From: Hymenobacter jeongseonensis
Lineage (GTDB): Bacteria > Bacteroidota > Bacteroidia > Cytophagales > Hymenobacteraceae
Direction: 5' to 3'
NCBI RefSeq assembly: GCF_015694725.1
Contig: NZ_JADQDQ010000008.1
Span: forward strand, 62,001 to 126,000
DNA: 64,000 bases
Made by a program: the position numbers and the translations under genes. A model generated the notes under the pieces. The model searched no databases and was not told the DNA's origin. It worked only from the letters and a program-made list of their open reading frames with translations. Of the stretch, positions 1 to 64,000 are shown one piece after another; within the stretch, counting starts at the first letter, position 1, and every line of letters begins with the position of its first letter.

Positions 1-124
1 GAAGATGTTGGAAGAAGCGTAGCCGCACCATTGCTGGTGTTCCATTCCTGGGATTGTGGTCGTTGGCAGATAGTCGTAATGTGTTCAGATTGCTTGCTTT
101 GCTATCTCGACAATAAGCCGCCGA

Positions 125-1681
125 CTACTCCTTGGGCGGTTGGTCGTAGGCGCTTTTTGCTGGTGCGCTGTCTTGGCTAAAACTGGCACCACGACCAAGA
201 AAGTTGGTTGGTAATTCATCGGTGCCCGGCCCGCCGTAAAGGCGCAAGGCAGGAAGCCGCACGGGTTGGTTGCCGTGCTGCTCAATGGTGAAGATATCAT
301 TGCCTGCGAGCCCTTCCAGTTGAATTGTGCGGGTTTCGGCGGGCAAAAAAGTGCGGCGAAACTGGGGGGGCTGGTCAGAACTCCCCGCCGTAACCAGCCG
401 CACCGTCACCACCGTGGAGTCACGGTAGCGATGAATTTCGAACCGTTCGGCCTGGGCGGTGCCTCCAACAAGCACATGCTGGGCCAACTGCCGGTAGTAG
501 GCTGCTGCAAAAGCAGGCAAAGCGGCTCTGCGGGCTTGAAGGGCGGAGATAATGCCCGGGCCTTCCAAGGCAAAGGCGGCGGCCGGCATCCGGCGCACGG
601 CCCGGCCGATGAGGGAATCGGGTAGTTTCTGCTGCATCGCCCGTGCGGCTGCCTCAAAATCGGCCCGCGAGAGCTGGTTAAGACTCCGCTCGTCCAGGTA
701 CTTGCCGTTCGACATCAGATGGGCAATATTGGGATAGCGCGGCCGGAAAGTGGTCCAGTGGCGAATGGCCAAATGCCCGATTAGCCAACCCAGCACTCCG
801 TCATCGAGCCGATAAAAAACCATGTCCCGGTCTTTGGGCAGCGGCAAAATGCTGGCGAACCCGGCATTGGGCTGTGTTCGGACCAACCAGTTCCACTGGC
901 CGGCGTGCCGGTCCCAGTCACCCAGCCAGCCGTCGAGCAACCGGGCCCGCAGCAAGGCCGCTTGGTCCATGCGCTGGTTGGGGCTTGCGAACACCCCCGT
1001 AAATGCCGTTGTGCTGCTGGCCGGGTTTCCCGCGCCGCTGCTGGGAGGCGCAACGGCGTATTTTTCTTCCAGATAAGCGAGTTGCCCCCGAAAAAGGCGC
1101 AACGAATCCGTTTGAAAGAAAGCGTCATCGGGCCGCACGTAGTAGAGGCTGGGCTGCGCCCGGGCCACGCCCAGCGCTTGCGCAAATGGCGGCACAACCA
1201 GCGATGCGTAAGGGTTGGTAGACGACACATTATCGCGCAGCACATTCACTAAAAAAGTGCCTTGCAGCAGCTTGGGCGTAGCCCTGATGGGGTCTTTGTC
1301 CACGGTACGCAGGACGTAGCCCTGACCCGTGGGAGTACTTAAATTGAGACTGGTGCTGTTGAACCCGCCGCCCACTTTGCCGGGCCTCAAGCCACCCGGT
1401 TGAGCGGTGGCGAGGCGCAGTACGGGCGCCGCGATGGGGGCAGCCCAGGTGCTCCGGTAGTGCCGGCCAATCAGCGCGTGGTACAGGCGGCCATGCCGGG
1501 CATATTGCCGGCCCGCCGTGACGCCATGCACACTATCGGCCGAAGCCGAAAGGGGCTGCGCAAGGGCCGAATCCGGCCGGGCGTCGGCTTGGAAGTACTG
1601 TTTTCTTACGCAGCCGGGACCAATTACTAGGCAGGCCAGCGCACCTATGAGCACTACAGAAGTTTGAAGAGGCGACGGCAT
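125..1681 (-). CDS. secreted kinase-like lipoprotein, paralog 1
   Basis: The 518-residue protein has a hydrophobic N-terminus with Cys17 and Cys24, so it is probably exported and lipidated, though neither Cys sits in an ideal lipobox. It is the first of three paralogs in the window. A YVLRTVDKD strand lies at 122-130, LEEKY at 204-208, GDWDRH at 254-259 and RLDDG at 291-295. In order and spacing these resemble the ATP-binding strand, helix-C Glu, catalytic DRH and metal-binding Asp of HipA, CotH and FAM20-type kinases; this is inference from motifs. A GLAGND motif near 457-462 marks a separate beta-rich C-terminal part. From memory, similar segments occur in long Bacteroidota metallophosphoesterase/BamA-like proteins. 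It lies 73 bp downstream of paralog 2 in the same direction, probably one transcript. Export is likely; kinase activity is unproven. Confidence 0.6.
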   Translation of the reverse strand: MPSPLQTSVVLIGALACLVIGPGCVRKQYFQADARPDSALAQPLSASADSVHGVTAGRQYARHGRLYHALIGRHYRSTWAAPIAAPVLRLATAQPGGLRPGKVGGGFNSTSLNLSTPTGQGYVLRTVDKDPIRATPKLLQGTFLVNVLRDNVSSTNPYASLVVPPFAQALGVARAQPSLYYVRPDDAFFQTDSLRLFRGQLAYLEEKYAVAPPSSGAGNPASSTTAFTGVFASPNQRMDQAALLRARLLDGWLGDWDRHAGQWNWLVRTQPNAGFASILPLPKDRDMVFYRLDDGVLGWLIGHLAIRHWTTFRPRYPNIAHLMSNGKYLDERSLNQLSRADFEAAARAMQQKLPDSLIGRAVRRMPAAAFALEGPGIISALQARRAALPAFAAAYYRQLAQHVLVGGTAQAERFEIHRYRDSTVVTVRLVTAGSSDQPPQFRRTFLPAETRTIQLEGLAGNDIFTIEQHGNQPVRLPALRLYGGPGTDELPTNFLGRGASFSQDSAPAKSAYDQPPKE

Positions 1682-1754
1682 TCGGAAATTGTGTGCAGTA
1701 CTAAGGAGCTTTCTGAAAAATCACCCCATGGTACCCAATGGCTGAGATTTCGAG

Positions 1755-3377
1755 TTAGCGACCTTTGGTGTCGAGGGTGCGGTCGTAGGGGAGACGTTTT
1801 TTCTTGGGCGGCTGGGGCCGCGGGGCTTGGGCGGCGGTCAAATCTGAGGTTTCATCGTAGAGTTTGAGCCGATTGCCCGAGCCTTTTAAGCGAAGTATGT
1901 CCTGTCCGGCGCCACCGTACACAAGCAATGCGATGGGTCGGCCGGCGCCTATAGTTTCTAGCTCGAATACATCGTTTCCACTCAGCCCTTCCAAGCTGAG
2001 CTCGCGCGTTTCGGCATTGAAATACGTTCGCCGAAATTGCAGCGAATCCCGGCGGGCGACCTTATTCGGGGCGGTTGAAAACACGCGCACCGTGGTAGAA
2101 TCGGGATAGCGCTGCACCACAAACCGTTCGGCCTGAGCGGTGCCGCCCACCACGGGCTTGCGGGCCAGCGTCAGGTAAAAGGTTTCGGCGGCTTGGGGCA
2201 GCGTTTCGCGGCGGGCTTTAAGCGCGCTGCGCAGGGTAGGACCTTCGAGGGCGTAGACGGCCGGCGGCAAGCGGCGCAGGGCCCGTTCAATGAGCGAATC
2301 GGGCAGGCGCCGCTGTAAGTCGGCCGCGGTGCGGCTAAAATCGGTGCGAGTCATTTGTTTGAGGCCGCGCTGGTCGATAAAGTCGCCTTGCTGTACCAAC
2401 CCCGCTACGTTACCGTAGTTGGGTTTGAACGTTTGGAACCGGGGAAGAATGAACCGCCGGCTGACAAACCAGGGGATTATGCCGTCATCAAACCGGAAAT
2501 ACACTTGGTCCCGGTCTTTGGGAATGGCTTGGTATCGGACGCGGCCATCGGGTTTCTTGAATTCGGCCCAGTCCCATTGGCCTTCGTGGCGGTCCCAGTC
2601 GCCCAGCCACACGTCCAGCAGGCGGGCCCGCAAGAAGGCGGGCTCATCGATGGTATGCGCGGGGTTGGCGTACACTTGTTCCAACACGGACTCACCGCCT
2701 TTAAAGTCGGTGGCGCCAGCGAGGTCGGCCGTACGCGAGGCCAGAGCATCGTACTTCTCTTCCAGCAAGGCCACTTTGCCCTGAAACCGTTCCGACATTT
2801 CGCCCAACCCGGTTTCATCCTGCCGCACATAAACTAGCCGCGGCCGGGTATGAGGCACTCCGGCCGCTTGGGCAAAGGGTGGCACCGTGAGGGCGCCGTA
2901 GGGCATAGCGGCGGATGTGGCATCGCGCACCGTATTCAACAAAAAACTGTTTTGCAGAAACTTAGGCAACGTTTTGACGGGGTTCTTATCCAATGCCCGC
3001 AGCGCGTACTCTCGTTCTTTGGTGCCCTCCATCGTCATGCTGATGCTTTGGAATCCCCCGCCGGGCTTGCCGGCTTTCAGCCCCCCGGGAGCGGCAGTGG
3101 CCAGCTGCAGCACCTGCACCTTGGCGGGCGCGGCCCACACCGGCCGGTAGTGATGCCCCCAGAAAAACTGGTAGAATTTGGAGTAGCGGTTGTACTGGCG
3201 GCCTGCTACGGTCAGCACGCTGTCGGTGGCGGGAGGCAGAGGCTCGGAACTGCCGACGCCAATGCGCGCATCGGGCTGAAAAAAATCACGCCGGGCGCAG
3301 CTGGTAGTCGCCAACGCCAGTCCGAACAGTAAAAGACAGAAATGAGAAACCGGCGGTTGGGCGGAAAGTGGAGGCAT
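1755..3377 (-). CDS. secreted kinase-like lipoprotein, paralog 2
   Basis: This 540-residue protein has an N-terminal hydrophobic stretch ending in TTSC (Cys27), a credible lipobox, so it is probably an envelope lipoprotein. It shares its whole length with the neighbouring paralogs: the YALRALDKN strand at 124-132, LLEEKY at 204-209, GDWDRH at 259-264, IPKDRD at 285-290 and RFDDG at 295-299. The DRH and DDG pair is intact and resembles the catalytic and metal-binding pair of HipA/CotH/FAM20-like kinases. A GLSGNDVF motif followed by YGGAGQD lies in the C-terminal part. The ATG at 3377 is preferred because it leads directly into the signal peptide. It is divergent from paralog 3 and upstream of paralog 1. 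The substrate is unknown. Confidence 0.62.
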   Translation of the reverse strand: MPPLSAQPPVSHFCLLLFGLALATTSCARRDFFQPDARIGVGSSEPLPPATDSVLTVAGRQYNRYSKFYQFFWGHHYRPVWAAPAKVQVLQLATAAPGGLKAGKPGGGFQSISMTMEGTKEREYALRALDKNPVKTLPKFLQNSFLLNTVRDATSAAMPYGALTVPPFAQAAGVPHTRPRLVYVRQDETGLGEMSERFQGKVALLEEKYDALASRTADLAGATDFKGGESVLEQVYANPAHTIDEPAFLRARLLDVWLGDWDRHEGQWDWAEFKKPDGRVRYQAIPKDRDQVYFRFDDGIIPWFVSRRFILPRFQTFKPNYGNVAGLVQQGDFIDQRGLKQMTRTDFSRTAADLQRRLPDSLIERALRRLPPAVYALEGPTLRSALKARRETLPQAAETFYLTLARKPVVGGTAQAERFVVQRYPDSTTVRVFSTAPNKVARRDSLQFRRTYFNAETRELSLEGLSGNDVFELETIGAGRPIALLVYGGAGQDILRLKGSGNRLKLYDETSDLTAAQAPRPQPPKKKRLPYDRTLDTKGR

Positions 3378-3548
3378 CCGGAGAATTAGGGGGCGGGATT
3401 TGGGCCTTTAACGCAAAACCCTGCCAAAAGTCGACCATTGGGAAGCACAACCGTACAACCATTGGCCATGCGTTTGCGGTATAGGCAAGGCAAGGCCGCC
3501 GTTTTCAGCCCGTACAAGGGCGCGATGGCCTTGGAAAATTCATCGGCT

Positions 3549-5150
3549 ATGTCCAGGATATTTGATAGTTGCGCCGGCTTTATCCGTGGGTTGGCTTGCG
3601 CGGTTGCCTTGTTGCCGATGGCTTGCAACGGCCAAAACGCTGCCCGCAATGTGCCAACCCAATGGGCGCCTGATTCAACCACCGTGCGCCGGGCCGCCGG
3701 GCCCGAGTACAACCGGGGGGCCGTGTGGCGCTTCTTTTGGGGGCAGCATTATCGCGAGATATGGGCCACGCCCGTTACGGTGCCAGTGTTTCGTTTGGCC
3801 ACTGCCGTGCCGGGGGGCTTGGTGCCGCTCCAAGCGGGCGGCAGCTACCAAAGCCGAACCTTGCGCCTGCGCGCCGCTAGCGGCCAGGAGTACGTGTTGC
3901 GTTCCGTCGACAAAGATGCCAGCGCCGCTTTCACCTCCAGCTGGCAGCGCTGGCTGCTGGGCGGGCTCATGAAAGACCAAACCAGCGTGGCCCAGCCCTA
4001 CGGCGCCTACGTGGCCGCCCAGTTGGCCGAGGCGGCAGGAGTTTACCACACCAATCCGCGGCTGGTGTACCTGCCGGACGACCCGGCGCTGGGCAAGTTC
4101 CGGGCAGCCTATGCCAACGACCTGTACCTGCTGGAAGAGCGGCCGGATGGCAACCAGCGCACCGTGGCCAGCTTTGGCCACTCGCCCGCCGTGCACAGCA
4201 CCGGCCTGATGCTGGCCACCATCCACGAGCGGCCCAGTGCCCAGATTGATGCGCGGACTTACTTGCGGGCTCGCCTGCTGGACGTGTGGCTGGGCGACTG
4301 GAGCCGCCGAGAAGACCAGTGGCGTTGGGCCAGTTTTACCCACGCCGGCCGAATGACCTACCGGCCCATCCCGCGCGACCGCGACCAAGCCTTTTTTCTA
4401 TTCGACGATGGGTTCTTTACCCGCATCATTTCCTGGTTCGTACCAAAGTACCAGAGCTTCCACGCACGCATTCGGCCCGGCGCGATTGATGGCCTCACGG
4501 CCACGGCCCGCTCCCTCGACCGCACATTGCTGGGCACGCTCACCGCCGAGGACTTTCGCCAAGTGGCCGATTCGCTGCGGCTGCGCCTGACGGATGCGGC
4601 CATCGCCCGCGCTTTTACCGCGGGCCCGCCCGAAACCCGCGCCAGCATTTCGGCTTATTTCGAGCCCTTGCTGCGCGCCCGCCGCGAGCAACTGGCCGAG
4701 GTAGCCCAGAGCTATTACAAGCTGCTGGCCGAGGAGGCGTGGGTGGTAGGCACCGACTACGCCGAGCGGTTTGTGCTCAGCGATGCCGGGCCGGGCCGCT
4801 TGCGGGTGAAGGTGTTTGTTCAGCGGCCCAACCAAGCCGATAGTCTGGTCACGGAACGCACGTATGACCGCCGGGAAACCTCGGCCGTGGAGCTGTATGG
4901 ATTGGCGGGTAATGATATTTTTGAGGTGCTCGCGCCCTGCAAATCCGGGGTGGCGGTGCACGTTTTTGAAGGCGCAGGCCGCAACCAGCTTGTGAGCCCC
5001 CGCCAGAAAAATTCCGAAGTTTCTGACATTACGTGGCACACCAGCCCCAGCGGAACCACCATTAATCCTACGAAGGGAGTCACGGTCAAAACCACTTCGG
5101 ATTCGACCGTAACCAATGCCCGGAGTTGGCTGTCGCGCTACCGGCTGTAA
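3549..5150 (+). CDS. secreted kinase-like lipoprotein, paralog 3 (degenerate core)
   Basis: The start at 3549 (MSRIFDSC) is chosen because it places a hydrophobic segment ending at a Cys (LLPMAC) near the N-terminus; upstream starts at 3438 and 3525 give an untypical leader. The product is 533 residues. It keeps the YVLRSVDKD strand, the LLEERPD Glu motif, a PRDRDQ segment and LFDDG, but the catalytic-looking motif reads GDWSRR (Asp250, Ser252, Arg254) where the paralogs read GDWDRH. If the family is kinase-like, this copy should be inactive or changed. A GLAGNDIF motif is present near the C-terminus. The 3' end overlaps the convergent CrtA-like gene by 13 bp. It is divergent from paralog 2 with about 170 bp between starts. 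Confidence 0.6.
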   Translation: MSRIFDSCAGFIRGLACAVALLPMACNGQNAARNVPTQWAPDSTTVRRAAGPEYNRGAVWRFFWGQHYREIWATPVTVPVFRLATAVPGGLVPLQAGGSYQSRTLRLRAASGQEYVLRSVDKDASAAFTSSWQRWLLGGLMKDQTSVAQPYGAYVAAQLAEAAGVYHTNPRLVYLPDDPALGKFRAAYANDLYLLEERPDGNQRTVASFGHSPAVHSTGLMLATIHERPSAQIDARTYLRARLLDVWLGDWSRREDQWRWASFTHAGRMTYRPIPRDRDQAFFLFDDGFFTRIISWFVPKYQSFHARIRPGAIDGLTATARSLDRTLLGTLTAEDFRQVADSLRLRLTDAAIARAFTAGPPETRASISAYFEPLLRARREQLAEVAQSYYKLLAEEAWVVGTDYAERFVLSDAGPGRLRVKVFVQRPNQADSLVTERTYDRRETSAVELYGLAGNDIFEVLAPCKSGVAVHVFEGAGRNQLVSPRQKNSEVSDITWHTSPSGTTINPTKGVTVKTTSDSTVTNARSWLSRYRL

Positions 5151-5866
5151 GACTCAGGTGCCGCGAGTAGCCCCGCCAGCGGGTCTTGCCCATCCAAGGT
5201 GCCGCTGCTGGCCAGCACCTGGAACCTAGCAAACAACTCCTCGCCGTACCACTGCTCGCTGCGCGTGAGTTTGATGACTTCCCGATGACGTACATCGCGG
5301 TAGGCGTATTCCTGCATGGCCTGCGCCGACTCCCATACGCTGAACGTGGCCTGCCGCACCAGCGGCAGCTCGCCCAGGCCAATGGCGGCGCGCACGCCAC
5401 CGGCCTGTGCCAAGGCCGCGCTGGTGGGTTCGACAAACTGCCAGAACCGGGGCGTTTTGCGTAGGCGGATGCTAGCGCGGGTGAGCACGGCCAGGGGCGC
5501 GTTTTCGGCCGGTAGTTGGGAAATGGGATAGTCAAACGGCGTTTTGCCGTCCCACAGGCCGTGCGCTTTCAGGGGCGCCAGCTGCACCGTCCACATTTCG
5601 CTGCTTCGTACCTTGTATGTCGCCCATAGTGAATGCTGGCCAAAAAAAACTGCTGCCGCCGCGGCATCTTCCCACACGCCCATGAAACCGTAGCGGTCCA
5701 GGTTGGGCCAGAAGCCGAATCCGTTGTTGGCGCCGCTGCCCATCAGCTTGAAAAAACGGAGGCCCGGTACGCGGTGCAGGGAAGCTGGAGAAGTGCCCAT
5801 CTGGGCCAAACCCCAGCGCCGATTGCCGGGCTTGAGGGTGAATACGGTGAGGGTGGTGTGTGGCAT
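5138..5866 (-). CDS. CrtA-like (spheroidene monooxygenase family) protein
   Basis: This 242-residue protein resembles the spheroidene monooxygenase (CrtA) family of haem-dependent carotenoid ketolases, judged from the N-terminal TLTVFTLKPGNRRWGL, the central MGSGANNGFGFWPNLDRYG (42-60) and the C-terminal SVWES and AYRDVRHREVI segments. The family oxidises acyclic carotenoids. Many Bacteroidota members have no proven substrate, so ketolase activity is an inference from family and from the carotenoid pigmentation common in Hymenobacter. The ATG at 5866 is preferred over 5911 because the terminator of the upstream PNPOx gene ends near 5917. No other carotenoid gene lies nearby. The 3' end overlaps the convergent lipoprotein gene. 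Confidence 0.65.
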   Translation of the reverse strand: MPHTTLTVFTLKPGNRRWGLAQMGTSPASLHRVPGLRFFKLMGSGANNGFGFWPNLDRYGFMGVWEDAAAAAVFFGQHSLWATYKVRSSEMWTVQLAPLKAHGLWDGKTPFDYPISQLPAENAPLAVLTRASIRLRKTPRFWQFVEPTSAALAQAGGVRAAIGLGELPLVRQATFSVWESAQAMQEYAYRDVRHREVIKLTRSEQWYGEELFARFQVLASSGTLDGQDPLAGLLAAPESYSR

Positions 5867-5916
5867 GCAGGCGGCGGGCCAGCGGCCAGTTGGCCCGCCA
5901 GCGGATTTCAATCAAC

Positions 5917-5949
5917 AAAAAAAGGCCGGAATTGCTTCAGGCCTTTTTT
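5917..5949 (-). terminator. rho-independent terminator
   Basis: The arms AAAAAAAGGCC and GGCCTTTTTT flank a 12-nt loop. It lies about 25 bp past the stop of the PNPOx-fold gene (stop at 5973) and has a T tract in that direction; it may work both ways. Confidence 0.75.
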
Positions 5950-5972
5950 GACGCAACTGGAATGCGTGGAAA

Positions 5973-6482
5973 TTACTTCGGAATCACGACCGATTGCCGG
6001 TCGGGGCCGGGTTGGTCGCGCTCGCCGGTCACCACGGCCTTCACGTAGGTGTAGGCGCGGAGCAGAGTCGAGTTAGGCGAATCCCAGAACTCGCCTTTGG
6101 TAATCGTAACTTTAAGCAGGGCAATGTTCGGGTCGTCGGAGCCGTTCGGGAACCAGCCGCGGAGGCCTTCGCTCCACAGTTCCTTGATTTTGGCGCGGTC
6201 CGTCACCACCTGGGCCGTGCCGGTGATGGCCACGTACAGGTTATCGTCTGGTTTGGAATAACCCAAATTGATGTGGCGGTCCTTCTGCAACTCGTCTACT
6301 TTCTGCGAGTCCAGCTCCGTGAAAAACCACAGGGTGCCGTCGTCCTCCGGCTGGCTGGTATACATGGGGCGCGAGTGCAGCTCGTGGCCGTTCTCAACGG
6401 TGGTCATCATGGCAATCTTGATGTCCTTGATTTTTTCGACGAGCTTTGATACGTCGTGGCTTACGGCAACTTGGTCGGCCAT
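5973..6482 (-). CDS. pyridoxamine 5'-phosphate oxidase-fold (general stress protein 26-like) protein
   Basis: The 169-residue protein has the split-barrel flavin-binding fold of the general stress protein 26 group. Recognisable segments are IAMMTTVENGHELHSRPM near residues 24-41, LWFFTELDSQKVDEL near 51-65 and VAITGTAQVV near 85-94. The group binds flavin or a related cofactor; physiological reactions are mostly undefined, so no specific enzyme is claimed. It appears monocistronic, with a terminator at 5949-5917 and a divergent ACP phosphodiesterase gene upstream. The ATG at 6482 gives a normal length and N-terminus. Confidence 0.8.
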   Translation of the reverse strand: MADQVAVSHDVSKLVEKIKDIKIAMMTTVENGHELHSRPMYTSQPEDDGTLWFFTELDSQKVDELQKDRHINLGYSKPDDNLYVAITGTAQVVTDRAKIKELWSEGLRGWFPNGSDDPNIALLKVTITKGEFWDSPNSTLLRAYTYVKAVVTGERDQPGPDRQSVVIPK

Positions 6483-6595
6483 GGGAATAGGGTCTTAAGG
6501 GAATGAGAAGAAAGTAATGAGTTGGGTTTACGGCCTTGGTCAGTACTTGTTTCTTACTGTTGTGATTTCTGAAGGACCTGCCTGCTCTCAAACCC

Positions 6596-7192
6596 ATGAA
6601 TTTTCTCGCGCACTTGTTTCTCTCCGGGCGGCCCGGAACACCGGCGTACGCTGATGTGCTGCTGGGCAACTTCATTGCCGACTCCGTGCCCGGCAAACAG
6701 CTGGAAAACTACCCGCCGGGCGTGCAAGCCGGTATTCGCCTGCACCGGGCCATCGATACTTTTACCGACCAGCACCCCGTGGTGCGGCGGGCCACCCAAC
6801 GCCTGCGCACTGCCGGCTATGGCAAATACGCGGGCGTGATTTCCGACATGTTTCTCGACCATTTTCTGGCCCGAAAGTTTGCGGAGTTCACCCCGGAAAG
6901 CCTCGCCGATTTTGCCCAGCGCATCTACGCCCTGCTCAATGCCCGCCAGCCCGAAATGCCACCCCGCGTGCAGCATTTCCTGCCCTACATGACGCAACAC
7001 GACTGGCTGCTAAGCTACGCTGACGTTGAGAGTATTGCCCGGGCGCTAAATGGCCTAAGCCGCCGCGCCTCGCCGGGTTCCGGCATGGAAACGGCAGTGG
7101 TGGAATTGCAGGCCAACTACGCGGCCTATGAAGCTGACTTTGAGGAGTTTTTTCCGGAGCTGCAAGCGCAAGTCGCGGGCTTTTTGGGGTGA
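6596..7192 (+). CDS. acyl carrier protein phosphodiesterase (AcpH/DUF479 family)
   Basis: This 198-residue protein matches the AcpH (DUF479) family, which removes the 4'-phosphopantetheine arm from acyl carrier protein. It opens with MNFLAHLFLSG and carries GNFIADSVPGK, LHRAIDTFTDQHP and SDMFLDHFLARKF, which supply the conserved His and Asp residues of this HD-like metal-dependent fold. Length agrees with the E. coli enzyme of about 190 residues. The start ATG at 6596 is clear. It is divergent from the PNPOx gene and followed 25 bp later by a degenerate palindromic repeat. No fatty-acid gene is adjacent. The family assignment is strong; activity is inferred. Confidence 0.85.
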   Translation: MNFLAHLFLSGRPGTPAYADVLLGNFIADSVPGKQLENYPPGVQAGIRLHRAIDTFTDQHPVVRRATQRLRTAGYGKYAGVISDMFLDHFLARKFAEFTPESLADFAQRIYALLNARQPEMPPRVQHFLPYMTQHDWLLSYADVESIARALNGLSRRASPGSGMETAVVELQANYAAYEADFEEFFPELQAQVAGFLG

Positions 7193-7217
7193 ACAGAGCG
7201 GTTTTAGGGATAAAAAA

Positions 7218-7314
7218 GAACGTCCTACTGAGCGCCGCCGAAGCGACTCTACCGCAGTAGTAAATGACTACTCTTCGCGGTAAAGATGCTTCGGTGGCGC
7301 GCAGCAGGACGTTC
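7218..7314. repeat. degenerate palindromic (REP-like) repeat
   Basis: Two 37-nt arms (7218-7254 and 7278-7314) are inverted with 31 of 37 positions matching around a 23-nt loop. The arms contain the GAAGC and CTCTACCG elements also present in the perfect repeat at 23585-23674, so both belong to one dispersed family. It sits between the convergent acpH-like and slyD-like genes and could fold into an RNA hairpin. Confidence 0.7.
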
Positions 7315-7373
7315 CTGTTTTCAGCCGTTGGTGCTGGAAGGGTAGCTGAATTTCGACGCTGAAATCCTGAAAC

Positions 7374-7889
7374 CTAGTGCTGGTGGCCGCCTTCGCCGTG
7401 GGCGTGGCCGTGGGCCAGCTCGTCGGCGGTCGCGTCGCGTACGGCCTGCACTTTGCCCACAAAATGCATGACCATGCCAGCCAGCGGGTGGTTGAAGTCC
7501 ATTTGCACGGCCGTGTCGCCGATGCTCACCACCTTGGCCTGCATGTGGTTGCCTTCGTTGTCGGCCATGGGTAGGAAGTTGCCTTCCTGCAGCATCTCCT
7601 CATCCAGCTTGCCGTCGATGAGAAATACTTCCTTGGGAATTTCGACTAAGGCCTGCTCGTCGTACTCGCCGTAGGCCTGCTCGGGGGTAAGGCTGAACTG
7701 GAAATCGTCGCCGGGGTTTTTGCCGTCGAGCTGGGCTTCGAATTCCTCGGGAAGGCCGCTGTGGCCGAACAGGAAAACCATGGGCGCATCGGCTTCGGCC
7801 GATTCTACCAATACTTTTTCCTGGTTCTCGTCGGTCACGCTCAGGTCGTAGGTGATGGTGACAACTTTTTTGTCGCTGATTGTAGCCAT
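7374..7889 (-). CDS. SlyD-like FKBP-type peptidyl-prolyl cis-trans isomerase
   Basis: The 171-residue protein has the SlyD arrangement: an FKBP half-domain (MATISDKKVVTITYDLSV), an inserted flap, then FKBP sequence resuming near DFNHPLAGM, ending in the His-rich tail HGHAHGEGGHQH. SlyD proteins catalyse prolyl isomerisation, act as chaperones and bind Ni or other metals through the tail. FLFGHSGLPEEFEAQLDG and SLTPEQAYGEYDE are typical family segments. The start at 7889 is chosen because the upstream extension MLPAAPLP is not family-like and the ATG gives the canonical N-terminus. It is cytoplasmic, with no signal peptide, and no metal-related neighbour is present. Confidence 0.88.
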   Translation of the reverse strand: MATISDKKVVTITYDLSVTDENQEKVLVESAEADAPMVFLFGHSGLPEEFEAQLDGKNPGDDFQFSLTPEQAYGEYDEQALVEIPKEVFLIDGKLDEEMLQEGNFLPMADNEGNHMQAKVVSIGDTAVQMDFNHPLAGMVMHFVGKVQAVRDATADELAHGHAHGEGGHQH

Positions 7890-8101
7890 GGGGAGGGGGG
7901 CGGCTGGCAGCACCAGCCATTGGAGTTATTGGGAAGAAATTTCAGGCAAGATAGGTACGCAAAAACCGTGGAAAGGCCAAATGCTGGGGTGTTGCCAGCC
8001 CATTTGCGCAGTGACGGCGCGTAACTCAATCAAAGGCCCCGCGTTATGAGAACCGGAGGCACAGCCCCATTTGGATTGTCAGTCGATTTAAATTTCTACC
8101 C

Positions 8102-9244
8102 ATGCGCACGCTTTTTTCGTTGCTACTGAGCGGCACCCTGCTGGCCGGTTGCCAGCAAAACCCACCCACTACGGAGGCCGAAGCCGTCGCCAAGGAAGCT
8201 GTGGTCAGAACCGATTCTCCGGCTTCGGCCGCGCCGGCGGACAGTGTGAGCCGGATTGGCACTCCCAGGCTACTGTTTTCATTAGACGAAGCCCACAACA
8301 CGCCCGATGGCATGGCCCTGGCGCCCAATGGCAGCATTATTCTATCGGTTCCAAACCTGGCTGATAATTCCAAGCCAGCCTCGTTAATGGAGATAGTAGG
8401 GGAAACCATCCGGCCCTACGCTACCAACTTGCCTGTGGAGCCGAGCACGAAAAAGGCAGCGCCCATGGACCTGGCCTTCGGGCCCGACGGGCACCTCTAC
8501 TACGCCGAAAATCAATACGAAAACGATAAGAATTTTAAGTCGCGCCTGATGCGCGTGCAAATTGCCAACGGCAAGCCCGGCAAGATTGAAACCGTGGCCG
8601 ACGGCTTTGCCTTGGCCAATGCCGTGGCCTGGAAAGGCAATACGCTCTACGTAACCGACAGCCAGTGGGACCTGCCCAAAAACGACAAGGGCAGCGCGAT
8701 TCTGCGCTTTTCCTTAGCTGAACTGAACAAAGGCGTGGTGCACCTCAGGCCGAAGACGCAAGACCCGCACATGCTGGCTTTCTTTACCACCAAAGTGAAC
8801 GAAACCGGCCTTGACAACGGTGCCGATGGCTTGGACTACGACAGCCAAGGCAACCTCTACACCGGTTCTTTCGGCGACGGCACACTCTACAAAATCACGT
8901 TGAAGCCCGACGGCAGCCTAGCCAAACAAGAAGTGCTGTCGCTCAAAGGCAAGCAGATTCCCTGCGTCGACGGCCTGATTATCGACCGCAGCACCGATAA
9001 GCTGTATCTCTGCAACTCCCGCGAAAACGCCATTGAAATGGTGGACTTGCGCAACGGCAACGCCGTGACCACCCTGGCTCAAAACGGCGACACCGACGGC
9101 GCGGGCGGCCTGCTCGACCAGCCTGCCGAGGTGCTGATGAAAGGCAAGCGCCTCTACATCGCCAATTTTGACAAGCCGGATAAGAATTTTATTAACACGA
9201 AGTCGGACGCCCCGCACACGATTTCGGTTATTGAATTACCGTAA
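8102..9244 (+). CDS. SMP-30/gluconolactonase-like beta-propeller lipoprotein
   Basis: The 380-residue protein begins with a lipoprotein signal (SGTLLAGC, Cys17). The mature part has propeller-type repeats such as MALAPNGSIIL, DLAFGPDGHLYYAENQ, GLDYDSQGNLYTGSFGDG and LIIDRSTDKLYLCNSREN, typical of SMP-30/gluconolaconase/LRE-like six-bladed propellers. Family members are Ca-dependent lactonases or structural propellers; the substrate here is unknown. It is probably anchored in the outer or inner membrane facing the periplasm. It stands alone, convergent with the TonB-C/TPR gene, with only 48 bp between stops and no obvious terminator. Confidence 0.72.
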   Translation: MRTLFSLLLSGTLLAGCQQNPPTTEAEAVAKEAVVRTDSPASAAPADSVSRIGTPRLLFSLDEAHNTPDGMALAPNGSIILSVPNLADNSKPASLMEIVGETIRPYATNLPVEPSTKKAAPMDLAFGPDGHLYYAENQYENDKNFKSRLMRVQIANGKPGKIETVADGFALANAVAWKGNTLYVTDSQWDLPKNDKGSAILRFSLAELNKGVVHLRPKTQDPHMLAFFTTKVNETGLDNGADGLDYDSQGNLYTGSFGDGTLYKITLKPDGSLAKQEVLSLKGKQIPCVDGLIIDRSTDKLYLCNSRENAIEMVDLRNGNAVTTLAQNGDTDGAGGLLDQPAEVLMKGKRLYIANFDKPDKNFINTKSDAPHTISVIELP

Positions 9245-9292
9245 GAACAAGCCGCGTAGTGGACACGACGACACCGGTAGGCTCGCCCTGAA

Positions 9293-10303
9293 TTATTTGC
9301 AAAATTTAGCCAGCCATTCATCGGCGTCCTTCGAACCCAGCGTTTTCACTTGTTGCCAGTCGGTACAAGCGTTTTGAATTTGGTTGCTTTCCTGGTAGCA
9401 GGTGGCCCGGTGGTAATAGGCATCAATTTCGTAGGGGTCAAGCTGAATGCAGACGGATAACAGCGCGATGGCGGACTGGTATTCTCCCTGATTTTTCAGT
9501 TTGATGGCCATGTTATATTTCTGGTCGTAGTCCATCCGCGTGGCGAAAGTGGAAAACTTGAATCGGATTTCTTTTTCAACAGCTACCGTGTTGCCATCGA
9601 GCATGGCCGGTCTCCATAAGCCATCCGTTTTCCGAATAGCTTTGACAAATTGCTTGTCAAAAGCTTGGTTTCGGCCTTTGTGAATTTGAATGGTATCAAG
9701 CTTGCCAGAGGGCAACACCACGAAACTGGCCACGAAAAAGCCAGCAACGCTGCTTGATGCATGCAACGCACTAATGTTGTCAAGGAGGAAGGCATCCAAT
9801 GAAGACTTCAACTGAAGTTCCGGAGTCAGTTTTTGGCTTTCCTTGTAAACGAGTTTGTCCCGGCGGTAAACGGCGGTTTCCTGTTCTGCAGGCAGGGTGT
9901 TTTGGTACTGTTGCTCGCGGGTAAAGGTGTACCGAATGGCGGGTTCATCGGTGCCTGCGCTTGCTTCCTCAAGCAAAACCAGGTGGGCACTGTCAATCGA
10001 CTCTACAGTATAAGTATTGATGCCAAAAACCAGCGTATTGCTCTTGATGGCATAGGCCATTGCAAACCCTTTATCCCTGAAATCGACGCTTTTAAAGCCC
10101 TGGCCGTTTTTATAGAAGCTAAAGCGCAGGTAAGCTTTTTTGGAGCGAAAAGTAATCGGCAGCTCTTCGCCTGTTTTGGCTTGGATACGCGTTTTTATCC
10201 ATGAGCCGAGCAATAATTCCGACGCAGACTTTGCCCTGGAATTACTGCTCGGTAGATACGCAAAGAGTGATAGGAGGCAGAAAAAACGTATGAACCCTTG
10301 CAT
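9293..10303 (-). CDS. TonB C-terminal-domain protein with TPR tail
   Basis: The 336-residue protein begins with a probable signal segment (MQGFIRFFCLLSLFAYL). A lipocalin-like or unassigned N-terminal part is followed by a TonB C-terminal-like domain around residues 185-265 (SVAGFFVASFVVLPSGKLDTIQI) and by TPR-like sequence near 275-330 (GEYQSAIALLSVCIQLDPYEIDAYYHRA is one 34-residue-type unit). The ATG at 10303 is preferred over 10321 because it begins the signal sequence. Unlike a true TonB it lacks a Pro-rich linker, so transport energising is doubtful; a protein-interaction role in the periplasm is more plausible. Its base composition looks less GC-rich than its neighbours. Confidence 0.6.
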   Translation of the reverse strand: MQGFIRFFCLLSLFAYLPSSNSRAKSASELLLGSWIKTRIQAKTGEELPITFRSKKAYLRFSFYKNGQGFKSVDFRDKGFAMAYAIKSNTLVFGINTYTVESIDSAHLVLLEEASAGTDEPAIRYTFTREQQYQNTLPAEQETAVYRRDKLVYKESQKLTPELQLKSSLDAFLLDNISALHASSSVAGFFVASFVVLPSGKLDTIQIHKGRNQAFDKQFVKAIRKTDGLWRPAMLDGNTVAVEKEIRFKFSTFATRMDYDQKYNMAIKLKNQGEYQSAIALLSVCIQLDPYEIDAYYHRATCYQESNQIQNACTDWQQVKTLGSKDADEWLAKFCK

Positions 10304-10372
10304 GGATGAATCCGGTGCCAAAGCCTGCTGCAGAGTATTTTCTGCAGCGACTAGCGTTGCGCAAGTTGAGAA

Positions 10373-12361
10373 TTAATCCTGCAATTCCCAGGCCGTGCGG
10401 TAGCCGCCGATGCGCTCGATGTATTCCAGCATGGCCTTGAAGAAGGGGTTGGAACTGAGCGTGGAGGAGTCGCCGACGAGCAGGAGCTTGCGGCGGGCGC
10501 GGGTCATGCCCACGTTCATGCGGCGGATGTCGGAGAGGAAACCGATTTCGCCGTGGTTGTTGCTGCGGGTGAGGGAAATGGCGATGATGTCGCGCTCCTG
10601 GCCCTGGAACGAATCGACGGTGCCCACGCTGAGCATGCGGTGGGCCAGCAGGCCGTTTAGCTCGTCGTTTTCCTCAATGGCGTCCTTGAGGTAGTTGAGT
10701 TGGGCGCGGTAAGGAGCGATGACCCCGATGGTGAGCAGGTCTTCTTCGTGCTCGGCCTGGTCGTAGGGCTCGAGGAGCTGGGCGAGGCGCTTGAGCAGGA
10801 GGTCGGCTTCTTCGGGGTTGGCGGTGGAGCGGCTTTCGGGGATGGTGATTTCCTGGAAGCCGAAGCCGGCAGTGTCGAGGAACTCAACGGGCAGGTCGGG
10901 GGCAAAGCTCAGGTCGTAGGCGTCGAGGCCGGCGTGGCGCACGGTGTGGTGGGCTTCGAGCTGGCCCTCGTAAAACTGCTCGGAGCTGAACTCCATGATT
11001 TGCTCGTGCATGCGGTATTGCACGGTAAGCATGCGGGCCGTGGCGGGCTGGCGCTTGATGCACTTTTCGAACAGGGTTTCGCGCAAGCCGTCGCGGGCGG
11101 CTTTCTCGCTTTTCACCGTGGGCGGGAGTTGGTGGTGGTCGCCGGCCAGCACCACGCGCTTGGCTTTGGCAATGGGAATCCAGCAGCCGGGCTCGAGGGC
11201 CTGGGCGGCTTCGTCGATGAAGACGGTTTCGTAGGTGAGGTGGCGGATGTTGCGGTTGGAGGCGCCGACCAAGGTGCAGGTGATGACCTGGACGGATTCA
11301 AGCAGGTCTTCGGTGATGTAGCGTTCGAGGTCGTCGGCTTGTTGAAAGAGCAGGCGGGCTTCTTCCTTGAGCAGGCGGCGCTGCTGCTGCTCCTCGTAGC
11401 CGAAGTTGCGGACGTGCTTGCTGGCGGTTTCGCGGTATTGGTCAGCGGTTTGGCGCATGGAGCGCATCTCGTTGTAGCTCTTGTGCGCCATGATTTGGGC
11501 GTCGAGGGTGTGCTCGAGCAGCAGGTCGGAGACGCGACTGGGGTTGCCCATGCGGATAACGTTGACGCCGCGCTCGGCCAGCTTTTCGGTGAGCAGGTCC
11601 ACAGCCGTGTTGCTGGGGGCGCACACGAGCACGCGGCGCTCGCGCCGGATGGTTTCCATAATGGCTTGCACCAGGGTGGTGGTTTTGCCAGTGCCGGGGG
11701 GGCCATGGATGATGGCCACGTCCTGGGCGGCCATTACGTGGCGCACGGCGGCGAGCTGCGAGTCATTCAGCGGGCTGGGGTAGAAGAGGTCATCGGCTTT
11801 TTCCTGGCGGAAGCGGGCTTCTTTGGCGCCGAGGAGGACGTCGCGCAGCTCGGCCAGCCGGTCGCCGTAGGCGCCCATGACTTTGCCCAGGGCGTAGTCC
11901 ATTTCCCGGTAGCTGACCTCGTCGAAGGTGAGGTCGATGCCGAGCTTGCCGCCGTCGAAGACCCAATCGGGGAGGTCTTCTTTGGTAGTGGCGAGCAGTA
12001 GCTTGTTGCGGCGCACGCTGGTAATGACGCCGCTGAGGGTGGGGCGGTCGGTGGCGGCGCGGCCGGGGACGTTGCCGAATAGCGAGGCGTTTTTGCCCAC
12101 CTGGAAGAGGTGCAGGCCCTGCTGGCCGGCGGGGCGTTCGAGTTCGAGCACGACTTTGCCGCCGAAGCCGATATCTTCTTTGACGATGGTGACGGGGTAC
12201 CAAGTGAGGCCGCGCTGCTGGCGCTCGGCAATGCTGGCCTTGGCGTTTTTAAGCTTGAACTGCTCGAGGTCTTCCTTTTGCTCCAACTGCATGAGGGCCT
12301 GGGTGTGGCGCAGCTCTTTTTCGAGGGCGTAAGGGTCGGTGGGGGTGAATACTTCGGACAA
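10373..12361 (-). CDS. superfamily 1 DNA/RNA helicase (IGHMBP2/Upf1-like)
   Basis: This 662-residue protein is an SF1B-type helicase. Walker A GPPGTGKT is at 220-227, DEAA at 383-386, GDHHQLPP at 407-414, QYRMH at 448-452, VDSFQGQE at 582-589 and NVGMTRAR at 616-623. A beta-barrel-like segment precedes motif I, as in SMUBP2/IGHMBP2. Bacterial members are annotated as AAA-domain DNA-binding proteins of unknown role, probably in DNA repair or nucleic-acid unwinding. The start codon is TTG at 12361, because no in-frame ATG occurs upstream and the next Met (residue 24) would remove conserved-looking helix. A second SF1 helicase with a nuclease domain lies 2 kb away, at 14448. Confidence 0.85.
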   Translation of the reverse strand: MSEVFTPTDPYALEKELRHTQALMQLEQKEDLEQFKLKNAKASIAERQQRGLTWYPVTIVKEDIGFGGKVVLELERPAGQQGLHLFQVGKNASLFGNVPGRAATDRPTLSGVITSVRRNKLLLATTKEDLPDWVFDGGKLGIDLTFDEVSYREMDYALGKVMGAYGDRLAELRDVLLGAKEARFRQEKADDLFYPSPLNDSQLAAVRHVMAAQDVAIIHGPPGTGKTTTLVQAIMETIRRERRVLVCAPSNTAVDLLTEKLAERGVNVIRMGNPSRVSDLLLEHTLDAQIMAHKSYNEMRSMRQTADQYRETASKHVRNFGYEEQQQRRLLKEEARLLFQQADDLERYITEDLLESVQVITCTLVGASNRNIRHLTYETVFIDEAAQALEPGCWIPIAKAKRVVLAGDHHQLPPTVKSEKAARDGLRETLFEKCIKRQPATARMLTVQYRMHEQIMEFSSEQFYEGQLEAHHTVRHAGLDAYDLSFAPDLPVEFLDTAGFGFQEITIPESRSTANPEEADLLLKRLAQLLEPYDQAEHEEDLLTIGVIAPYRAQLNYLKDAIEENDELNGLLAHRMLSVGTVDSFQGQERDIIAISLTRSNNHGEIGFLSDIRRMNVGMTRARRKLLLVGDSSTLSSNPFFKAMLEYIERIGGYRTAWELQD

Positions 12362-12754
12362 AAGAATGCGGATTGATTTCGTTGCTGAGGTAACAACGAA
12401 AAAGGGAAATGAGTGGCGAAGGTCGGAGGGAATTTAGCCTACTAGCAGCGAACGGCGAAATTGTAAGTTCTGGCTACCAAGACGGATTGGATTTGGAGCA
12501 GGATGGGATGGTTTTGGAGCGAGATAAAAACGATTTGGAGCGGGACAGGCTGGATTAAGAGCTTGCCGGAATGGCTTTGAAACGAGGATTGATGGGTTTT
12601 GAGTGACCAGGAGTAGATTTGAAGGTGGCCGAATATCTTTTGGCGTGACCCGGGATGGGTGCGGAGTCGGTGGGCGTTACCGGTACGCAGGCCGGGGCTG
12701 AAAAGAGTGTTTGGCGGGCAGTGGTTTGTACTTAGGAGGGATTGAGCGGGTGGC
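12362..12754. other. intergenic region with degenerate 21-bp repeats
   Basis: This 393-bp gap separates the SF1 helicase from the Imm51-like gene. No convincing gene is present; the minus-strand open frame here reads out of frame into the Imm51-like gene. The only structure seen is the 21-bp periodic repeat listed separately. The promoter of the helicase gene must lie in the part nearest 12362. Confidence 0.6.
12493..12660. repeat. degenerate 21-bp tandem repeat, about 8 units
   Basis: TTGGAGC recurs exactly at 12493, 12514 and 12535, a 21-bp period. Weaker copies continue in register: TAAGAGC at 12556, TTGAAAC at 12577, TTTGAGTG at 12598, TTGAAGG at 12619 and TTGGCGTG at 12640. Units often end in GATGG-like or GGAT-like sequence. 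On the minus strand a 21-bp unit equals seven codons, and the open frame shows recurring xLQxxxx heptads, although that frame is probably not a gene. There are no unique spacers, so it is not CRISPR. Confidence 0.7.
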
Positions 12755-13114
12755 TCAGGCGAAGAAGTCGTCGGGGTCGGTTTGGCTGAGGTACTTCTGC
12801 AGCTGGGGGAGGGTGCCGAAGAAAGGCAGGACGCAGGCGAGGAATTGGTCGGCGACGGCTTGGCTGGGAGCGTAGGCGACGAAGGTGTGGCCGCCTTCTT
12901 CGAACTCAATTTCATCAAGCAGTTCCGGTTGATGTTCTTCGATGATGGTTTCGATGTGCTCGACCCAGGACTCTGCGGTGCCGCCGAAGCCGTGGTGTAG
13001 GAAGAGGGCGTAGTATTCTTCGAGCCCGCCGACGTCGGCGAAGATGGCGAGTTGGCGCTCGGGGGGCGTGGGCGGCGGCAGGTGCGCGATTTGGAAGGGG
13101 AAAGTGGAGAGCAT
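12755..13114 (-). CDS. Imm51-like small protein
   Basis: This 119-residue acidic protein has no signal peptide. The central pattern GFGGTAESWVEHIETIIEE, then LLDEIEFEEGG and FVAYAPSQ, resembles the Imm51 family of polymorphic-toxin immunity proteins, in which a G-x-G/SW core is followed by an acidic glycine turn. This is a motif-level match from memory and could be a general SUKH-unrelated fold. No toxin gene is adjacent: the flanking genes are a coiled-coil membrane protein and, across a repeat-bearing gap, an SF1 helicase. Orphan Imm51-like genes also occur outside toxin loci. Confidence 0.5.
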   Translation of the reverse strand: MLSTFPFQIAHLPPPTPPERQLAIFADVGGLEEYYALFLHHGFGGTAESWVEHIETIIEEHQPELLDEIEFEEGGHTFVAYAPSQAVADQFLACVLPFFGTLPQLQKYLSQTDPDDFFA

Positions 13115-13189
13115 GTTTGGGAGTTTTGGGGCGGCTACCGGTTGGACTGCCCAGGGCGGGCAGACCGGGGACTAGCTGGAAAAGTACGG

Positions 13190-13828
13190 CTATTTGCGGC
13201 GGGCCGGCGGGGCTTTGCGGCGGTTGAGAGCCACTGCCAGGCCGATGCTGACCACCGCCAGGAGGGCAATGAGGGCGTCGCGCACAAACTGGCCTTGCTT
13301 GACTTCGGCTATTTCGGCTTCGAAGTCGCGCTGGCGGGCAAGCTGTTGTTTTTCGCGCTGACGGAGGTTTTCGGTTTCGTTCTGCAGCTCGGAGAGGCGC
13401 TCGGAGGTGTTGTTGCGGTCGTCGCGGCTCGTGCTTTCCAGGTGCGTGGTAGTGGCGGCGAGGCGTACGGAAGTTGTGCGGGCCTGACGGGCGGTGGAGT
13501 TGAGGACGTCGACAATTTGTTGGTCTTTGTCGACGATGCCCTGGAGGGCGTCGACCACTTCCTGCAGGTCTTTTTTGGAGGGTTTGTTGCCAAAGAGGCT
13601 GTGGCGCTGGGCGCTGGCTGCAGCGTATTGGCGGGTGAGTACGGACCGTTCGCGCAGCAGGGCGGGCAGGCGGCTGTCGAGCACCAGCGAATCGGTTTGG
13701 CCGAAAGCGGCGCTGAGCGGGGCGGCGCAGAGGAGGCCGAACACGGCGACCGAAAGAAAAAAGGGCCGTTTGGTGGGCTTCTGCGTTCTTTGTGGCAGCG
13801 ATGGGACGGAGGGCAGGCAGGCAGTCAT
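13190..13828 (-). CDS. coiled-coil protein with signal peptide and C-terminal membrane helix
   Basis: From the ATG at 13828 the product is 212 residues: a basic leader, a hydrophobic segment FFLSVAVFGLLCAAPLSAAFG (signal or anchor, about 23-43), a long helical, Gln/Glu/Arg-rich coiled coil from about 55 to 175, and a C-terminal membrane helix ALIALLAVVSIGLAVAL followed by a basic tail. The function is not recognised. An ATG at 13846 is also possible; it would overlap the divergent lipoprotein ATG at 13845 in the shared tetramer CATG. Longer frames running up to 14020 lie antisense to that lipoprotein and are rejected. The layout suggests an envelope scaffold or spacer protein. Confidence 0.6.
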   Translation of the reverse strand: MTACLPSVPSLPQRTQKPTKRPFFLSVAVFGLLCAAPLSAAFGQTDSLVLDSRLPALLRERSVLTRQYAAASAQRHSLFGNKPSKKDLQEVVDALQGIVDKDQQIVDVLNSTARQARTTSVRLAATTTHLESTSRDDRNNTSERLSELQNETENLRQREKQQLARQRDFEAEIAEVKQGQFVRDALIALLAVVSIGLAVALNRRKAPPARRK

Positions 13829-13844
13829 CAACAATTTTGTGGTC

Positions 13845-14315
13845 ATGAGAAATAAAACATGGCTCCTTTGGGGAGTTTTGGGGGGAATGATGGCCGGGTG
13901 CAGCACCAGCCAAAAAACACCAACGCTGTACGGTACGTCGGCCGTGCCCGCGGTGGCTAACGCAAACGCGAGCAGTACCGTGCTGCCGTTTGTGGTGCGC
14001 GGGGTGAGCGAGGACGCCACCTACGGCTACACGGCCGAAAACCCGGTGCGGGTGGGTGGCGGCCGCACGGCGGGCGCCCGCAATCAGCAGCGCTACCTGA
14101 ACGCGTTGAAAGGCCCGAATGGCCAAGACGTTACCTACGCGCGCCAGGCCAGCTGCTGCGCCTTCAAAACGCGGCGGGGCGCGGTGGACAATACGGCCTT
14201 GCTAGACGTGTACCAGGTGACGTGGGCGGGCAAAGCTACCCCCGTGACGCTGTACATAAATATGTATCGGGGCGGGCGCTTGCTGGCGCCGCAGGGGTTC
14301 ACGGGCGCCCGCTAA
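13845..14315 (+). CDS. small lipoprotein of unknown function
   Basis: The 156-residue product begins MRNKTWLLWGVLGGMMAGC, a clear lipoprotein signal (Cys19), which decides the start at 13845 within a longer open frame. The mature part contains EDATYGYTAENPVRVGG, a LNALKGPNGQDVTY segment, two adjacent Cys (SCCAF) and a DVYQVTW strand. This resembles Bacteroidota lipoproteins annotated only as hypothetical; the ENPVRVGG plus RYLNAL pattern is recognisable but no function is known to me. It is divergent from the coiled-coil membrane protein with essentially no promoter space between the possible starts. A 14-bp tandem duplication (14327-14354) follows the stop. Confidence 0.6.
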   Translation: MRNKTWLLWGVLGGMMAGCSTSQKTPTLYGTSAVPAVANANASSTVLPFVVRGVSEDATYGYTAENPVRVGGGRTAGARNQQRYLNALKGPNGQDVTYARQASCCAFKTRRGAVDNTALLDVYQVTWAGKATPVTLYINMYRGGRLLAPQGFTGAR

Positions 14316-14326
14316 GTGTGGGGCGG

Positions 14327-14354
14327 CGAAATGCTGGGGGCGAAATGCTGGGGC
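14327..14354. repeat. 14-bp tandem duplication
   Basis: CGAAATGCTGGGGG at 14327-14340 is directly followed by CGAAATGCTGGGGC at 14341-14354. It is probably a recent slippage product between the lipoprotein stop and the promoter of the nuclease-helicase gene. Confidence 0.7.
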
Positions 14355-14447
14355 CGTGCCTGTTACTTTTAGCGAAGCGGCACGACGTGCTTAAGGGGTA
14401 GCTGCCCCGCTTTGTAAATTAGGATTTCTGCTCATTTTCTACCCCAG

Positions 14448-17400
14448 ATGCCCACTCGCTACTTCCCTCGGCTCGCGGCCCTTGCCACCGACGTGGCCGC
14501 CGCGCCCGCCGACCAACTGCCCAAATTGCGCAAGCTCCTCGAAACGGTGCTGCGCGACGAGTGCAAGCGGCAGGAAGCGCCGTTTGTCAACCTCAGCCAG
14601 GCCATTGGGCTGGTGGCGTATGAGCGGAATTTGCCGGTGGCGTTGCGCGCCAGGCTTCAGGCACTGCGCTTGGCGGCCAACCTGGTAGTGCACGAAAGCT
14701 ACGCCGGCACGCCAACGGAGGTGGCAAATGGTTTTGCGGCCGTGGCGGCGCTGGTGCTGTCTTTGACCGGGGCCGTGTACGACGGGCCCGCGCTGCCGGA
14801 ACTGCCGATACCCGAAACATTGACTGCTGGAAGCAGCCTGCCAGCGGAACAAGCCTTGCTGCCCGATGCCGGCCCGGCGGGCACCGTGTGGCGGGTGAAC
14901 GTGCTGCACGCCGACGAAGCCACCGGCGAACTGACCGTGGAAATGGCCACACCGGCCGATGGCCGGCCCGCCGCGCCGTTCGGGTTGGTGCTGCCGGTAG
15001 CGTATGAAAACGTGCTACCGCTGGCGGCGGCGCTGCACCCCACGCTGCACCTGATTGGGCCGGTGCTGCTGCCGGATGGCAGCGTGCGGGCGCGCCGCGT
15101 GGTGCTGGAGCCGGACTATCTGATAAGTGTGACCACCGTGGCTGAGTGCGCGCAACGGGACGGGACAATGCCAGAATGGGCGCTGCTGAACGCATTTTTA
15201 CCCGATGAAACCTCGCGGCCGCTGGTGCTGGGTAATCTGGTGAACCTGCTGCTGGACGAGGAAGTAAGCCACGCGGCCCGTAAACTAGAAGGCAAAACAA
15301 AGCAGGACGAGGCAAAAAACCGGCTTGAGAAACTCCTGGCGCTGCGGGACAGGATAATGCCGTTTGGTGGAGCCCAGGCGGAAGATTCTTCTGAAGAAGC
15401 TACTGCAACTAGCACCGCACGGGAAAGCGGTGAGGAATTCGACCTGGAGACTTTCCTGAACAAGCGGCTGTTTCGGACTTCGCCGCTGTCCTTGAGTACG
15501 CTGCCGGAGTTTCAGACGCGAACGGGCGTGCCTGAGCTGCTCAACGACTTGCGGCGGCACCACCGGACGCTGCGCGAGACGCGGGCGCAGGGATTTGTGG
15601 CCCAAAGCCGTACCGGCTACCAGCAAGAGCCGTTGCGGCTAGCGGATTGCTTCCTCGAACCTACTTTTTTATCGGCTACCTATGGCCTGCAGGGGCGGCT
15701 GGATTTGCTGCACGAAAGCAGCACCGGCTACGACTTGATAGAGCTGAAAAGCTCCACCAAAGTGCCGCATGCCGAGCCGTGGAGCAACCACGCGGCGCAG
15801 GCGCAGCTCTACCGCCTGCTGCTCGAATCGGTGTTTGGGGCCGATGGGGAGACGGCCGGGCGCGGGCGTACCAGTATTCTGTATTCGAATGCGGCCAGTG
15901 GACAGCCCGCCGTGCGGCGCGTAGACCAGGACCAGGAACTGATAGACCGGCTGCTCTCGGCCCGAAACCAATTGGTGGGGACGGAGCTGCAGCTGGCTCG
16001 CGCCACCGGCCCGCGCCAAACGGCGCACCTGCTGGCGCCGGTGCTGCATCCAAACTTGATGGCGCTGCCTTCCTTCGGCAAAGCCAAAGCCGAGAAAGTG
16101 GCCAACGCCTGGGCCGCGGCCGACCCCGTGGAACGCGCCTATTGCTTGGAACTGGCCCGCTTCACGGCCCGGGAGATGCGCCTGACCCTGCTCGGCGACG
16201 AAGCCCGGCCGGGCGATGCCGGTGGCCAGGCCGGGCTGTGGCTGCTACCGCAGGCCCGCAAGCATCAAAACTTCAGCTTGCTGGATGACTTGGTGCTGCT
16301 GGAGGACCACAGCAATGCCGAGGACGATGCCCGCGAAGGACTGGGGCCGCACTTGATTTTTCAGCGTTCGGCGGGGGGGCGAGAAGTAAACTTCCGGGCC
16401 GGCGACACCCTTATTCTTTACCCGCGCCGCCGCCACGCTCGTGCCGTGGACGGTGCCGATGCGGCTGCAGAAATGGCTGCTACCGCGGCCGCGGCTCATC
16501 AGCTCACCGTGCTCGATGCGCAGGTGGTGAAAGTGGTGCTGGCCGAAGACCTGGGCACCGACGGCCAAGTGGTGCTGAGTGTGCGCAACCGGCGCATGGC
16601 GCCGCGCTACCTGCTGGGGCATTCGCACTGGGCGCTGGAGCCGGATACGTACGATACCTTCCGGCGGGAATGGGCGGGGTTATCGGCCTTTCTGAGCTTG
16701 GCGCCGGAGAGGCGGCGGCGCCTGTTGGGCCGCATTGGGCCGCGCCCGCCCGAAGGCTGGAGCCCGGCCGCCGAGCCGGCCACCACGGCTTCGGAAGTGG
16801 TGGCCCGGGCCTTGGCCGCGCCCGACTGGTTTGTGCTCTGTGGCCCGCCCGGCACCGGCAAAACGCGCGCGGTGCTACGGGAACTGGCCGTCAATTTATA
16901 CAAACAGGACAAGCAAGTGCTGCTGGCGGCCTATACCAACCGGGCGGTGGACGAAATCTGTGAGCAGCTGGTGGAGGCCAAGCTGCCGTTCATTCGGGTG
17001 GGCTCGCGGCTGGGGACGGCGCCCATGTACCGGCCCTATTTGCTGGATAATATGCTGCGGGACTGCACCAGCCGGCAGGCCGTGCGTAACCGGCTGGGGA
17101 CGTGCCCCTTTTACGTGGGCACGGTGGCCAGCCTGCTGGGCAAGCCGGAACTGTTTATGCTGAAGCAGTTCGACATGGCCGTGGTGGACGAGGCCAGCCA
17201 GGTACTGGAGTCGCCGATGCTGGCGCTGTTGGCCAAGGTGCGGAAGTTTATCCTCATCGGCGACCACCGGCAGCTACCCGCTGTGGTGGCCCAGGAGCCC
17301 GAAACCAGCGCCATTGCCGCTGAATGCGCCGACTTACTGCGCGAAGAACTGGGGCTGACCAACCTGCGCAACTCCTACTTCGAGCGCCTGTTTCGGCGGG

Positions 17401-18074
17401 CGGAGGCGCACTGGCCGCACGCCCACGGCACCCTGGCCGACCAGTACCGCATGCACCAGGAGCTGGCCGCGCTGGTCAACCAGGATTTTTACGAAAACCA
17501 GCTCCGGTGCCCGCAGCCCTGGCAGGCCGCCCCGCTTAGCCGGGCGGCGTGGCCGGTGCCCGATGTAGCCGATGCGTTTGCGGCGGCGTTGCGCTCGCAG
17601 CGGGTGGTGTTTGTGCCCACCCGCCGGGTGCCCGAAGATTTATCCATGAAAGAATCGGCCCAAGAGGCCGAGCTGGCGGCCCGCGCAGCCGCCTACGTAG
17701 CGCAGGGCTACGGTGAGGCCTTCAACCCAGAAACGACGCTGGGCATTATTGCCAGCTACCGGAACCAGGCGGCCCGCATTCGGGCCCGACTGGCGCAGCT
17801 GGCAATGGAGCTGGGTTTGCCGGCGCTGGCCCAGGTTAGTGTCGACACCGTGGAGCGCTACCAGGGCAGCCAGCGCGAGGTCATCATTGTGAGCTTTTGC
17901 TGCCATCACGAGCACCAGCTGGAATTGATGGTGTCGCCGGATGAAACTGGGCAGGTGGACCGCAAGCTGAATGTGGCCCTGACTCGGGCGCGGCAGCAGC
18001 TGGTGCTGCTGGGCAATGAATTGGTGTTGAGCCGGGCACCGCACCACGCGGCGCTGCTGGCGCGAATCAGCTGA
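14448..18074 (+). CDS. DUF4145-like / PD-(D/E)XK nuclease / SF1 helicase fusion (Dna2-like)
   Basis: This 1208-residue protein has three parts. Residues 23-110 form a helical domain with an RKLLETVLRDEC opening and ALRLAANLVVHES, like DUF4145 or HEPN-type domains. Residues about 395-470 carry a PD-(D/E)XK nuclease core: GRLDL (416-420), IELKSS (431-436) and QAQLY (451-455). Residues about 780-1200 are an SF1 helicase: GPPGTGKT (799-806), DEAS (914-917), GDHRQLP (938-944), QYRMH (999-1003) and VALTRAR (1176-1182). Nuclease and helicase in one chain recall Dna2, but the four-Cys iron-sulfur signature was not seen. The role may be DNA end processing, repair or phage defence; the last is inference. 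A TACTTTTA box lies about 80 bp upstream of the ATG. Confidence 0.8.
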   Translation: MPTRYFPRLAALATDVAAAPADQLPKLRKLLETVLRDECKRQEAPFVNLSQAIGLVAYERNLPVALRARLQALRLAANLVVHESYAGTPTEVANGFAAVAALVLSLTGAVYDGPALPELPIPETLTAGSSLPAEQALLPDAGPAGTVWRVNVLHADEATGELTVEMATPADGRPAAPFGLVLPVAYENVLPLAAALHPTLHLIGPVLLPDGSVRARRVVLEPDYLISVTTVAECAQRDGTMPEWALLNAFLPDETSRPLVLGNLVNLLLDEEVSHAARKLEGKTKQDEAKNRLEKLLALRDRIMPFGGAQAEDSSEEATATSTARESGEEFDLETFLNKRLFRTSPLSLSTLPEFQTRTGVPELLNDLRRHHRTLRETRAQGFVAQSRTGYQQEPLRLADCFLEPTFLSATYGLQGRLDLLHESSTGYDLIELKSSTKVPHAEPWSNHAAQAQLYRLLLESVFGADGETAGRGRTSILYSNAASGQPAVRRVDQDQELIDRLLSARNQLVGTELQLARATGPRQTAHLLAPVLHPNLMALPSFGKAKAEKVANAWAAADPVERAYCLELARFTAREMRLTLLGDEARPGDAGGQAGLWLLPQARKHQNFSLLDDLVLLEDHSNAEDDAREGLGPHLIFQRSAGGREVNFRAGDTLILYPRRRHARAVDGADAAAEMAATAAAAHQLTVLDAQVVKVVLAEDLGTDGQVVLSVRNRRMAPRYLLGHSHWALEPDTYDTFRREWAGLSAFLSLAPERRRRLLGRIGPRPPEGWSPAAEPATTASEVVARALAAPDWFVLCGPPGTGKTRAVLRELAVNLYKQDKQVLLAAYTNRAVDEICEQLVEAKLPFIRVGSRLGTAPMYRPYLLDNMLRDCTSRQAVRNRLGTCPFYVGTVASLLGKPELFMLKQFDMAVVDEASQVLESPMLALLAKVRKFILIGDHRQLPAVVAQEPETSAIAAECADLLREELGLTNLRNSYFERLFRRAEAHWPHAHGTLADQYRMHQELAALVNQDFYENQLRCPQPWQAAPLSRAAWPVPDVADAFAAALRSQRVVFVPTRRVPEDLSMKESAQEAELAARAAAYVAQGYGEAFNPETTLGIIASYRNQAARIRARLAQLAMELGLPALAQVSVDTVERYQGSQREVIIVSFCCHHEHQLELMVSPDETGQVDRKLNVALTRARQQLVLLGNELVLSRAPHHAALLARIS

Positions 18075-18088
18075 TTCGCGCCAGCAGC
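18053..18088. terminator. perfect 36-bp palindrome at convergent gene ends
   Basis: GCTGCTGGCGCGAATCAG (18053-18070) is followed directly by its exact reverse complement (18071-18088). The palindrome contains the last codons and stop of the nuclease-helicase gene and reaches to 3 bp before the stop of the convergent FKBP gene. It lacks a T tract, so it may be a bidirectional transcript-end hairpin or a cruciform-prone site rather than a classical terminator. Confidence 0.6.
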
Positions 18089-18090
18089 GG

Positions 18091-19011
18091 CTACCGCACG
18101 TCTACCAACTCCAACTCAAAGCGCAGTACGGTGTTGGGCGCGATGGAAGTGCCGGCGCCGGCCGGACCGTAGGCTTGCGAGGAAGGAATAAATACCTCAG
18201 CTTTGTCGCCTTTGTGCATGAGCGTAATAGCTTCTTCAAATCCTTTGATGACAGAATTGCCGCCAATACGGAAGGATAACGGGGTATTGCCATTCTGGGA
18301 AGATGCGTCGAAAACGGTACCGTTGGCGTCAAGGAAGCGGCCGGTATATAGTACAGAAACCAAGGAGCCTACGGTAGGCTTTAGAGCCGTTGGGTTCGTG
18401 GTGATAGGTAAAAAATAAATGCCAGAAGGCTGCTTCTGTGCAGTTGTGACGTTTTTATCGACGAAATACTTTGTGATTAGCGCGTCGTCGATTGCCTTGT
18501 AATCGAGCACTTCGACCTCAAAGCGCACCACAGAATTGGCGGGAATATTTCCATTGGCCCGCGAACCGTATGCCAGGCCTGACGGAATTATCAACTCGGC
18601 CTTATCGCCGATGTGCATCAGCGCAATGCCTTCCTCAAAACCGGGTATCAACCGCCCGGCGCCAACCACGAAGTTGATGGGAGTGTTGGCGCGCAGGGAG
18701 GTGGCGTCGAACACCGTGCCGGCGGCATCCAGCAACCGACCCGTATAAAGCACCGATACGGTGGTGCCGGGGGTGATTTTTACGCCGTTCGCATTGGTGG
18801 TTATCGGCCGGAAATACAGGCCCGAAGGCTGTTTTTGGGCGGTGGTGATGCTGTTGTCCGTCAGGTACTTCTTGATGAGGTTGTCGTCGATGCCGCTGTA
18901 GTCGACGACTTCGGGGTCGTCCTTGGTGCAGGATGCCGCAAAAAGGCCGGTAGTAGCCAGAAACAGCAATAAAAAGAACCGATTGAATACGGTGTAAATG
19001 GAATGCTTCAT
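18091..19011 (-). CDS. tandem-domain FKBP-type peptidyl-prolyl isomerase lipoprotein
   Basis: The 306-residue protein starts with a signal ending in AASC (Cys28), so it is a lipoprotein. Two FKBP domains follow, near residues 75-170 and 205-305, each with a PGFEEGI/KGFEEAI-type helix and an IPSGLAYG/IPSSQAYG active-site loop. Each domain is preceded by a similar linker (TTAQKQPSG), so the gene arose by internal duplication. Such exported Bacteroidota FKBPs, including the gliding-associated GldI, assist envelope protein folding; no gliding genes are adjacent here. It is probably transcribed alone, downstream of the glutamate dehydrogenase gene but separated by a hairpin. Confidence 0.88.
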   Translation of the reverse strand: MKHSIYTVFNRFFLLLFLATTGLFAASCTKDDPEVVDYSGIDDNLIKKYLTDNSITTAQKQPSGLYFRPITTNANGVKITPGTTVSVLYTGRLLDAAGTVFDATSLRANTPINFVVGAGRLIPGFEEGIALMHIGDKAELIIPSGLAYGSRANGNIPANSVVRFEVEVLDYKAIDDALITKYFVDKNVTTAQKQPSGIYFLPITTNPTALKPTVGSLVSVLYTGRFLDANGTVFDASSQNGNTPLSFRIGGNSVIKGFEEAITLMHKGDKAEVFIPSSQAYGPAGAGTSIAPNTVLRFELELVDVR

Positions 19012-19147
19012 GTGCTTTTTTTGTCGAAATTACAGGGTAGAGACCAATCTAGCGTTGCAAGCTGGTGGCCACTCAATCATTCGGTACCCGCTTTGGTTCC
19101 GGCCATAAGCTGCCCACACCGCTAATCAACAAAAAGGGCCGGACGCA

Positions 19148-19182
19148 CAAACCGGAAATTGGGATGACCAATTTCCGGTTTG
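19148..19182 (-). terminator. hairpin downstream of glutamate dehydrogenase gene
   Basis: Perfect 15-bp arms (19148-19162 and 19168-19182) flank a 5-nt loop, 27 bp beyond the stop at 19209. A T tract (CCCTTTTTG on the minus strand) comes only about 10 nt after the hairpin, so termination is likely but not textbook. Confidence 0.6.
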
Positions 19183-19208
19183 CAACTATTTGACGAATGC
19201 ATTCGGGC

Positions 19209-20630
19209 TTACGGAAATATCCCCAGCGACTGGTAGCTGACGCCTACCTTCTCAATGGCACTGTAAAAAGCCGCCGTGCGCAGGTCGCGAATGCCTTTCA
19301 CCTGGTTCATCACCGACCGAATTTCGTGGTAGGCAACTATCATCGTGTCTTCCAGTCCGGAGCGCACCAAGTCCAGTTCGTCGGCGCCGTGCACGATGAG
19401 GGCACGTTCCTGCGGGCTGATGCTCTTGCCCGTGCTCTGCTCTATGGTGTTCACGAGCCGCTGCAGGGAGGCTTCTTCCGCCCGCTTGCCCATACGGCCG
19501 AAGCGCACATTGGACAGGTTTTTCAGCCATTCGAAGTACGACACCGTGACGCCCCCGGCGTTCAGGTAGAGGTCGGGGAGCACGACGATGCCGCGCTCCA
19601 ATAGAATCTTTTCTGCGGCGCGGGTGACGGGGCCATTGGCGCCTTCGGCAATTACTTTGGCTTTGATGCGGGCGGCGTTGCTCTCGTGAATCTGGTTTTC
19701 CAAGGCGGCGGGCAGCAGCACGTCGCACTCGTATTCCAGCAGGTCGGCTGGGTCGGCCACGTTTTTGGCGCCAGGATAATTCAGAATCGAGCCGCTGTCG
19801 GTGCGGTGCTGCACCACGGCTTCTACGTCGAGGCCGTCGGCGTTGTAGATGCCGCCTTCACGCTCGGCAATGCCCGTTATCAGCGCGCCGTCCTTTTGCA
19901 GGAAGTGCGCTGCGTGGTAGCCCACGTTGCCCAACCCTTGCACGATGATGCGCTTGCCAGAAATGCCGCTGCTCAAGCCAATTTTCTTGAGCATTTCACC
20001 GTCCGTAAACAGCTCCCGCAAGCCAAAGAATACCCCCAATCCCGTGGCCTCAGTCCGGCCGCGGATGCCGCCTTGGCCCACGGGCTTGCCCGTCACGCAG
20101 CCCAAGGCGCTGGTGTCGCCGTATTTGAAAGTGAGGTACGTATCGGCAATCCAGGCCATTTCGCGGCTGCCGGTACCGTAATCTGGGGCGGGCACGTCCA
20201 TTCCCGGCCCGATGAGGTTTTTCTTGATGAGCTCGCTGGCATAGCGCCTCGTTACGCGCTCCAAGGTCTCGACGGAACTGGTGCGCGGATTGATTTTCAC
20301 ACCGCCCTTGGCTCCACCGAACGGTACGTCGACCAAGGCACATTTAAAGGTCATGAGCGTGGCCAGGGCTTTCACCTCGTCTTCGTCCACATACACGCTG
20401 TAGCGGATGCCGCCTTTGCTGGGCAGCTTGTGGTGGCTGTGCTGCACCCGAATGCCCTCAAATACCTGAATTTTTCCCTCAACCTCCACCGGGAAATTCA
20501 CCTTGTAGATGCTGTTGCAGGCCTTGATTTGGGCCAGAATGCCGGGGTCTAGCTTCGAGAATCCGGCAGCCTGGTCATAGAACTGCAACACGCTGTCGTA
20601 AAAGTCTTTCCCTTGTATCGGCTGGCTCAT
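19209..20630 (-). CDS. Glu/Leu/Phe/Val dehydrogenase (glutamate dehydrogenase type)
   Basis: This 473-residue cytoplasmic enzyme of the Glu/Leu/Phe/Val dehydrogenase family oxidatively deaminates an amino acid, most likely glutamate, with NAD(P). Seen in the sequence: substrate-binding KLPSKGGIRYS (residues 73-83), PFGGAKGGV with the catalytic-region Lys, GPGMDVPAPDYGTGSREM, GQGGIRGRTEATG and the Rossmann signature VQGLGNVG. The size and PDYGTG motif favour the hexameric glutamate dehydrogenase group. NAD or NADP preference cannot be decided by eye. It is a single gene with its own hairpin downstream; the MMPL-type transporter upstream runs in the same direction with a 142-bp gap. Confidence 0.88.
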   Translation of the reverse strand: MSQPIQGKDFYDSVLQFYDQAAGFSKLDPGILAQIKACNSIYKVNFPVEVEGKIQVFEGIRVQHSHHKLPSKGGIRYSVYVDEDEVKALATLMTFKCALVDVPFGGAKGGVKINPRTSSVETLERVTRRYASELIKKNLIGPGMDVPAPDYGTGSREMAWIADTYLTFKYGDTSALGCVTGKPVGQGGIRGRTEATGLGVFFGLRELFTDGEMLKKIGLSSGISGKRIIVQGLGNVGYHAAHFLQKDGALITGIAEREGGIYNADGLDVEAVVQHRTDSGSILNYPGAKNVADPADLLEYECDVLLPAALENQIHESNAARIKAKVIAEGANGPVTRAAEKILLERGIVVLPDLYLNAGGVTVSYFEWLKNLSNVRFGRMGKRAEEASLQRLVNTIEQSTGKSISPQERALIVHGADELDLVRSGLEDTMIVAYHEIRSVMNQVKGIRDLRTAAFYSAIEKVGVSYQSLGIFP

Positions 20631-20772
20631 GCTGGCAAGATTAGATGGAGGTTAGCTATTGCTAACGGCAAACCCAACAGCACCGTTGTATTCTTGAAGT
20701 CCAGGCCGATAACTGAAAAAACAAGTCGATTTTGTCAACCCCGACGTTCCTAAAATCGGCATTGCCATTGCC

Positions 20773-23082
20773 CTAAATCCGGGGTTTAACTTCCATGTGT
20801 ACTGGCTGTGGTAGAATGGCCTTGGGCCTCTTATAGAAATAAAGAATCAGCAGCGGCAGCAGCGTCAGCTCGGCCACCACGCCAAACAACAGCGTCAATC
20901 CGATGAGGAGGCCGACGTAGAACGTGCCGTCAAATTTTGAGAACAGCAGCGTGGAGAAACCGCCTACCAAAATGAGGGAAGTAGTGATTACCGCTTTGCC
21001 CGCCAGCAGATAGGTGCGGCGCACGGCCTTGAAAATGTCGGGCTCCTTGGCCAACGTAAGACGCAGCTTGGAAATGAAGTGGATGGTATCGTCGACGGCA
21101 ATGCCAAAGGCGATGGTGAAGATGATGCTCGTGCTCACTTTCATGCTCACCCCTGCCAGGCCCATCACCCCGGCCACTATGACGATGGGTAGCAAGTTGG
21201 GGATGAGCACTACGATGGTCATGCGCAATGACTTGAACAAGGCCAGCACAATCAGCGTCACCATCAGTACGTCAATGGCCATGCCCTGAATCATGTTCAG
21301 GGTGAGGTTTTCGTTGTTCTTATCGATGAGGTTGGATGAACCCGTGAGGCGGGTCGTCAGCACGGTGGTATCCACGGTGGCGCGGAGGTGCTGGCGCAAG
21401 GCGTCGTTCAGCTTGCCCGCCTCTACGCTGCCTACATCGGCCATCCGCCCCGTGAGGCGGCCGGCCGAACCATCGGGCAGAGCCAGGGCGCTGAATTCGG
21501 CTTTTTTGCGGAAAAGCTTGAGCTTGCTGCGCAGGCGTTTCAACTCCACGGTATCAGCGGGGAGGCGATATTCGGCCAGTCCGCCGCCGTTAAGGGCCTT
21601 GCGCACCGACTTCACCAGCGTGACCGGGGAGGCGGCAAAGCGGAGGCCGTAAGTAGTTTCCAGATAGCTCTCGATTTTTTCGGTCTGCTGGAGCACGGCT
21701 AGGTCGTAGATGTCGCGGCCGAGCGCAGGTTTCAACTCCATCTCAAACGGCCGCACGCCGGCGAACTGGCGTTCGAAAAAAGCAAAATCCTGCCGCACGG
21801 GGTCGTCTTTCGACAAATCATCGAGCAGCGACGAATTGATGCGCACCCGCGTGGACAGGCCAATGGCTGTGGCCAGCACCAGCCCGCTGACCACAAAAAT
21901 GAGCCGCCGCCGCAGCAGTACCGTGCGAAAAAGCCGGCCCAGGACGCCGTCCCAGCTGTGGCCCTGGCGGCGTGGCTCGCGGAGCTGGGGCTTGCCCAGC
22001 AACACCAGCATGGCCGGCAGCAACGTGAAGCTGAGAATGAACGCGAGGATGATGGCAACTCCGGTGAACAGCCCGAAATTGTGAATGGGCCGGATGGTGG
22101 AAGTCATCAGCGTGAAAAAGCCCAGACTGGTGGTCAGCGCCGACAATCCCGACCCAAACCCTGATTCCTTGATGGTGACCCACAGCGCCTCTTTCTTGCC
22201 GGCCCCGTAGCCCAGCTCGCTCACGTAGCGGCTGATGATGTGAATGGTGTCGGACATGCCCACCACAAACAGCATGAGCGGGAGCAGAGCCGTCATCAAA
22301 TCGATGCTCACGCCAAAAGCCGACATCACGCCCAAGCCCCACAAAATGGCGCCCAGCACCACAATGAGCGGCAGCACCACGCCCCACCACGTCCGAAAAG
22401 TGAGCCACAGCAACCCCGTGACCAGCAGCACCGACAGCGACATAAACACCACCAATTCCCACTTCAACCTATCCACAAACACGGACTGCGCCACGAGCTT
22501 GCCCGCGAAATGCACCCGCTCATCGGGCAGGCCCAGCCGGGTAATGCCCCCGTGAAGCGCGGCAAACAGAGAATCGCCGGGAGGCTTTTCCAGGTCCGGG
22601 GTGATTTGCAGGACCAGCGTAACCGCCCGGGCATCGGGGCTGAATACGTTGCCCACTAAGCCGGGCGTGCGATAAATCAGGGTGGAATCGGCGGCGCGGC
22701 GGGCAGGCTCGGTGGGGTGCAAGTAGGGAATGCTGAAAAGGCCGAAGCCTTCAACCACTGGGTTGGCCAGGGTGGTGGGCGAAGTCACGCTCAGCACGTA
22801 GCGCTGGCGCCGCGCCAGCTGCGTGAGGGAATCGACTTGCGCGAGAAAAGCGGGGTCGAAAACCGTTTTTCCGGCGGGGGCTTCCAGGCCCAGCAACACG
22901 TAGTCGTTGTCGTTGCCGAAACGTTGGGTGTAGCCCTGGTAGTAGTCCAGGTCGGGGTCGCCGGCCGGGTAGAAGTCGTTGAAATTGTAATTGAACCGCA
23001 ATTGAGCGGTAGAATACACGCTCAGGGCCGTGAGCAGGCCCAGCAGAACGAGGGTGAGGTGGGCGAGGCGGCGGATGGGCAT
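20773..23082 (-). CDS. MMPL/RND family transporter
   Basis: From the ATG at 23082 the product is 769 residues. It shows the RND-like duplicated plan: an N-terminal membrane helix, a periplasmic domain, then five or six helices, repeated once. Helix-4-like motifs are GMSDTIHIISRY in the first half and GIAVDDTIHFISKL in the second, the latter carrying the paired Asp used for proton relay. Members of this MMPL/patched-like group export lipids, hopanoids or similar hydrophobic compounds; the substrate is not known. No periplasmic adaptor or outer-membrane partner is adjacent, as is usual for this group. The upstream start at 23124 adds a non-family leader and is not preferred. Confidence 0.85.
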   Translation of the reverse strand: MPIRRLAHLTLVLLGLLTALSVYSTAQLRFNYNFNDFYPAGDPDLDYYQGYTQRFGNDNDYVLLGLEAPAGKTVFDPAFLAQVDSLTQLARRQRYVLSVTSPTTLANPVVEGFGLFSIPYLHPTEPARRAADSTLIYRTPGLVGNVFSPDARAVTLVLQITPDLEKPPGDSLFAALHGGITRLGLPDERVHFAGKLVAQSVFVDRLKWELVVFMSLSVLLVTGLLWLTFRTWWGVVLPLIVVLGAILWGLGVMSAFGVSIDLMTALLPLMLFVVGMSDTIHIISRYVSELGYGAGKKEALWVTIKESGFGSGLSALTTSLGFFTLMTSTIRPIHNFGLFTGVAIILAFILSFTLLPAMLVLLGKPQLREPRRQGHSWDGVLGRLFRTVLLRRRLIFVVSGLVLATAIGLSTRVRINSSLLDDLSKDDPVRQDFAFFERQFAGVRPFEMELKPALGRDIYDLAVLQQTEKIESYLETTYGLRFAASPVTLVKSVRKALNGGGLAEYRLPADTVELKRLRSKLKLFRKKAEFSALALPDGSAGRLTGRMADVGSVEAGKLNDALRQHLRATVDTTVLTTRLTGSSNLIDKNNENLTLNMIQGMAIDVLMVTLIVLALFKSLRMTIVVLIPNLLPIVIVAGVMGLAGVSMKVSTSIIFTIAFGIAVDDTIHFISKLRLTLAKEPDIFKAVRRTYLLAGKAVITTSLILVGGFSTLLFSKFDGTFYVGLLIGLTLLFGVVAELTLLPLLILYFYKRPKAILPQPVHMEVKPRI

Positions 23083-23247
23083 CGGGCAGGCCGTACGGCA
23101 GGGCAGAAGCCTTGAGCGCGGCATCGGAAATAATAGGGGAGGTAAAGGTCGGGGCCAGTACTAAAACCAGCGGCCCCGGGCTGTATATTAGAGCCATCAA
23201 ACCCTCGTTTTTCACCTTTTGTTTCCTCACCCCACCGCCACTTGCTC

Positions 23248-23487
23248 ATGAAAAAGACCCTATTCGCCCTCGCCCTGCTGGCTTTCACCGGCTCCACTGC
23301 CTTCGCCCACGAAGGCGACGAGAAAGGCGCTAAAAAAGGCAAAAAGAAAGCCGTTTGCACCACCGAAGCCAAAGCCAGCTGCAGCAAGGACATGGCCGCC
23401 TCAATGCCCAGCTGCTGCATGAAAAAAGGCACCAAAACTGCCGCCGTAAAACCAGTCGAGAAAGCGCCAGCTACGGTGAAGCTGTAG
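23248..23487 (+). CDS. small secreted Lys- and Cys-rich protein
   Basis: The 79-residue product has a textbook signal peptide, MKKTLFALALLAFTGSTAFA, with cleavage before HEGDE. The mature peptide of about 59 residues is strongly basic with a KGAKKGKKKA run, and has four or five Cys in CTTEAKASC and SCCMKK. This pattern suggests metal or thiol chemistry in the periplasm, but no family is recognised. The ATG at 23248 is preferred to a TTG at 23242 because it begins the signal. It is divergent from the MMPL transporter and followed by a strong terminator. Confidence 0.6.
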   Translation: MKKTLFALALLAFTGSTAFAHEGDEKGAKKGKKKAVCTTEAKASCSKDMAASMPSCCMKKGTKTAAVKPVEKAPATVKL

Positions 23488-23511
23488 TAGCTATAGCCTC
23501 GGGTGCTGCTT

Positions 23512-23559
23512 AAAAACGCAAAAAGCCGCTTCGGAAACGAGGCGGCTTTTTGCGTTTTA
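23512..23559 (+). terminator. rho-independent terminator
   Basis: The arms AAAACGCAAAAAGCCGC and GCGGCTTTTTGCGTTTT form a 17-bp stem, 25 bp past the stop of the small secreted protein gene. The A-rich and T-rich outer parts make it likely bidirectional. Confidence 0.85.
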
Positions 23560-23584
23560 ATAATGTTTGAGATTGTGACTTTGA

Positions 23585-23674
23585 GTCATGCTGAGCTTGT
23601 CGAAGCATCTCTACCGCTTCGTTTGGAGCTTTCTCAACGAAGCGGTAGAGATGCTTCGACAAGCTCAGCATGAC
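23585..23674. repeat. perfect 39-bp inverted repeat (REP-like element)
   Basis: The arms 23585-23623 and 23636-23674 are exact reverse complements around a 12-nt loop. The arms read GTCATGCTGAGCTTGTCGAA at their start and continue GCATCTCTACCGCTTCGTT. It shares the CGAAGC and CTCTACCG elements with the degenerate repeat at 7218-7314. No gene lies within; it sits between the terminator and the convergent membrane-protein gene. Confidence 0.85.
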
Positions 23675-23703
23675 GTTATGGAATAGGGTTTGCCCGCTGC
23701 TAA

Positions 23704-24411
23704 TCACTTATAAGCTAAAAGTGCATCAGAAGTTAACTCGCGTACTTCAATGCCTGAATGGTAACTAAATAATTCACTTAAATGATGATTGATTTCTGTC
23801 TGATTCACTGAACTCGGGTCACGTCGCGATTGACGATAGTACTGGCTGCTCATTGCTGATACGATTTCGCCTATAGTAGTATATCGTATGGTATTCCCTA
23901 GCCAACTGCCAATCATCAGCCCCATGATGGCTGCTACAAAGCCGAGTGCACATATTGTGGCGCCTCTTGAGCCAATTATTAATCCAGCGACTGGAATGCC
24001 TACAACCGACAGCAGCACCATAATGGCAAAAAAGCTTTCAACGGCTTCAGGCATTTTCAAGATATTCAACTCCATGCCAAGCACCTGTTGGATGGCATTC
24101 ACCGCCCGGCGCCGCTGGAACCATTGTGCGGGAAGTGCGTCCTCCAGCAATGAAGTAGGGCCAATGGTAGCCGGCACCCCGTGGGCTTGCAAGGCTAAGC
24201 GCAGTTTGTAGAAAGCCTGCTGTGTGGTGCAGGTGGAAACAGACGCCAGATTGAGCTTAGACCGCACAGTACTACACAAATCACCGTACGTGCTAACCTC
24301 CTCAAAATCATTTTGCTCGAACTGAATGCCAAACGACTTTTCGATGGCTGGAATAATGTCTGAACCAAAAACCTCGGCATCAATACCAAGACTCGGTGCG
24401 CTCATAACCAT
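23704..24411 (-). CDS. two-helix membrane protein with ACP-like N-terminus
   Basis: The 235-residue protein is not recognised as a whole. Residues 14-54, with IPAIEKSFGIQF, EEVSTYGDLCSTV and so on, resemble the second half of an acyl-carrier-protein fold (helix II-III), but the phosphopantetheine Ser motif is not visible, so it is probably only structurally similar. Two membrane helices follow at about 127-147 and 150-171 (LLSVVGIPVAGLIIG and GFVAAIMGLMIGSWLG). The C-terminal 60 residues are hydrophilic and end near the REP-like repeat. ATGs at 24411 and 24405 are equally possible. It is less GC-rich than neighbouring housekeeping genes. It is divergent from thyA. Confidence 0.55.
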   Translation of the reverse strand: MVMSAPSLGIDAEVFGSDIIPAIEKSFGIQFEQNDFEEVSTYGDLCSTVRSKLNLASVSTCTTQQAFYKLRLALQAHGVPATIGPTSLLEDALPAQWFQRRRAVNAIQQVLGMELNILKMPEAVESFFAIMVLLSVVGIPVAGLIIGSRGATICALGFVAAIMGLMIGSWLGNTIRYTTIGEIVSAMSSQYYRQSRRDPSSVNQTEINHHLSELFSYHSGIEVRELTSDALLAYK

Positions 24412-24504
24412 ATCATTGAAAGCTTAAATGAGGTACTAATGTAGCCGGAAACTGAGAGGAACCTTGCCCGTGAGTATTTTTGGGAACATTTGCTGTACCA
24501 ACTC

Positions 24505-25299
24505 ATGCGCCAGTACCAAGCCCTTCTCCGTCAAATTCTTGAAACCGGCACCGTGAAATCCGACCGAACCGGCACGGGCACTTTGTCCCTGTTCGGTCCG
24601 CAAATGCGGTTCAATCTGGCCGAGGGTTTCCCGCTGGTGACCACCAAAAAAGTCCACCTTAAGAGCATCATTCACGAGCTGCTGTGGTTTTTGAAGGGTG
24701 ACACGAACATTGCCTTCCTCAAGGAACACGGCGTAAAAATATGGGACGAGTGGGCCGATGCCAACGGGGAGCTAGGGCCCGTGTATGGCCACCAGTGGCG
24801 TTCCTGGCCCGATGGCCACGGCGGCCACATCGACCAAATCAGCACGATTATCCAGCAGCTCAAGACTCAGCCCGATTCGCGCCGCATCCTCGTTTCGGCC
24901 TGGAACGTGGCCGAATTGCCCGAAATGAAGCTGCAGCCCTGCCATGCTCTGTTCCAGTTCTACGTTGCCGATGGCAAGCTGTCGTGCCAACTCTACCAGC
25001 GCTCCGCAGACTTCTTTCTGGGGGTGCCCTTCAACATTGCTTCCTACGCGCTGCTCACCCTGATGGTGGCTCAGGTTACGGGCTTGCAGCCCGGCGAATT
25101 TATCTGGACGGGCGGTGATACCCATTTGTATAGCAACCACTTGGAGCAAGCCAAGCTGCAATTGGAACGTGAGCCACGCCCGCTGCCCCAGATGCGCATA
25201 AACCCTGAGGTGAATGATATTTTCGGCTTTCAGTACGAGGACTTCCAACTGGAGAATTACGAGCCTTGGCCCGCAATAAAAGCGCCGGTGGCGGTGTAA
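24505..25299 (+). CDS. thyA: thymidylate synthase
   Basis: ThyA methylates dUMP to dTMP with methylenetetrahydrofolate. From the ATG at 24505 the protein is 264 residues, the same as E. coli ThyA, which decides the start over the upstream frame beginning 24490. Seen: [14 protein letters not shown] near 19-32, [34 protein letters not shown], the nucleophile Cys146 in [12 protein letters not shown], and [20 protein letters not shown]. No dihydrofolate reductase gene follows, although thyA and folA are often paired; a TonB-C gene begins 9 bp later, suggesting co-transcription. Confidence 0.97.
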
Positions 25300-25308
25300 A
25301 TTACCACT

Positions 25309-25803
25309 ATGAGAACGGCGCTGCTACTGGCTGGAGTGTTCTTTTTGCAGCTTAGAGCTCAGGCGCAAGGCTATTCTGCGCCTGGTATGCCTTTGCATTT
25401 ACAGCGCCGCGTACCGCCTTCAGCAGCAAAGCCACAAGTAGCCACTGTCGCTTCATCGATTTTGCCACGTTTCTGGCAACAAATTGACACTGCTCAGCGC
25501 CGGGAAGCTCAGCAGTTATACCATTTCACAAACCGCCAACTCAAATATCCAAGCAATTCGTTGCGAGCAGGAATAGATGGAAAATTGCATGTGCACCTCA
25601 CTGTGGCGGCCGACGGAAGCGTGAGCCGGGCGACAATTATCCGTCGCGAGCTAAAGGCTGAAGGCGGAGATGCCGTTTACGCGGAAAAAGGTTACGCCGA
25701 CTTGGATGCCGAAGCCTTACGGGTGTCGCACTCCCTACGCTTCAAGCCCAGCAACGTAGCCGTTGATACCGTTACCATTACTTATCGTTTCTTAATGCAG
25801 TAA
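25309..25803 (+). CDS. exported TonB C-terminal-domain protein
   Basis: The 164-residue product starts with a signal peptide (MRTALLLAGVFFLQLRAQAQ). The C-terminal 90 residues form a TonB-C-like domain: LKYPSNSLRAGIDGKLHVHL, a VSRATIIR strand, a conserved ALRVSHSLRFKP helix and a final TITYRFLM strand. It lacks the inner-membrane anchor and Pro-rich linker of a true TonB, so it belongs to the large Bacteroidota group of stand-alone TonB-C proteins of unclear function. It begins 9 bp after thyA. The 3' end overlaps the convergent class IV aminotransferase gene by 26 bp. Confidence 0.75.
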   Translation: MRTALLLAGVFFLQLRAQAQGYSAPGMPLHLQRRVPPSAAKPQVATVASSILPRFWQQIDTAQRREAQQLYHFTNRQLKYPSNSLRAGIDGKLHVHLTVAADGSVSRATIIRRELKAEGGDAVYAEKGYADLDAEALRVSHSLRFKPSNVAVDTVTITYRFLMQ

Positions 25804-26593
25804 GAAGTGGATTTGGCTTGTGAAACGTTGTGTTCTCAACCTGTTTCAATGGCCTAATAGCCGCTACATTAGCCGTGAAAACCGCATCCGCTGCAAGTAA
25901 TTTATCTTGGGTAAACAGGCCTTCTTGGCATTCTGTGCCTTTTTGATAGGCCGCACGCATTACCTGCCCCCGGCGCACCCCAGCCACGCAGCCGCTATCA
26001 AGCGAAGGCGTAAACAGCACGTCGTCCTTTATCCAAAAAATGGCCGCGGCTCCGGCTTCGGCCACGTGGCCGGCCGCATCGCATAGGATGATTTCATCTA
26101 ACTCGCGCTGCTGCCGCTCGTGGGCGGCGCGCACGTAGAGCCACGCCTGCGGGCCCTTGCAAAAGCTCAGTGGGGAGTAAATGGAATAGGTTTCCAACGC
26201 GAAGGCAGCATGGGAAACGGCTGAATCATCGGCACCAAAAGGCTCGGCGGTCGCCAACCACCCGCAAGTAGTCGTGAGGGGCGTGTAGCGGCCGCCGCCC
26301 GCCCGCCAAAGCTGCAGGCGCAGCCGGGCCGCGGGCTGATTATTGGCCCGAGTCAGTTCCGTGAGGGTCTGCTCCAAAGCACCTGCCGTAGCCAAGGCGG
26401 CTGGCAACGTCAAGTATAGGGCAGCGGCGGCCCGTTGCATTCGGGCATGATGGTCAGCGGCAAAACGGAGGCGGTTGTCGACAAAAACAAGGGTTTCGAA
26501 GAACCCATCGCCGAAAGCCAGGCCCCGGTTGGGCAGCAGTAGGCCGCAAGCTTGGCTTGGCAACTGTTCGCCGTTGTACAAGACTAGGTTCAT
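25778..26593 (-). CDS. PLP-dependent class IV aminotransferase
   Basis: The 271-residue enzyme belongs to the branched-chain aminotransferase/aminodeoxychorismate lyase fold. It has RGLAFGDGFFETLVF near residues 28-42, an Arg-rich ARLRLQLWRAGGGRYTP segment, DEIILCDAAGHVAEAGAAAIF and the phosphate-binding GCVAGVRRGQVM. Its short length and the lack of a pabA/pabB neighbour leave branched-chain transaminase, D-amino-acid transaminase and aminodeoxychorismate lyase all open. A Lys in FCKGPQ is at about the expected place for the PLP Schiff base, but I am not certain. It lies 25 bp downstream of dprA in the same direction, so co-transcription is likely. Confidence 0.8.
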   Translation of the reverse strand: MNLVLYNGEQLPSQACGLLLPNRGLAFGDGFFETLVFVDNRLRFAADHHARMQRAAAALYLTLPAALATAGALEQTLTELTRANNQPAARLRLQLWRAGGGRYTPLTTTCGWLATAEPFGADDSAVSHAAFALETYSIYSPLSFCKGPQAWLYVRAAHERQQRELDEIILCDAAGHVAEAGAAAIFWIKDDVLFTPSLDSGCVAGVRRGQVMRAAYQKGTECQEGLFTQDKLLAADAVFTANVAAIRPLKQVENTTFHKPNPLLTALRNDK

Positions 26594-26617
26594 TGCGGCT
26601 CAAATAACATTCGGGGA

Positions 26618-27745
26618 CTAAATCAAGCCAAACTTTTTGCCCGGCAATGCCCGCACCACACCCCGAAACTCCAGGCTCAACAGGAGCGACGCCACGGCGT
26701 GAATGGCCAGTTGTGCCTTCCAGGCCAGCTCATCCATTTGCATTTCTCTGCCCGTAGCAGCTGCCAGAACGGTAATCAGCGCAAATTCCTCAACCGTAAA
26801 ATCATCGGCCGAGTAAGTGGGAACGGGCTTGAACTTGCCCGATTGGTGCAGCGCCGCATCCCAGTTCAGCAACTGCTCCAAGTCGAGCGGCTCCGCATAA
26901 AGCGCGGCCTTGTTGCTTTTGATAAGCGCATTGCAGCCTTCGGAGGCGGTTGAGCCCAGGTTGCCGGGCACGGCCAGCACGTCGCGGTCGTAGCTAAGGG
27001 CCAGCTCGGCGGTGATGAGGGCTCCGCCTTTGATGGCCGCTTCCACTACCACAGTGCCATCCGAAAGGCCCGCGATGATGCGGTTGCGGGACGGGAAATT
27101 GTAGCGGTCGGGCGGGGTGCCGAAGGCAAATTCGGTGAGCAGGCCGCCTTGCTCGCGCATTTTCTCGGCCGTTTTGCGGTGCACGGCGGGGTAGATGATG
27201 TCGAGGCCGGTGGCCATTACACCCACGGTCTCCAGCCCTTCCTGCAGGGCCGCGCGGTGGGCCATGATATCGATGCCGTAGGCTAGGCCGCTCACCACCA
27301 GCGGCTGGTGGGGCACGAGGCCTTTCACAATACGCTCCGTTTGCTCCCGGCCGTACTCGGTGGCTTTGCGGGTGCCCACCAGCGCCACGGTTTTGGGCGC
27401 ATTTAGGTCAGCTGTGCCCTGGTAATACAGAATGGCGGGCGCATCCGGAATCAACTTAAGGCGACTGGGAAAGCGCTTGTTGGTATAGAAAAGAATTTCG
27501 ACGTTCTCCTTTTCGGCTTTTCGCATGTCCGCTTCGGCTTTGCGAAACGCTTTTTCGCGCTCGGCGCCGGTCAGAATTTTAATGGTGGCGTCGCCCACGC
27601 CGGGAATACGGCGCAACCGGCCTGCCGGCATTGTGAGCACCGCTTTGGCCGAGCCGCCATAGCTCATCAGCTGCCGCGTGAGCTGCGGGCCGATGCCGGG
27701 CAGGAGAGTGAGGGCAAGTTCGTGGTAGAGGGAGTCGTCGTTCAT
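26618..27745 (-). CDS. dprA: DNA-processing protein DprA
   Basis: DprA loads RecA onto incoming single-stranded DNA during natural transformation. The 375-residue protein has an N-terminal helix-hairpin-helix-like part (LTLLPGIGPQLTRQLM and IPGVGDATI), the Rossmann-type core with VALVGTRKATEYGRE, VVSGLAYGIDIMAHRAAL, DGTVVVEAAIKGGALIT and DVLAVPGNLGS, and a C-terminal winged-helix-like DprA domain (EEFALITVL to the end). The ATG at 27745 is preferred to a GTG at 27760. It is sandwiched between a MerR regulator (20 bp upstream) and an aminotransferase, giving a probable three-gene operon. Confidence 0.95.
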   Translation of the reverse strand: MNDDSLYHELALTLLPGIGPQLTRQLMSYGGSAKAVLTMPAGRLRRIPGVGDATIKILTGAEREKAFRKAEADMRKAEKENVEILFYTNKRFPSRLKLIPDAPAILYYQGTADLNAPKTVALVGTRKATEYGREQTERIVKGLVPHQPLVVSGLAYGIDIMAHRAALQEGLETVGVMATGLDIIYPAVHRKTAEKMREQGGLLTEFAFGTPPDRYNFPSRNRIIAGLSDGTVVVEAAIKGGALITAELALSYDRDVLAVPGNLGSTASEGCNALIKSNKAALYAEPLDLEQLLNWDAALHQSGKFKPVPTYSADDFTVEEFALITVLAAATGREMQMDELAWKAQLAIHAVASLLLSLEFRGVVRALPGKKFGLI

Positions 27746-27764
27746 CAGAAACCAGGGCACAGGG

Positions 27765-28130
27765 TTAGGCCTCCGGCTCGGCTTTGCCCGCGGCTTCCAC
27801 TTCCTTGCGCAGCATCAGCAGGAACGAGCGGACTTTTTCCAGGCTTTGGACCACGTCAATCTTCTCTTTCAACTGCGGGCCCTTTTGCTTGAGCATGTCG
27901 CGGGCGCCGGGAATGGTGTAGCCGCGCTCCTTCACCAAGTGGTAGATGGTGCGGAAAACCTCGATGTCCTGCGGGGTGTAGAGGCGGTTGCCTTTCTTGC
28001 TGCGGCGGGGGCGCAGCTCGTCAAATTCCGTCTCCCAGAAGCGCACCAATGACTCGGCCACCTTAAACTGGGCGGCCACCTCGCCGATGGTGAAGTATTG
28101 TTTTTCGATGCTGCGCTCTTTGTAGGGCAT
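27765..28130 (-). CDS. MerR-family transcriptional regulator
   Basis: The 121-residue protein begins with a MerR winged helix: FTIGEVAAQFKVAESLVRFW (residues 13-32), then RRSKKGNRLYTPQDIEVFRTI and KERGYTIPGARDML. The C-terminal third is a short coiled coil (KIDVVQSLEKVRSFLLMLRKEVE) for dimerisation, without an effector domain or metal-binding Cys, so the inducer cannot be predicted. Similar short MerR proteins sit next to dprA or peptidase genes in many Bacteroidota. It is first in the regulator-dprA-aminotransferase run. The intergenic region upstream (28131-28420) is AT-rich and probably holds divergent promoters. Confidence 0.88.
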   Translation of the reverse strand: MPYKERSIEKQYFTIGEVAAQFKVAESLVRFWETEFDELRPRRSKKGNRLYTPQDIEVFRTIYHLVKERGYTIPGARDMLKQKGPQLKEKIDVVQSLEKVRSFLLMLRKEVEAAGKAEPEA

Positions 28131-28420
28131 TATGACGGGCTATAGGGCGGGGATTTCGCTGCAATGGTTGCGGAACTACGTCGTTCAGGCGCAGCAAAAG
28201 ATGTAATGGGCCACTGAGCTGCTGCGATAAGTAATAATAATCGCATAATAACAATCGCAAGCTAAGGCTTAGGGCACAAAATGCGAAATGTTAGTGACGT
28301 CCAAAGTTTTCCCAGAAGCCAGTAATTGAAAGATTTTGTGTTTATCAACTTGTAATTTTCAATTAATAAATGTAAATTTTATTGACTCTCCGTATTGGGT
28401 ATCACTTGAAACAGGCTGCT

Positions 28421-30454
28421 ATGAAAAACATCTTTGCTTTCTGGCTTCGGTATCAACTCTTCTGGCTGCTTTTTTTTAGTCTTTCGCGGGCGGTATTCCT
28501 GCTTTACCACGTCGGCCGTACCGACTCAATAGGGGCTGAGCTATTGGGCCGGGCATTCTTGCAGGGGCTGCGGCTGGATGTGGCAGCGGCAGCGGGGCTT
28601 GCGCTACTGCCCACGTTGCTGTTGGGAGGGGAGGCTCTGGTTCCAAACCGCTTTGTGCGTCCCTTACTCACGATTTATACAGCCTTGCTATTGCTGCTTA
28701 TCAGCTTGCTTTCGGTGGCCGATTTGGAGTTGTATAGTGCGTGGGAGTACCGCATCGACAGTACATTTCTCAAGTACGTAACCACCCCTAACCTCATGCT
28801 GGCCTCGGCGAAATCTACGCCACTGCTGCTTTTGAGTGGCTTACTGGTGTTGTGGGTGCTAGGACCACTGCTGGCCTACCGCTGGCTGTTGCATCCGTTG
28901 GCAGCCCGGTCCGACGCGCTAACCCTAACCGCTGCTGACCTTCCCCGGGTGCTAGCCGTGCTGGGCCTGGCCGCCGCCGCCGCTGCATTGCTAGTGGCCG
29001 GCATGGCCTCTGTGTTATATTCGAGCGTGTTCAAGCTGGCGGCATTTCTAGCCGTCTTGGGCGGGCTCGTGTTCCTGTCAACTTACTGGCAGCTTCGTTC
29101 GCCGCTAGGGCTGCGGACCTTGGGCGTCAGCTTCCTGCTGGCGGCCGTGCTGCTGCCGCTCCTGCGGGGCAGCTTTGCAATACACGGTTCATTACGACAG
29201 AGCAGTGCCTATTTCTGTAACGTGCCCTTTGCCAACCATCTGGCCCTGAACGTGGGGTGGAATTTTGTCGAATCCTGGGGCCGAAAATCATATGCGCGCC
29301 AGAATCCTTACCGATTCTTTAAGCCCGATTCTGCCCTTCGGCAGGTGCGGAGCCTGTATCAGCCGGCGGCCGCAGTAGCACGGCCACAACTTTTGCGAAC
29401 TCCCCGGCCTAATATTCTTCTTATCGTCTGGGAAAGCCTTACGGCCAAAGCCGTGGAACCCTTGGGGGGTGTGCCGGGTGTTACGCCCCGCTTTGCAGCC
29501 CTGTGCCGGGAAGGTATCCTCTTCGACCACCTGTACGCCAGCGGCGACCGGAGTGATAAGGGCATGGTAGCCCTGCTTAGCGGGTTTCCGGCGCAGCCCA
29601 CCACTTCTATTATGGATATTCCGAGCAAAAGCCGCCAACTGCCCGTGCTCTGCCAGGACATGGAGCAGGCTGGCTATAGCACTAAATTTTACTTGGGCAG
29701 CAACTTGAACTTTTACAACATGCGTTCCTATGTGTCATCATTTCAGGAAGTGGTGGATGAAAACATGTTCAGCCGCCGCGACCAGAACTCTGAGTGGGGT
29801 GTGCACGACCACGTAGTGCTCAACTATGTGCTGCAAGACATCAACCGTCGGTCCCGGGAAAGTTCGGTGCCCTTCTTTCACGCCGTGTTTACCACCAGCA
29901 GCCACGAGCCCTTTGAGGTGCCGATGCCCGCCATATTTGCGGGGGCGGATGATGACAGCCGCTTTAAGAATTCCCTGTATTACACCGATAAAAGTTTGGG
30001 CGACTTTATTACTCAGGCGAAAATCCAGCCCTGGTGGGATAATACACTTGTCGTTATCCTGTCCGACCATGGCGAGCTATTGTTGCCCTACCAGAATCAG
30101 GTGCAGAACTACCACATTCCCATGCTCTGGCTTGGGGGAGCTTTAGCCCGGCGCGACACGGTAGTCCACACCGTGTGCTCCCAGGTAGACGTGGCCGCTA
30201 CGGTGCTTAATCAACTAAATCTGCCTACGCATGCCTATCCCTGGAGCAATGATATTTTTCGGTCCAAGGTGTCCCAATTTGCCTATTTCGCCTCCAGTAG
30301 CGACGGATTTGGCTTCGTTATGCCCGACCGTCAGTTTGTGTTTGACAACCACCAGCGTCGGGTAATCTGGCAGCAGGGAGCGGTGGAGGCAGCCGATGTA
30401 GCCCGCGCGCAGGCCTACGAGCAGATGTCGGTGCAGGAGTACTTAGACAAGTAA
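28421..30454 (+). CDS. LTA synthase-family (sulfatase-fold) membrane protein
   Basis: The 677-residue protein has about five N-terminal membrane helices (residues 1-240) followed by an exported alkaline phosphatase/sulfatase-fold domain. Motifs include NILLIVWESLTAKAV, the likely nucleophile region ASGDRSDKGMVALLSG, HDHVVLNYVL, TSSHEPFEVP and a metal-binding LSDHGELLLP. In Gram-positives this fold makes lipoteichoic acid; in Bacteroidota, which lack it, such proteins probably transfer phosphoglycerol- or phosphoethanolamine-like groups to envelope glycans or lipids (inference). The ATG at 28421 is preferred over a TTG at 28382. A membrane protein that may be of the same type begins at 63434. 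Confidence 0.82.
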   Translation: MKNIFAFWLRYQLFWLLFFSLSRAVFLLYHVGRTDSIGAELLGRAFLQGLRLDVAAAAGLALLPTLLLGGEALVPNRFVRPLLTIYTALLLLLISLLSVADLELYSAWEYRIDSTFLKYVTTPNLMLASAKSTPLLLLSGLLVLWVLGPLLAYRWLLHPLAARSDALTLTAADLPRVLAVLGLAAAAAALLVAGMASVLYSSVFKLAAFLAVLGGLVFLSTYWQLRSPLGLRTLGVSFLLAAVLLPLLRGSFAIHGSLRQSSAYFCNVPFANHLALNVGWNFVESWGRKSYARQNPYRFFKPDSALRQVRSLYQPAAAVARPQLLRTPRPNILLIVWESLTAKAVEPLGGVPGVTPRFAALCREGILFDHLYASGDRSDKGMVALLSGFPAQPTTSIMDIPSKSRQLPVLCQDMEQAGYSTKFYLGSNLNFYNMRSYVSSFQEVVDENMFSRRDQNSEWGVHDHVVLNYVLQDINRRSRESSVPFFHAVFTTSSHEPFEVPMPAIFAGADDDSRFKNSLYYTDKSLGDFITQAKIQPWWDNTLVVILSDHGELLLPYQNQVQNYHIPMLWLGGALARRDTVVHTVCSQVDVAATVLNQLNLPTHAYPWSNDIFRSKVSQFAYFASSSDGFGFVMPDRQFVFDNHQRRVIWQQGAVEAADVARAQAYEQMSVQEYLDK

Positions 30455-30476
30455 TCCAGGCGGTGGGTGCAGGGCA

Positions 30477-30508
30477 TTGGTTACTTCAGGGGAAGCAGGC
30501 TAACTTTG
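30477..30508 (+). promoter_or_regulatory. Bacteroidota-type promoter for alaS
   Basis: TTG at 30477-30479 and TAACTTTG at 30501-30508 are separated by 21 nt, matching the Bacteroidota -33 (TTG) and -7 (TAnnTTTG) consensus. A transcript would start near 30515, about 90 nt before the alaS ATG. Confidence 0.65.
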
Positions 30509-30606
30509 CCTGAAGCGCTTTGGGGCGCTACTAACTGTCATTTTATGGGCAGTTGTATTCTACAGAACCCTCTTGATTTGCCTGGCCGCAGCCTAGCGTA
30601 CCCCCT

Positions 30607-33282
30607 ATGTCACTTCCCACCGCCAGCCACGTCCGCCAGCAATTCCTCGATTTTTTCGCCAGCAAAGGCCACCACATTGTGCCTTCGGCCCCGATTGTGG
30701 TGAAAGACGACCCCACGCTGCTGTTTATCAACAGCGGAATGGCCCCGTTTAAGGACTATTTCCTTGGCAACAAGCCCGCGCCCTATAAGCGCATCGCCGA
30801 CACCCAGAAATGCCTGCGCGTGAGCGGCAAGCACAATGACCTGGAGGAAGTGGGTTACGACACCTACCACCACACCATGTTCGAGATGCTTGGGAACTGG
30901 TCGTTTGGTGATTATTTCAAGAAAGACGCCATTGCTTGGGCCTGGGAGCTGCTCACCGAAGTGTATAAGCTCGACAAAGACCGGCTCTACGTGACGTATT
31001 TCGAAGGCGACCAAGGCGACAACCTGAGCGCCGATTCCGAGACGCAAGACCTGTGGCGCCAGTACACCACCGACGACCGGATTTTGCCCGGCAACAAGAA
31101 GGACAACTTCTGGGAAATGGGCGACACCGGTCCCTGCGGCCCGTGCACTGAAATTCACATCGACTTACGCTCCGAAGAGGAGCGGGCCGCCAAATCCGGC
31201 CGCGAGTTGGTGAACGCCGACCACCCGCAAGTGGTAGAAGTGTGGAACAACGTATTCATGGAATTCCAGCGCCTGGCCGACAAAAGCCTCGTGAAGCTGC
31301 CCGCTCAGCACGTAGACACTGGTATGGGTTTCGAGCGCCTGATGATGGCCGTGTCGGGTGTGAAGTCGAACTACGACACCGACGTGTTTCAGCCTCTCAT
31401 CCAGTTTATTGCCCAGGAAGTGGGAGTGGAGTACCACGGCACAGCCCCGGCCAAGGTGACCGACCAGCCCACCACCGAAAACGAGAAGACGGACATCGCC
31501 ATCCGCGTCATCGCCGACCACATTCGGACTATTGCTTTCACCATTGCCGACGGCCAACTGCCTAGCAACGTGAAAGCCGGCTACGTCATCCGCCGCATTC
31601 TGCGCCGGGCTGTGCGCTACGCGTTTTCGTCGCTCAATCAAAAGCAGCCCTTCCTATTCAAGTTGGTTCCGGTGCTGGCCGACCAGATGCGCAACATCTT
31701 CCCCGAGCTGAAGGCGCAAACTGCTTTCGTGCAGCGCGTGATTGAGGAAGAGGAAATTGCCTTCCTGAAAACGCTGGAAACCGGCCTGCGCCGCCTCGAT
31801 GCCCTCGAAGACACCGCCCGCGCCAACGGCAACCGCATCGACGGCAAAACGGCGTTTGAACTGTCCGATACCTTCGGCTTTCCGCTGGACCTGACGGCCC
31901 TTATTGCCCGCGAAAAAGGCCTGACCGTGGACGAGGAGGGCTTCCAAAAGGAGCTGGCGCAACAGAAAAACCGCAGCCGCAATGCCCAGGAAACCGAGCA
32001 GAGCGACTGGACCATTGTGGCCGACACCGACGAGCAGCCCGCATTTATAGGTTATGACCTCGACGAGGCCCCGGCGCGCATTTTGCGCTACCGCAAAACC
32101 ACCGCCAAGGGCAAAACCGAGTATCAAGTGGTGCTCGACCAAACTACCTTCTACGCCGAAAGCGGCGGGCAAATCGGCGATACGGGCTACCTGGAATCGC
32201 CGCTGTCCAAGGTGCGCGTGATTGATACCAAGCGCGAAAACGACCTGATTGTGCACACGTTGCTGCACTTGCCGGAAGACTTGAATGCCGATTTCCTGGC
32301 CATTCCGGACGTGGCGCGCCGCAGCCAGATTCGCCAAAACCACTCGGCTACTCACTTGGTGCAGGCCGCCCTGCGTGAAGTGCTGGGCAGCCACGTGCAG
32401 CAAAAAGGCTCGTTGGTGAACGAGAAACTTCTACGTTTCGACTTCTCGCACTTCACCAAAGTAACGGACGACCAGCTGCGCGAAATTGAGCGCATCGTGA
32501 ACGAGAAGATTCGCCAGCAAATCCCGCTCGACGAGCGCCGCAACGTGCCCATTGCCGAAGCGAAAACCCTCGGTGCCATGGCCCTCTTTGGCGAAAAATA
32601 CGGCGAATTCGTGCGTGTCATCACCTTCGATAAAGACTTCTCGGTGGAGCTGTGCGGAGGCTTGCACGTGCCAAATACGGGCAGCATCGGCTACCTGAAA
32701 ATCACGACCGAAAGCGCCGTAGGCGCCGGTGTGCGCCGCATTGAGGCCGTGACCGGCGCCGGGGCCGAAGCCTACGTTGACCATCAGCTTGACCTGCTGG
32801 CCCAAGTGCGCGAAACGCTCGGCAACCCCCAGCACCTCATCACCAGCATCGAAAAGCAGAGCGAAGAAATTGCGGCCCTGCGCAAGCAGCTGGAGCAGTT
32901 TGAGCAGCAAAGCCTCAACCAGCAGAAGGACCAGCTGGTGTTGCAAGTGAAGGCTGTGAATGGCGTGAATTTCCTGGCCGCGCAAGTGCAAGCCAGCAGC
33001 GCCGAGGGCCTGAAGAAACTAGCTTACGACCTCCGCCAGGTAGTGCCCAACCTCGTGGCCGTGCTCGGGGCCGAAATCGACGGTAAGCCCCAGTTGGCGG
33101 TGATGCTCGACGACGAAATTGCCCGGGCCGGCAAGCTCAACGCCACCACGCTGGTGCGCGAGCTGGCCAAGGAAATCCAGGGCGGCGGCGGCGGGCAGCC
33201 GTTCTTCGCCACGGCCGGCGGCAAGAACGTGGCCGGGCTGGCGGCGGCCATTGCCAAGGCAGAAGGGCTAATCGGTCAGTAA
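30607..33282 (+). CDS. alaS: alanyl-tRNA synthetase
   Basis: AlaS charges tRNA-Ala and edits mischarged Ser/Gly. The 891-residue protein has class II motifs near the N-terminus (INSGMAPFKDYF, HHTMFEMLGNWSFGDYFK), the TGPCGPCTEIH loop, the editing-domain metal ligands His579, His583, Cys683 and His687 (HSATH and CGGLH), and a C-terminal DHHA1-type domain with GGGGGQPFFATAGGK at about 859-873. Full length and unbroken. The start follows a good promoter. The TonB-C/MORN-like gene begins 27 bp after the stop and may be read through. Confidence 0.97.
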   Translation: MSLPTASHVRQQFLDFFASKGHHIVPSAPIVVKDDPTLLFINSGMAPFKDYFLGNKPAPYKRIADTQKCLRVSGKHNDLEEVGYDTYHHTMFEMLGNWSFGDYFKKDAIAWAWELLTEVYKLDKDRLYVTYFEGDQGDNLSADSETQDLWRQYTTDDRILPGNKKDNFWEMGDTGPCGPCTEIHIDLRSEEERAAKSGRELVNADHPQVVEVWNNVFMEFQRLADKSLVKLPAQHVDTGMGFERLMMAVSGVKSNYDTDVFQPLIQFIAQEVGVEYHGTAPAKVTDQPTTENEKTDIAIRVIADHIRTIAFTIADGQLPSNVKAGYVIRRILRRAVRYAFSSLNQKQPFLFKLVPVLADQMRNIFPELKAQTAFVQRVIEEEEIAFLKTLETGLRRLDALEDTARANGNRIDGKTAFELSDTFGFPLDLTALIAREKGLTVDEEGFQKELAQQKNRSRNAQETEQSDWTIVADTDEQPAFIGYDLDEAPARILRYRKTTAKGKTEYQVVLDQTTFYAESGGQIGDTGYLESPLSKVRVIDTKRENDLIVHTLLHLPEDLNADFLAIPDVARRSQIRQNHSATHLVQAALREVLGSHVQQKGSLVNEKLLRFDFSHFTKVTDDQLREIERIVNEKIRQQIPLDERRNVPIAEAKTLGAMALFGEKYGEFVRVITFDKDFSVELCGGLHVPNTGSIGYLKITTESAVGAGVRRIEAVTGAGAEAYVDHQLDLLAQVRETLGNPQHLITSIEKQSEEIAALRKQLEQFEQQSLNQQKDQLVLQVKAVNGVNFLAAQVQASSAEGLKKLAYDLRQVVPNLVAVLGAEIDGKPQLAVMLDDEIARAGKLNATTLVRELAKEIQGGGGGQPFFATAGGKNVAGLAAAIAKAEGLIGQ

Positions 33283-33309
33283 AAGCATCGTCGCGTGGGA
33301 CGCATATTG

Positions 33310-34077
33310 ATGAAAAAGCTAGTGCTGTTTTTGGGATTGCTGGGTAGCTTCGGGGCAACCAGCGCTTTGGGGCAACAAATAAATCCGCCGGCAAAAACAG
33401 AATTCTTGGATTCTGCCTACGTGGTGCTGCCGTCGGCAGCGGGCGCCCGCTATCGCCGCGAAATCGCACCCACCGATAGCGTTGGCGCGGTAGTCAGGTT
33501 CTACGCCATGCCGGGCAAACTCGTTAGCGTGCGGTCGTTTGAGCATTTCCGCAAGGGAATCCTGGATGGTGTATCCGAGCGATGGCACGACAACGGTCAG
33601 ATACAATTTCACGAAGAATTCATGCACGGAAAACGGTCAGGAGTACTCCGGACGTACTATTCCAACGGCCAATTGAAGCGCCGCGAAACGTATGATGCCA
33701 AGGGTAGTGATTTTGCGTCAACCGGCGAGTGCTTCGGGGAAGACGGCCAACCCGTTCCGTTTTTTCAGTTCGAGCAGATGCCCATTTATTCAGTCGGTGA
33801 CGGCGGCAGCAAAGTCGTGGTTTACGCCATTCAACGGGCGGTAAAGTATCCGCGTGATGCTCTCAAAGCTGGAAAATCGGGCAAGGTAATCGTCTCATTT
33901 AACGTCACCGACGAGGGAAAGGTGGCCGATATCAAGGTGGTGCAAGGCGTTTACCCGTCGCTTGATGCCGCAGTGGTGCAGGCCGTTCAGCAGCTAAAAC
34001 CATTTAAGCCGGGCCACCAGGATGGCAAGCCGGTGGCCGTTGCCTACACTCTGCCCATAACGTTTGCCATTCAGTAA
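33310..34077 (+). CDS. TonB C-terminal-domain protein with MORN-like repeats
   Basis: The 255-residue product has a signal peptide (MKKLVLFLGLLGSFGATSALG). Residues about 75-135 contain YwqK/MORN-like antitoxin-type repeats (GVSERWHDNGQIQFHEEF, GVLRTYYSNGQLKRRETY). The C-terminal 90 residues form a TonB-C domain (YPRDALKAGKSGKVIVSFNV, ADIKVVQG, final YTLPITFAIQ). It is the third TonB-C protein in the window and has no membrane anchor beyond the signal. Function is unknown; periplasmic. A 12-bp tandem duplication (34075-34098) spans its stop codon, so a second in-frame or near stop copy is present just downstream. Confidence 0.72.
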   Translation: MKKLVLFLGLLGSFGATSALGQQINPPAKTEFLDSAYVVLPSAAGARYRREIAPTDSVGAVVRFYAMPGKLVSVRSFEHFRKGILDGVSERWHDNGQIQFHEEFMHGKRSGVLRTYYSNGQLKRRETYDAKGSDFASTGECFGEDGQPVPFFQFEQMPIYSVGDGGSKVVVYAIQRAVKYPRDALKAGKSGKVIVSFNVTDEGKVADIKVVQGVYPSLDAAVVQAVQQLKPFKPGHQDGKPVAVAYTLPITFAIQ

Positions 34078-34241
34078 GCATTGAAATAAGCATTGAAACA
34101 GTGCAACGCAAATTTTGCAGGGCAACGCCACGCCCGGCAGGGCACGTTACGAGTTTTCGTGCCCAGTTGGGGTTTCTCCTTTCAGTATTCAAGCTTGCTA
34201 AACCAGACCAAGGGCCGCGTGGTCGGCTTCGGCCTACGCGT

Positions 34242-34249
34242 TACCTTTA
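34242..34249 (+). promoter_or_regulatory. possible -7 box upstream of gatB
   Basis: TACCTTTA lies 37 bp before the gatB ATG and matches seven of the TAnnTTTG-type positions apart from the last base. No TTG is found at the right distance, so it is tentative. Confidence 0.35.
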
Positions 34250-34285
34250 GGGGCAAATAGCCACTATTACCCCGCGTTTTTTGAT

Positions 34286-35743
34286 ATGGACGAAGCCACC
34301 CTTGCCAAATACCAGCCCGTTATCGGCCTCGAAGTACACGCTCAGTTGCTCACGCACAGCAAAATGTATTCGGCCGACGAAAACGAATACGGCGTGGCGC
34401 CGAATACCAACCTTTCGGTAATTACCCTCGGCCACCCCGGCACGCTGCCCAAGGTTAACCGCACGGCCGTGGAGTTTGCCATGAAAATGGGCTTGGCCAC
34501 CAACTGCACCATTCGGCGCGACAACCTGTTTGCGCGCAAAAACTACTTTTATCCCGACCTGCCCAAGGGCTACCAAATTACGCAGGATAAAACCCCGATT
34601 TGCCACGACGGCCACGTTGACGTGCGCTTGGCCGACGGCTCGGTGAAGAAAATCGGCGTCACGCGCATTCACATGGAGGAAGACGCGGGCAAGAGCATGC
34701 ACTTGGCCGGCGAAACCGAAACCCTCGTGGACCTGAACCGCGCCGGCGTGCCGCTGATTGAGATTGTGAGCGAGCCGGACATCCGCACCGGCGAGGAGGC
34801 TTACAACTACCTCATCGAAATAAAGAAGCTGGTGGAGTACCTCGGCATCTGCGACGGCAACATGGAAGAAGGTTCGCTGCGCTGCGACGCCAACATTTCG
34901 GTGATGCTGCAAGGCGCCGAGAAGTTCGGGATGAAGGTGGAAGTGAAGAACATGAACTCCTTCCGCAACGTGCAGCGCGCCATTGCCTACGAAATCGAGC
35001 GGCAGATTGCCATCATCGAAGCCGGTGGGGAGGTGGACAGCGAAACCCGCGGCTTCGACGCGGCCAGCGGCACCACCAACGGCCAGCGCAGCAAAGAAAC
35101 CCTGAACGACTACCGCTATTTCCCGGAGCCGGACTTGCCCCCGCTCATCATTTCCGATGAGTGGCTGCACCGCGTGGCCGCCGAACTGCCGGCCCTGCCG
35201 CAGCAGCTGTATTCGCGCTTCACAGGCGAGCTGGGCCTGAGCGACTACGACGCCTCGGTGCTGGTGGACCAGAAGGAAGTGGCCTTGTTCTTTGATGAGC
35301 TGTCGCGCCTCACGCCCAACGCCAAAGCCGCCGCCAACTGGGTGATGGGCCCCGTGAAATCCTACCTCAACGAGCGGGCCCTGACCATGGCCGATTTTCC
35401 GCTCGATACCGCCCAACTGGCCGGTATCATTGAGCTGATTGATGCGGGCAAGCTCAATTATTCGGTGGCATCTAAACAGCTCTTTCCGCATTTGCTCGAC
35501 CATCCCTCGGCCAACGCCACCGGCGCGGCCGAAAGCCTGGGCCTGCTCACGCAAGCCGACAACGGCGAACTGGCCACGCTGGTGCAGCAAGTGCTAGCCG
35601 CCAACCCCGCCAAAGTAGAGGAGTACCGGGCCGGCAAAAAGTCGCTCACGGGCATGTTCATGGGCGAGCTCATGAAGCTCACCGGCGGCAAAGCCGACCC
35701 GAAGCTGGCTAACCAGCTGCTGCGTACGGCGCTGGACGGGTAG
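34286..35743 (+). CDS. gatB: Asp-tRNA(Asn)/Glu-tRNA(Gln) amidotransferase subunit B
   Basis: GatB, with GatA and GatC, converts misacylated Glu-tRNA-Gln or Asp-tRNA-Asn to the amide form. The 485-residue protein has the GatB core: YQPVIGLEVHAQL at residues 10-22, LGHPGTLPKVN, ARKNYFYPDLPKGYQI, HMEEDAGKSMH, DLNRAGVPLIEIVSEPD and RCDANISVM, then a C-terminal YqeY-like helical tail (from about 330). Length agrees with the family. gatA and gatC are not adjacent, which is common in Bacteroidota. Upstream is a TACCTTTA box. Confidence 0.97.
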   Translation: MDEATLAKYQPVIGLEVHAQLLTHSKMYSADENEYGVAPNTNLSVITLGHPGTLPKVNRTAVEFAMKMGLATNCTIRRDNLFARKNYFYPDLPKGYQITQDKTPICHDGHVDVRLADGSVKKIGVTRIHMEEDAGKSMHLAGETETLVDLNRAGVPLIEIVSEPDIRTGEEAYNYLIEIKKLVEYLGICDGNMEEGSLRCDANISVMLQGAEKFGMKVEVKNMNSFRNVQRAIAYEIERQIAIIEAGGEVDSETRGFDAASGTTNGQRSKETLNDYRYFPEPDLPPLIISDEWLHRVAAELPALPQQLYSRFTGELGLSDYDASVLVDQKEVALFFDELSRLTPNAKAAANWVMGPVKSYLNERALTMADFPLDTAQLAGIIELIDAGKLNYSVASKQLFPHLLDHPSANATGAAESLGLLTQADNGELATLVQQVLAANPAKVEEYRAGKKSLTGMFMGELMKLTGGKADPKLANQLLRTALDG

Positions 35744-35885
35744 GTTGTCGAACTGCCGCGCATTGCACTCAGTTTAGTTGTGCGCATACCAGGGCTTGGT
35801 GACTCAAGCCCTGGAACAATAAACTTTCCCCCGTGCGTTGGCCATTTATATGCACAAGCATCAGCGTATGTTACATCCTTCCACT

Positions 35886-37001
35886 ATGATTAAATCTGTT
35901 TTTCTGGCCGCCACGGTGCTGACCCTGGCCAATGCTTGCCAAAACGCCGATGCCGCCGATGGCTACGAAGTGTCGGGCCAGCTAAAGAACGCGCCGGCCG
36001 GTACCGTCATCCGGCTCTCCGAATTGGTGTCGAACCAGTTTGTAGAAAAAGGCCAGACCAAAACCGACGCCTCGGGTAAATTTACCCTCAAAGGAACCAG
36101 CCCAACGGCGGGCATTTTCCAGCTGAAGGTGGACGACGCCAACCAGGTGCTGTTGATGCTGGACAACAAAACCAAGGTGCAACTCAGTGGCGATGCCAAA
36201 AGCCTGCCCGTGACCTACACCGTGAAGGGCAGCAAGGATGCCGAAGTGCTCCGGCAGCTCACGCAAGTGATGCAGGGCTCCAAAACCGAGATGGAAAGCC
36301 TGGGCCAACGCTACAACGCGGCTGGCCAGGCGGGCAAAGCCGACGAAATGAAGGCCATCGAACAGCAGTTCTATACCATTCAGGGCCGCAACAACAACAA
36401 GATTAAAACCTTGATTCGGCAGAACGCCACGACGGTGGTAGGCGGTTTCGCGGTCGGCGCCTTCCTCAATCCGGACGAAGAATTTCAGTTCGCTGATTCC
36501 ATTGCATCCGTTCAGCGCAAGGCCAATCCCAATTCTCCTTTCACCAAGGAGCTAACGGCGCGATTAGAGCCTATGCGGGCGACGGCCACCGGCGCCATGG
36601 CCCCGGAAATCAACCTAGCAAAGCCAACGGGGGGCAACATGGCCCTTAGCAGCCTGCGCGGGAAGTACGTGTTGCTGGATTTCTGGGCCAGCTGGTGCGG
36701 CCCCTGCCGCCAGGAAAATCCCAACGTGGTAAAGGCCTATAATCAGTTTAAGGACAAGGGTTTTACCATTTATTCAGTGTCGCTGGACCAAGACAAAGGC
36801 AAATGGGAAAAAGCCATTCAGACCGACGGTTTGACCTGGCACCACGTTTCGGACCTGGCCGGCTGGAATAGCGTAGGTGGAGCAGCCTACGGCGTAAAAT
36901 CCATCCCGCAATCTTACCTGATTGACCCACAAGGCAAGATTATCGCCAAAAACCTGCGCGGCGAAGCCCTCGCCGCCAAGCTGGCCGAGGTGCTCAAGTA
37001 A
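35886..37001 (+). CDS. TlpA-like thioredoxin lipoprotein with DUF4369-type N-terminus
   Basis: The 371-residue product begins MIKSVFLAATVLTLANAC, a lipoprotein signal (Cys18), which decides the start within a longer frame. Residues about 25-110 are a DUF4369-like beta domain (YEVSGQLKNAPAGTVIRLSE), residues about 110-225 are helical, and the C-terminal 130 residues are a TlpA/AhpC-TSA-type thioredoxin with LLDFWASWCGPCRQENP, including the CGPC redox pair, and the cis-Pro region SIPQSYLIDP. It probably reduces or oxidises thiols in periplasmic proteins. A perfect palindromic terminator follows 10 bp after the stop. Confidence 0.9.
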   Translation: MIKSVFLAATVLTLANACQNADAADGYEVSGQLKNAPAGTVIRLSELVSNQFVEKGQTKTDASGKFTLKGTSPTAGIFQLKVDDANQVLLMLDNKTKVQLSGDAKSLPVTYTVKGSKDAEVLRQLTQVMQGSKTEMESLGQRYNAAGQAGKADEMKAIEQQFYTIQGRNNNKIKTLIRQNATTVVGGFAVGAFLNPDEEFQFADSIASVQRKANPNSPFTKELTARLEPMRATATGAMAPEINLAKPTGGNMALSSLRGKYVLLDFWASWCGPCRQENPNVVKAYNQFKDKGFTIYSVSLDQDKGKWEKAIQTDGLTWHHVSDLAGWNSVGGAAYGVKSIPQSYLIDPQGKIIAKNLRGEALAAKLAEVLK

Positions 37002-37010
37002 TTGCTTTTA

Positions 37011-37058
37011 AACAACAAAAAAGGCCCGTCTGCATGCAGACGGGCCTTTTTTGTTGTT
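37011..37058 (+). terminator. perfect palindromic rho-independent terminator
   Basis: A 24-nt arm (37011-37034) is followed directly by its exact reverse complement (37035-37058), with core GGCCCGTCTGCA and flanking A-rich and T-rich runs. It serves the TlpA-like gene and possibly also the convergent gene ending at 37161. Confidence 0.88.
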
Positions 37059-37160
37059 CAGAATTAAATTATAAAGCAGCATGCCTGGCTGCAAACGCTC
37101 CATAGAATTGCCCAAGCGGCTTTCTGTTCTATGGGAGGGCCGCTGCTGCTGTTGGTCAAC

Positions 37161-37943
37161 TTAGCCCAGAAACATGCGCTGCAAGCCGGGCCAGAGACGC
37201 TTCTTCAGGCTAACGTCGTATTCGACCAAATCAACGGTGGCGGAGGACAGGTAGGAGAGGTTCAGGCTGGGGAAAAGGACCGGTTCGTATATCTGCGTGT
37301 TGCGGATGGTGGTATCCAGCAGGTTTTTGCCGAAGGCAACGATGTGCGTGGCAGCTAGCTCCCGGCGCAGGTTCACAAGCGCGACGGGCAGGTCCGATTC
37401 CACGTTGACGAGGACAACATCGGCCATTACCAGGCCCAGCGCCTGGAGCATCTTATTCAAAAAAACGTTGCGGTGCAGCTTAAGAAATTGCTCCTGCGGC
37501 AACCGGAACAAGAAAATCACGCCTGCTGCATTGCTGCCCAGCGTGGTAAACGGGGTAAGCATTACCGGTGGTACTGCGGGCACCGCGGGCGGCTCTGTGG
37601 CCGGAGGCACCATTGGCCGCAGGGGCGCCGCGATAGGGGCTACTGCAACTGGCAAGGCCGGCTGCTCGACGGAAGGAGTTGCAGCCGGATAGGCTGGTTC
37701 GGGCATCGTTTGGGGGTGGACGTAGCTGCTGGCGAGCCGTTCGAGGCCTGCCGAGGGGTTGCTATAGCCTCTGGAAGGCAGCTGCACTTCACGCACCGGC
37801 TTTACCACCGCTTTCTGGGGCGGGTCGGGTACTTTGGCGGGTAGTGGGGCTTCGGGTGCGGGCGCCGGGGCTGGCTCCGACGGCACATAGAGGGTCACGT
37901 CGGTGTAGAAGTTTTGCAGGAAGGCAAGCTTTTCAGCAGACAT
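37161..37943 (-). CDS. Pro/Ala-rich protein of unknown function
   Basis: The 260-residue protein has no signal peptide. After MSAEKLAFLQNFYTDVTLYV comes a long low-complexity linker rich in Pro, Ala and Val (residues about 22-135), then a folded C-terminal domain (about 140-260) with FLFRLPQEQFLKLHRNVF, ALGLVMADVVLVNVE, ELAATHIVAFGKNLL and a final KKRLWPGLQRMFLG. The conserved-looking ends joined by a disordered linker suggest an adaptor that contacts one partner at each end, as clamp-loader or replisome accessory proteins do, but I do not recognise the family. It is probably co-transcribed with the acyl-CoA thioesterase gene 65 bp upstream. Confidence 0.6.
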   Translation of the reverse strand: MSAEKLAFLQNFYTDVTLYVPSEPAPAPAPEAPLPAKVPDPPQKAVVKPVREVQLPSRGYSNPSAGLERLASSYVHPQTMPEPAYPAATPSVEQPALPVAVAPIAAPLRPMVPPATEPPAVPAVPPVMLTPFTTLGSNAAGVIFLFRLPQEQFLKLHRNVFLNKMLQALGLVMADVVLVNVESDLPVALVNLRRELAATHIVAFGKNLLDTTIRNTQIYEPVLFPSLNLSYLSSATVDLVEYDVSLKKRLWPGLQRMFLG

Positions 37944-38008
37944 GAGGAAGTGAATTTAAATTGACAGATGAGCCTGATTTGATTGGTAGTTGCAATTAGC
38001 AGACGCGA

Positions 38009-38527
38009 CTAGTCCAGGGCAAAAAGGGCTTTTAGCTCCTGGGCTTCGTCGGGTTTCATGCGGCCGGCCAGCACGAGGCGGAGCTGCCGGCGGCGCAAAG
38101 CGCCGTCGTAAAGGCGTATTTCTTCCTCGGACTCCGGAATGGCTTCGGGCACGTCGATGGGCCGGCCGGCCTGGTCCACAGCCACGAAAGTCAGAAAGGC
38201 TTCGTTGGTTTTTACTTTGGTGCCGCTGGGAATGTCCTCGGCCCACACGTCGATGTGGACTTCCATGCTGGAACTGAAGGCGCGCGTGACTTGGGCCTGG
38301 AGCGTGACCACGTTGCCCAGCCGGATGCTGTCGCGAAAAGAAACGTTGTCGACCGAGGCCGTCACGACGATGCGATTGGAGTGCTTTTGGGCGGAAATGG
38401 CGGCGGCGATGTCCATCAGGTGCATCATGCGGCCACCCATCAGGTTATTCAGCGTGTTGGTGTCGTTGGGCAGCACCAATTCCGTCATGATGACAAAGGA
38501 ATCGGCCACGTTTTTTTGCTTGCGCAT
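38009..38527 (-). CDS. acyl-CoA thioesterase (hotdog fold, YciA/BACH type)
   Basis: The 172-residue enzyme has the hotdog thioesterase fold. The segment VLPNDTNTLNNLMGGRMMHLMD (split here into LPNDTNTLNNLMGG and RMMHLMDIAAAI) is the signature of the cytosolic acyl-CoA hydrolase group, with the Asn and Asp needed for catalysis. VTASVDNVSFRDSIRLGNVV and FLTFVAVD are further family strands. It hydrolyses acyl-CoA to free acid and CoA; chain length is unknown. The ATG at 38527 is preferred to a TTG at 38533. It lies upstream of the Pro/Ala-rich unknown in the same direction. Confidence 0.88.
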   Translation of the reverse strand: MRKQKNVADSFVIMTELVLPNDTNTLNNLMGGRMMHLMDIAAAISAQKHSNRIVVTASVDNVSFRDSIRLGNVVTLQAQVTRAFSSSMEVHIDVWAEDIPSGTKVKTNEAFLTFVAVDQAGRPIDVPEAIPESEEEIRLYDGALRRRQLRLVLAGRMKPDEAQELKALFALD

Positions 38528-38636
38528 CAGCAAAGGGAGCTATAACGGGTGATGAAGAGCACTGCTGCCAAAAATGTAAGCCCGGCAGCAGCGCCGCAAA
38601 GGTACAGCCCGCCATCAGCCCGTACCACGCGCACGC

Positions 38637-38665
38637 AAAAGCCCCAGCCAGCAACCGGGGCTTTT
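38637..38665 (-). terminator. rho-independent terminator
   Basis: The arms AAAAGCCCC and GGGGCTTTT flank an 11-nt loop, 35 bp past the stop of the M43-like protease gene. The U run is short. Confidence 0.65.
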
Positions 38666-38699
38666 ATAATCTTAGAACAGTTTGTTTGCCTCAGGACGA

Positions 38700-40886
38700 T
38701 TATTCCACTGTGAGCTTGCTGGTGAATAGTTCGCCGTCGAGAGAAATACGCACGACGTAAATACCTGCCCGTAGCGAGCGGCCGGTGGCGAGCAATGGCA
38801 GCGTTTGGAGGCCGGCGCCGTAGATTTTGGCGGGGAGGGTGAGCACGTCGCGGCCCAGCACATCGGTCAGCCGGAGCTGCACTTGGGTAGGGGCCGTCAG
38901 GTTGAGGTGAACGGCCGTTTCGTGGGTGAGCGGATTGGGGTAAACGCTGATGCCGCGGTTGGCTAGGGCGTCGGCTTTGGTACCCAGCGGGCCAGAAATG
39001 CGCAGGTCATCCAGGAAAAAGTTGTTGGCTTGCGTGGTTCCGTTCACCATTTGAAGGCGAATTTTGAACAAGCCATTACCCTGAAACTGCGCCGGAACCG
39101 GCACGCTCAGGGTTTGCCAATCCGTGGGGGTAGCGGGCTGGAAACCGTCAATGGGCGTGAGGCCTTTCGTGCTCAGCTCTGCCGCGCTATACACAACCGG
39201 ACTGGACCAACTCGCCCCGCAGTCGCTGCTAAACGAAATGCGGAGCTGGTCACTAGTGCTGGCGGTTCGCAATGCATAGGCGCGGGCAAAGCTGAAAACG
39301 GCCGGAGTGGGCACGGCGTTGAGGTTGATATTGGGCGTTATGAGGGTGGTTACTGCCTCGGTTGGATACTGCCGGTTGTTTACCACCAGGTACGCATCGC
39401 CGGTGGCAGCGGGCAGGCCTGCCTGCCGCACCCACCGGTAATTAGAGGGCACCCCGGTGGCCGTAAGGCCCGATAATTCGTAGTTGCGCAGCGAGGGTGC
39501 CGGGAATATGTTTGGGAAGCCGGGGTTCTCAAACGACTCCGTGAAAGGGGCCATTTCGCCGCCAGTTGGTCCTTCCACCCGAATCAGATTGGTTGCGGTG
39601 CTGGTGCTGCTGCCCGCGCTGTTGGTCACCGTTTCGGTTACGGTATAAAAGCCCGCCGTGGGGTAGCTCACCGAGACGGTTTGGCCGGTGGCTGTGGCCG
39701 GGTTCCCGCCCGGGAAGGACCACGTGTAAGTAAGCGGCCCGCCGCTGGCCGTCACATTCGACGAGTAGTCACGCAAAGTCACCGGGGTATTAACGCACAC
39801 CGTGGTTCGGGCGCCGGGCGCGGTGCCAAAGGCCGCAATAGGGGCACAATTGGGGGCCGCGTAGCCGTCGTTTGTGCCCGTGGCTACCAGATTGGCGGCG
39901 GTGGTGAGGCCCGTGCGATACGTATTAAGTGCGGTGCGCATCAGCGTGCGCTGGCCCTGGGTAAACATGGTCGGACAAGACGCGTAGTCCATGAAATTCT
40001 GCACGTTGGCCACGGTGCCGCAAGGGGCGTAGTTCAAATCACATTCGTAGGTGCCGTTGGTGGGCGGGGTATCCGCTACAAAGTCGGTGTCGTTGCAATT
40101 GCCGGCAATTTCGGGGTTGTTGCCGCTGCCCCAGGTGTGCCGTAACCCAAAATAATGACCAATTTCGTGGGTAGCCACCCGGCTCAGGGCGCGCGATGGA
40201 TTGCTGGTGCCCAGGTTGCCAAAATAGTCGCCCCGAACAACAAAGCCGTCCCGGGTGGCGGAGGAATTTTGCGGCAGATTGGAGTAGCCCACAATGCCGT
40301 AGTTGCCCGTTGGGGTGCCAATGCTGTTAACCACCCAAATGTTGAGGTAGCGGGCGCGGTCCCAAATGGCCACGGCCTGCACGGCGCCGTTCTGGTTGTC
40401 GTTCACCAGAGTGGGGGCGTAGTGCCGGGTGATGCCGGTAGTGCAGTTACCGTTCGGGTCCTTTTTGGCCAGCCGAAACCGAAACCCAACCGATGCCGCA
40501 ATGGGCTGGAAAAGGGGCAGGGTGCTCACCGTGTCAGGATTGAGCTTTTGATAATCGGTATTTAGGGCCTCCAGGGCACTGAATATTTGCTCGTCGCTGA
40601 TGTTATCGGCCCCGCCGGCATGAATGACGTGCACCACCACGGGAATGGTTACGTCCGGGGCCACGGCCATGCCACGCTGCTGAAACAGCAGCTGGTTCTC
40701 CACGCTTTGGTAAAATGCGTCGGCGGCGGCTCGGGCGCCGGGGTTTTCGGCGAAGTAGCGCTCTTGCTCGGCGGTGGCCCCGCACCAGTTTCGGCCGCGG
40801 CCTTGAGCCAGTGTTTGGGCGCTGGCGTTCCAGCTACAGCAAGCAAAGGTGACAAGCAGCACCGAGGGTAAAAGATTTTTCAGCAT
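38700..40886 (-). CDS. M43-like zinc metalloprotease with PKD and T9SS sorting domains
   Basis: From the ATG at 40886 the protein is 728 residues: signal peptide (MLKNLLPSVLLVTFACCSWNASA), a pappalysin/M43-like catalytic domain with HEIGHYFGLRHTW (zinc ligands His240, His244, His250) and a downstream TDFVADTPP and QNFMDYASC Met-turn, a PKD-like domain (YTWSFPGGNPATATG, YPTAGFYTVTETVT), a jelly-roll-type region, and a C-terminal T9SS type A sorting domain (GISVYPNPLTHE, VLGRDVLT, LRAGIYVVRI, FTSKLTVE). It is secreted through type IX secretion and probably digests extracellular protein. The ATG at 40886 is chosen over 40925 because it starts the signal peptide. Confidence 0.9.
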   Translation of the reverse strand: MLKNLLPSVLLVTFACCSWNASAQTLAQGRGRNWCGATAEQERYFAENPGARAAADAFYQSVENQLLFQQRGMAVAPDVTIPVVVHVIHAGGADNISDEQIFSALEALNTDYQKLNPDTVSTLPLFQPIAASVGFRFRLAKKDPNGNCTTGITRHYAPTLVNDNQNGAVQAVAIWDRARYLNIWVVNSIGTPTGNYGIVGYSNLPQNSSATRDGFVVRGDYFGNLGTSNPSRALSRVATHEIGHYFGLRHTWGSGNNPEIAGNCNDTDFVADTPPTNGTYECDLNYAPCGTVANVQNFMDYASCPTMFTQGQRTLMRTALNTYRTGLTTAANLVATGTNDGYAAPNCAPIAAFGTAPGARTTVCVNTPVTLRDYSSNVTASGGPLTYTWSFPGGNPATATGQTVSVSYPTAGFYTVTETVTNSAGSSTSTATNLIRVEGPTGGEMAPFTESFENPGFPNIFPAPSLRNYELSGLTATGVPSNYRWVRQAGLPAATGDAYLVVNNRQYPTEAVTTLITPNINLNAVPTPAVFSFARAYALRTASTSDQLRISFSSDCGASWSSPVVYSAAELSTKGLTPIDGFQPATPTDWQTLSVPVPAQFQGNGLFKIRLQMVNGTTQANNFFLDDLRISGPLGTKADALANRGISVYPNPLTHETAVHLNLTAPTQVQLRLTDVLGRDVLTLPAKIYGAGLQTLPLLATGRSLRAGIYVVRISLDGELFTSKLTVE

Positions 40887-40956
40887 GAGCACTAAAGAAA
40901 ATAGTCGGACCCAAGAAAAAACCACGGCCCCGGCAAACGACGGAAAGGCTCGTAGC

Positions 40957-40964
40957 CAAAGTTA
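40957..40964 (-). promoter_or_regulatory. -7 box for the M43-like protease gene
   Basis: On the minus strand TAACTTTG fits TAnnTTTG exactly, about 71 nt before the start at 40886. The nearest upstream TTG is 28 nt away, too far, so only the -7 element is supported. Confidence 0.45.
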
Positions 40965-41178
40965 TCGATGATTGCCGCAGCTTTGCTCGCTGCAACTGCC
41001 TTTATTTCCGGTGTCGGGAAAGCGAGTTGGATACCGAACGCGCGACTAAGGCACGCGGTTCAATCCACTTAATTGCATTAATAAACCGCCCAGAAATCAG
41101 CTTTGGTTAACGCGAAAAATCCCCCTGGGAAGGGCAGTGGGAGAACAATTTCTTCCCGCGCGACTCCTCGCGGCGCGG

Positions 41179-41841
41179 CTATTGTTGCCAGCCGCTGGCC
41201 CCCAGCAGGGGTACAAAGCGGAATTCTTCAAATTCCTCGCGGACGAAGGACTCGGCCCCCTCACGGGTGACCCGCACCATGCGCTGGGTTTGGTTATCGC
41301 CCACGGGGATAACCAGGCGGCCGCCCACGCGCAGCTGGCGCAACAGGGCCGGCGGCAACGACGGAGCCCCGGCCGTCACCAGAATCGCATCGAAAGGCGC
41401 GCGCTCCGGCAGGCCCAGGGAGCCATCGCCGCAGTGCAGCCGGGCGCCGCTGGCACCCAAGTGAGCCAGCAGTTGCCGGGTGCGCGCAAAAAGCACTTCG
41501 TTGAACTCAATGCTATCGACGTGGGGCGTGAGGCGCAGCAGCACCGCGCACTGGTAGCCCGAGCCCGTGCCCACTTCCAGAACGTGGTCGGTGGGTTGGA
41601 GCTTAAGCAGCTGGGTTTGGTACGCTACCGTGAAGGGCTGCGAAATGGTCTGGCCTTCGCCAATGGGGAAGGCTTTGTCTTGATAGGCGTGGGCCTCAAA
41701 CGCCGGCTCAAAAAACAGGTGCCGCGGCACGGCCGCAATGGCCGCAAGCACCCGCTCATCGTGGATGCCACGCTGGCGCAGTTCGCGGACCAGCGCCCGG
41801 CGCTGGCCTTGGTGGCGGTAAGTATCGGCAGAGGAAGTCAC
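41179..41841 (-). CDS. pcm: protein-L-isoaspartate O-methyltransferase
   Basis: PCM methylates isoaspartyl residues so that damaged proteins can be repaired. The 220-residue protein has the family landmarks: RDQRALVRELRQRG-type N-terminus (here RRALVRELRQRGI), VPRHLFFEPAF, FPIGEGQTISQPF, the SAM-binding motif VLEVGTGSGYQCAVL, and a central FDAILVTAGAPSLPPALLRQL followed by GGRLVIPVG. The start codon is GTG at 41841; no better ATG exists upstream. It is divergent from the sugar transferase gene and probably monocistronic. Confidence 0.95.
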   Translation of the reverse strand: MTSSADTYRHQGQRRALVRELRQRGIHDERVLAAIAAVPRHLFFEPAFEAHAYQDKAFPIGEGQTISQPFTVAYQTQLLKLQPTDHVLEVGTGSGYQCAVLLRLTPHVDSIEFNEVLFARTRQLLAHLGASGARLHCGDGSLGLPERAPFDAILVTAGAPSLPPALLRQLRVGGRLVIPVGDNQTQRMVRVTREGAESFVREEFEEFRFVPLLGASGWQQ

Positions 41842-41993
41842 AGGAAGAAGCTTGGTCAGGAGCAGAACAGCGGCCGGGGTACCGGGGCTGTGCTCCTGGG
41901 TAAAAAAGAAATCAACAGATTGGAAACGGGGCGGGCCACCTTTTGTAACAACCCGGATGCGGTGAAGTGATAATTACACACTGCCCGTGGCCC

Positions 41994-42001
41994 TACCTTT
42001 G
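41994..42001 (+). promoter_or_regulatory. -7 box for the sugar transferase gene
   Basis: TACCTTTG matches TAnnTTTG exactly and lies 53 nt before the TTG start at 42054. No convincing -33 TTG is present. Confidence 0.45.
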
Positions 42002-42053
42002 CCCGGCGCGTTTTCCACCCATTGGCCGCTAAAATACTACCCGACCCGATACT

Positions 42054-43475
42054 TTGCTGCTGATTCGCCGCTTCCAATACTTTAAGCTCGTGGCTGCCGA
42101 TTTTGGGGCAGCGCTCCTGGCTTGGATGTGCTTTTTCCTGTTGCGCAAGTACTTGCTCAACGAACTGACGGGCTACCACTTCAACGAGGGCGCCCTGTTC
42201 GACCTGACGGCTTCGGCCCTGGCCATTGCCATTTTTTGGACTGTTCTGTACATTCTCATCGGCGAATACCGCGACATCTACCGCAAGTCGCGGCTGTCCG
42301 AGATTATCCGCCTGGCCCGGGTTTCGCTGCTGGGCGCCGTCGTTATCTTCTTCGCGCTGCTGCTCGATGACGAAGGAGTCGTGAATTACCGGCTGTACTA
42401 CAAAACCATAACGGCGTATTTTCTGCTGCATTTTTTCATTTCTGCCGTTTTCCGCACGGTGACCGTGAGTAGCATCCAACGCCAGATTCGCAAGGGGCGC
42501 ATATACTTCCCTACGCTGCTGGTGGGCTCCAACGCACTGGCTATGAGTACGTTTTACGAACTGTCGCGAACCAGTCGGCACCTGGGCTTGCGGCTCGTCG
42601 GCTTCACGCCCGTGGCCGATACCGTAGACCCGGACCTGGCGCTGGCGCTGCCCACGCCAGGTGCGTACCACCAGTTGCCGGAGTTGGTGCAAGCCCACCA
42701 GATTGAGCAGATTGTCATTGCCATTGAGCCCAGCGAGCATCGGCTCATTCAGGATATTTTGGCTCTGCTGGAGGGGACGCGGGCCCGCGTAAGCATCCTG
42801 CCCGACCTGTACCAGATGCTGCTGGGGTCGGTGAAAGTGACCCACATGTTTGGCACGCCACTCATTGAAATCAAACAGGATTTGTTGCCCGTGTGGCAGG
42901 TGGTGCTCAAGCGACTTATCGATGTGGTGGGCTCCGTGCTGTTCTTGGTACTAGCTTGCTGGGTGTATGCCTTCACGGCCCTAATGGTGAAGTTGTCGTC
43001 GCCCGGCCCGGTGTTTTACCGGCAGGAACGGATTGGCAAAAACGGGAAGCCGTTCAACATCATCAAGTTCCGGTCGATGGTGATGGATGCCGAGAAAACC
43101 GGCCCGGCCCTGAGCTCCGACTACGACCCCCGCATCACCAACTGGGGCCGCTTCATGCGCCGGGTGCGCCTCGACGAACTGCCCCAGTTCTGGAACGTGC
43201 TCAAAGGCGACATGAGCATTGTGGGACCGCGGCCGGAGCGGCAGTTTTTCATCGAGCAGATTGTGCAAATTGCGCCCCACTACCGGCACCTGCACCGCGT
43301 GCGCCCCGGTCTCACGTCGCTGGGCCAGGTGAAGTACGGCTATGCCGAAACCGTGGCGCAAATGGTGGAGCGGCTCAAATTTGATATCCTCTATATTGAG
43401 AACATGAGTTTGGCCATGGATTTCCGCGTATTGCTTTACACGCTGAAGATTATTATGGAGGGGCGCGGGAAGTAA
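42054..43475 (+). CDS. polyprenyl-phosphate sugar-1-phosphate transferase (exopolysaccharide initiation)
   Basis: This 473-residue protein starts surface polysaccharide synthesis by moving a sugar phosphate to undecaprenyl phosphate at the inner membrane. It has about four N-terminal membrane helices (residues 10-145), a CoA-binding-like Rossmann part (about 145-270), a fifth helix (LFLVLACWVYAFTALMVKL) and the bacterial sugar-transferase domain: SPGPVFYRQERIGKNGKPF, IIKFRSM, RVRLDELPQFWNVLKGDMS and VGPRPERQFF. The start is TTG at 42054, giving LLIRRFQYFKLV; no upstream ATG exists. No other polysaccharide gene is adjacent, so the donor sugar cannot be predicted. Confidence 0.9.
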   Translation: MLLIRRFQYFKLVAADFGAALLAWMCFFLLRKYLLNELTGYHFNEGALFDLTASALAIAIFWTVLYILIGEYRDIYRKSRLSEIIRLARVSLLGAVVIFFALLLDDEGVVNYRLYYKTITAYFLLHFFISAVFRTVTVSSIQRQIRKGRIYFPTLLVGSNALAMSTFYELSRTSRHLGLRLVGFTPVADTVDPDLALALPTPGAYHQLPELVQAHQIEQIVIAIEPSEHRLIQDILALLEGTRARVSILPDLYQMLLGSVKVTHMFGTPLIEIKQDLLPVWQVVLKRLIDVVGSVLFLVLACWVYAFTALMVKLSSPGPVFYRQERIGKNGKPFNIIKFRSMVMDAEKTGPALSSDYDPRITNWGRFMRRVRLDELPQFWNVLKGDMSIVGPRPERQFFIEQIVQIAPHYRHLHRVRPGLTSLGQVKYGYAETVAQMVERLKFDILYIENMSLAMDFRVLLYTLKIIMEGRGK

Positions 43476-43545
43476 ATCGGGGTGTTAAACTCCGGCCGCA
43501 ACTGTATAGTGTGGGGAGGCCCAAGCCAAAGCCTGTGCTGCCAGC

Positions 43546-43553
43546 TACCTTTG
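43546..43553 (+). promoter_or_regulatory. -7 box for mnmA
   Basis: TACCTTTG, identical to the box before the sugar transferase gene, lies 50 nt before the mnmA ATG at 43603. No clear -33 TTG is found. Confidence 0.45.
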
Positions 43554-43602
43554 CAGTTGCCGGCCGGAACCTTTCAAGCTCCGGGTGAATTGCACCACAC
43601 AT

Positions 43603-44760
43603 ATGAATACCGAAGTAAAAGGAAGAGTACTCGTCGCGATGAGCGGCGGAATTGACTCCAGTGTCGCCGCCGTGCTGTTGCACGAGCAAGGCTACGAAGT
43701 GGTCGGGATGACCATGAAAACCTGGGATTACGCCAGCGCGGGCGGGTCCAAAAAAGAAACCGGCTGCTGCTCGCTCGACAGCATCAACGATGCCCGCGAT
43801 ATTGCCGTGCAGCTGGGTTTTCCGCACTACATCATCGATATCCGGGACGAGTTTGGCGACTTCGTTATCGACAACTTCACCGATGAGTACCTCGCCGGCC
43901 GCACGCCCAACCCCTGCGTGCTCTGCAATACCCACATCAAGTGGGATGCCCTGCTGCGCCGCGCCGACCAACTCGGCTGCCAGTTCATTGCCACCGGCCA
44001 CTACGCCAACATCCGCAAGGATGCCGAAACCGGCCGCTTTGTGGTGAGCAAAGGCCTCGACGAAAACAAAGACCAAAGCTATGCCCTCTGGGGCGTGAGC
44101 CAAGAGAGCTTGAGCCGCACGCTGTTTCCGCTGGGCGGCATGCGCAAAACCGAAATTTATGACGAAGCCCGTCGGCGCGGCTTCACCGAGTTGGTGAACA
44201 AGCCCGAGAGCTACGAAATCTGCTTTATTCCCGACAACGACTACCGGGGCTTTCTGCGGCGGCGCGTGCCGGGCCTGGAAGCCCGCGTGGCCGGCGGCAA
44301 CTTCGTGACCAAAAACGGCCGCGTCATCGGCAAGCACGAAGGCTATCCGTTTTACACCATTGGCCAGCGCAAGGGCCTGGGTGTGGCGCTCGGTTACCCC
44401 GCATTCGTGCTGGAAATTCGTCCCGATACCAACGAAGTGGTGTTGGGCAACTACGACGAACTGGCCAGCACAGCCACTGTGGTGGGCAAGCTCAACATGG
44501 GCAAGCGAGCCAGCCTCGCGGGCCTGGGCCTAGTGCCGGCCGTGGTGAAAGTGCGCTACAACCACGACGGCTCGCCCGCGTTCTTGGAAGAAGTAGACGG
44601 TAAAATCAGGGTCTATTTCGAGGAGGCGGTGCACGCCATCACGCCGGGGCAGGCGGCCGTGTTCTACGACGGCCAGGACGTACTGGGCGGCGGTTGGATT
44701 GAGCGCCACGTAATTGGAGAATTCCCCTTACCTTTTGCTGTTGCGGAATCTATCCGCTAA
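43603..44760 (+). CDS. mnmA: tRNA-specific 2-thiouridylase MnmA
   Basis: MnmA inserts sulfur at U34 of tRNA Lys, Glu and Gln. From the ATG at 43603 the protein is 385 residues. The PP-loop AMSGGIDSSVAAVLL lies near residues 13-27. The catalytic pair is Cys108 (NPCVLCN, followed by HIKW) and Cys207 (SYEICFIPD), at the positions expected from the E. coli Cys102/Cys199 pair. The C-terminal YPFYTIGQRKGLG and barrel domain are present. A GTG at 43585 is less likely as start. The lipoprotein and S8 protease genes follow in the same direction. Confidence 0.96.
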   Translation: MNTEVKGRVLVAMSGGIDSSVAAVLLHEQGYEVVGMTMKTWDYASAGGSKKETGCCSLDSINDARDIAVQLGFPHYIIDIRDEFGDFVIDNFTDEYLAGRTPNPCVLCNTHIKWDALLRRADQLGCQFIATGHYANIRKDAETGRFVVSKGLDENKDQSYALWGVSQESLSRTLFPLGGMRKTEIYDEARRRGFTELVNKPESYEICFIPDNDYRGFLRRRVPGLEARVAGGNFVTKNGRVIGKHEGYPFYTIGQRKGLGVALGYPAFVLEIRPDTNEVVLGNYDELASTATVVGKLNMGKRASLAGLGLVPAVVKVRYNHDGSPAFLEEVDGKIRVYFEEAVHAITPGQAAVFYDGQDVLGGGWIERHVIGEFPLPFAVAESIR

Positions 44761-44788
44761 GTCAATCCAGCTCCTTTTCTGCCCCTAT

Positions 44789-45598
44789 ATGCATTTTTTT
44801 GTATCGACTTTGAAGGCGAAAGCGGCTGCTGGCCGTGCGGGGCTGGCGCTGGTAGCGGCGGCCCTGTGCCTGGCTAGCTGTAAGAATGAAACCATGCCGG
44901 CACCGGAAACGGGGAAGGACTTCTACCCAATTGCGGTGGGGAATTTCTGGACCTATGCCGTTGTGGACACTACTTGGAGCCAGGCAACGGGCCAGGGTTC
45001 GGGGCTGATAACCAGCGTGCCCACCGCAACCGTGTACGAATTCAAGGAGACAATCAACGAAACCTTCACCGATGCGGCCGGCAAAACGGCGTACCGCATG
45101 GTGCGCTCCGTGAAAGTGCCGCCGAGTACGACCTTCCGGAACGACAGCGTTTTTGTGCTGAGTGCCACTGACCAGTTTGTGGCCCTGAACCGCAACAACA
45201 CCCGCACGCTGGAGCTAATCTTCCCGGTGCGCGAAGGCCGTTCGTGGAACCTGAACGCCTTCAATAATAACTTCAACGACACCATTACCGCCGAAACCCG
45301 CCAGTACAGCCGGATTGGGGAGGCCTTTACCACGGCCGCGGTGGGCAGTGCGCCCGCACAGACCTATGCCGAAACCCTGACCACCAAAAACACCGGAGCC
45401 GCGGCCGAAAACAGTTTGGTAAAGCGTTCCAGCTACCAGCAGGTGTTTGCCAAGGGCGTGGGGCCGGTTTTTCGTCGCCGGGTCAACATCCTTCCCTACA
45501 CCTATGTTGATTTCAACGGGAATCAGGTTTATCCGCCCGGTGCGTACACATTGGGTTTTTCGCGCGAAGAAACACTGATTGATTACGGCCCCCGCTAG
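44789..45598 (+). CDS. lipoprotein of unknown function
   Basis: The 269-residue protein starts at the ATG at 44789, which begins a basic then hydrophobic leader ending in CLASC (lipidated Cys32); a frame starting at 44714 overlaps mnmA and is rejected. The mature part opens with TGKDFYPIAVGNFWTYAVVDTTW, a pattern common to Bacteroidota lipoproteins with a beta-sandwich, and contains repeated beta-strand-rich segments (YRMVRSVKVPPS, TRTLELIFPVREGRSWNLN). The function is not recognised. It is placed 28 bp after mnmA and 39 bp before the S8 protease gene. Confidence 0.68.
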   Translation: MHFFVSTLKAKAAAGRAGLALVAAALCLASCKNETMPAPETGKDFYPIAVGNFWTYAVVDTTWSQATGQGSGLITSVPTATVYEFKETINETFTDAAGKTAYRMVRSVKVPPSTTFRNDSVFVLSATDQFVALNRNNTRTLELIFPVREGRSWNLNAFNNNFNDTITAETRQYSRIGEAFTTAAVGSAPAQTYAETLTTKNTGAAAENSLVKRSSYQQVFAKGVGPVFRRRVNILPYTYVDFNGNQVYPPGAYTLGFSREETLIDYGPR

Positions 45599-45637
45599 GC
45601 GGTCTGCTCACTTCCTTCCTCTTAGTTCTGGTTCTCG

Positions 45638-47335
45638 ATGGTATTTTCTTTAGCAAAAAGCCTGGCAGTAGTTTTGGCGGCTGGCTTGCTCAACGTGCTG
45701 GCGGTGGCCCCCGCTGTGGCGCAAGGCACGGTACGGCGCCATTTGGTTTACTTCCGTGACAAAGCGGGAACGCCGTTTTCGGTGGCCCAGCCGCAGGCCT
45801 TTCTTTCGGCGCGCTCGGTGGCCCGGCGCACCCGCCAAGGCATTGCCGTGCTTCCCCGCGACCTGCCCGTGAACCCCGCTTACGTGACGCAGGTGCGTGG
45901 CGTCAGCGGCCGGCCCGAGGTGCTGTACACGTCTCGATGGTTCAACGCCGCGGTTGTGTCCTGCGATTCGGCCACTTTGGCCCGCATCACGGCGTTGCCT
46001 GCGGTGCGCAGTGCCGCTACCCTCAACCGCAGCTTCCGGAGCGTATCGCCCACGCTGCCACCGGAGCAAGTGGCCCCGGCGGCGGCCCGCGGCACCGTGG
46101 CTACGCGCGCTAAATACGGCATGGCGTATCGCCAAAACGAGCAGATTGGCGCCCTGGCAATGCACGATGCCGGCTTTCGCGGCGAAGGCATGCAGATTGC
46201 CGTCTTCGACGCTGGATTCCCGGGAGTTAACCAGATTCCGGCGCTCCAGCCGCTCTACCAGGAGCAGCGCTTGGTGAGCACCCGCAATTTTGTGGACGGC
46301 GGCCGCGACGTGTACCAGCGCAGCAGCCACGGCACCAACTGCTTGTCGGCCATGGCGGGCAATCAGGAAGGATTCTACATCGGCAGCGCGCCCAAGGCCA
46401 CGTTCCATTTGTGCCTCACCGAAGACGTGAATTCCGAGCATCCCATTGAAGAAGCCAATTGGCTGGCCGCGGCAGAGTACGCCGATTCCGTGGGCGTGGA
46501 TATCATCAGTTCCTCGCTGGGCTACACCACCTTCGATGCACCGTCGGTATCCTACACCTACGCCGATATGAACGGCAAAACGGCCATCAGCTCGCGCGCT
46601 GCCACCATTGCGGCCCGCGTGGGCATTCTGGTGGTGAGTGCTGCCGGCAATGAAGGCGCTAACCCCTGGCGGTACATCTCGGCCCCGGCCGATGCCGATT
46701 CTATCATTTCGGTGGGTGCGGTGGACTCTTTGGGCATCCGGGCCAGCTTTAGCAGCTACGGGCCAACTTCCGACGGCCGCGTGAAGCCCACGCTGGCGGC
46801 CATGGGCCGCGCCGCGGCCGTGCTGGCACCGAATGGCACGGCGTTCCGGGGCAACGGCACTTCTTATGCCTGCCCCATTTTGGCCGGCATGGTGGCCGGG
46901 TTCTGGCAAGCCAACCCTACGCTCACCGCCCAGCAAGTAATTGCCGCATTGCGCAACACCGCTTCGCAAAGCACCGCGCCCAATGCCAGCCTGGGCTACG
47001 GCATTCCAAATTTTGTAAAAGCCTACAACGCGTTAAATCCCGGCACCCCGTTGGATACGACGGACGGCCGGGCCGCCAGTGGCGAGGAGTTGGGATTGTT
47101 TCCGAATCCCATTGGCGACGGATTGCTGACGCTGGCCCTGCCCGCCGAGCTGCGGGGCAAGCCGTTGAGCGTGCGCGTGCTGGATGCCCGCGGGGCCGTG
47201 GTTGGCAGGCAGCAGCTGGCGGCAAGCACGGCCACCACAGCTCCCTTGAAACTTGGCCGCTTGGCAAAAGGGACTTACCTCTGTGAAGTGAGTGCCGGAA
47301 GCGTGCGCCGCACCGTCAAGTTTGTGCAGCAATAA
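45638..47335 (+). CDS. subtilisin-like (S8) protease with T9SS sorting domain
   Basis: The 565-residue protein has a signal peptide (MVFSLAKSLAVVLAAGLLNV, then LAVAPAVAQ), a pro-region (about 30-160), and an S8 catalytic domain with Asp191 (VFDAGFPG), His231 (SSHGTNCLSAMAG), the oxyanion Asn338 (SAAGNEG) and Ser409 (GNGTSYACPILAG). The C-terminal 80 residues form a T9SS sorting domain (LGLFPNPIGDGLL, LAKGTYLCEV, VKFVQQ). All catalytic residues are present. It is secreted to the cell surface or medium. A perfect hairpin terminator follows. Confidence 0.92.
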   Translation: MVFSLAKSLAVVLAAGLLNVLAVAPAVAQGTVRRHLVYFRDKAGTPFSVAQPQAFLSARSVARRTRQGIAVLPRDLPVNPAYVTQVRGVSGRPEVLYTSRWFNAAVVSCDSATLARITALPAVRSAATLNRSFRSVSPTLPPEQVAPAAARGTVATRAKYGMAYRQNEQIGALAMHDAGFRGEGMQIAVFDAGFPGVNQIPALQPLYQEQRLVSTRNFVDGGRDVYQRSSHGTNCLSAMAGNQEGFYIGSAPKATFHLCLTEDVNSEHPIEEANWLAAAEYADSVGVDIISSSLGYTTFDAPSVSYTYADMNGKTAISSRAATIAARVGILVVSAAGNEGANPWRYISAPADADSIISVGAVDSLGIRASFSSYGPTSDGRVKPTLAAMGRAAAVLAPNGTAFRGNGTSYACPILAGMVAGFWQANPTLTAQQVIAALRNTASQSTAPNASLGYGIPNFVKAYNALNPGTPLDTTDGRAASGEELGLFPNPIGDGLLTLALPAELRGKPLSVRVLDARGAVVGRQQLAASTATTAPLKLGRLAKGTYLCEVSAGSVRRTVKFVQQ

Positions 47336-47349
47336 CCGCCACACTTCGC

Positions 47350-47389
47350 AGCAATAAAAAAGGCGCTGCACAGCGCCTTTTTTATTGCT
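47350..47389 (+). terminator. rho-independent terminator
   Basis: The arms AGCAATAAAAAAGGCGCTG and CAGCGCCTTTTTTATTGCT are exact complements around a 2-nt centre (real loop a few bases larger), 14 bp past the S8 protease stop. Confidence 0.9.
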
Positions 47390-47472
47390 TTTTAGGTTGA
47401 ATATCCGCTTGTTTATCAGGGTGATATTTCGTAATTTTAAACCTTCAATTCACCTACTATTTCTTGCATTTC

Positions 47473-47796
47473 ATGTTGCAAATGATGATTTCCAAGCGCA
47501 TTGGGCGCAAGCAGTTTCACTTCACCGTGCAGGGGAATAATTTCCATGAAACCGTAGCCGAATACGACCGGCTCAGCTTCTCGGATGTAGCAGCTTGTGG
47601 CCTCTGTGGTTCCGATAACCTGGACCTGACGAGTCGCGTGGCGCAGGATAAATTCAAGTACACCTCCATCCGATGCCTCGATTGCCGGGCCGACCTGACC
47701 TTCGGCAAAACCCAGAAGGACGACCAAACGGTGTTTTTGCGCCGCCGCGAAGGCGGCGAACTCGACTGGCGGGCCATGGATAAATCCGACCGCTAA
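47473..47796 (+). CDS. small zinc-ribbon protein
   Basis: From the ATG at 47473 the protein is 107 residues, cytoplasmic, with two CXXC pairs, CGLC and CLDC, spaced 22 residues apart, forming a probable zinc ribbon. The N-terminal half (SKRIGRKQFHFTVQGNNFHE) is a basic beta-rich stretch; the last third is Asp/Arg-rich. The layout suggests a nucleic-acid or protein-binding adaptor. The family is not recognised. A TTG at 47464 is less likely than this ATG; ATGs at 47482 and 47485 are also possible. It has its own terminator at 47845-47877. Confidence 0.62.
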   Translation: MLQMMISKRIGRKQFHFTVQGNNFHETVAEYDRLSFSDVAACGLCGSDNLDLTSRVAQDKFKYTSIRCLDCRADLTFGKTQKDDQTVFLRRREGGELDWRAMDKSDR

Positions 47797-47844
47797 TCAT
47801 TTAATCAATCGGCCGCCCGCGCGGTTGTGCTTGCACTAAGTCTC

Positions 47845-47877
47845 AAGAACGGCCCCTGGCTTCCGGGTGCCGTTCTT
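47845..47877 (+). terminator. hairpin downstream of zinc-ribbon gene
   Basis: The arms AAGAACGGC and GCCGTTCTT flank a 15-nt partly self-pairing loop, 48 bp past the stop; a short T run follows. Confidence 0.65.
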
Positions 47878-47925
47878 TGCATTTGAATCCGGGGCGCTTG
47901 CCCCCTGCTTTTAACTCAAGACAGG

Positions 47926-48516
47926 ATGTTTACTGGAATTATTGAAGGGTTGGGCACCATTGTGGCCGTCGATACCCAAGGCAGCAACCGACACTTTACC
48001 GTCGCGTCGCCGTTTGCCGCCGAATTAAAAATCGACCAAAGCGTGGCCCACGACGGCGTGTGCCTGACCGTGGTGGCCGTAGACGCCGCGGCGGGCACCC
48101 ACATCGTCACGGCCATCGACGAAACCCTGCGCGTGACCAACCTGGGGCACTGGCAACCCGGCCGGCACGTCAACTTAGAGCGTTGCTTGGCGGCCAATGG
48201 CCGCTTCGATGGGCACATTGTGCAAGGCCACGTCGATGCCACGGCCACTTGCCTGAGTGTGACCGACCAGCAGGGTTCCTGGCTGTTTCGGTTTGGCCAC
48301 GCGCCCGGTCCCGGTCGCCTGACCGTGGAGAAAGGCTCCATTTGCGTGAATGGCACCAGCCTGACCTGCTTCGAAAGCACGGACGAGAACTTTACCGTAG
48401 CCATTATTCCTTACACCTACGAGCACACAAGCTTTCACCAGCTGCGCGCGGGCGAGACCGTGAATCTGGAGTTTGACATTGTGGGAAAATACGTGGCCAA
48501 ACTGCTGGGGCGTTGA
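47926..48516 (+). CDS. ribE: riboflavin synthase alpha subunit
   Basis: Riboflavin synthase dismutates two lumazines to riboflavin. The 196-residue protein shows the internal duplication of the family: MFTGIIEGLGTI at the N-terminus, VAHDGVCLTVV in the first half, GHIVQGHVDATA opening the second half and ICVNGTSLT as the second-barrel counterpart. Length agrees with the 200-residue family. No other riboflavin gene is near and no FMN riboswitch was seen upstream. It is convergent with the flavin reductase gene, 47 bp between stops, so both might meet the short GGGGC/GCCCC hairpin at the stop. Confidence 0.95.
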   Translation: MFTGIIEGLGTIVAVDTQGSNRHFTVASPFAAELKIDQSVAHDGVCLTVVAVDAAAGTHIVTAIDETLRVTNLGHWQPGRHVNLERCLAANGRFDGHIVQGHVDATATCLSVTDQQGSWLFRFGHAPGPGRLTVEKGSICVNGTSLTCFESTDENFTVAIIPYTYEHTSFHQLRAGETVNLEFDIVGKYVAKLLGR

Positions 48517-48563
48517 GCCCCGTCCGCCTTTTGGCCGCGCAAATTGCGGCCAGCCGATGCCCG

Positions 48564-49127
48564 TTAGGTTGTGGCTGGGTTGAGAAAGAAGGTTTGCGCC
48601 TGCTTTAAGGCTGCTGCGTCCTGCTGAATGTCGTTGGGTCGGGAGCCGGTGCCGTAGAGCATGCCGCCCCATCGCATGTCCATGAATTGGGCAGTGAGGC
48701 GGAGGGTGGCCTCTAGTGGCTTGGCTTCGTCTCGCTTGCCGCTGCTCACGATGATGGCCCACAAGGTTTTTCCCTGCATCTGCTCGCTAAAAGCGATGTT
48801 GGGAGTGCGGAGCCAGGCGTTCCAATAATCGAGGTAATGTTTGGCCGCAGCCGGCAAGCTATACAAGTAGAGCGGCGCCGCGAGCACCACATCCGTTGCG
48901 TCGAGAGTAGCTTCCAACAGCAGTTGGGCGTTGCCCGTAGGGGCGTGAAACGCGCCCGTGTGGCGCAGGTCCACAAACTCTGGCAGCGCGTGGTCGCTCA
49001 AATGCAGCCAGCGCTGTCCGGTTTGAGCGGGCAGTGGATGCGCGGCGCAGTACGCCAACTGCTCGCTATTTCCGAGCCGACGGGTGCTGGAAAGCAGAAA
49101 AAGAAAGCGGCGGGCTGAGTCAGACAT
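48564..49127 (-). CDS. flavodoxin-like NAD(P)H-dependent FMN reductase family protein
   Basis: The 187-residue protein has a flavodoxin-like fold with FLFLLSSTRRLGNSEQLA near the start (phosphate-binding loop), TDVVLAAPLYLYSLPAAAKHYLDYW (central, here in parts: VVLAAPLYLYSLPA) and GKTLWAIIVSSGKRDEA. These are features of NAD(P)H-dependent oxidoreductases that use FMN. The substrate is unknown. It is the last gene in the run hemF-PAP2-reductase; the PAP2 stop is 12 bp upstream of its start. Confidence 0.8.
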   Translation of the reverse strand: MSDSARRFLFLLSSTRRLGNSEQLAYCAAHPLPAQTGQRWLHLSDHALPEFVDLRHTGAFHAPTGNAQLLLEATLDATDVVLAAPLYLYSLPAAAKHYLDYWNAWLRTPNIAFSEQMQGKTLWAIIVSSGKRDEAKPLEATLRLTAQFMDMRWGGMLYGTGSRPNDIQQDAAALKQAQTFFLNPATT

Positions 49128-49139
49128 AAAGAATGTTGC

Positions 49140-49718
49140 CTAAGTGGGAAGCGGCCGGCCCCGAGCCGCCAAGTGCCGGAAAGCCGTGGCGGCCCCCCAG
49201 CCCAACAGGCTGCCCAGAGCGGCGCCGCCCAGTACATCAGTCGGATAGTGAGCGCCAAGATACATGCGACTGTACGACATTAATAGCGCCCACAGAAAAG
49301 CCGCAATTTTAAGGGCCCGAAACCGACCCGGGGCCAGCACCACCGCCAGAAAAACGGCTAACGCAAAAGAATTGGCCGCGTGCGACGATAAAAATCCAAA
49401 CTGGCCGCCGCAGCCATTGGGCAGGTGAAGCAAACCATTGAGTTGCGGGTCGTGGCAGGGCCGGAGCCGGGCAAAAAAAGGCTTGAATAAGCGACTGGTA
49501 ATGATATCGGCCAAGCCAACGGCCCCGATTACCAGTGGAAGCAGCAGCAAAGCCTGTCGGCGAAACAAGTAAATAAGAAAGCCAATGAGCAGGGCATAGG
49601 CCGGAATCCAGGCCGTGCGCTCGGAAGCGAACCCCATAACGGCATCCAGAAACGGATTTTGGGCCCGGTTCACGGCCAGCAAGAGCTGAATGTCGAGGGC
49701 TTTGATGAATTCAAGCAT
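49140..49718 (-). CDS. PAP2-family membrane phosphatase
   Basis: The 192-residue protein has five or six membrane helices and the three PAP2 motifs: KPFFARLRPC (motif 1), SSHAANSFALAV (motif 2, with SSHA in place of PSGH) and SRMYLGAHYPTDVLGG (motif 3, His and Asp). Members remove phosphate from phosphatidic acid, undecaprenyl pyrophosphate or similar lipids. Which one is used here cannot be told. Its start overlaps the hemF stop by 8 bp, so translation is probably coupled. Confidence 0.9.
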   Translation of the reverse strand: MLEFIKALDIQLLLAVNRAQNPFLDAVMGFASERTAWIPAYALLIGFLIYLFRRQALLLLPLVIGAVGLADIITSRLFKPFFARLRPCHDPQLNGLLHLPNGCGGQFGFLSSHAANSFALAVFLAVVLAPGRFRALKIAAFLWALLMSYSRMYLGAHYPTDVLGGAALGSLLGWGAATAFRHLAARGRPLPT

Positions 49719-50643
49719 TGGCCAGCCAATCTACTCCTTTGCGGAGCCATGCCAAGGTGGTGGCTTCCGGTGAGCCCGGTGCGGGCGGAGCGGGGTTGTA
49801 GGCCCAGCCCGTGCGCGGCGGCAGACTCATGAGAATGGACTCGGTGCGGCCGCCGGTTTCCAGTCCGAAACGTGTGCCGCGGTCAAACGCCAGATTGAAT
49901 TCGGCGTAACGGGCGCGGCGCAGGCTTTGCCAGGCTTCCTCGCGCTCCCCAAACGGCAGGGCGTGGTTTTCGGCCATGATTTCGGTGTAGAAAGGGCCAA
50001 ACAGCTCGGCCACGTCTTGCACGAATTGAAACAGCGCTTCCGCCGAACCGTCCGGTCCCACCGTCAGCCGGTCAAAGAAAATACCGCCCACCCCCCGGGT
50101 TTCTTGGCGATGCGGCAGGAAAAAATAATCATCGGCCCAGCGGGTGAATTTGGGGTAGTAGGCCGGGTTGTGCCGGTCGCACACTTCCCGGAGCCGGGCG
50201 TGGAAGCGACGGGCCTGCGCCTCGTTCACGTAAATGGGCGTGAGGTCGATGCCCCCACCAAACCAGCTTTCGCCGTTTCCGGCCTCAAAATACCGCACGT
50301 TCATGTGGATAATGGGCACCTGCGGGCTGCGCGGGTGCAGCACCACGCTCACACCAGTAGCATAAAAAGAAGGGTCGGGCATGTGCAGCTGCCGGGCGGC
50401 GGCCTCGCTCATTTGCCCCCAAACGGCCGAGAAACCGACGCCGCCTTTTTCGAGAATATGGCCCTTTTCCAGCACTTTGGAGCGGCCGCCGCCGCCGCCT
50501 TCGCGCTGCCAGGTATCGGTGAGGAAGTGGACCGCGCCGGAGTCGGCAGCTTCCAACTGCTGACAGAGGCGCAGCTGAAAGTCAGCCAACCACATTTCAA
50601 TTTCGGGCCGAATGGTGGGGGAGGATGTAGGAGCAGCGGGCAT
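49711..50643 (-). CDS. hemF: oxygen-dependent coproporphyrinogen III oxidase
   Basis: HemF decarboxylates coproporphyrinogen III to protoporphyrinogen IX using oxygen. The 310-residue protein starts at the ATG at 50643; the much longer open frame reaching 51912 runs antisense to the E1 gene and is rejected. Seen: FLTDTWQREGGGGGRS, GHILEKGGVGFSAVWG, HMNVRYFEAG, ESWFGGGIDLTPIYV, RHNPAYYPKFTRWADDYFFLPHR and the ARYAEFNLAFDRGTRFGL region. All family blocks are present. It heads a three-gene run with PAP2 and flavin reductase. A TATCTTTG box lies at 50730-50723 upstream. Confidence 0.96.
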   Translation of the reverse strand: MPAAPTSSPTIRPEIEMWLADFQLRLCQQLEAADSGAVHFLTDTWQREGGGGGRSKVLEKGHILEKGGVGFSAVWGQMSEAAARQLHMPDPSFYATGVSVVLHPRSPQVPIIHMNVRYFEAGNGESWFGGGIDLTPIYVNEAQARRFHARLREVCDRHNPAYYPKFTRWADDYFFLPHRQETRGVGGIFFDRLTVGPDGSAEALFQFVQDVAELFGPFYTEIMAENHALPFGEREEAWQSLRRARYAEFNLAFDRGTRFGLETGGRTESILMSLPPRTGWAYNPAPPAPGSPEATTLAWLRKGVDWLANA

Positions 50644-50722
50644 TGGAATGCGGAATACAGGGAAAACTCTGCAAGGGGAGCACAGCGAATGAGGCAAAAA
50701 CAGCGGCCTGCTCATGCGGCCA

Positions 50723-50730
50723 CAAAGATA
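50723..50730 (-). promoter_or_regulatory. -7 box for hemF
   Basis: On the minus strand TATCTTTG fits TAnnTTTG and lies 79 nt before the hemF start. No -33 TTG at the right distance was found. Confidence 0.45.
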
Positions 50731-50747
50731 GGCTCGCGGGTGGGGTG

Positions 50748-50755
50748 TACTTTTG
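50748..50755 (+). promoter_or_regulatory. -7 box for the E1 dehydrogenase gene
   Basis: TACTTTTG fits TAnnTTTG and lies 23 nt before the ATG at 50779, so the leader would be short. The box is back-to-back with the hemF box. Confidence 0.45.
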
Positions 50756-50778
50756 TGGCCTAACTTCTCACGCTTCTG

Positions 50779-52989
50779 ATGTCCGAATTTGCAGTTTCTG
50801 ATACCGCCAACCTGGCTTCTACCCGTGTTACGGCGGCCGCCGCGGCCGCTGCGGCTGCGTTTACCACCCCCACCGCGGCCCCAGCGCCCGGCCTCGATAA
50901 AGAGTTGCAGCGGCGGGCCTTCCGGCTCATGCACACGGCGGCCGCGATGGCTGCTCTCTATGAGGAAGAAAAGGCTACCGCCTCGCGCTACGTGCACGCT
51001 ACGGCCCGTGGGCACGAAGCCGTGCAGCTGGCCGCCGCCTTTCTGCTCACCGAAACCGATTACGCCGCGCCCTATTACCGCGACGATGCCCTGCTGCTGG
51101 GCTTGGGCCTGCGGCCCTACGAGCTGATGCTGCAGCTGCTCGCCAAGGCCGATGACCCCTTCAGTGGGGGGCGCACTTACTATTCGCACCCTTCGTTGCG
51201 GCGCGCTGGCATACCGGTTATTCCGCACCAAAGCTCGGCTACGGGCATGCAGGCAATTCCGGCCACGGGCATGGCGCACGCCTTGGCTTATTTTGAAAGT
51301 CAGGGCTTGAAGTATCCCCGAAACGAGGAGGTGGGAAGCCCAAATCAGCGCCTGAATACTGAGAATTCGGCTGCAAACCCGGTGGTGCTTTGCTCCATTG
51401 GCGACGGCGCGATGACGGAGGGGGAAGTTGCCGAAGCCCTGCAAATGGCCGTGCTGCACCAGCTGCCCATCATCTACCTGGTGCAGGATAACGATTGGGG
51501 GATTTCGGCCACGGGCCGCGAAATGCGCGCCATGAATGCGTACGAGTTTGCGGCTGGCTTTCCGGGCATGCTGCGTTTGCAAGTGGACGGTGCCGATTTT
51601 GGGTCGTCGCACCAAGGCCTGAGCGACGCTTTTGCCCACGTCCGGGCCCGCAAAGGGCCCGCGCTGGTGCACGCCAAATGTCCCTTGTTGGGCCACCACA
51701 CCAGCGGGGTACGCCGCGAGTGGTACCGCAACGACCTCGGCGCCCACCAGGAACAAGACCCGCTGCCGCGCCTGCACCAGCAATTGCTCCGGCAAGGCTT
51801 TACCGCAGAAGAGCTCAATGCCCTTGCCAGCGAAGCTACGGCTTTGGTGCGGGCCGATTGGGAGCAGGCCCTGGCCGCCCCAAACCCCGACCCGGCCACC
51901 TTTGCCGACCACGAATTTGCCCCAGCTGCCGTGACCGCCGAAGCCGGCGAGCGCAGCCCCGCCGGTGCCGATAAAGCCCTAATGGTGGACGCCGCCCTGC
52001 ACGCAGTGGACGATATTCTGCGGGAGTTTCCGGAGGCCCTGTTCTACGGGCAGGACGTAGGTGGCGAGCTGGGCGGCGTATTTCGCGAAGCCGCGCTGCT
52101 GGCCAAGAAGTACGGCGATGCGCGGGTTTTCAATACCCCAATTCAGGAGGCCTACATCGTGGGCAGCACGGCGGGCATGGCGGCCGTAGGCGCCCGGCCC
52201 ATCGTCGAAATTCAGTTTGCCGACTATATCTGGCCCGCGCTGAACCAACTGGTTGAGGAACTGTCCAAATCATGCTACCTGACCGAGGGCAAGTTTCCCA
52301 TTCCGGCGCTGATTCGGGTGCCCATCGGGGCCTATGGCGGGGGCGGGCCGTACCATTCGGGTTCCATCGAAAGCACACTGCTTACCATTCGGGGCATTAA
52401 GGTGGTTTACCCTAGCAATGCCGCCGACATGAAAGGACTGATGCGAGCGGCTTTCCTCGACCCCAATCCGGTGATTATGCTGGAGCACAAAGGCCTGTAC
52501 TGGAGCAAAGTGCCGGGCACCGAGGACGCCAAAACGATAGAGCCGGCGGCTGGGTACGTCATTCCGTTGGGCAAAGCCGCGGTAGCGCAGGCCGCCGACC
52601 CCGACAAGCTGCGCCAGGGCGACACAGCCTTGGTGGTTACCTACGGCATGGGCGTGCACTGGGCCAAAGCGGCCAGCCGTGACTTTCCCGGCCAAGTCGA
52701 AATCCTCGACCTGCGCACCCTCAACCCCCTCGATTTCGAGGCCGTGACCGAAGCCACCCGCCGACACGGCAAAGTGCTGGTGCTGACGGAAGAGCCCCTG
52801 ATGAACAGCTTCGCCGAAAGCCTCGCCGGCCGTATTCAGCGGCACTGCTTCGAAGTGCTGGATGCCCCGGTATTTACGCTGGGCGCCGCCAACTTACCGG
52901 CCATCGCCCTGAATGTTGAGCTGGAGCGGCAAATGCTGCCGAGCACCGCGAAAGTATCTGTTTCGCTCGGAGAGTTGCTTGGCTACTAG
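50779..52989 (+). CDS. fused alpha/beta 2-oxoacid dehydrogenase E1 (branched-chain type)
   Basis: The 736-residue protein joins both E1 subunits of a thiamine-diphosphate 2-oxoacid dehydrogenase, most likely the branched-chain or general 2-oxoacid complex. Residues about 40-370 are alpha, with YRDDALLLGLG and the TPP motif GDGAMTEGE (208-216) ... QDN (236-238). Residues about 396-736 are beta, with GQDVGGELGGVF, TPIQEAYIVGSTAGMA and QFADYIWPALNQ. The N-terminal 38 residues are Ala/Thr/Pro-rich, with an unbroken run of nine or ten Ala, unlike a normal E1. E2 and E3 genes are not adjacent. It is divergent from hemF. Confidence 0.9.
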   Translation: MSEFAVSDTANLASTRVTAAAAAAAAAFTTPTAAPAPGLDKELQRRAFRLMHTAAAMAALYEEEKATASRYVHATARGHEAVQLAAAFLLTETDYAAPYYRDDALLLGLGLRPYELMLQLLAKADDPFSGGRTYYSHPSLRRAGIPVIPHQSSATGMQAIPATGMAHALAYFESQGLKYPRNEEVGSPNQRLNTENSAANPVVLCSIGDGAMTEGEVAEALQMAVLHQLPIIYLVQDNDWGISATGREMRAMNAYEFAAGFPGMLRLQVDGADFGSSHQGLSDAFAHVRARKGPALVHAKCPLLGHHTSGVRREWYRNDLGAHQEQDPLPRLHQQLLRQGFTAEELNALASEATALVRADWEQALAAPNPDPATFADHEFAPAAVTAEAGERSPAGADKALMVDAALHAVDDILREFPEALFYGQDVGGELGGVFREAALLAKKYGDARVFNTPIQEAYIVGSTAGMAAVGARPIVEIQFADYIWPALNQLVEELSKSCYLTEGKFPIPALIRVPIGAYGGGGPYHSGSIESTLLTIRGIKVVYPSNAADMKGLMRAAFLDPNPVIMLEHKGLYWSKVPGTEDAKTIEPAAGYVIPLGKAAVAQAADPDKLRQGDTALVVTYGMGVHWAKAASRDFPGQVEILDLRTLNPLDFEAVTEATRRHGKVLVLTEEPLMNSFAESLAGRIQRHCFEVLDAPVFTLGAANLPAIALNVELERQMLPSTAKVSVSLGELLGY

Positions 52990-52994
52990 CGTCT

Positions 52995-53024
52995 TGGGCC
53001 GTAGCCAGCGGTGGCCACGGCCCA
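52995..53024. terminator. hairpin between convergent genes
   Basis: The arms 52995-53007 and 53012-53024 pair over 13 bp with one mismatch and a 4-nt loop. The hairpin lies between the E1 stop (52989) and the BamA-like stop (53029). There is no T tract. Confidence 0.55.
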
Positions 53025-53028
53025 CGGC

Positions 53029-55644
53029 TTAGAATGGGTAGCCAATGCCCAGGTTGAAGGCAATGCGGTTGGCAGGCGTATTGAAGTTGCGCAGTGCCCA
53101 ATTCTGGCCATCCAGGGCGGCGGGGTCGTAGACTTTCACGGCGGCGTCGAGGCGCAGGATAAGGAAAGTAAAGTCGAACCGAATGCCCATGCCCGAGCTC
53201 ACCGCAATTTGCTTGTAGAAGGAGTTGAGCTGGAACTGCGCGCCGGGGCGCAGGTATTCGCCATCTTTTTTGCGTTCCTGCAAACCCCACACGTTGCCAA
53301 AGTCGGTGAAAAAGGCACCTTTTATGAAGTTGTAGACCGGAAAACGGTACTCGGCGCTGCCTTCCAGCAGCAGTTCACCGGGTTGTTCGGTTAGGTAGTC
53401 CCGCACCACTTCGCCGTCCTGCAGGCGCAGTGGGGTGTAGCCGCCGGGACCCAGGCGGCGCGGCGCCCAAGCGCGCAGGCTGGTGGAGCCCCCGGCAAAA
53501 AACGATTTATCGTAGGGAATGACGTACTGGCTGCTGCCGTCTTTCGGGTCGGTCGTGCGCGTGAGGGCGCGCACCACGCCCCCGTTGAGGCGCCACACAA
53601 AGAAGGTGCGCGGCGAAACGTGGTAATAACGGCGGTAATCGACGCTGAACCGGGCAAAATCGTACACATTGAGGCGCAGTTCTTTCAGCAGCGCATCCTT
53701 GTACAGGCCACGGGTCATGCCGCCCAATTCCCCGAATAGACGCAAATACTGCGCGTTGCGGGTTTGGTTGAAGTCGTTGGAATTATAGAGGGAAGTGAAG
53801 CTGATGCTGGGCTCTACCAAACTCACGAACGACCGGTACAACGACGAGCCCTGCTCGATGCGCAAGGTTTCGAGGCGTTGGTCAAATTCTGGGCTGGTGT
53901 AAGGCGTGTTGACGAAGGTGATGACGACCGGCGAAAAGACGTATTGGTGGAACGGCGAGCGTTGCCAAATGTAGTCGTAGGCAAACTCGAAATTGGAGCG
54001 CGTGTATTCGGGCCGCTTCACAAAAGTTTCCGATAGCGAAAACCGGGTTTTGGGATTGTAGCGCGTCAGAAACTGGTTGGTATTGAACGGCACCAAAAAC
54101 TGGGGCAATACCAGCGCGGCCGTTGCGCCCAGCTGAGTGGTATAAACGGATGTGCCCTCGTCGGTAGCGCCCGCTACGCGAACGAGCTGCCCCTCGAAAC
54201 CTGCCCGCACCCCTAGCTCCAGGACTTCTGCGCCGCCAAAGGGGTTGCGGGTCTTGAGCCGGAGGTTGATAAAGGGGCCCGGTTTGTCGGCCACGTAGGT
54301 ACCGCCAAATTCGCTGGTTTCGGTGTATTTGGGCGCCGGCGCCGCGTTGATAACTGCCACCAACTCGCCGGTACTGGGGCGCAGGCCCACGCTGTCGGCA
54401 GTGGGCGGGTCGGCCACTTTGCGGTAGTTCACGGTATTGAACCGGAACATGTCGAGGTCAGCCAGCATGCGCTGCGTTTGCAGCGTGCGGTCGAGACTGA
54501 AGCGCTGGCCGGGCCGCACCAGCACCTTCTGAGCCAGCAAGCGGGTGCTGTATTTTTGTTCGTAGGCCGCGAAACGGATGGAATCGGTCACGACGGTATC
54601 GGCGCGGAGGCCGGCGGCGGGCCGCACGCGGCGGGCCGCGCCGGTGCCGGCCCGGCGCAAGGTGTCGCCCGTGGCCGCGCGCAACGTCCGGTTTACGCCG
54701 GCATCCGTGGTGAAGCGCACTTGGCGCAGGGTATATACCCGGTGGCCCTGTCCGGGGCCGGGGTTTGCAATCAGGGTGCGCAGCCGCACCGTAAAGGCCT
54801 CGTAGCTGGTATCGGCTTCGAGGGTGATGTACTGCTGGCGAAAGTCATAATAGCCGGCATTTTTCAGCAGCGTTTCGAGTCGGGTGCGCTCCTGCCCAAT
54901 CAGCTCTTCGTTGTAGCGGGTGTTTTCCTTGAGCAATGTGGCGGCCTGCCCGCTACGCACCACGGCGGCAACGCCGGAATCGGCAATGGTGGGCTCTTGG
55001 AGGCGGTAGAGAAAAGGCTTATTTTCGGTGATGTTGTAAGTGACCGTGACGCGGCGGTAGTTCTTGGCAATGGCCTGCGAATCGGGATTGCTGGGAAAAA
55101 CGTGGCCGATGGCTTTAATGGCCCGCAGCAACAGCCCCCTCTGGTAGCGCCCGGTATCGGTGGCCGTGACGGTGGCCCGGAAAAAACCCTGCGAATGCAG
55201 AAAGGTGGTCATTTGCTCGACTGAGCGGCGGGTGAGCAGGGTGTCGTAGATAACCGGGGCCTCGCCCAGCCGCATGATGGCGTTGCCCTTGTCCAGGGCC
55301 AGTTGCTTGCGGTTGACCTTGCGCTCGCGTTGCGCCAGCAGCTTGCCCAGTTTGGCCGAGTCGGTCCCGGCCCCCTGAATGCGCGTATCGAAGCTGGATT
55401 GGATGGTCCGCAACTTTTCTTTGATGCGCGCCGAATCGTAGAAACCGTGCCCCAGCTGGTAGATGGCCAGCTTGGGCAGTGGGAATTGGGTGTTGGGTTG
55501 TTGCTGGGCCAGGGCCGTCAGCCGTTCTTTGTCGGCCTGTTCCACCCCCTTCAGTTCGACACGGCTCAGCAGGCGCTGGCCGGGCCGCAGCAGTTTGAAC
55601 GGAGAACAGGCGGCAAAAATCAAAAGCCCGAGCAACGGGCCCAT
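53029..55644 (-). CDS. BamA/TamA-family outer-membrane protein
   Basis: From the ATG at 55644 the protein is 871 residues: a short signal ending in FAAC (Cys12, possible lipid site), POTRA-like periplasmic repeats (about 30-440) and a C-terminal beta-barrel with FDFTFLILRLDAAVKVYDPA and the terminal NRIAFNLGIGYPF, ending in Phe as outer-membrane barrels do. GGSTSLRAWAPRRLGPGGY is the conserved barrel loop with the family RGF-like/RAW motif. It could insert or export outer-membrane proteins or lipids. Longer upstream reading (to 55770) overlaps the divergent methyltransferase start and is not preferred. Confidence 0.85.
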   Translation of the reverse strand: MGPLLGLLIFAACSPFKLLRPGQRLLSRVELKGVEQADKERLTALAQQQPNTQFPLPKLAIYQLGHGFYDSARIKEKLRTIQSSFDTRIQGAGTDSAKLGKLLAQRERKVNRKQLALDKGNAIMRLGEAPVIYDTLLTRRSVEQMTTFLHSQGFFRATVTATDTGRYQRGLLLRAIKAIGHVFPSNPDSQAIAKNYRRVTVTYNITENKPFLYRLQEPTIADSGVAAVVRSGQAATLLKENTRYNEELIGQERTRLETLLKNAGYYDFRQQYITLEADTSYEAFTVRLRTLIANPGPGQGHRVYTLRQVRFTTDAGVNRTLRAATGDTLRRAGTGAARRVRPAAGLRADTVVTDSIRFAAYEQKYSTRLLAQKVLVRPGQRFSLDRTLQTQRMLADLDMFRFNTVNYRKVADPPTADSVGLRPSTGELVAVINAAPAPKYTETSEFGGTYVADKPGPFINLRLKTRNPFGGAEVLELGVRAGFEGQLVRVAGATDEGTSVYTTQLGATAALVLPQFLVPFNTNQFLTRYNPKTRFSLSETFVKRPEYTRSNFEFAYDYIWQRSPFHQYVFSPVVITFVNTPYTSPEFDQRLETLRIEQGSSLYRSFVSLVEPSISFTSLYNSNDFNQTRNAQYLRLFGELGGMTRGLYKDALLKELRLNVYDFARFSVDYRRYYHVSPRTFFVWRLNGGVVRALTRTTDPKDGSSQYVIPYDKSFFAGGSTSLRAWAPRRLGPGGYTPLRLQDGEVVRDYLTEQPGELLLEGSAEYRFPVYNFIKGAFFTDFGNVWGLQERKKDGEYLRPGAQFQLNSFYKQIAVSSGMGIRFDFTFLILRLDAAVKVYDPAALDGQNWALRNFNTPANRIAFNLGIGYPF

Positions 55645-55697
55645 GCGCCAGCGCAGGCGGCGGGTGGGCCGTAGTTTCGGCGAATATTTAGACGACA

Positions 55698-56456
55698 ATG
55701 GTTTCAAAAGCACTAGGCAAATACGTGCAGTCACTGCACCAAAAAAAGTACCGGCAGCGCCACGGGGCATTCCTCGTGGAAGGCGGCAAAAGTGTGTTGG
55801 AGCTGCTAAGTTCCGACCTGGAAACCGAACACCTATTGGTTACGGCTGAGTTTGCATCCCAAAACCGGGCGCAACTCCCGGCACAGCTCCCGCTTACCGT
55901 GGCCACGGAGTACGAATTGACCCAGCTGGGCACGCTGGCCACCAATACCACCGCGCTGGCGGTGGCCCGCCTGCCCCCCGAAAAGCCACTGCCTCCAACG
56001 CTGCCCCAAGGTGCTTTGTTGCTTGCGCTGGACGAAGTGCGCGACCCCGGCAACCTCGGCACCCTGCTGCGCCTGGCCGATTGGTACGGCCTGCCAGGCG
56101 TGGTGCTTAGCCCCGGCTGCGCCGACCCGTATTCGCCCAAAACCGTGGCCGCGACCATGGGGGCCTTCGCCCGGGTGCAGGTTTGGGAGCGTGACCTGGC
56201 CGAGTGGTTGCCCACGCACCCGGCTGGAACGGCTATTTTCGGCGCCGACCTGCAGGGCGACAACGTGCACCGCCTGGCGTTGCGGCCCACCGGCATATTG
56301 GTCATGGGCAGCGAGTCGCACGGCCTCACACCCGCGGTGGAGGCCTGCCTCACACGCCGCCTGCATATTCCGCGCGGGGTCAGTGGCGGGGCCGAAAGCC
56401 TGAACGTGGCTATTTCGGCAGCAATTCTGTTGGATAATTTCTTCCGCAATCAATAA
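55698..56456 (+). CDS. TrmH-family (SpoU) rRNA/tRNA methyltransferase
   Basis: The 252-residue protein is a SPOUT-class 2'-O-methyltransferase. The N-terminal substrate-binding part has KKYRQRHGAFLVEGGKSVLE (residues 16-35), the catalytic part has LDEVRDPGNLGTLLRLADWYG (motif 1, with the key Arg in two parts: DEVRDPGNLGTLLR), the knot motif 2 ILVMGSESHGL and motif 3 SLNVAISAAIL. The target, 23S rRNA or tRNA, cannot be told from sequence. It is divergent from the BamA-like gene, with 53 bp between starts. A perfect terminator lies downstream. Confidence 0.92.
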   Translation: MVSKALGKYVQSLHQKKYRQRHGAFLVEGGKSVLELLSSDLETEHLLVTAEFASQNRAQLPAQLPLTVATEYELTQLGTLATNTTALAVARLPPEKPLPPTLPQGALLLALDEVRDPGNLGTLLRLADWYGLPGVVLSPGCADPYSPKTVAATMGAFARVQVWERDLAEWLPTHPAGTAIFGADLQGDNVHRLALRPTGILVMGSESHGLTPAVEACLTRRLHIPRGVSGGAESLNVAISAAILLDNFFRNQ

Positions 56457-56525
56457 GAATTTCAGCAAAATTGAATCGCAGAAACTGCGCGTTTTCCATT
56501 TGCCTGGAAAGGCTGAAATTTAACA

Positions 56526-56559
56526 AAACGCCCCGGACCTGCGCAGGTCCGGGGCGTTT
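56526..56559. terminator. perfect palindromic terminator
   Basis: AAACGCCCCGGACCTGC is followed directly by its exact reverse complement, ending in CGTTT. It lies 70 bp past the methyltransferase stop and 44 bp before the stop of the convergent barrel-protein gene, so it can serve both. Confidence 0.8.
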
Positions 56560-56602
56560 AGCTGAAAAGTAGCGTGCCGTTTGATGCGGCTAAGCATGGG
56601 CT

Positions 56603-57754
56603 TTAGTTGCCGAACAAGCGCAGGCCGAAGCTTACTACCTGGGTGTCGGGACCGGCATTGGTCTTGAACAGGCTGTTCATGTTGTACTTGGCAAACAGTT
56701 CCAGGCTGCCGTAGCCAATGGTGCCTTGCATGCCGTAGAGGAAATTTTCCATGTTGTAGCTGTCCACTTCCCGGTCTTTGTAGCTGTTGCCGTCGTTGGT
56801 GTACTTCAGCTTGGTCCAGGACTTGATGCGGTAGCCGACAAATCCGCCCGCTCCGAGCGAGAAAGTATTCTTGTAATGCTTATCGCGCAGTTGCAAACGC
56901 AGCATCAAAGGCAGGTTGATGGACGATGTACCGAGCTTGCTTTTCTCGTACTGGCGCCCGCTGGTTTCGGGCACAATGTCGGTGCGGCCGTTCTCGTTCA
57001 CCCACTTGTTGTTGCCGCTCAGCATAAAATTGTTGAAGGCAAATTGTGGGCCCACCGTGATGCTCATGGGGCTGCGCTTGCCGCCCAGGCGGGCCCGCCA
57101 GTCAAAGCCAATGTTCACGTAGCGCGAGCCTTCGGTGCGCAGGTCTAGGGCATCGGTTTCGCCACCGGGCGAGGTGTATGCCTTTTGATTAGCTAAGGCG
57201 TTGAGCCCGAGGTCGAAGATAAAGTCCGTAGAAGTTCGGTCGTTCTCGATTTTACTCAGGCGGGTAGAGTCGCGTCTGGCTGTCTTTTCTGCCTTGGTTT
57301 GGATGTCAGAGGTCTTTATTGACACGTCGCCGTTGTCGTTGGTAGTCACGTTCACTCCAAACTTTTTGTTGAGCAGTACCACTACTCCGCTGCTGTTGGG
57401 TTGCTTTTTGCGGGTTGTGATGCGGATTTGCTCGGGCAGGTTTTTGCCGGGCTGGTCTTTGTCGGGGTAAAACTGGACGGTTACTTGGTCAGAGGTGCCA
57501 TTTTTGGCCGCCGTTTCGGCCTGGGTGATGTAGCCGGCCAGCCGGGACGTGAGCGAGTCGAGCTGGTAGTTCTTCATCTGCCGCAGTTGGGCCGCGTCGC
57601 GCACCACCAAGGTGATAGTGGCCTGGTTAGGCAGCCGAATCACGATGGTGTCTTTTAGGACGGGGGCGCTGGGCAAGTTGGTGGCCGAGGCCACGTTCAG
57701 CCCGCCAAACAGTAGCATCAACAGCAGAGAAAAGGGGAGAAAAGCGCGTTGCAT
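56603..57754 (-). CDS. outer-membrane beta-barrel protein (PorT-like family)
   Basis: From the ATG at 57754 the protein is 383 residues, with a signal peptide (MQRAFLPFSLLLMLLFGG, then LNVASA). Residues about 30-160 are a charged periplasmic or soluble part with an IVIRLPNQATITLVV strand and a DNGDVSIKTSDIQ segment; the second half reads as an antiparallel beta-barrel with FIFDLGLNALANQKAY, GFDWRARLGG, KNTFSLGAGGFVGYRI and terminal QVVSFGLRLFGN. It ends in a hydrophobic/aromatic strand as expected for the outer membrane. It is the third gene of the sigma factor operon, 19 bp after the anti-sigma-like gene. Confidence 0.72.
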   Translation of the reverse strand: MQRAFLPFSLLLMLLFGGLNVASATNLPSAPVLKDTIVIRLPNQATITLVVRDAAQLRQMKNYQLDSLTSRLAGYITQAETAAKNGTSDQVTVQFYPDKDQPGKNLPEQIRITTRKKQPNSSGVVVLLNKKFGVNVTTNDNGDVSIKTSDIQTKAEKTARRDSTRLSKIENDRTSTDFIFDLGLNALANQKAYTSPGGETDALDLRTEGSRYVNIGFDWRARLGGKRSPMSITVGPQFAFNNFMLSGNNKWVNENGRTDIVPETSGRQYEKSKLGTSSINLPLMLRLQLRDKHYKNTFSLGAGGFVGYRIKSWTKLKYTNDGNSYKDREVDSYNMENFLYGMQGTIGYGSLELFAKYNMNSLFKTNAGPDTQVVSFGLRLFGN

Positions 57755-57773
57755 GATTTCTATTAAGTAAGAA

Positions 57774-58865
57774 TTAGAGTTGAATTGATTTGGTGAGGGT
57801 GTGGCCGGCAATGGTGGCCCGCACCGTCACGTTTTCGGGGAGGCCGGCGGCCTCGGCCAAGCTCACCCGCTCGCCCCGCACCAGGTTGCCGGCCTGTCGA
57901 AGGAGCCGGCCGCCCAACCGCCGCCGCTCATCGGTAGCGGAAGCGGTAGCTACCGGACTGGCCATTTTGCTGGGGCGAACCACTGGCTCGCCGCCGTTGC
58001 GAACATCTACCGTAATCAACTCGCCGGCGCTGGCTAGGCTGGCGGCGGGCACTGTGCTGGCGGGGACGATTTCCGGTGCCGACGCAGGTTTTGGCAAAGT
58101 GGCCACCACGGTTTCGGTGGTTGACCGTGGCTCGTCAGCCGCGGCAGGCCGGGTCGAGGCCGCTGGAAGGACGGGCCGGGTAGTTGTGCGGGCCACGAGG
58201 GGAGCTTGTTCGGTGGCCGCGTCCGGCTGCCGGTTGGTTCCTTTCAAGTGACGAGGCAACTGCCCGGGGGCCGACATCCTGGCCTTTGGTGCGGTAGATG
58301 CGAGGGCCTCGGAGCGGGTTGCCTGAGGCGTTAGGTTTTTTTGATTTGAAGTTGAAGAGGCAGTATTTGCGGGCTCCACTGCGTTGGCTGCTATCTGCTG
58401 GGGTGCCGACGCTGGACTTGCTGCGGCCTCAGTCGTTTTCTCAAGCTGTGCCACTACGGCTTGTTCCGAAGGGCGAGCAGGAGGAGTGGTTGAAGAATCG
58501 TTTTGAGTTGCAACCGTGCCGCTTTGCGTGCGGCCGAACGGGAAACCCAACCACAGGCCCGCACCGCCGGCCACCAGTAGCAGCGCCAACGCGGCGGCCA
58601 TCGCCATGGGCCACCAGGCGGCTGCCCGTTGTTTTTTGGGGCGCAGGTGCTCATCTTCGAGGCGCTCCCACAACACGCGGCCGGGAGGGGTTGCGTGAGC
58701 CTTCAAGCCTTGCTGAAACAGCTGGTCGAGCCGCTCGGCGCTGCTGTCGGGCGTCGATTCCGATGCGGCACCGGCCTGCAGGCGGGACCACAGCGCCTCG
58801 CTGGGCGGCGAAGCGTGGCCGTCCAGTTTATCGCGGAATAAGTCGTCTATATTTTCGGGAGGCAT
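57774..58865 (-). CDS. single-pass membrane protein, putative anti-sigma factor
   Basis: From the ATG at 58865 the protein is 363 residues. The N-terminal cytoplasmic part (1-90) has two similar repeats, IDDLFRDKLDGHASPPSEALWSRL-like and LDQLFQQGLKAHATPPGRVLWERL-like (each shown in parts: LFRDKLDGHASPP and LFQQGLKAHATPP), then one membrane helix (MAMAAALALLLVAGGAGLW), then a long Pro/Ser/Thr/Ala-rich periplasmic linker and a C-terminal patch with RRLGGRLLRQAGNLVRGE. Position directly after an ECF sigma gene (4 bp gap) suggests it binds that sigma factor, but no classical zinc anti-sigma motif is visible. Role inferred from gene order. Confidence 0.62.
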   Translation of the reverse strand: MPPENIDDLFRDKLDGHASPPSEALWSRLQAGAASESTPDSSAERLDQLFQQGLKAHATPPGRVLWERLEDEHLRPKKQRAAAWWPMAMAAALALLLVAGGAGLWLGFPFGRTQSGTVATQNDSSTTPPARPSEQAVVAQLEKTTEAAASPASAPQQIAANAVEPANTASSTSNQKNLTPQATRSEALASTAPKARMSAPGQLPRHLKGTNRQPDAATEQAPLVARTTTRPVLPAASTRPAAADEPRSTTETVVATLPKPASAPEIVPASTVPAASLASAGELITVDVRNGGEPVVRPSKMASPVATASATDERRRLGGRLLRQAGNLVRGERVSLAEAAGLPENVTVRATIAGHTLTKSIQL

Positions 58866-58869
58866 GGTA

Positions 58870-59412
58870 TTAATTGCTAGCAATGGCAGAAAACTGAACC
58901 CGGCGCTGCAACATGGCTCGCGCCTTGCTCAGCTGGGATTTGCTGGTGCCTTCGGTGATGCCCAGCAGCTCGGCTATTTCCTGGTGGCCGTAGCCTTCCA
59001 GGGCGTAGAGGTTGAACACGGTGCGGTAGCCGGCGGGCAGGCCGGCGAGCAGGCCCATCAGGTCTTCGGCCTGCAGCTGGGTATCGGCCGTGGCGGGGGT
59101 GACGGCCAAATTTTCGGGCTGCAAAAATTCCTCGAACGACACCGTCATCATCTCGCGCTGGCGCAGCTGCATCAGGGCCTCGTTCACCATAATGCGGCGC
59201 ACCCAGCCTTCGAAGCTGCCTTCGAACCGATAGTTGGGCAAGGCCCGAAACATCTTGGCAAAACCCAGCAGCAGGGCTTCTTCGGCATCTTCGCGGCGCT
59301 TGAGGTAGCGGCGGCACACGGTGAGCATCAGCCCGGCCAGTTGGTCGTAGAGCTGCCGCTGGGCCCGGTGCTCGCCCCGCACGCAGGCAGCAATGAGGTC
59401 GGCTTCGGTCAT
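58870..59412 (-). CDS. ECF-type RNA polymerase sigma factor
   Basis: From the ATG at 59412 the protein is 180 residues, the normal ECF size; starts reaching 59499 or 59539 add a non-sigma leader. Region 2 reads ACVRGEHRAQRQLYDQLAG and RREDAEEALLLGFAKMF, with the -10 recognition helix NYRFEGSFEGWVRRIMVNEAL. Region 4 reads LPAGYRTVFNLYALEGYGHQ and EIAELLGITEGTSKSQLSKARAML. It heads a three-gene operon with a membrane anti-sigma-like protein and a barrel protein, so it likely responds to an envelope signal. Confidence 0.9.
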   Translation of the reverse strand: MTEADLIAACVRGEHRAQRQLYDQLAGLMLTVCRRYLKRREDAEEALLLGFAKMFRALPNYRFEGSFEGWVRRIMVNEALMQLRQREMMTVSFEEFLQPENLAVTPATADTQLQAEDLMGLLAGLPAGYRTVFNLYALEGYGHQEIAELLGITEGTSKSQLSKARAMLQRRVQFSAIASN

Positions 59413-59675
59413 CACGGTAAGAGTGGGCAATGGGCAGAAAGCATGGTGAAGTATCGCGCCAGATGCGAAAATAGCTACGAAGGTTGCCCGGGTTGCCAAA
59501 TAAAATAAATAGGCTTCCCAAGTGTCGGATTACTGGCAATAATATCGCGCTATGCCGTCGCAGAGTTGGATTTACACAACTAAGCAGGCCAGTAGCGGCC
59601 CAATTTTGTTAACTTAAACAGTGACTTACCCCGTACTGTAGGAAGTAAGTCTCCCAATTCCCTGGCCCGCCACCT

Positions 59676-60587
59676 ATGCTCCTCGATACCAAGCTTCCAT
59701 TTCGCTACATCATTAAGGATATTTTGCCCGATGCAATTCGGGTGTTTCTTATTTCCGTCGTCTTTCAACTGATTAAGCAATTTTATTCGGCCTGGCTGCC
59801 GCTCATCCCGTTGCAACTTCCCACTGTATTGGGTGGGTCCATTTCGTTGCTGTTGGCCTTCAAAATCAGCCAGTCGTATGACCGGTGGTGGGAGGCGCGC
59901 AAGGTATGGGGCTCCATCGTCAACGAATCGCGCACGCTGGTGATGCAGGCCAACAGCTTCCTCGAAGCCGACGAGCTACTGCCCACTGGCGCCGATACCC
60001 GCCTAAAAACCCTGGCCTACCGGCAAATAGCGTGGTGCTACAGCCTGGGCCAAGGCTTGCGCGGACTAGACCCCATGGCCTCCATCGCCAATTACCTGCC
60101 GGAGCACGAACTCGAATACATGCGCCTGCACTCCAACAAGCCGCTGGCCCTGCTGACGCTGCATTCCATCCAAATAAAAAGCTGGTTTCAGGCTAAAACC
60201 ATCAATTCCTTTCAGCAAGTGCAGCTCGATTCGACGATGGTGCGGCTTTGCGAGGCCATGGGCCAGGGCGAACGCATCAACAGCACCGTCTTCCCCTCGA
60301 GTTACCGCTTGCTTATCTACCTGTTTATTTACCTGTTCCTGGTAACGCTTTCCCTAGGGCTGGTCGAAACCATTGGGCTGTGGGAGGTTCCGCTTTTGCT
60401 GAGCATTTCCATCACCTATTTCCTGCTGGAACGCACGGCCCGCTACCTGCAGGACCCTTTCAGCAACCGCCCCACCGATACGCCGGTCACGGCCATTGCC
60501 CGCACGGTCGAAATCAACCTGAAGCAGATGTTGCGGGAATCGGAAGTGCCAGAGCCCTCCGTTGCGCAATCCTATTATCTGATGTAA
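59676..60587 (+). CDS. bestrophin-like ion channel
   Basis: The 303-residue protein is a member of the bacterial bestrophin (UPF0187) group of pentameric ion channels. It has FLISVVFQLIKQFYSAWLPL (first helix), LGGSISLLLAFKISQSYDRWWEARKVWG with the conserved RWWEAR signature (here LLLAFKISQSYDRWWEAR), SRTLVMQANSFL and two later helices including LLIYLFIYLFLVTLSLGLVE (in part). It probably carries sodium or another small ion across the inner membrane. It appears to be a single gene, with 263 bp upstream to the sigma factor gene and 139 bp to the ABC ATPase. Confidence 0.9.
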   Translation: MLLDTKLPFRYIIKDILPDAIRVFLISVVFQLIKQFYSAWLPLIPLQLPTVLGGSISLLLAFKISQSYDRWWEARKVWGSIVNESRTLVMQANSFLEADELLPTGADTRLKTLAYRQIAWCYSLGQGLRGLDPMASIANYLPEHELEYMRLHSNKPLALLTLHSIQIKSWFQAKTINSFQQVQLDSTMVRLCEAMGQGERINSTVFPSSYRLLIYLFIYLFLVTLSLGLVETIGLWEVPLLLSISITYFLLERTARYLQDPFSNRPTDTPVTAIARTVEINLKQMLRESEVPEPSVAQSYYLM

Positions 60588-60726
60588 TTGCTGATTGCCA
60601 GCATTACGGACCGAAGCGGGACGGCAGATATTGTCAGTTTTAGTCCACCGGGATTTACTTCGTTGCAAGTGTCTTCTATAAACGAATGGGTTTGTAATCG
60701 TTTCTATTCTCACTTTTTGCCCGATT

Positions 60727-61734
60727 TTGGATTTGCTTGCCGTACATAATATCAGCCTGGAGGAGCGGGGAAAGCCGATTTTGCAACAAATCAGTTTCAC
60801 GCAGTCGGCGCACCAAAAGCTGGCCATTGCCGGCGAGTCGGGCACGGGGAAAAGCACGTTGCTGCAGGTAATTGCCGGCCTCGTTCAGCCCAACTCCGGC
60901 GAGGTACACGTTGCGGGCAGCCGGGTGCGCGGCCCAGCCGAAACGCTGGTGCCCGGGCACCCTGGAGTAGCCTACCTCACTCAAAATTCGGAGCTGCCCC
61001 ACGCCCTGCGAGTCGAGCAAGTGCTCCGATACGCCAACCAAAGGCCCGAAGCGGAGGCGCAGCAACTGTACGAGTTGTGCCGCATTAGCCACTTGGCGGA
61101 GCGCCGCACCAACCAGCTTTCGGGGGGCGAGCAGCAGCGGGTAGCCTTGGCTCGGTTGCTGCTCGGCTCGCCCCAGCTGCTGCTGCTGGATGAGCCTTTT
61201 TCTAACCTGGACCGGGCACACAAGCGCGCAATGCAGGGCATTATCGAGGACCTTGGGCTGCGGCTTGGCATCACTTGCCTGCTGGTTTCGCACGACCCCG
61301 CCGACACCTTATCGTGGGCCGATGAAATTTTGGTGATGCACCAAGGACGCATTATTCAGCAAGGGCCACCCGCTCGTATTTACCGGAACCCCATCAACGA
61401 ATACACAGCGGGCCTGCTAGGTGACTACAACCTCGTGAGGGGTGCCGACCGGCAAGCCCTTTCCCCCGTGAGCAAGCGCAAGGCTGCGGGCACTGCGTTG
61501 CTCGTTCGCCCCGAGGATTTCCGCCTCGCCCCGCCCGGCAACGGTCAGGTGCCTGGAACGGTCAAGGCCATTCGGTTCTTCGGTAGCCACCACGAGCTGG
61601 AAATTGTCCTGCCTCATAACACCGTCCGGGTGCGCAGCGAGGCTACTTCCTTTGAACCGGGAACTACCGTAGGTGTCTCGCTCGCGGCTGGGACTGGCTG
61701 GAATGTGGCCTTACCGGAAAAAGCCCCCATGTAG
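60727..61734 (+). CDS. ABC transporter ATP-binding protein with TOBE-like tail
   Basis: The 335-residue ATPase has Walker A GESGTGKST near residues 37-45, the ABC signature LSGGEQQRVALARLL, Walker B LLLLDEPFSNLD and the switch VSHD. The C-terminal 100 residues form an OB/TOBE-like domain (LLVRPEDFRLAPPGNGQVPG, TVGVSLAAGTGWNV), as in importers such as iron(III) FbpC, spermidine PotA or sulfate CysA. No permease or binding-protein gene is adjacent. The start is TTG at 60727, since no upstream ATG is in frame. The substrate is unknown. Confidence 0.82.
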   Translation: MDLLAVHNISLEERGKPILQQISFTQSAHQKLAIAGESGTGKSTLLQVIAGLVQPNSGEVHVAGSRVRGPAETLVPGHPGVAYLTQNSELPHALRVEQVLRYANQRPEAEAQQLYELCRISHLAERRTNQLSGGEQQRVALARLLLGSPQLLLLDEPFSNLDRAHKRAMQGIIEDLGLRLGITCLLVSHDPADTLSWADEILVMHQGRIIQQGPPARIYRNPINEYTAGLLGDYNLVRGADRQALSPVSKRKAAGTALLVRPEDFRLAPPGNGQVPGTVKAIRFFGSHHELEIVLPHNTVRVRSEATSFEPGTTVGVSLAAGTGWNVALPEKAPM

Positions 61735-61926
61735 CCCTACGGCGGCCCATCCATGTTAAGACAGGTTCCGCTGGGGCCTTGTCTGTGGGCATTGCGCTAC
61801 ATCCAGCGTTGCGCTGTATCGAAAGGGCTGCCGCAACGGATAATCCGGTGGTTTCAATCACGCTCCAACAGGCTCCAGAGCGGAGCTTGAACCGAGTATA
61901 CTGTTCAAAAGCACGGTGTAATCAGC

Positions 61927-61949
61927 ATATTACGTTTTTTATGTAATAT
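61927..61949 (+). promoter_or_regulatory. AT-rich inverted repeat upstream of an unknown gene
   Basis: ATATTAC (61927-61933) and GTAATAT (61943-61949) are inverted with a 9-nt spacer, about 45 bp before the ATG at 61994. It could be an operator. It is short, so chance is possible. Confidence 0.3.
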
Positions 61950-61993
61950 ATCGCAGAAATAGTGTTTCTTTGGAGGGAAATTAAGCATCTCCA

Positions 61994-62518
61994 ATGAAGT
62001 CATACTACGGACCTATGCGAAACTCATCACTACCAAGTCTGGCGTTTTTTGCGGTAAGATGTCGAGCCGGTTCCTCCTTGTTGCGGGGCTACAGCCGCCG
62101 GACGTTGACGGCGGAGGAGGTAACCAAAACCTGTGAAGTATTGCTGGCCGCGGCGTTGCATCGCCGCTGCAACTACTGGTTGCTCGATGGCCGCGTAAGC
62201 CACCACCAGCAGCCCGTGGAATTGCACGAGTGGCTCGAGCACGATTACTATCCGCGGGTGCGGGCTCAACTCGGCCAGTCGCCGTGCATTGCCTTTCTAG
62301 TCGACCCCCGGCAGTGGCCAAGCTTGCAGCAGTTTGGCCATAGTGCGCCGCTGGAATGGCCCGCTTTGGAGGCCCGCGTGGGCTGGTTTCAGGAAGAAGC
62401 CGCGGCATTGGCGTGGCTGCGAGCGCAGGGCGCCCACGCCAGGGAGCGCAAAAAGATGCAAGCGGCAACCGCTCGACCCGATAGAAGCAGGGGAGAGCAG
62501 TTGATTTTTAACTTCTAG
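61994..62518 (+). CDS. hypothetical protein, STAS-like alpha/beta
   Basis: The 174-residue cytoplasmic protein is not recognised. A LAFFAVRCRAGSSLLRGYSRR start, a helical LTAEEVTKTCEVLLAAALHRR segment, an exposed-looking WLLDGRVSHH strand, PCIAFLVDPRQWPSL and an Arg/Gln-rich tail suggest an alternating alpha/beta fold like STAS domains, but that is an impression only. It appears to be an isolated gene after an AT-rich leader (61900-61993) that contains an ATATTAC/GTAATAT inverted repeat. I do not know a partner. Confidence 0.6.
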   Translation: MKSYYGPMRNSSLPSLAFFAVRCRAGSSLLRGYSRRTLTAEEVTKTCEVLLAAALHRRCNYWLLDGRVSHHQQPVELHEWLEHDYYPRVRAQLGQSPCIAFLVDPRQWPSLQQFGHSAPLEWPALEARVGWFQEEAAALAWLRAQGAHARERKKMQAATARPDRSRGEQLIFNF

Positions 62519-62536
62519 GCAGCAATCGGCAATTCC

Positions 62537-62752
62537 TTAATTCTGGAGCGCATCGAGGGCCTGCTGTTGGTTTGCGGCCTGCAAAAAGTCAAGCAACTGC
62601 TCCACGGTCAATTCTCCCAGCACAAACCATTCCAGCAGCATGCACTCAACCGGATTAGGTTCCTGCGATTTATTCTTGATAATGTTCAATACGCTGTCCA
62701 TCATGTACTGACGCTCTTGCTTGGACACTAATTGATAGGGCAACTGTTTCAT
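62537..62752 (-). CDS. small hypothetical protein
   Basis: From the ATG at 62752 the product is 71 residues, acidic to neutral, with no signal peptide and mostly helical sequence (MMDSVLNIIKNKSQEPNP, VLGELTVEQLLDFLQAANQQ). The family is not recognised. It is convergent with the gene ending 62518, 18 bp apart. A TACATTTG box on the minus strand (62802-62795) fits a promoter. Confidence 0.55.
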   Translation of the reverse strand: MKQLPYQLVSKQERQYMMDSVLNIIKNKSQEPNPVECMLLEWFVLGELTVEQLLDFLQAANQQQALDALQN

Positions 62753-62794
62753 AGAATACAAATAAAGATTGCCATGAATATAGGCAGGCGAGGC

Positions 62795-62802
62795 AAATGT
62801 AA
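62795..62802 (-). promoter_or_regulatory. -7 box for the small hypothetical gene
   Basis: On the minus strand TACATTTG matches TAnnTTTG, 42 nt before the start at 62752. No -33 TTG found. Confidence 0.4.
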
Positions 62803-63204
62803 ACGAAGCTGTCAGAGATTTTATGCAGTTAAGTACGTATTATGATGGGTATTAACACGTAAATTAATAAATAACATGGTGTGCTGGTTTGATTTTGGCC
62901 CGCCAACTTACCCCGCAGCCTAACCGTAATTTTTGACTTCCAAAGCGGTTGTGACCACTTGTTTAATTAATGCTAGTTGTGCTCAGGGGCAAAGTGCAAA
63001 TTGTTGGAATTATTTAAATTAAAAATATAAATAAGTAGTTGTTTTTTGCCATGCCTCTGATTTCAGAAATGAACTAACAGGCTTCTATACAATCCGCTAT
63101 TAAATTTCTTGCCTATGGCTAATCTTAAGACGCTACAAAAGGTGGATTAGCATAACCGGCCGCCAAATACGCTGGCAATCTAAGGCCACTCCAATCAGAC
63201 GATT

Positions 63205-63243
63205 CCACAGGTGTAGACAGGATAACCCGGTCCACACCTGTGG
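63205..63243. repeat. 10-bp inverted repeat with 19-nt spacer
   Basis: CCACAGGTGT (63205-63214) and ACACCTGTGG (63234-63243) are exact complements. It is not followed by a T tract, so a terminator is unlikely; a protein-binding site or repeat remnant is possible. Confidence 0.5.
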
Positions 63244-63433
63244 ATGAAGAGTAATGTTTTCAACATTATTCCCTGGAAAGCGCCAGGGCCTGCTAACTGA
63301 TGGCGCTTGCCCCATGGCCAAGGCTTATGCAGTTGCCGCTGCCCATTAGGCGAGCCAGTTTCGATGGATAGGCCCTTATACAAGGGGGCTTATCAGCTAA
63401 TTATAGAGTTAACATGATATTTCTGCTATTGCT

Positions 63434-64000
63434 ATGTTGTCCGTTACGCTACGCAAGCTGGGCTGCATCACGCTCAGCCTCATGGTGGTGTTGTTTCTGA
63501 TTCGCCCGCAAGTCCTTGCCATTCCTTACCACATTGTGTTTGGCTACTTCCGGGGTTTCTATATCATCTTGCTGGCCAGCTACTACGATTTACTACTGGC
63601 GACGGCCCTGGGCTTGGTCTTTATGACGGCGGCATGGTTGGTGCAACACCGGCCGCGGGCCCAGTCATTTTTGGTGGGGGCATTTGTGGGAGTGGCCCTG
63701 TTTTGCGTATTAATTGGCCATTCTTATGTGATTACCAGCAGTATTATGGGTGGCCCCATGACCTATGGCTGGCTTTACTATTCTGACTTCATGCAGAACA
63801 GTGACTTTGATGCGGCCATGCGGGCCAACCTCTCGTGGACTTGGTTTGGCCAACTACTGGGCTGGAGTGCCTTGCTGTTGCTGAGTAGCTACGCCTTATG
63901 GGCGCTAGTACAGCGTGTAGACGCCCAGAATCGATATTTCCGTCCGGTATTGGCGGTGCTTTGCGGCAACTTGCTGGTCTATTTTGTAGTGGCGCCGCGC
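63434..64000 (+). CDS. N-terminal part of a multi-pass membrane protein, possibly LTA synthase-like (partial)
   Basis: The frame is open from the ATG at 63434 to the window end, 189 codons, so the gene is cut. The visible part has five hydrophobic stretches that read as membrane helices (LGCITLSLMVVLFLI, GFYIILLASYYDLLLATALGL, SFLVGAFVGVALFCVLIG, LLGWSALLLLSSYALWALV and VLAVLCGNLLVYFVV). The spacing and helix 1-2 wording resemble the membrane part of sulfatase-type LTA synthase-like proteins such as the one at 28421, but without the catalytic domain this is a guess. Confidence 0.5.
   Translation, partial: MLSVTLRKLGCITLSLMVVLFLIRPQVLAIPYHIVFGYFRGFYIILLASYYDLLLATALGLVFMTAAWLVQHRPRAQSFLVGAFVGVALFCVLIGHSYVITSSIMGGPMTYGWLYYSDFMQNSDFDAAMRANLSWTWFGQLLGWSALLLLSSYALWALVQRVDAQNRYFRPVLAVLCGNLLVYFVVAPR

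Follow-up and report, generated by a model that had tools for sequence, protein, structure and literature searches.

The left end of the window, a 64,000-nucleotide stretch of the 5.19-Mb genome of Hymenobacter jeongseonensis, encodes three paralogous lipoprotein-like proteins that we refer to as P1, P2 and P3 (Table 1). The open reading frames lie where a sequence-only reading of this DNA had placed them, and the paralogy it described is confirmed by pairwise identities of 46% between P1 and P2 and 32% between P1 and P3. P1 and P2 form a same-strand tandem and P3 is divergent. For P3, the listed TTG is a mechanical call and the ATG the probable start, since the signal peptide and lipobox then sit directly at the N terminus. 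The neighbourhood of the trio is conserved within Hymenobacter and uninformative on function; its members are presumably an App1-like phosphatase, a topoisomerase IB, a transglycosylase and a CrtA-like protein. The CrtA-like protein, which has a weak DUF3291 match, adjoins the trio (window 5138-5911, minus strand), and a TonB_C plus TPR protein is encoded at window 9293-10321, also on the minus strand.

Table 1 Features of the P1-P3 locus, in window coordinates
Feature	Position	Strand	Basis or remark
P1, kinase-like lipoprotein	125..1681	-	518 aa; P2 paralog, present in trio genomes
P1 KDRD	824..835	-	sequence
P1 catalytic loop GDWDRH	905..922	-	sequence
P1 lipobox VIGPGC	1610..1627	-	N-terminal leader reading
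P2, kinase-like lipoprotein, GDWDRH type	1755..3377	-	540 aa
P2 beta-rich tail module	1857..2156	-	model; GLSGND motif at 1971-1988
P2 kinase-like core, residues 53-407	2157..3221	-	AlphaFold2 model
P2 KDRD, candidate metal-binding Asp	2508..2519	-	aligned to CotH IPxDxD
P2 catalytic loop GDWDRH	2586..2603	-	aligned to CotH WD
P2 LEE, conserved Glu 206, hinge-type position	2757..2765	-	role inferred
P2 YALR strand, then conserved Lys 131	2997..3008	-	role inferred
P2 GGGF, candidate glycine-rich loop (family GGGxQ)	3051..3062	-	role inferred
P2 lipobox LATTSC	3297..3314	-	N-terminal leader reading
P3, kinase-like lipoprotein, GDWSRR type	3549..5150	+	ATG 3549 preferred; ORF open from TTG 3438
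P3 lipobox LLPMAC	3609..3626	+	N-terminal leader reading
P3 GDWSRR, Ser replacing catalytic-loop Asp	4293..4310	+	sequence
P3 RDRD, retained metal motif	4374..4385	+	sequence

Each of the three proteins begins with a hydrophobic leader followed by a Cys residue. Across the genus, 93 of 99 N termini carry a hydrophobic stretch ending in [GSA]-Cys (a count made with a simple script, not with a trained signal-peptide predictor), and the lipoprotein-type leaders claimed earlier thus hold. In Bacteroidota lipoproteins, the known surface-export signal consists of acidic residues after the Cys. The residues that follow the lipobox Cys in P1-P3 are not acidic, making a periplasm-facing anchor the likelier arrangement, and judged from their N termini the proteins are probably lipid-anchored in the envelope.

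P2 is predicted to have a kinase-like core

AlphaFold2 modelled P2 with high confidence, both over 513 residues with 93 homologs (pLDDT 93.7, pTM 0.93) and as the core alone (pLDDT 96.2). Foldseek comparison of the full and core models with the PDB returned kinase-fold proteins, classed by eye from the entry descriptions, for all of the best 50 matches, including PI4KIIalpha, CotH, HipT, HipA, FAM20C, Rio2 and COQ8-type proteins; MSMEG_1954, Rv3197, YihE and pre-40S chains were counted among them as proteins that we take to be kinase folds. The core matches PI4KIIalpha (E = 1e-3, probability 1.00), CotH 5jd9 (E = 2e-3, probability 0.99), HipT (E = 4e-3), FAM20C (E = 7e-3) and HipA (E = 8e-3). 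The relation to kinases is remote, as E-values across the best 50 are modest (1e-3 to about 0.1) and TM-scores low (mostly <0.4, and at most 0.38 with query normalisation), rmsd values are large, and no close solved structure occurs among the PDB fold matches. Searching a viral library retrieved a phage PI3/4-kinase-like protein (E = 1e-7) as well as phage CotH-like proteins. The two-lobe kinase-like fold expected of the PKL superfamily is present in the prediction (pLDDT 94-96, predominantly kinases as Foldseek matches, low TM-scores), and the kinase-like core first proposed from motifs is upheld by models that retrieve CotH, HipA and FAM20C, all three named beforehand.

The GND-type, beta-rich tail that the sequence-only reading set apart as unlike a kinase is also present in the P2 model, with strands at residues 382-480 of 513 and a GLxGND motif. 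Natural flavobacterial homologs of about 425 aa lack this tail, identifying it as a separate module.

Remote profile similarity to CotH

Family libraries leave the proteins unassigned. Pfam provides no credible family match for the trio or the 93 homologs, NCBIfam has no match for the trio, and a PDB sequence search with P2 returned nothing. The CotH model PF08757 finds no match above cut-off in the trio, the 93 homologs or the rest of the genome, the HipA_C model PF07804 finds none in the trio, and the FAM20 model finds none in the trio or the 93 homologs, such that likeness to FAM20 is one of fold only. A 93-row HMMER profile searched against the PDB gave no significant kinase, the one kinase match, CtkA over the catalytic loop, having E = 0.48.

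Direct profile comparison with 30 CotH proteins revealed a remote similarity over the catalytic motifs, with a score of 37.7 (P = 3e-4) that exceeds every shuffle among 30 full column shuffles (15.3 +/- 2.7, maximum 20.8) and 30 block shuffles (20.5 +/- 3.0, maximum 30.3), and also the reversed profile (17.2). The alignment places LGDWDRH on the CotH WD and IPRDRDQAF on IPxDxDxxFG. The same comparison with HipA was not significant (P = 0.08). P2 shares with CotH (the Bacillus spore-coat kinase, PDB 5jd9/5jda) a predicted kinase-like fold and the register of the catalytic loop and IPxDxD motif, and the P2 family, like CotH, works beyond the cytoplasm of the growing cell. The trio differs from CotH in having Gln for the catalytic-loop Asn, a lipoprotein leader, a tail module and no Pfam match.

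Other kinase-fold proteins resemble P2 in fewer respects. PI4-kinase II and the phage PI3/4-kinase-like proteins are the best fold matches and have no detectable sequence similarity to P2; PI4KII is a eukaryotic lipid kinase of the cytoplasmic side. HipA, HipT and CtkA match in fold, CtkA weakly by profile on the catalytic loop, and by our own reading their motif order is similar; HipA differs in that its family model is unmatched and its profile comparison not significant, and HipA and HipT are cytoplasmic toxins.

Candidate catalytic motifs are conserved in P1 and P2 and partly altered in P3

Candidate catalytic positions are strongly conserved among the 93 homologs. In P2 numbering, K131 is kept in 87, D152 in 86, E206 in 89, D260 in 90, Q267 in 84, D288 in 85 and D290 in 83, with R263 and R289 each kept in 83-90. 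The DRH Asp, D262, is kept in 68 of 93 and replaced by Ser in 18. P1 and P2 carry the PKL order of a catalytic Asp (DRH) followed by a metal Asp (DRD), whereas P3 lacks the base Asp. We infer from motif order and secondary structure that GGGxQ is the nucleotide loop and K131 the beta3 Lys. K131 is conserved, yet no helix (alphaC) Glu is conserved across the 93 homologs, and D152 may substitute for it. On the same grounds the LEE Glu resembles the Glu of the CotH hinge region (LYxxxE) more than one from helix alphaC. Where CotH and HipA have a catalytic-loop Asn after the base, the family has Gln. The CotH D228Q variant, in CotH's own numbering, is reported to be inactive in Bacillus subtilis (PMC7821199).

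These data revise several motifs proposed for the trio. GDWDRH, given for all three proteins, is found in P1 and P2, and P3 reads GDWSRR; the YVLR...DKD strand, likewise given for all three, reads YALR..DKN in P2. The kinase-like fold proposed from these motifs is borne out by the models, but the Glu of LEE looks hinge-type and the metal-binding Asp probably lies in DRD (P2 residues 288-290), judged by alignment, rather than in the downstream DDG. DDG does occur in P1, P2 and P3. We rejected it as the metal motif, since across the 93 homologs only its G is invariant, with the preceding D kept in 74, and DRD is the motif that aligns to CotH.

Conserved pairing of GDWDRH and GDWSRR genes

A divergent GDWDRH and GDWSRR gene pair is present in nearly every Hymenobacter genome seen, and in each locus with both genes resolved; L024, L027 and L084, where only part of a neighbour is present, were left out of the scoring. 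Genomes with the trio carry one extra GDWDRH gene besides this pair. In a midpoint-rooted tree, the 17 Ser rows fall in one starred clade and the 33 Asp rows in another, the two together forming a starred set. Every scored copy in the P3 clade has Ser in place of the base Asp and retains DRD, which argues that this clade is not decaying. By analogy with FAM20A, the natural reading of the pairing is an active enzyme working alongside a putative pseudoenzyme. FAM20A is the pseudokinase partner of the secretory kinase FAM20C, and FAM20C/FAM20A resemble P2/P3 in fold match, DRH-type motif, secretory location and, as an analogy, the combination of active and inactive paralogs. FAM20C differs in being eukaryotic and without sequence similarity found to P2, and a P2/P3 complex is hypothetical.

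Long homologs fuse the domain to Omp85 barrels

The family extends beyond the trio: homologs occur in at least 42 of 59 relatives (E down to 1e-228, far above chance), and across the phylum 111 of the 297 genomes searched have one. Most Bacteroidota homologs are long, with the domain forming the undescribed middle of large proteins. Judged by ORF length, with domains tested on examples, these fall into a class of about 1200-1400 aa that combines a calcineurin-like phosphoesterase (PF00149), the kinase-like domain and an Omp85 barrel, and a class of about 860-960 aa that has the kinase-like domain and barrel without the phosphoesterase. Two long homologs with all three domains are encoded in the H. 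jeongseonensis genome itself (L006 2358-6512 and L007 4141-7887), and that of L007 lacks the DRH Asp, reading ADFGKHEDNW. Homologs in L098-L108 have degenerate GDWDRH/DRD motifs, a pattern suggesting that proteins fused to the barrel have lost catalysis more than once.

Omp85 and phosphoesterase fusions set the long homologs, rather than the trio, apart from CotH. The long homologs share PF00149 and the barrel with the 'Metallo' subfamily in the Omp85 survey of Heinz and Lithgow 2014 (PMC4104836), which calls PF00149 a metalloprotease and also describes a 'noNterm' subfamily; the trio has neither feature. The words kinase and phosphatase are absent from the main text of that survey (PMC4104836), where the kinase-like middle domain apparently went unidentified. 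Our literature search found no paper on the kinase-like domain, and solely this survey bears on the fusions.

Long homologs recur near polyphosphate genes

Recurrent neighbours of the long homologs include an HD protein that also carries PycTM, an SdiA-regulated propeller, Ppk1 and a SixA-type phosphatase. Ppk1 is close by in 7 of 40 phylum loci (L178-L217) chosen without regard to it, against a chance expectation of about 0.3 (two copies per 4-Mb genome). In and near Hymenobacter, Ppk1 lies within 16 kb of 36 of the 47 long homologs among the matches listed, although species of a single genus that share synteny do not count as independent observations. Both long homologs of H. jeongseonensis are near Ppk1, and that of L007 is also near a Ppx/GppA gene. 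No polyphosphate gene lies next to the trio itself, which may by now serve a different function from the long homologs linked to polyphosphate, and VTC polyphosphate polymerase is absent from the genus Hymenobacter.

Further features of these loci recur across Bacteroidota. HD-PycTM, Ppk1, SdiA-regulated propeller, SixA and kinase-like Omp85 protein form a conserved cluster (L178-L217, L173 and L199). In L173, L174 and L199, a true CotH lipoprotein, Porin_O_P and a PAP2 phosphatase are encoded near the kinase-like barrel protein, L173 and L174 having been picked for the nearby CotH gene and thus not being independent for CotH. A protein of about 800 aa (L206:2769-5192, with relatives in 11 loci) also recurs near long homologs and has no credible Pfam or NCBIfam match.

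A candidate envelope phosphotransferase family

On balance we favour the reading that the trio belongs to an unnamed PKL family and comprises an envelope phosphotransferase with a non-catalytic P3 partner, operating outside the Bacteroidota cytoplasm. Fold, conservation, export leader, pairing, fusions and neighbourhood are computed, and from them we infer catalysis, donor, substrate and pseudoenzyme role. P1-P3 would be exported through the lipoprotein signal and then lipid-anchored in the envelope. P1 and P2 would retain the residues of a phosphotransferase, with the GGGxQ loop, the Lys, the DRH Asp as base and DRD for metal, and most likely move a phosphoryl group onto a protein, glycan or lipid of the envelope, with P3 most likely assisting or regulating P2 without catalysis of its own, much as FAM20A does with FAM20C. 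For the long homologs, the Omp85 fusion, often with a phosphoesterase, and the nearby polyphosphate kinase suggest that phosphate or polyphosphate may be handled at the outer membrane. The periplasm is presumably ATP-poor, which counts against an envelope kinase.

The whole family could instead be a non-catalytic kinase-like scaffold whose cleft binds nucleotide, polyphosphate or another phosphorylated ligand, with a part in outer-membrane sensing or assembly. Copies without the base Asp persist, both in the P3 clade and among the long homologs (several cases), and this, Gln in place of the catalytic-loop Asn, and barrel fusion, which suggests assembly or transport, all fit such a role; a pure scaffold would have no need of the DRH Asp (68 of 93) or the DRD Asps (83-85 of 93), both kept by P1 and P2, and we regard it as rather unlikely. 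Proteins with a kinase fold may also be AMPylases, glutamylases or pseudoenzymes, and activity switches are, to our knowledge, established in the PKL superfamily. An enzyme of other envelope chemistry, catalysing glutamylation or protein AMPylation as does the kinase-fold AMPylase SelO (PMC12663964), would suit a motif set divergent from protein kinases. With SelO outside the best 50 fold matches and a long-form neighbourhood concerned with phosphate and polyphosphate, we consider it improbable. Low TM-scores and weak profile signals could reflect an unrelated fold with coincidental motif order, for example a binding domain of Omp85 proteins, an explanation rendered very improbable by high-confidence models, consistent retrieval of many kinase families in the best 50 and a CotH score above every shuffle.

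As an extension of the envelope phosphotransferase reading, and a speculative one that we hold to be quite unlikely, the long homologs may be outer-membrane writer-eraser machines, with kinase-like and phosphoesterase domains on one Omp85 polypeptide and polyphosphate or its products replacing ATP as donor in a periplasm short of ATP; the Hymenobacter lipoproteins would then be a detached version, an active kinase with a pseudokinase activator.

If the envelope phosphotransferase reading is correct, a major phylum has a widespread unnamed kinase-like family that acts beyond the cytoplasm, and the unannotated middle region found in many large Omp85 proteins would be explained and tied to polyphosphate metabolism. 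The Hymenobacter pair would be a bacterial case of a conserved active and inactive kinase pair, and the P1-P3 family would make the phosphoryl donor of an envelope kinase a testable question.
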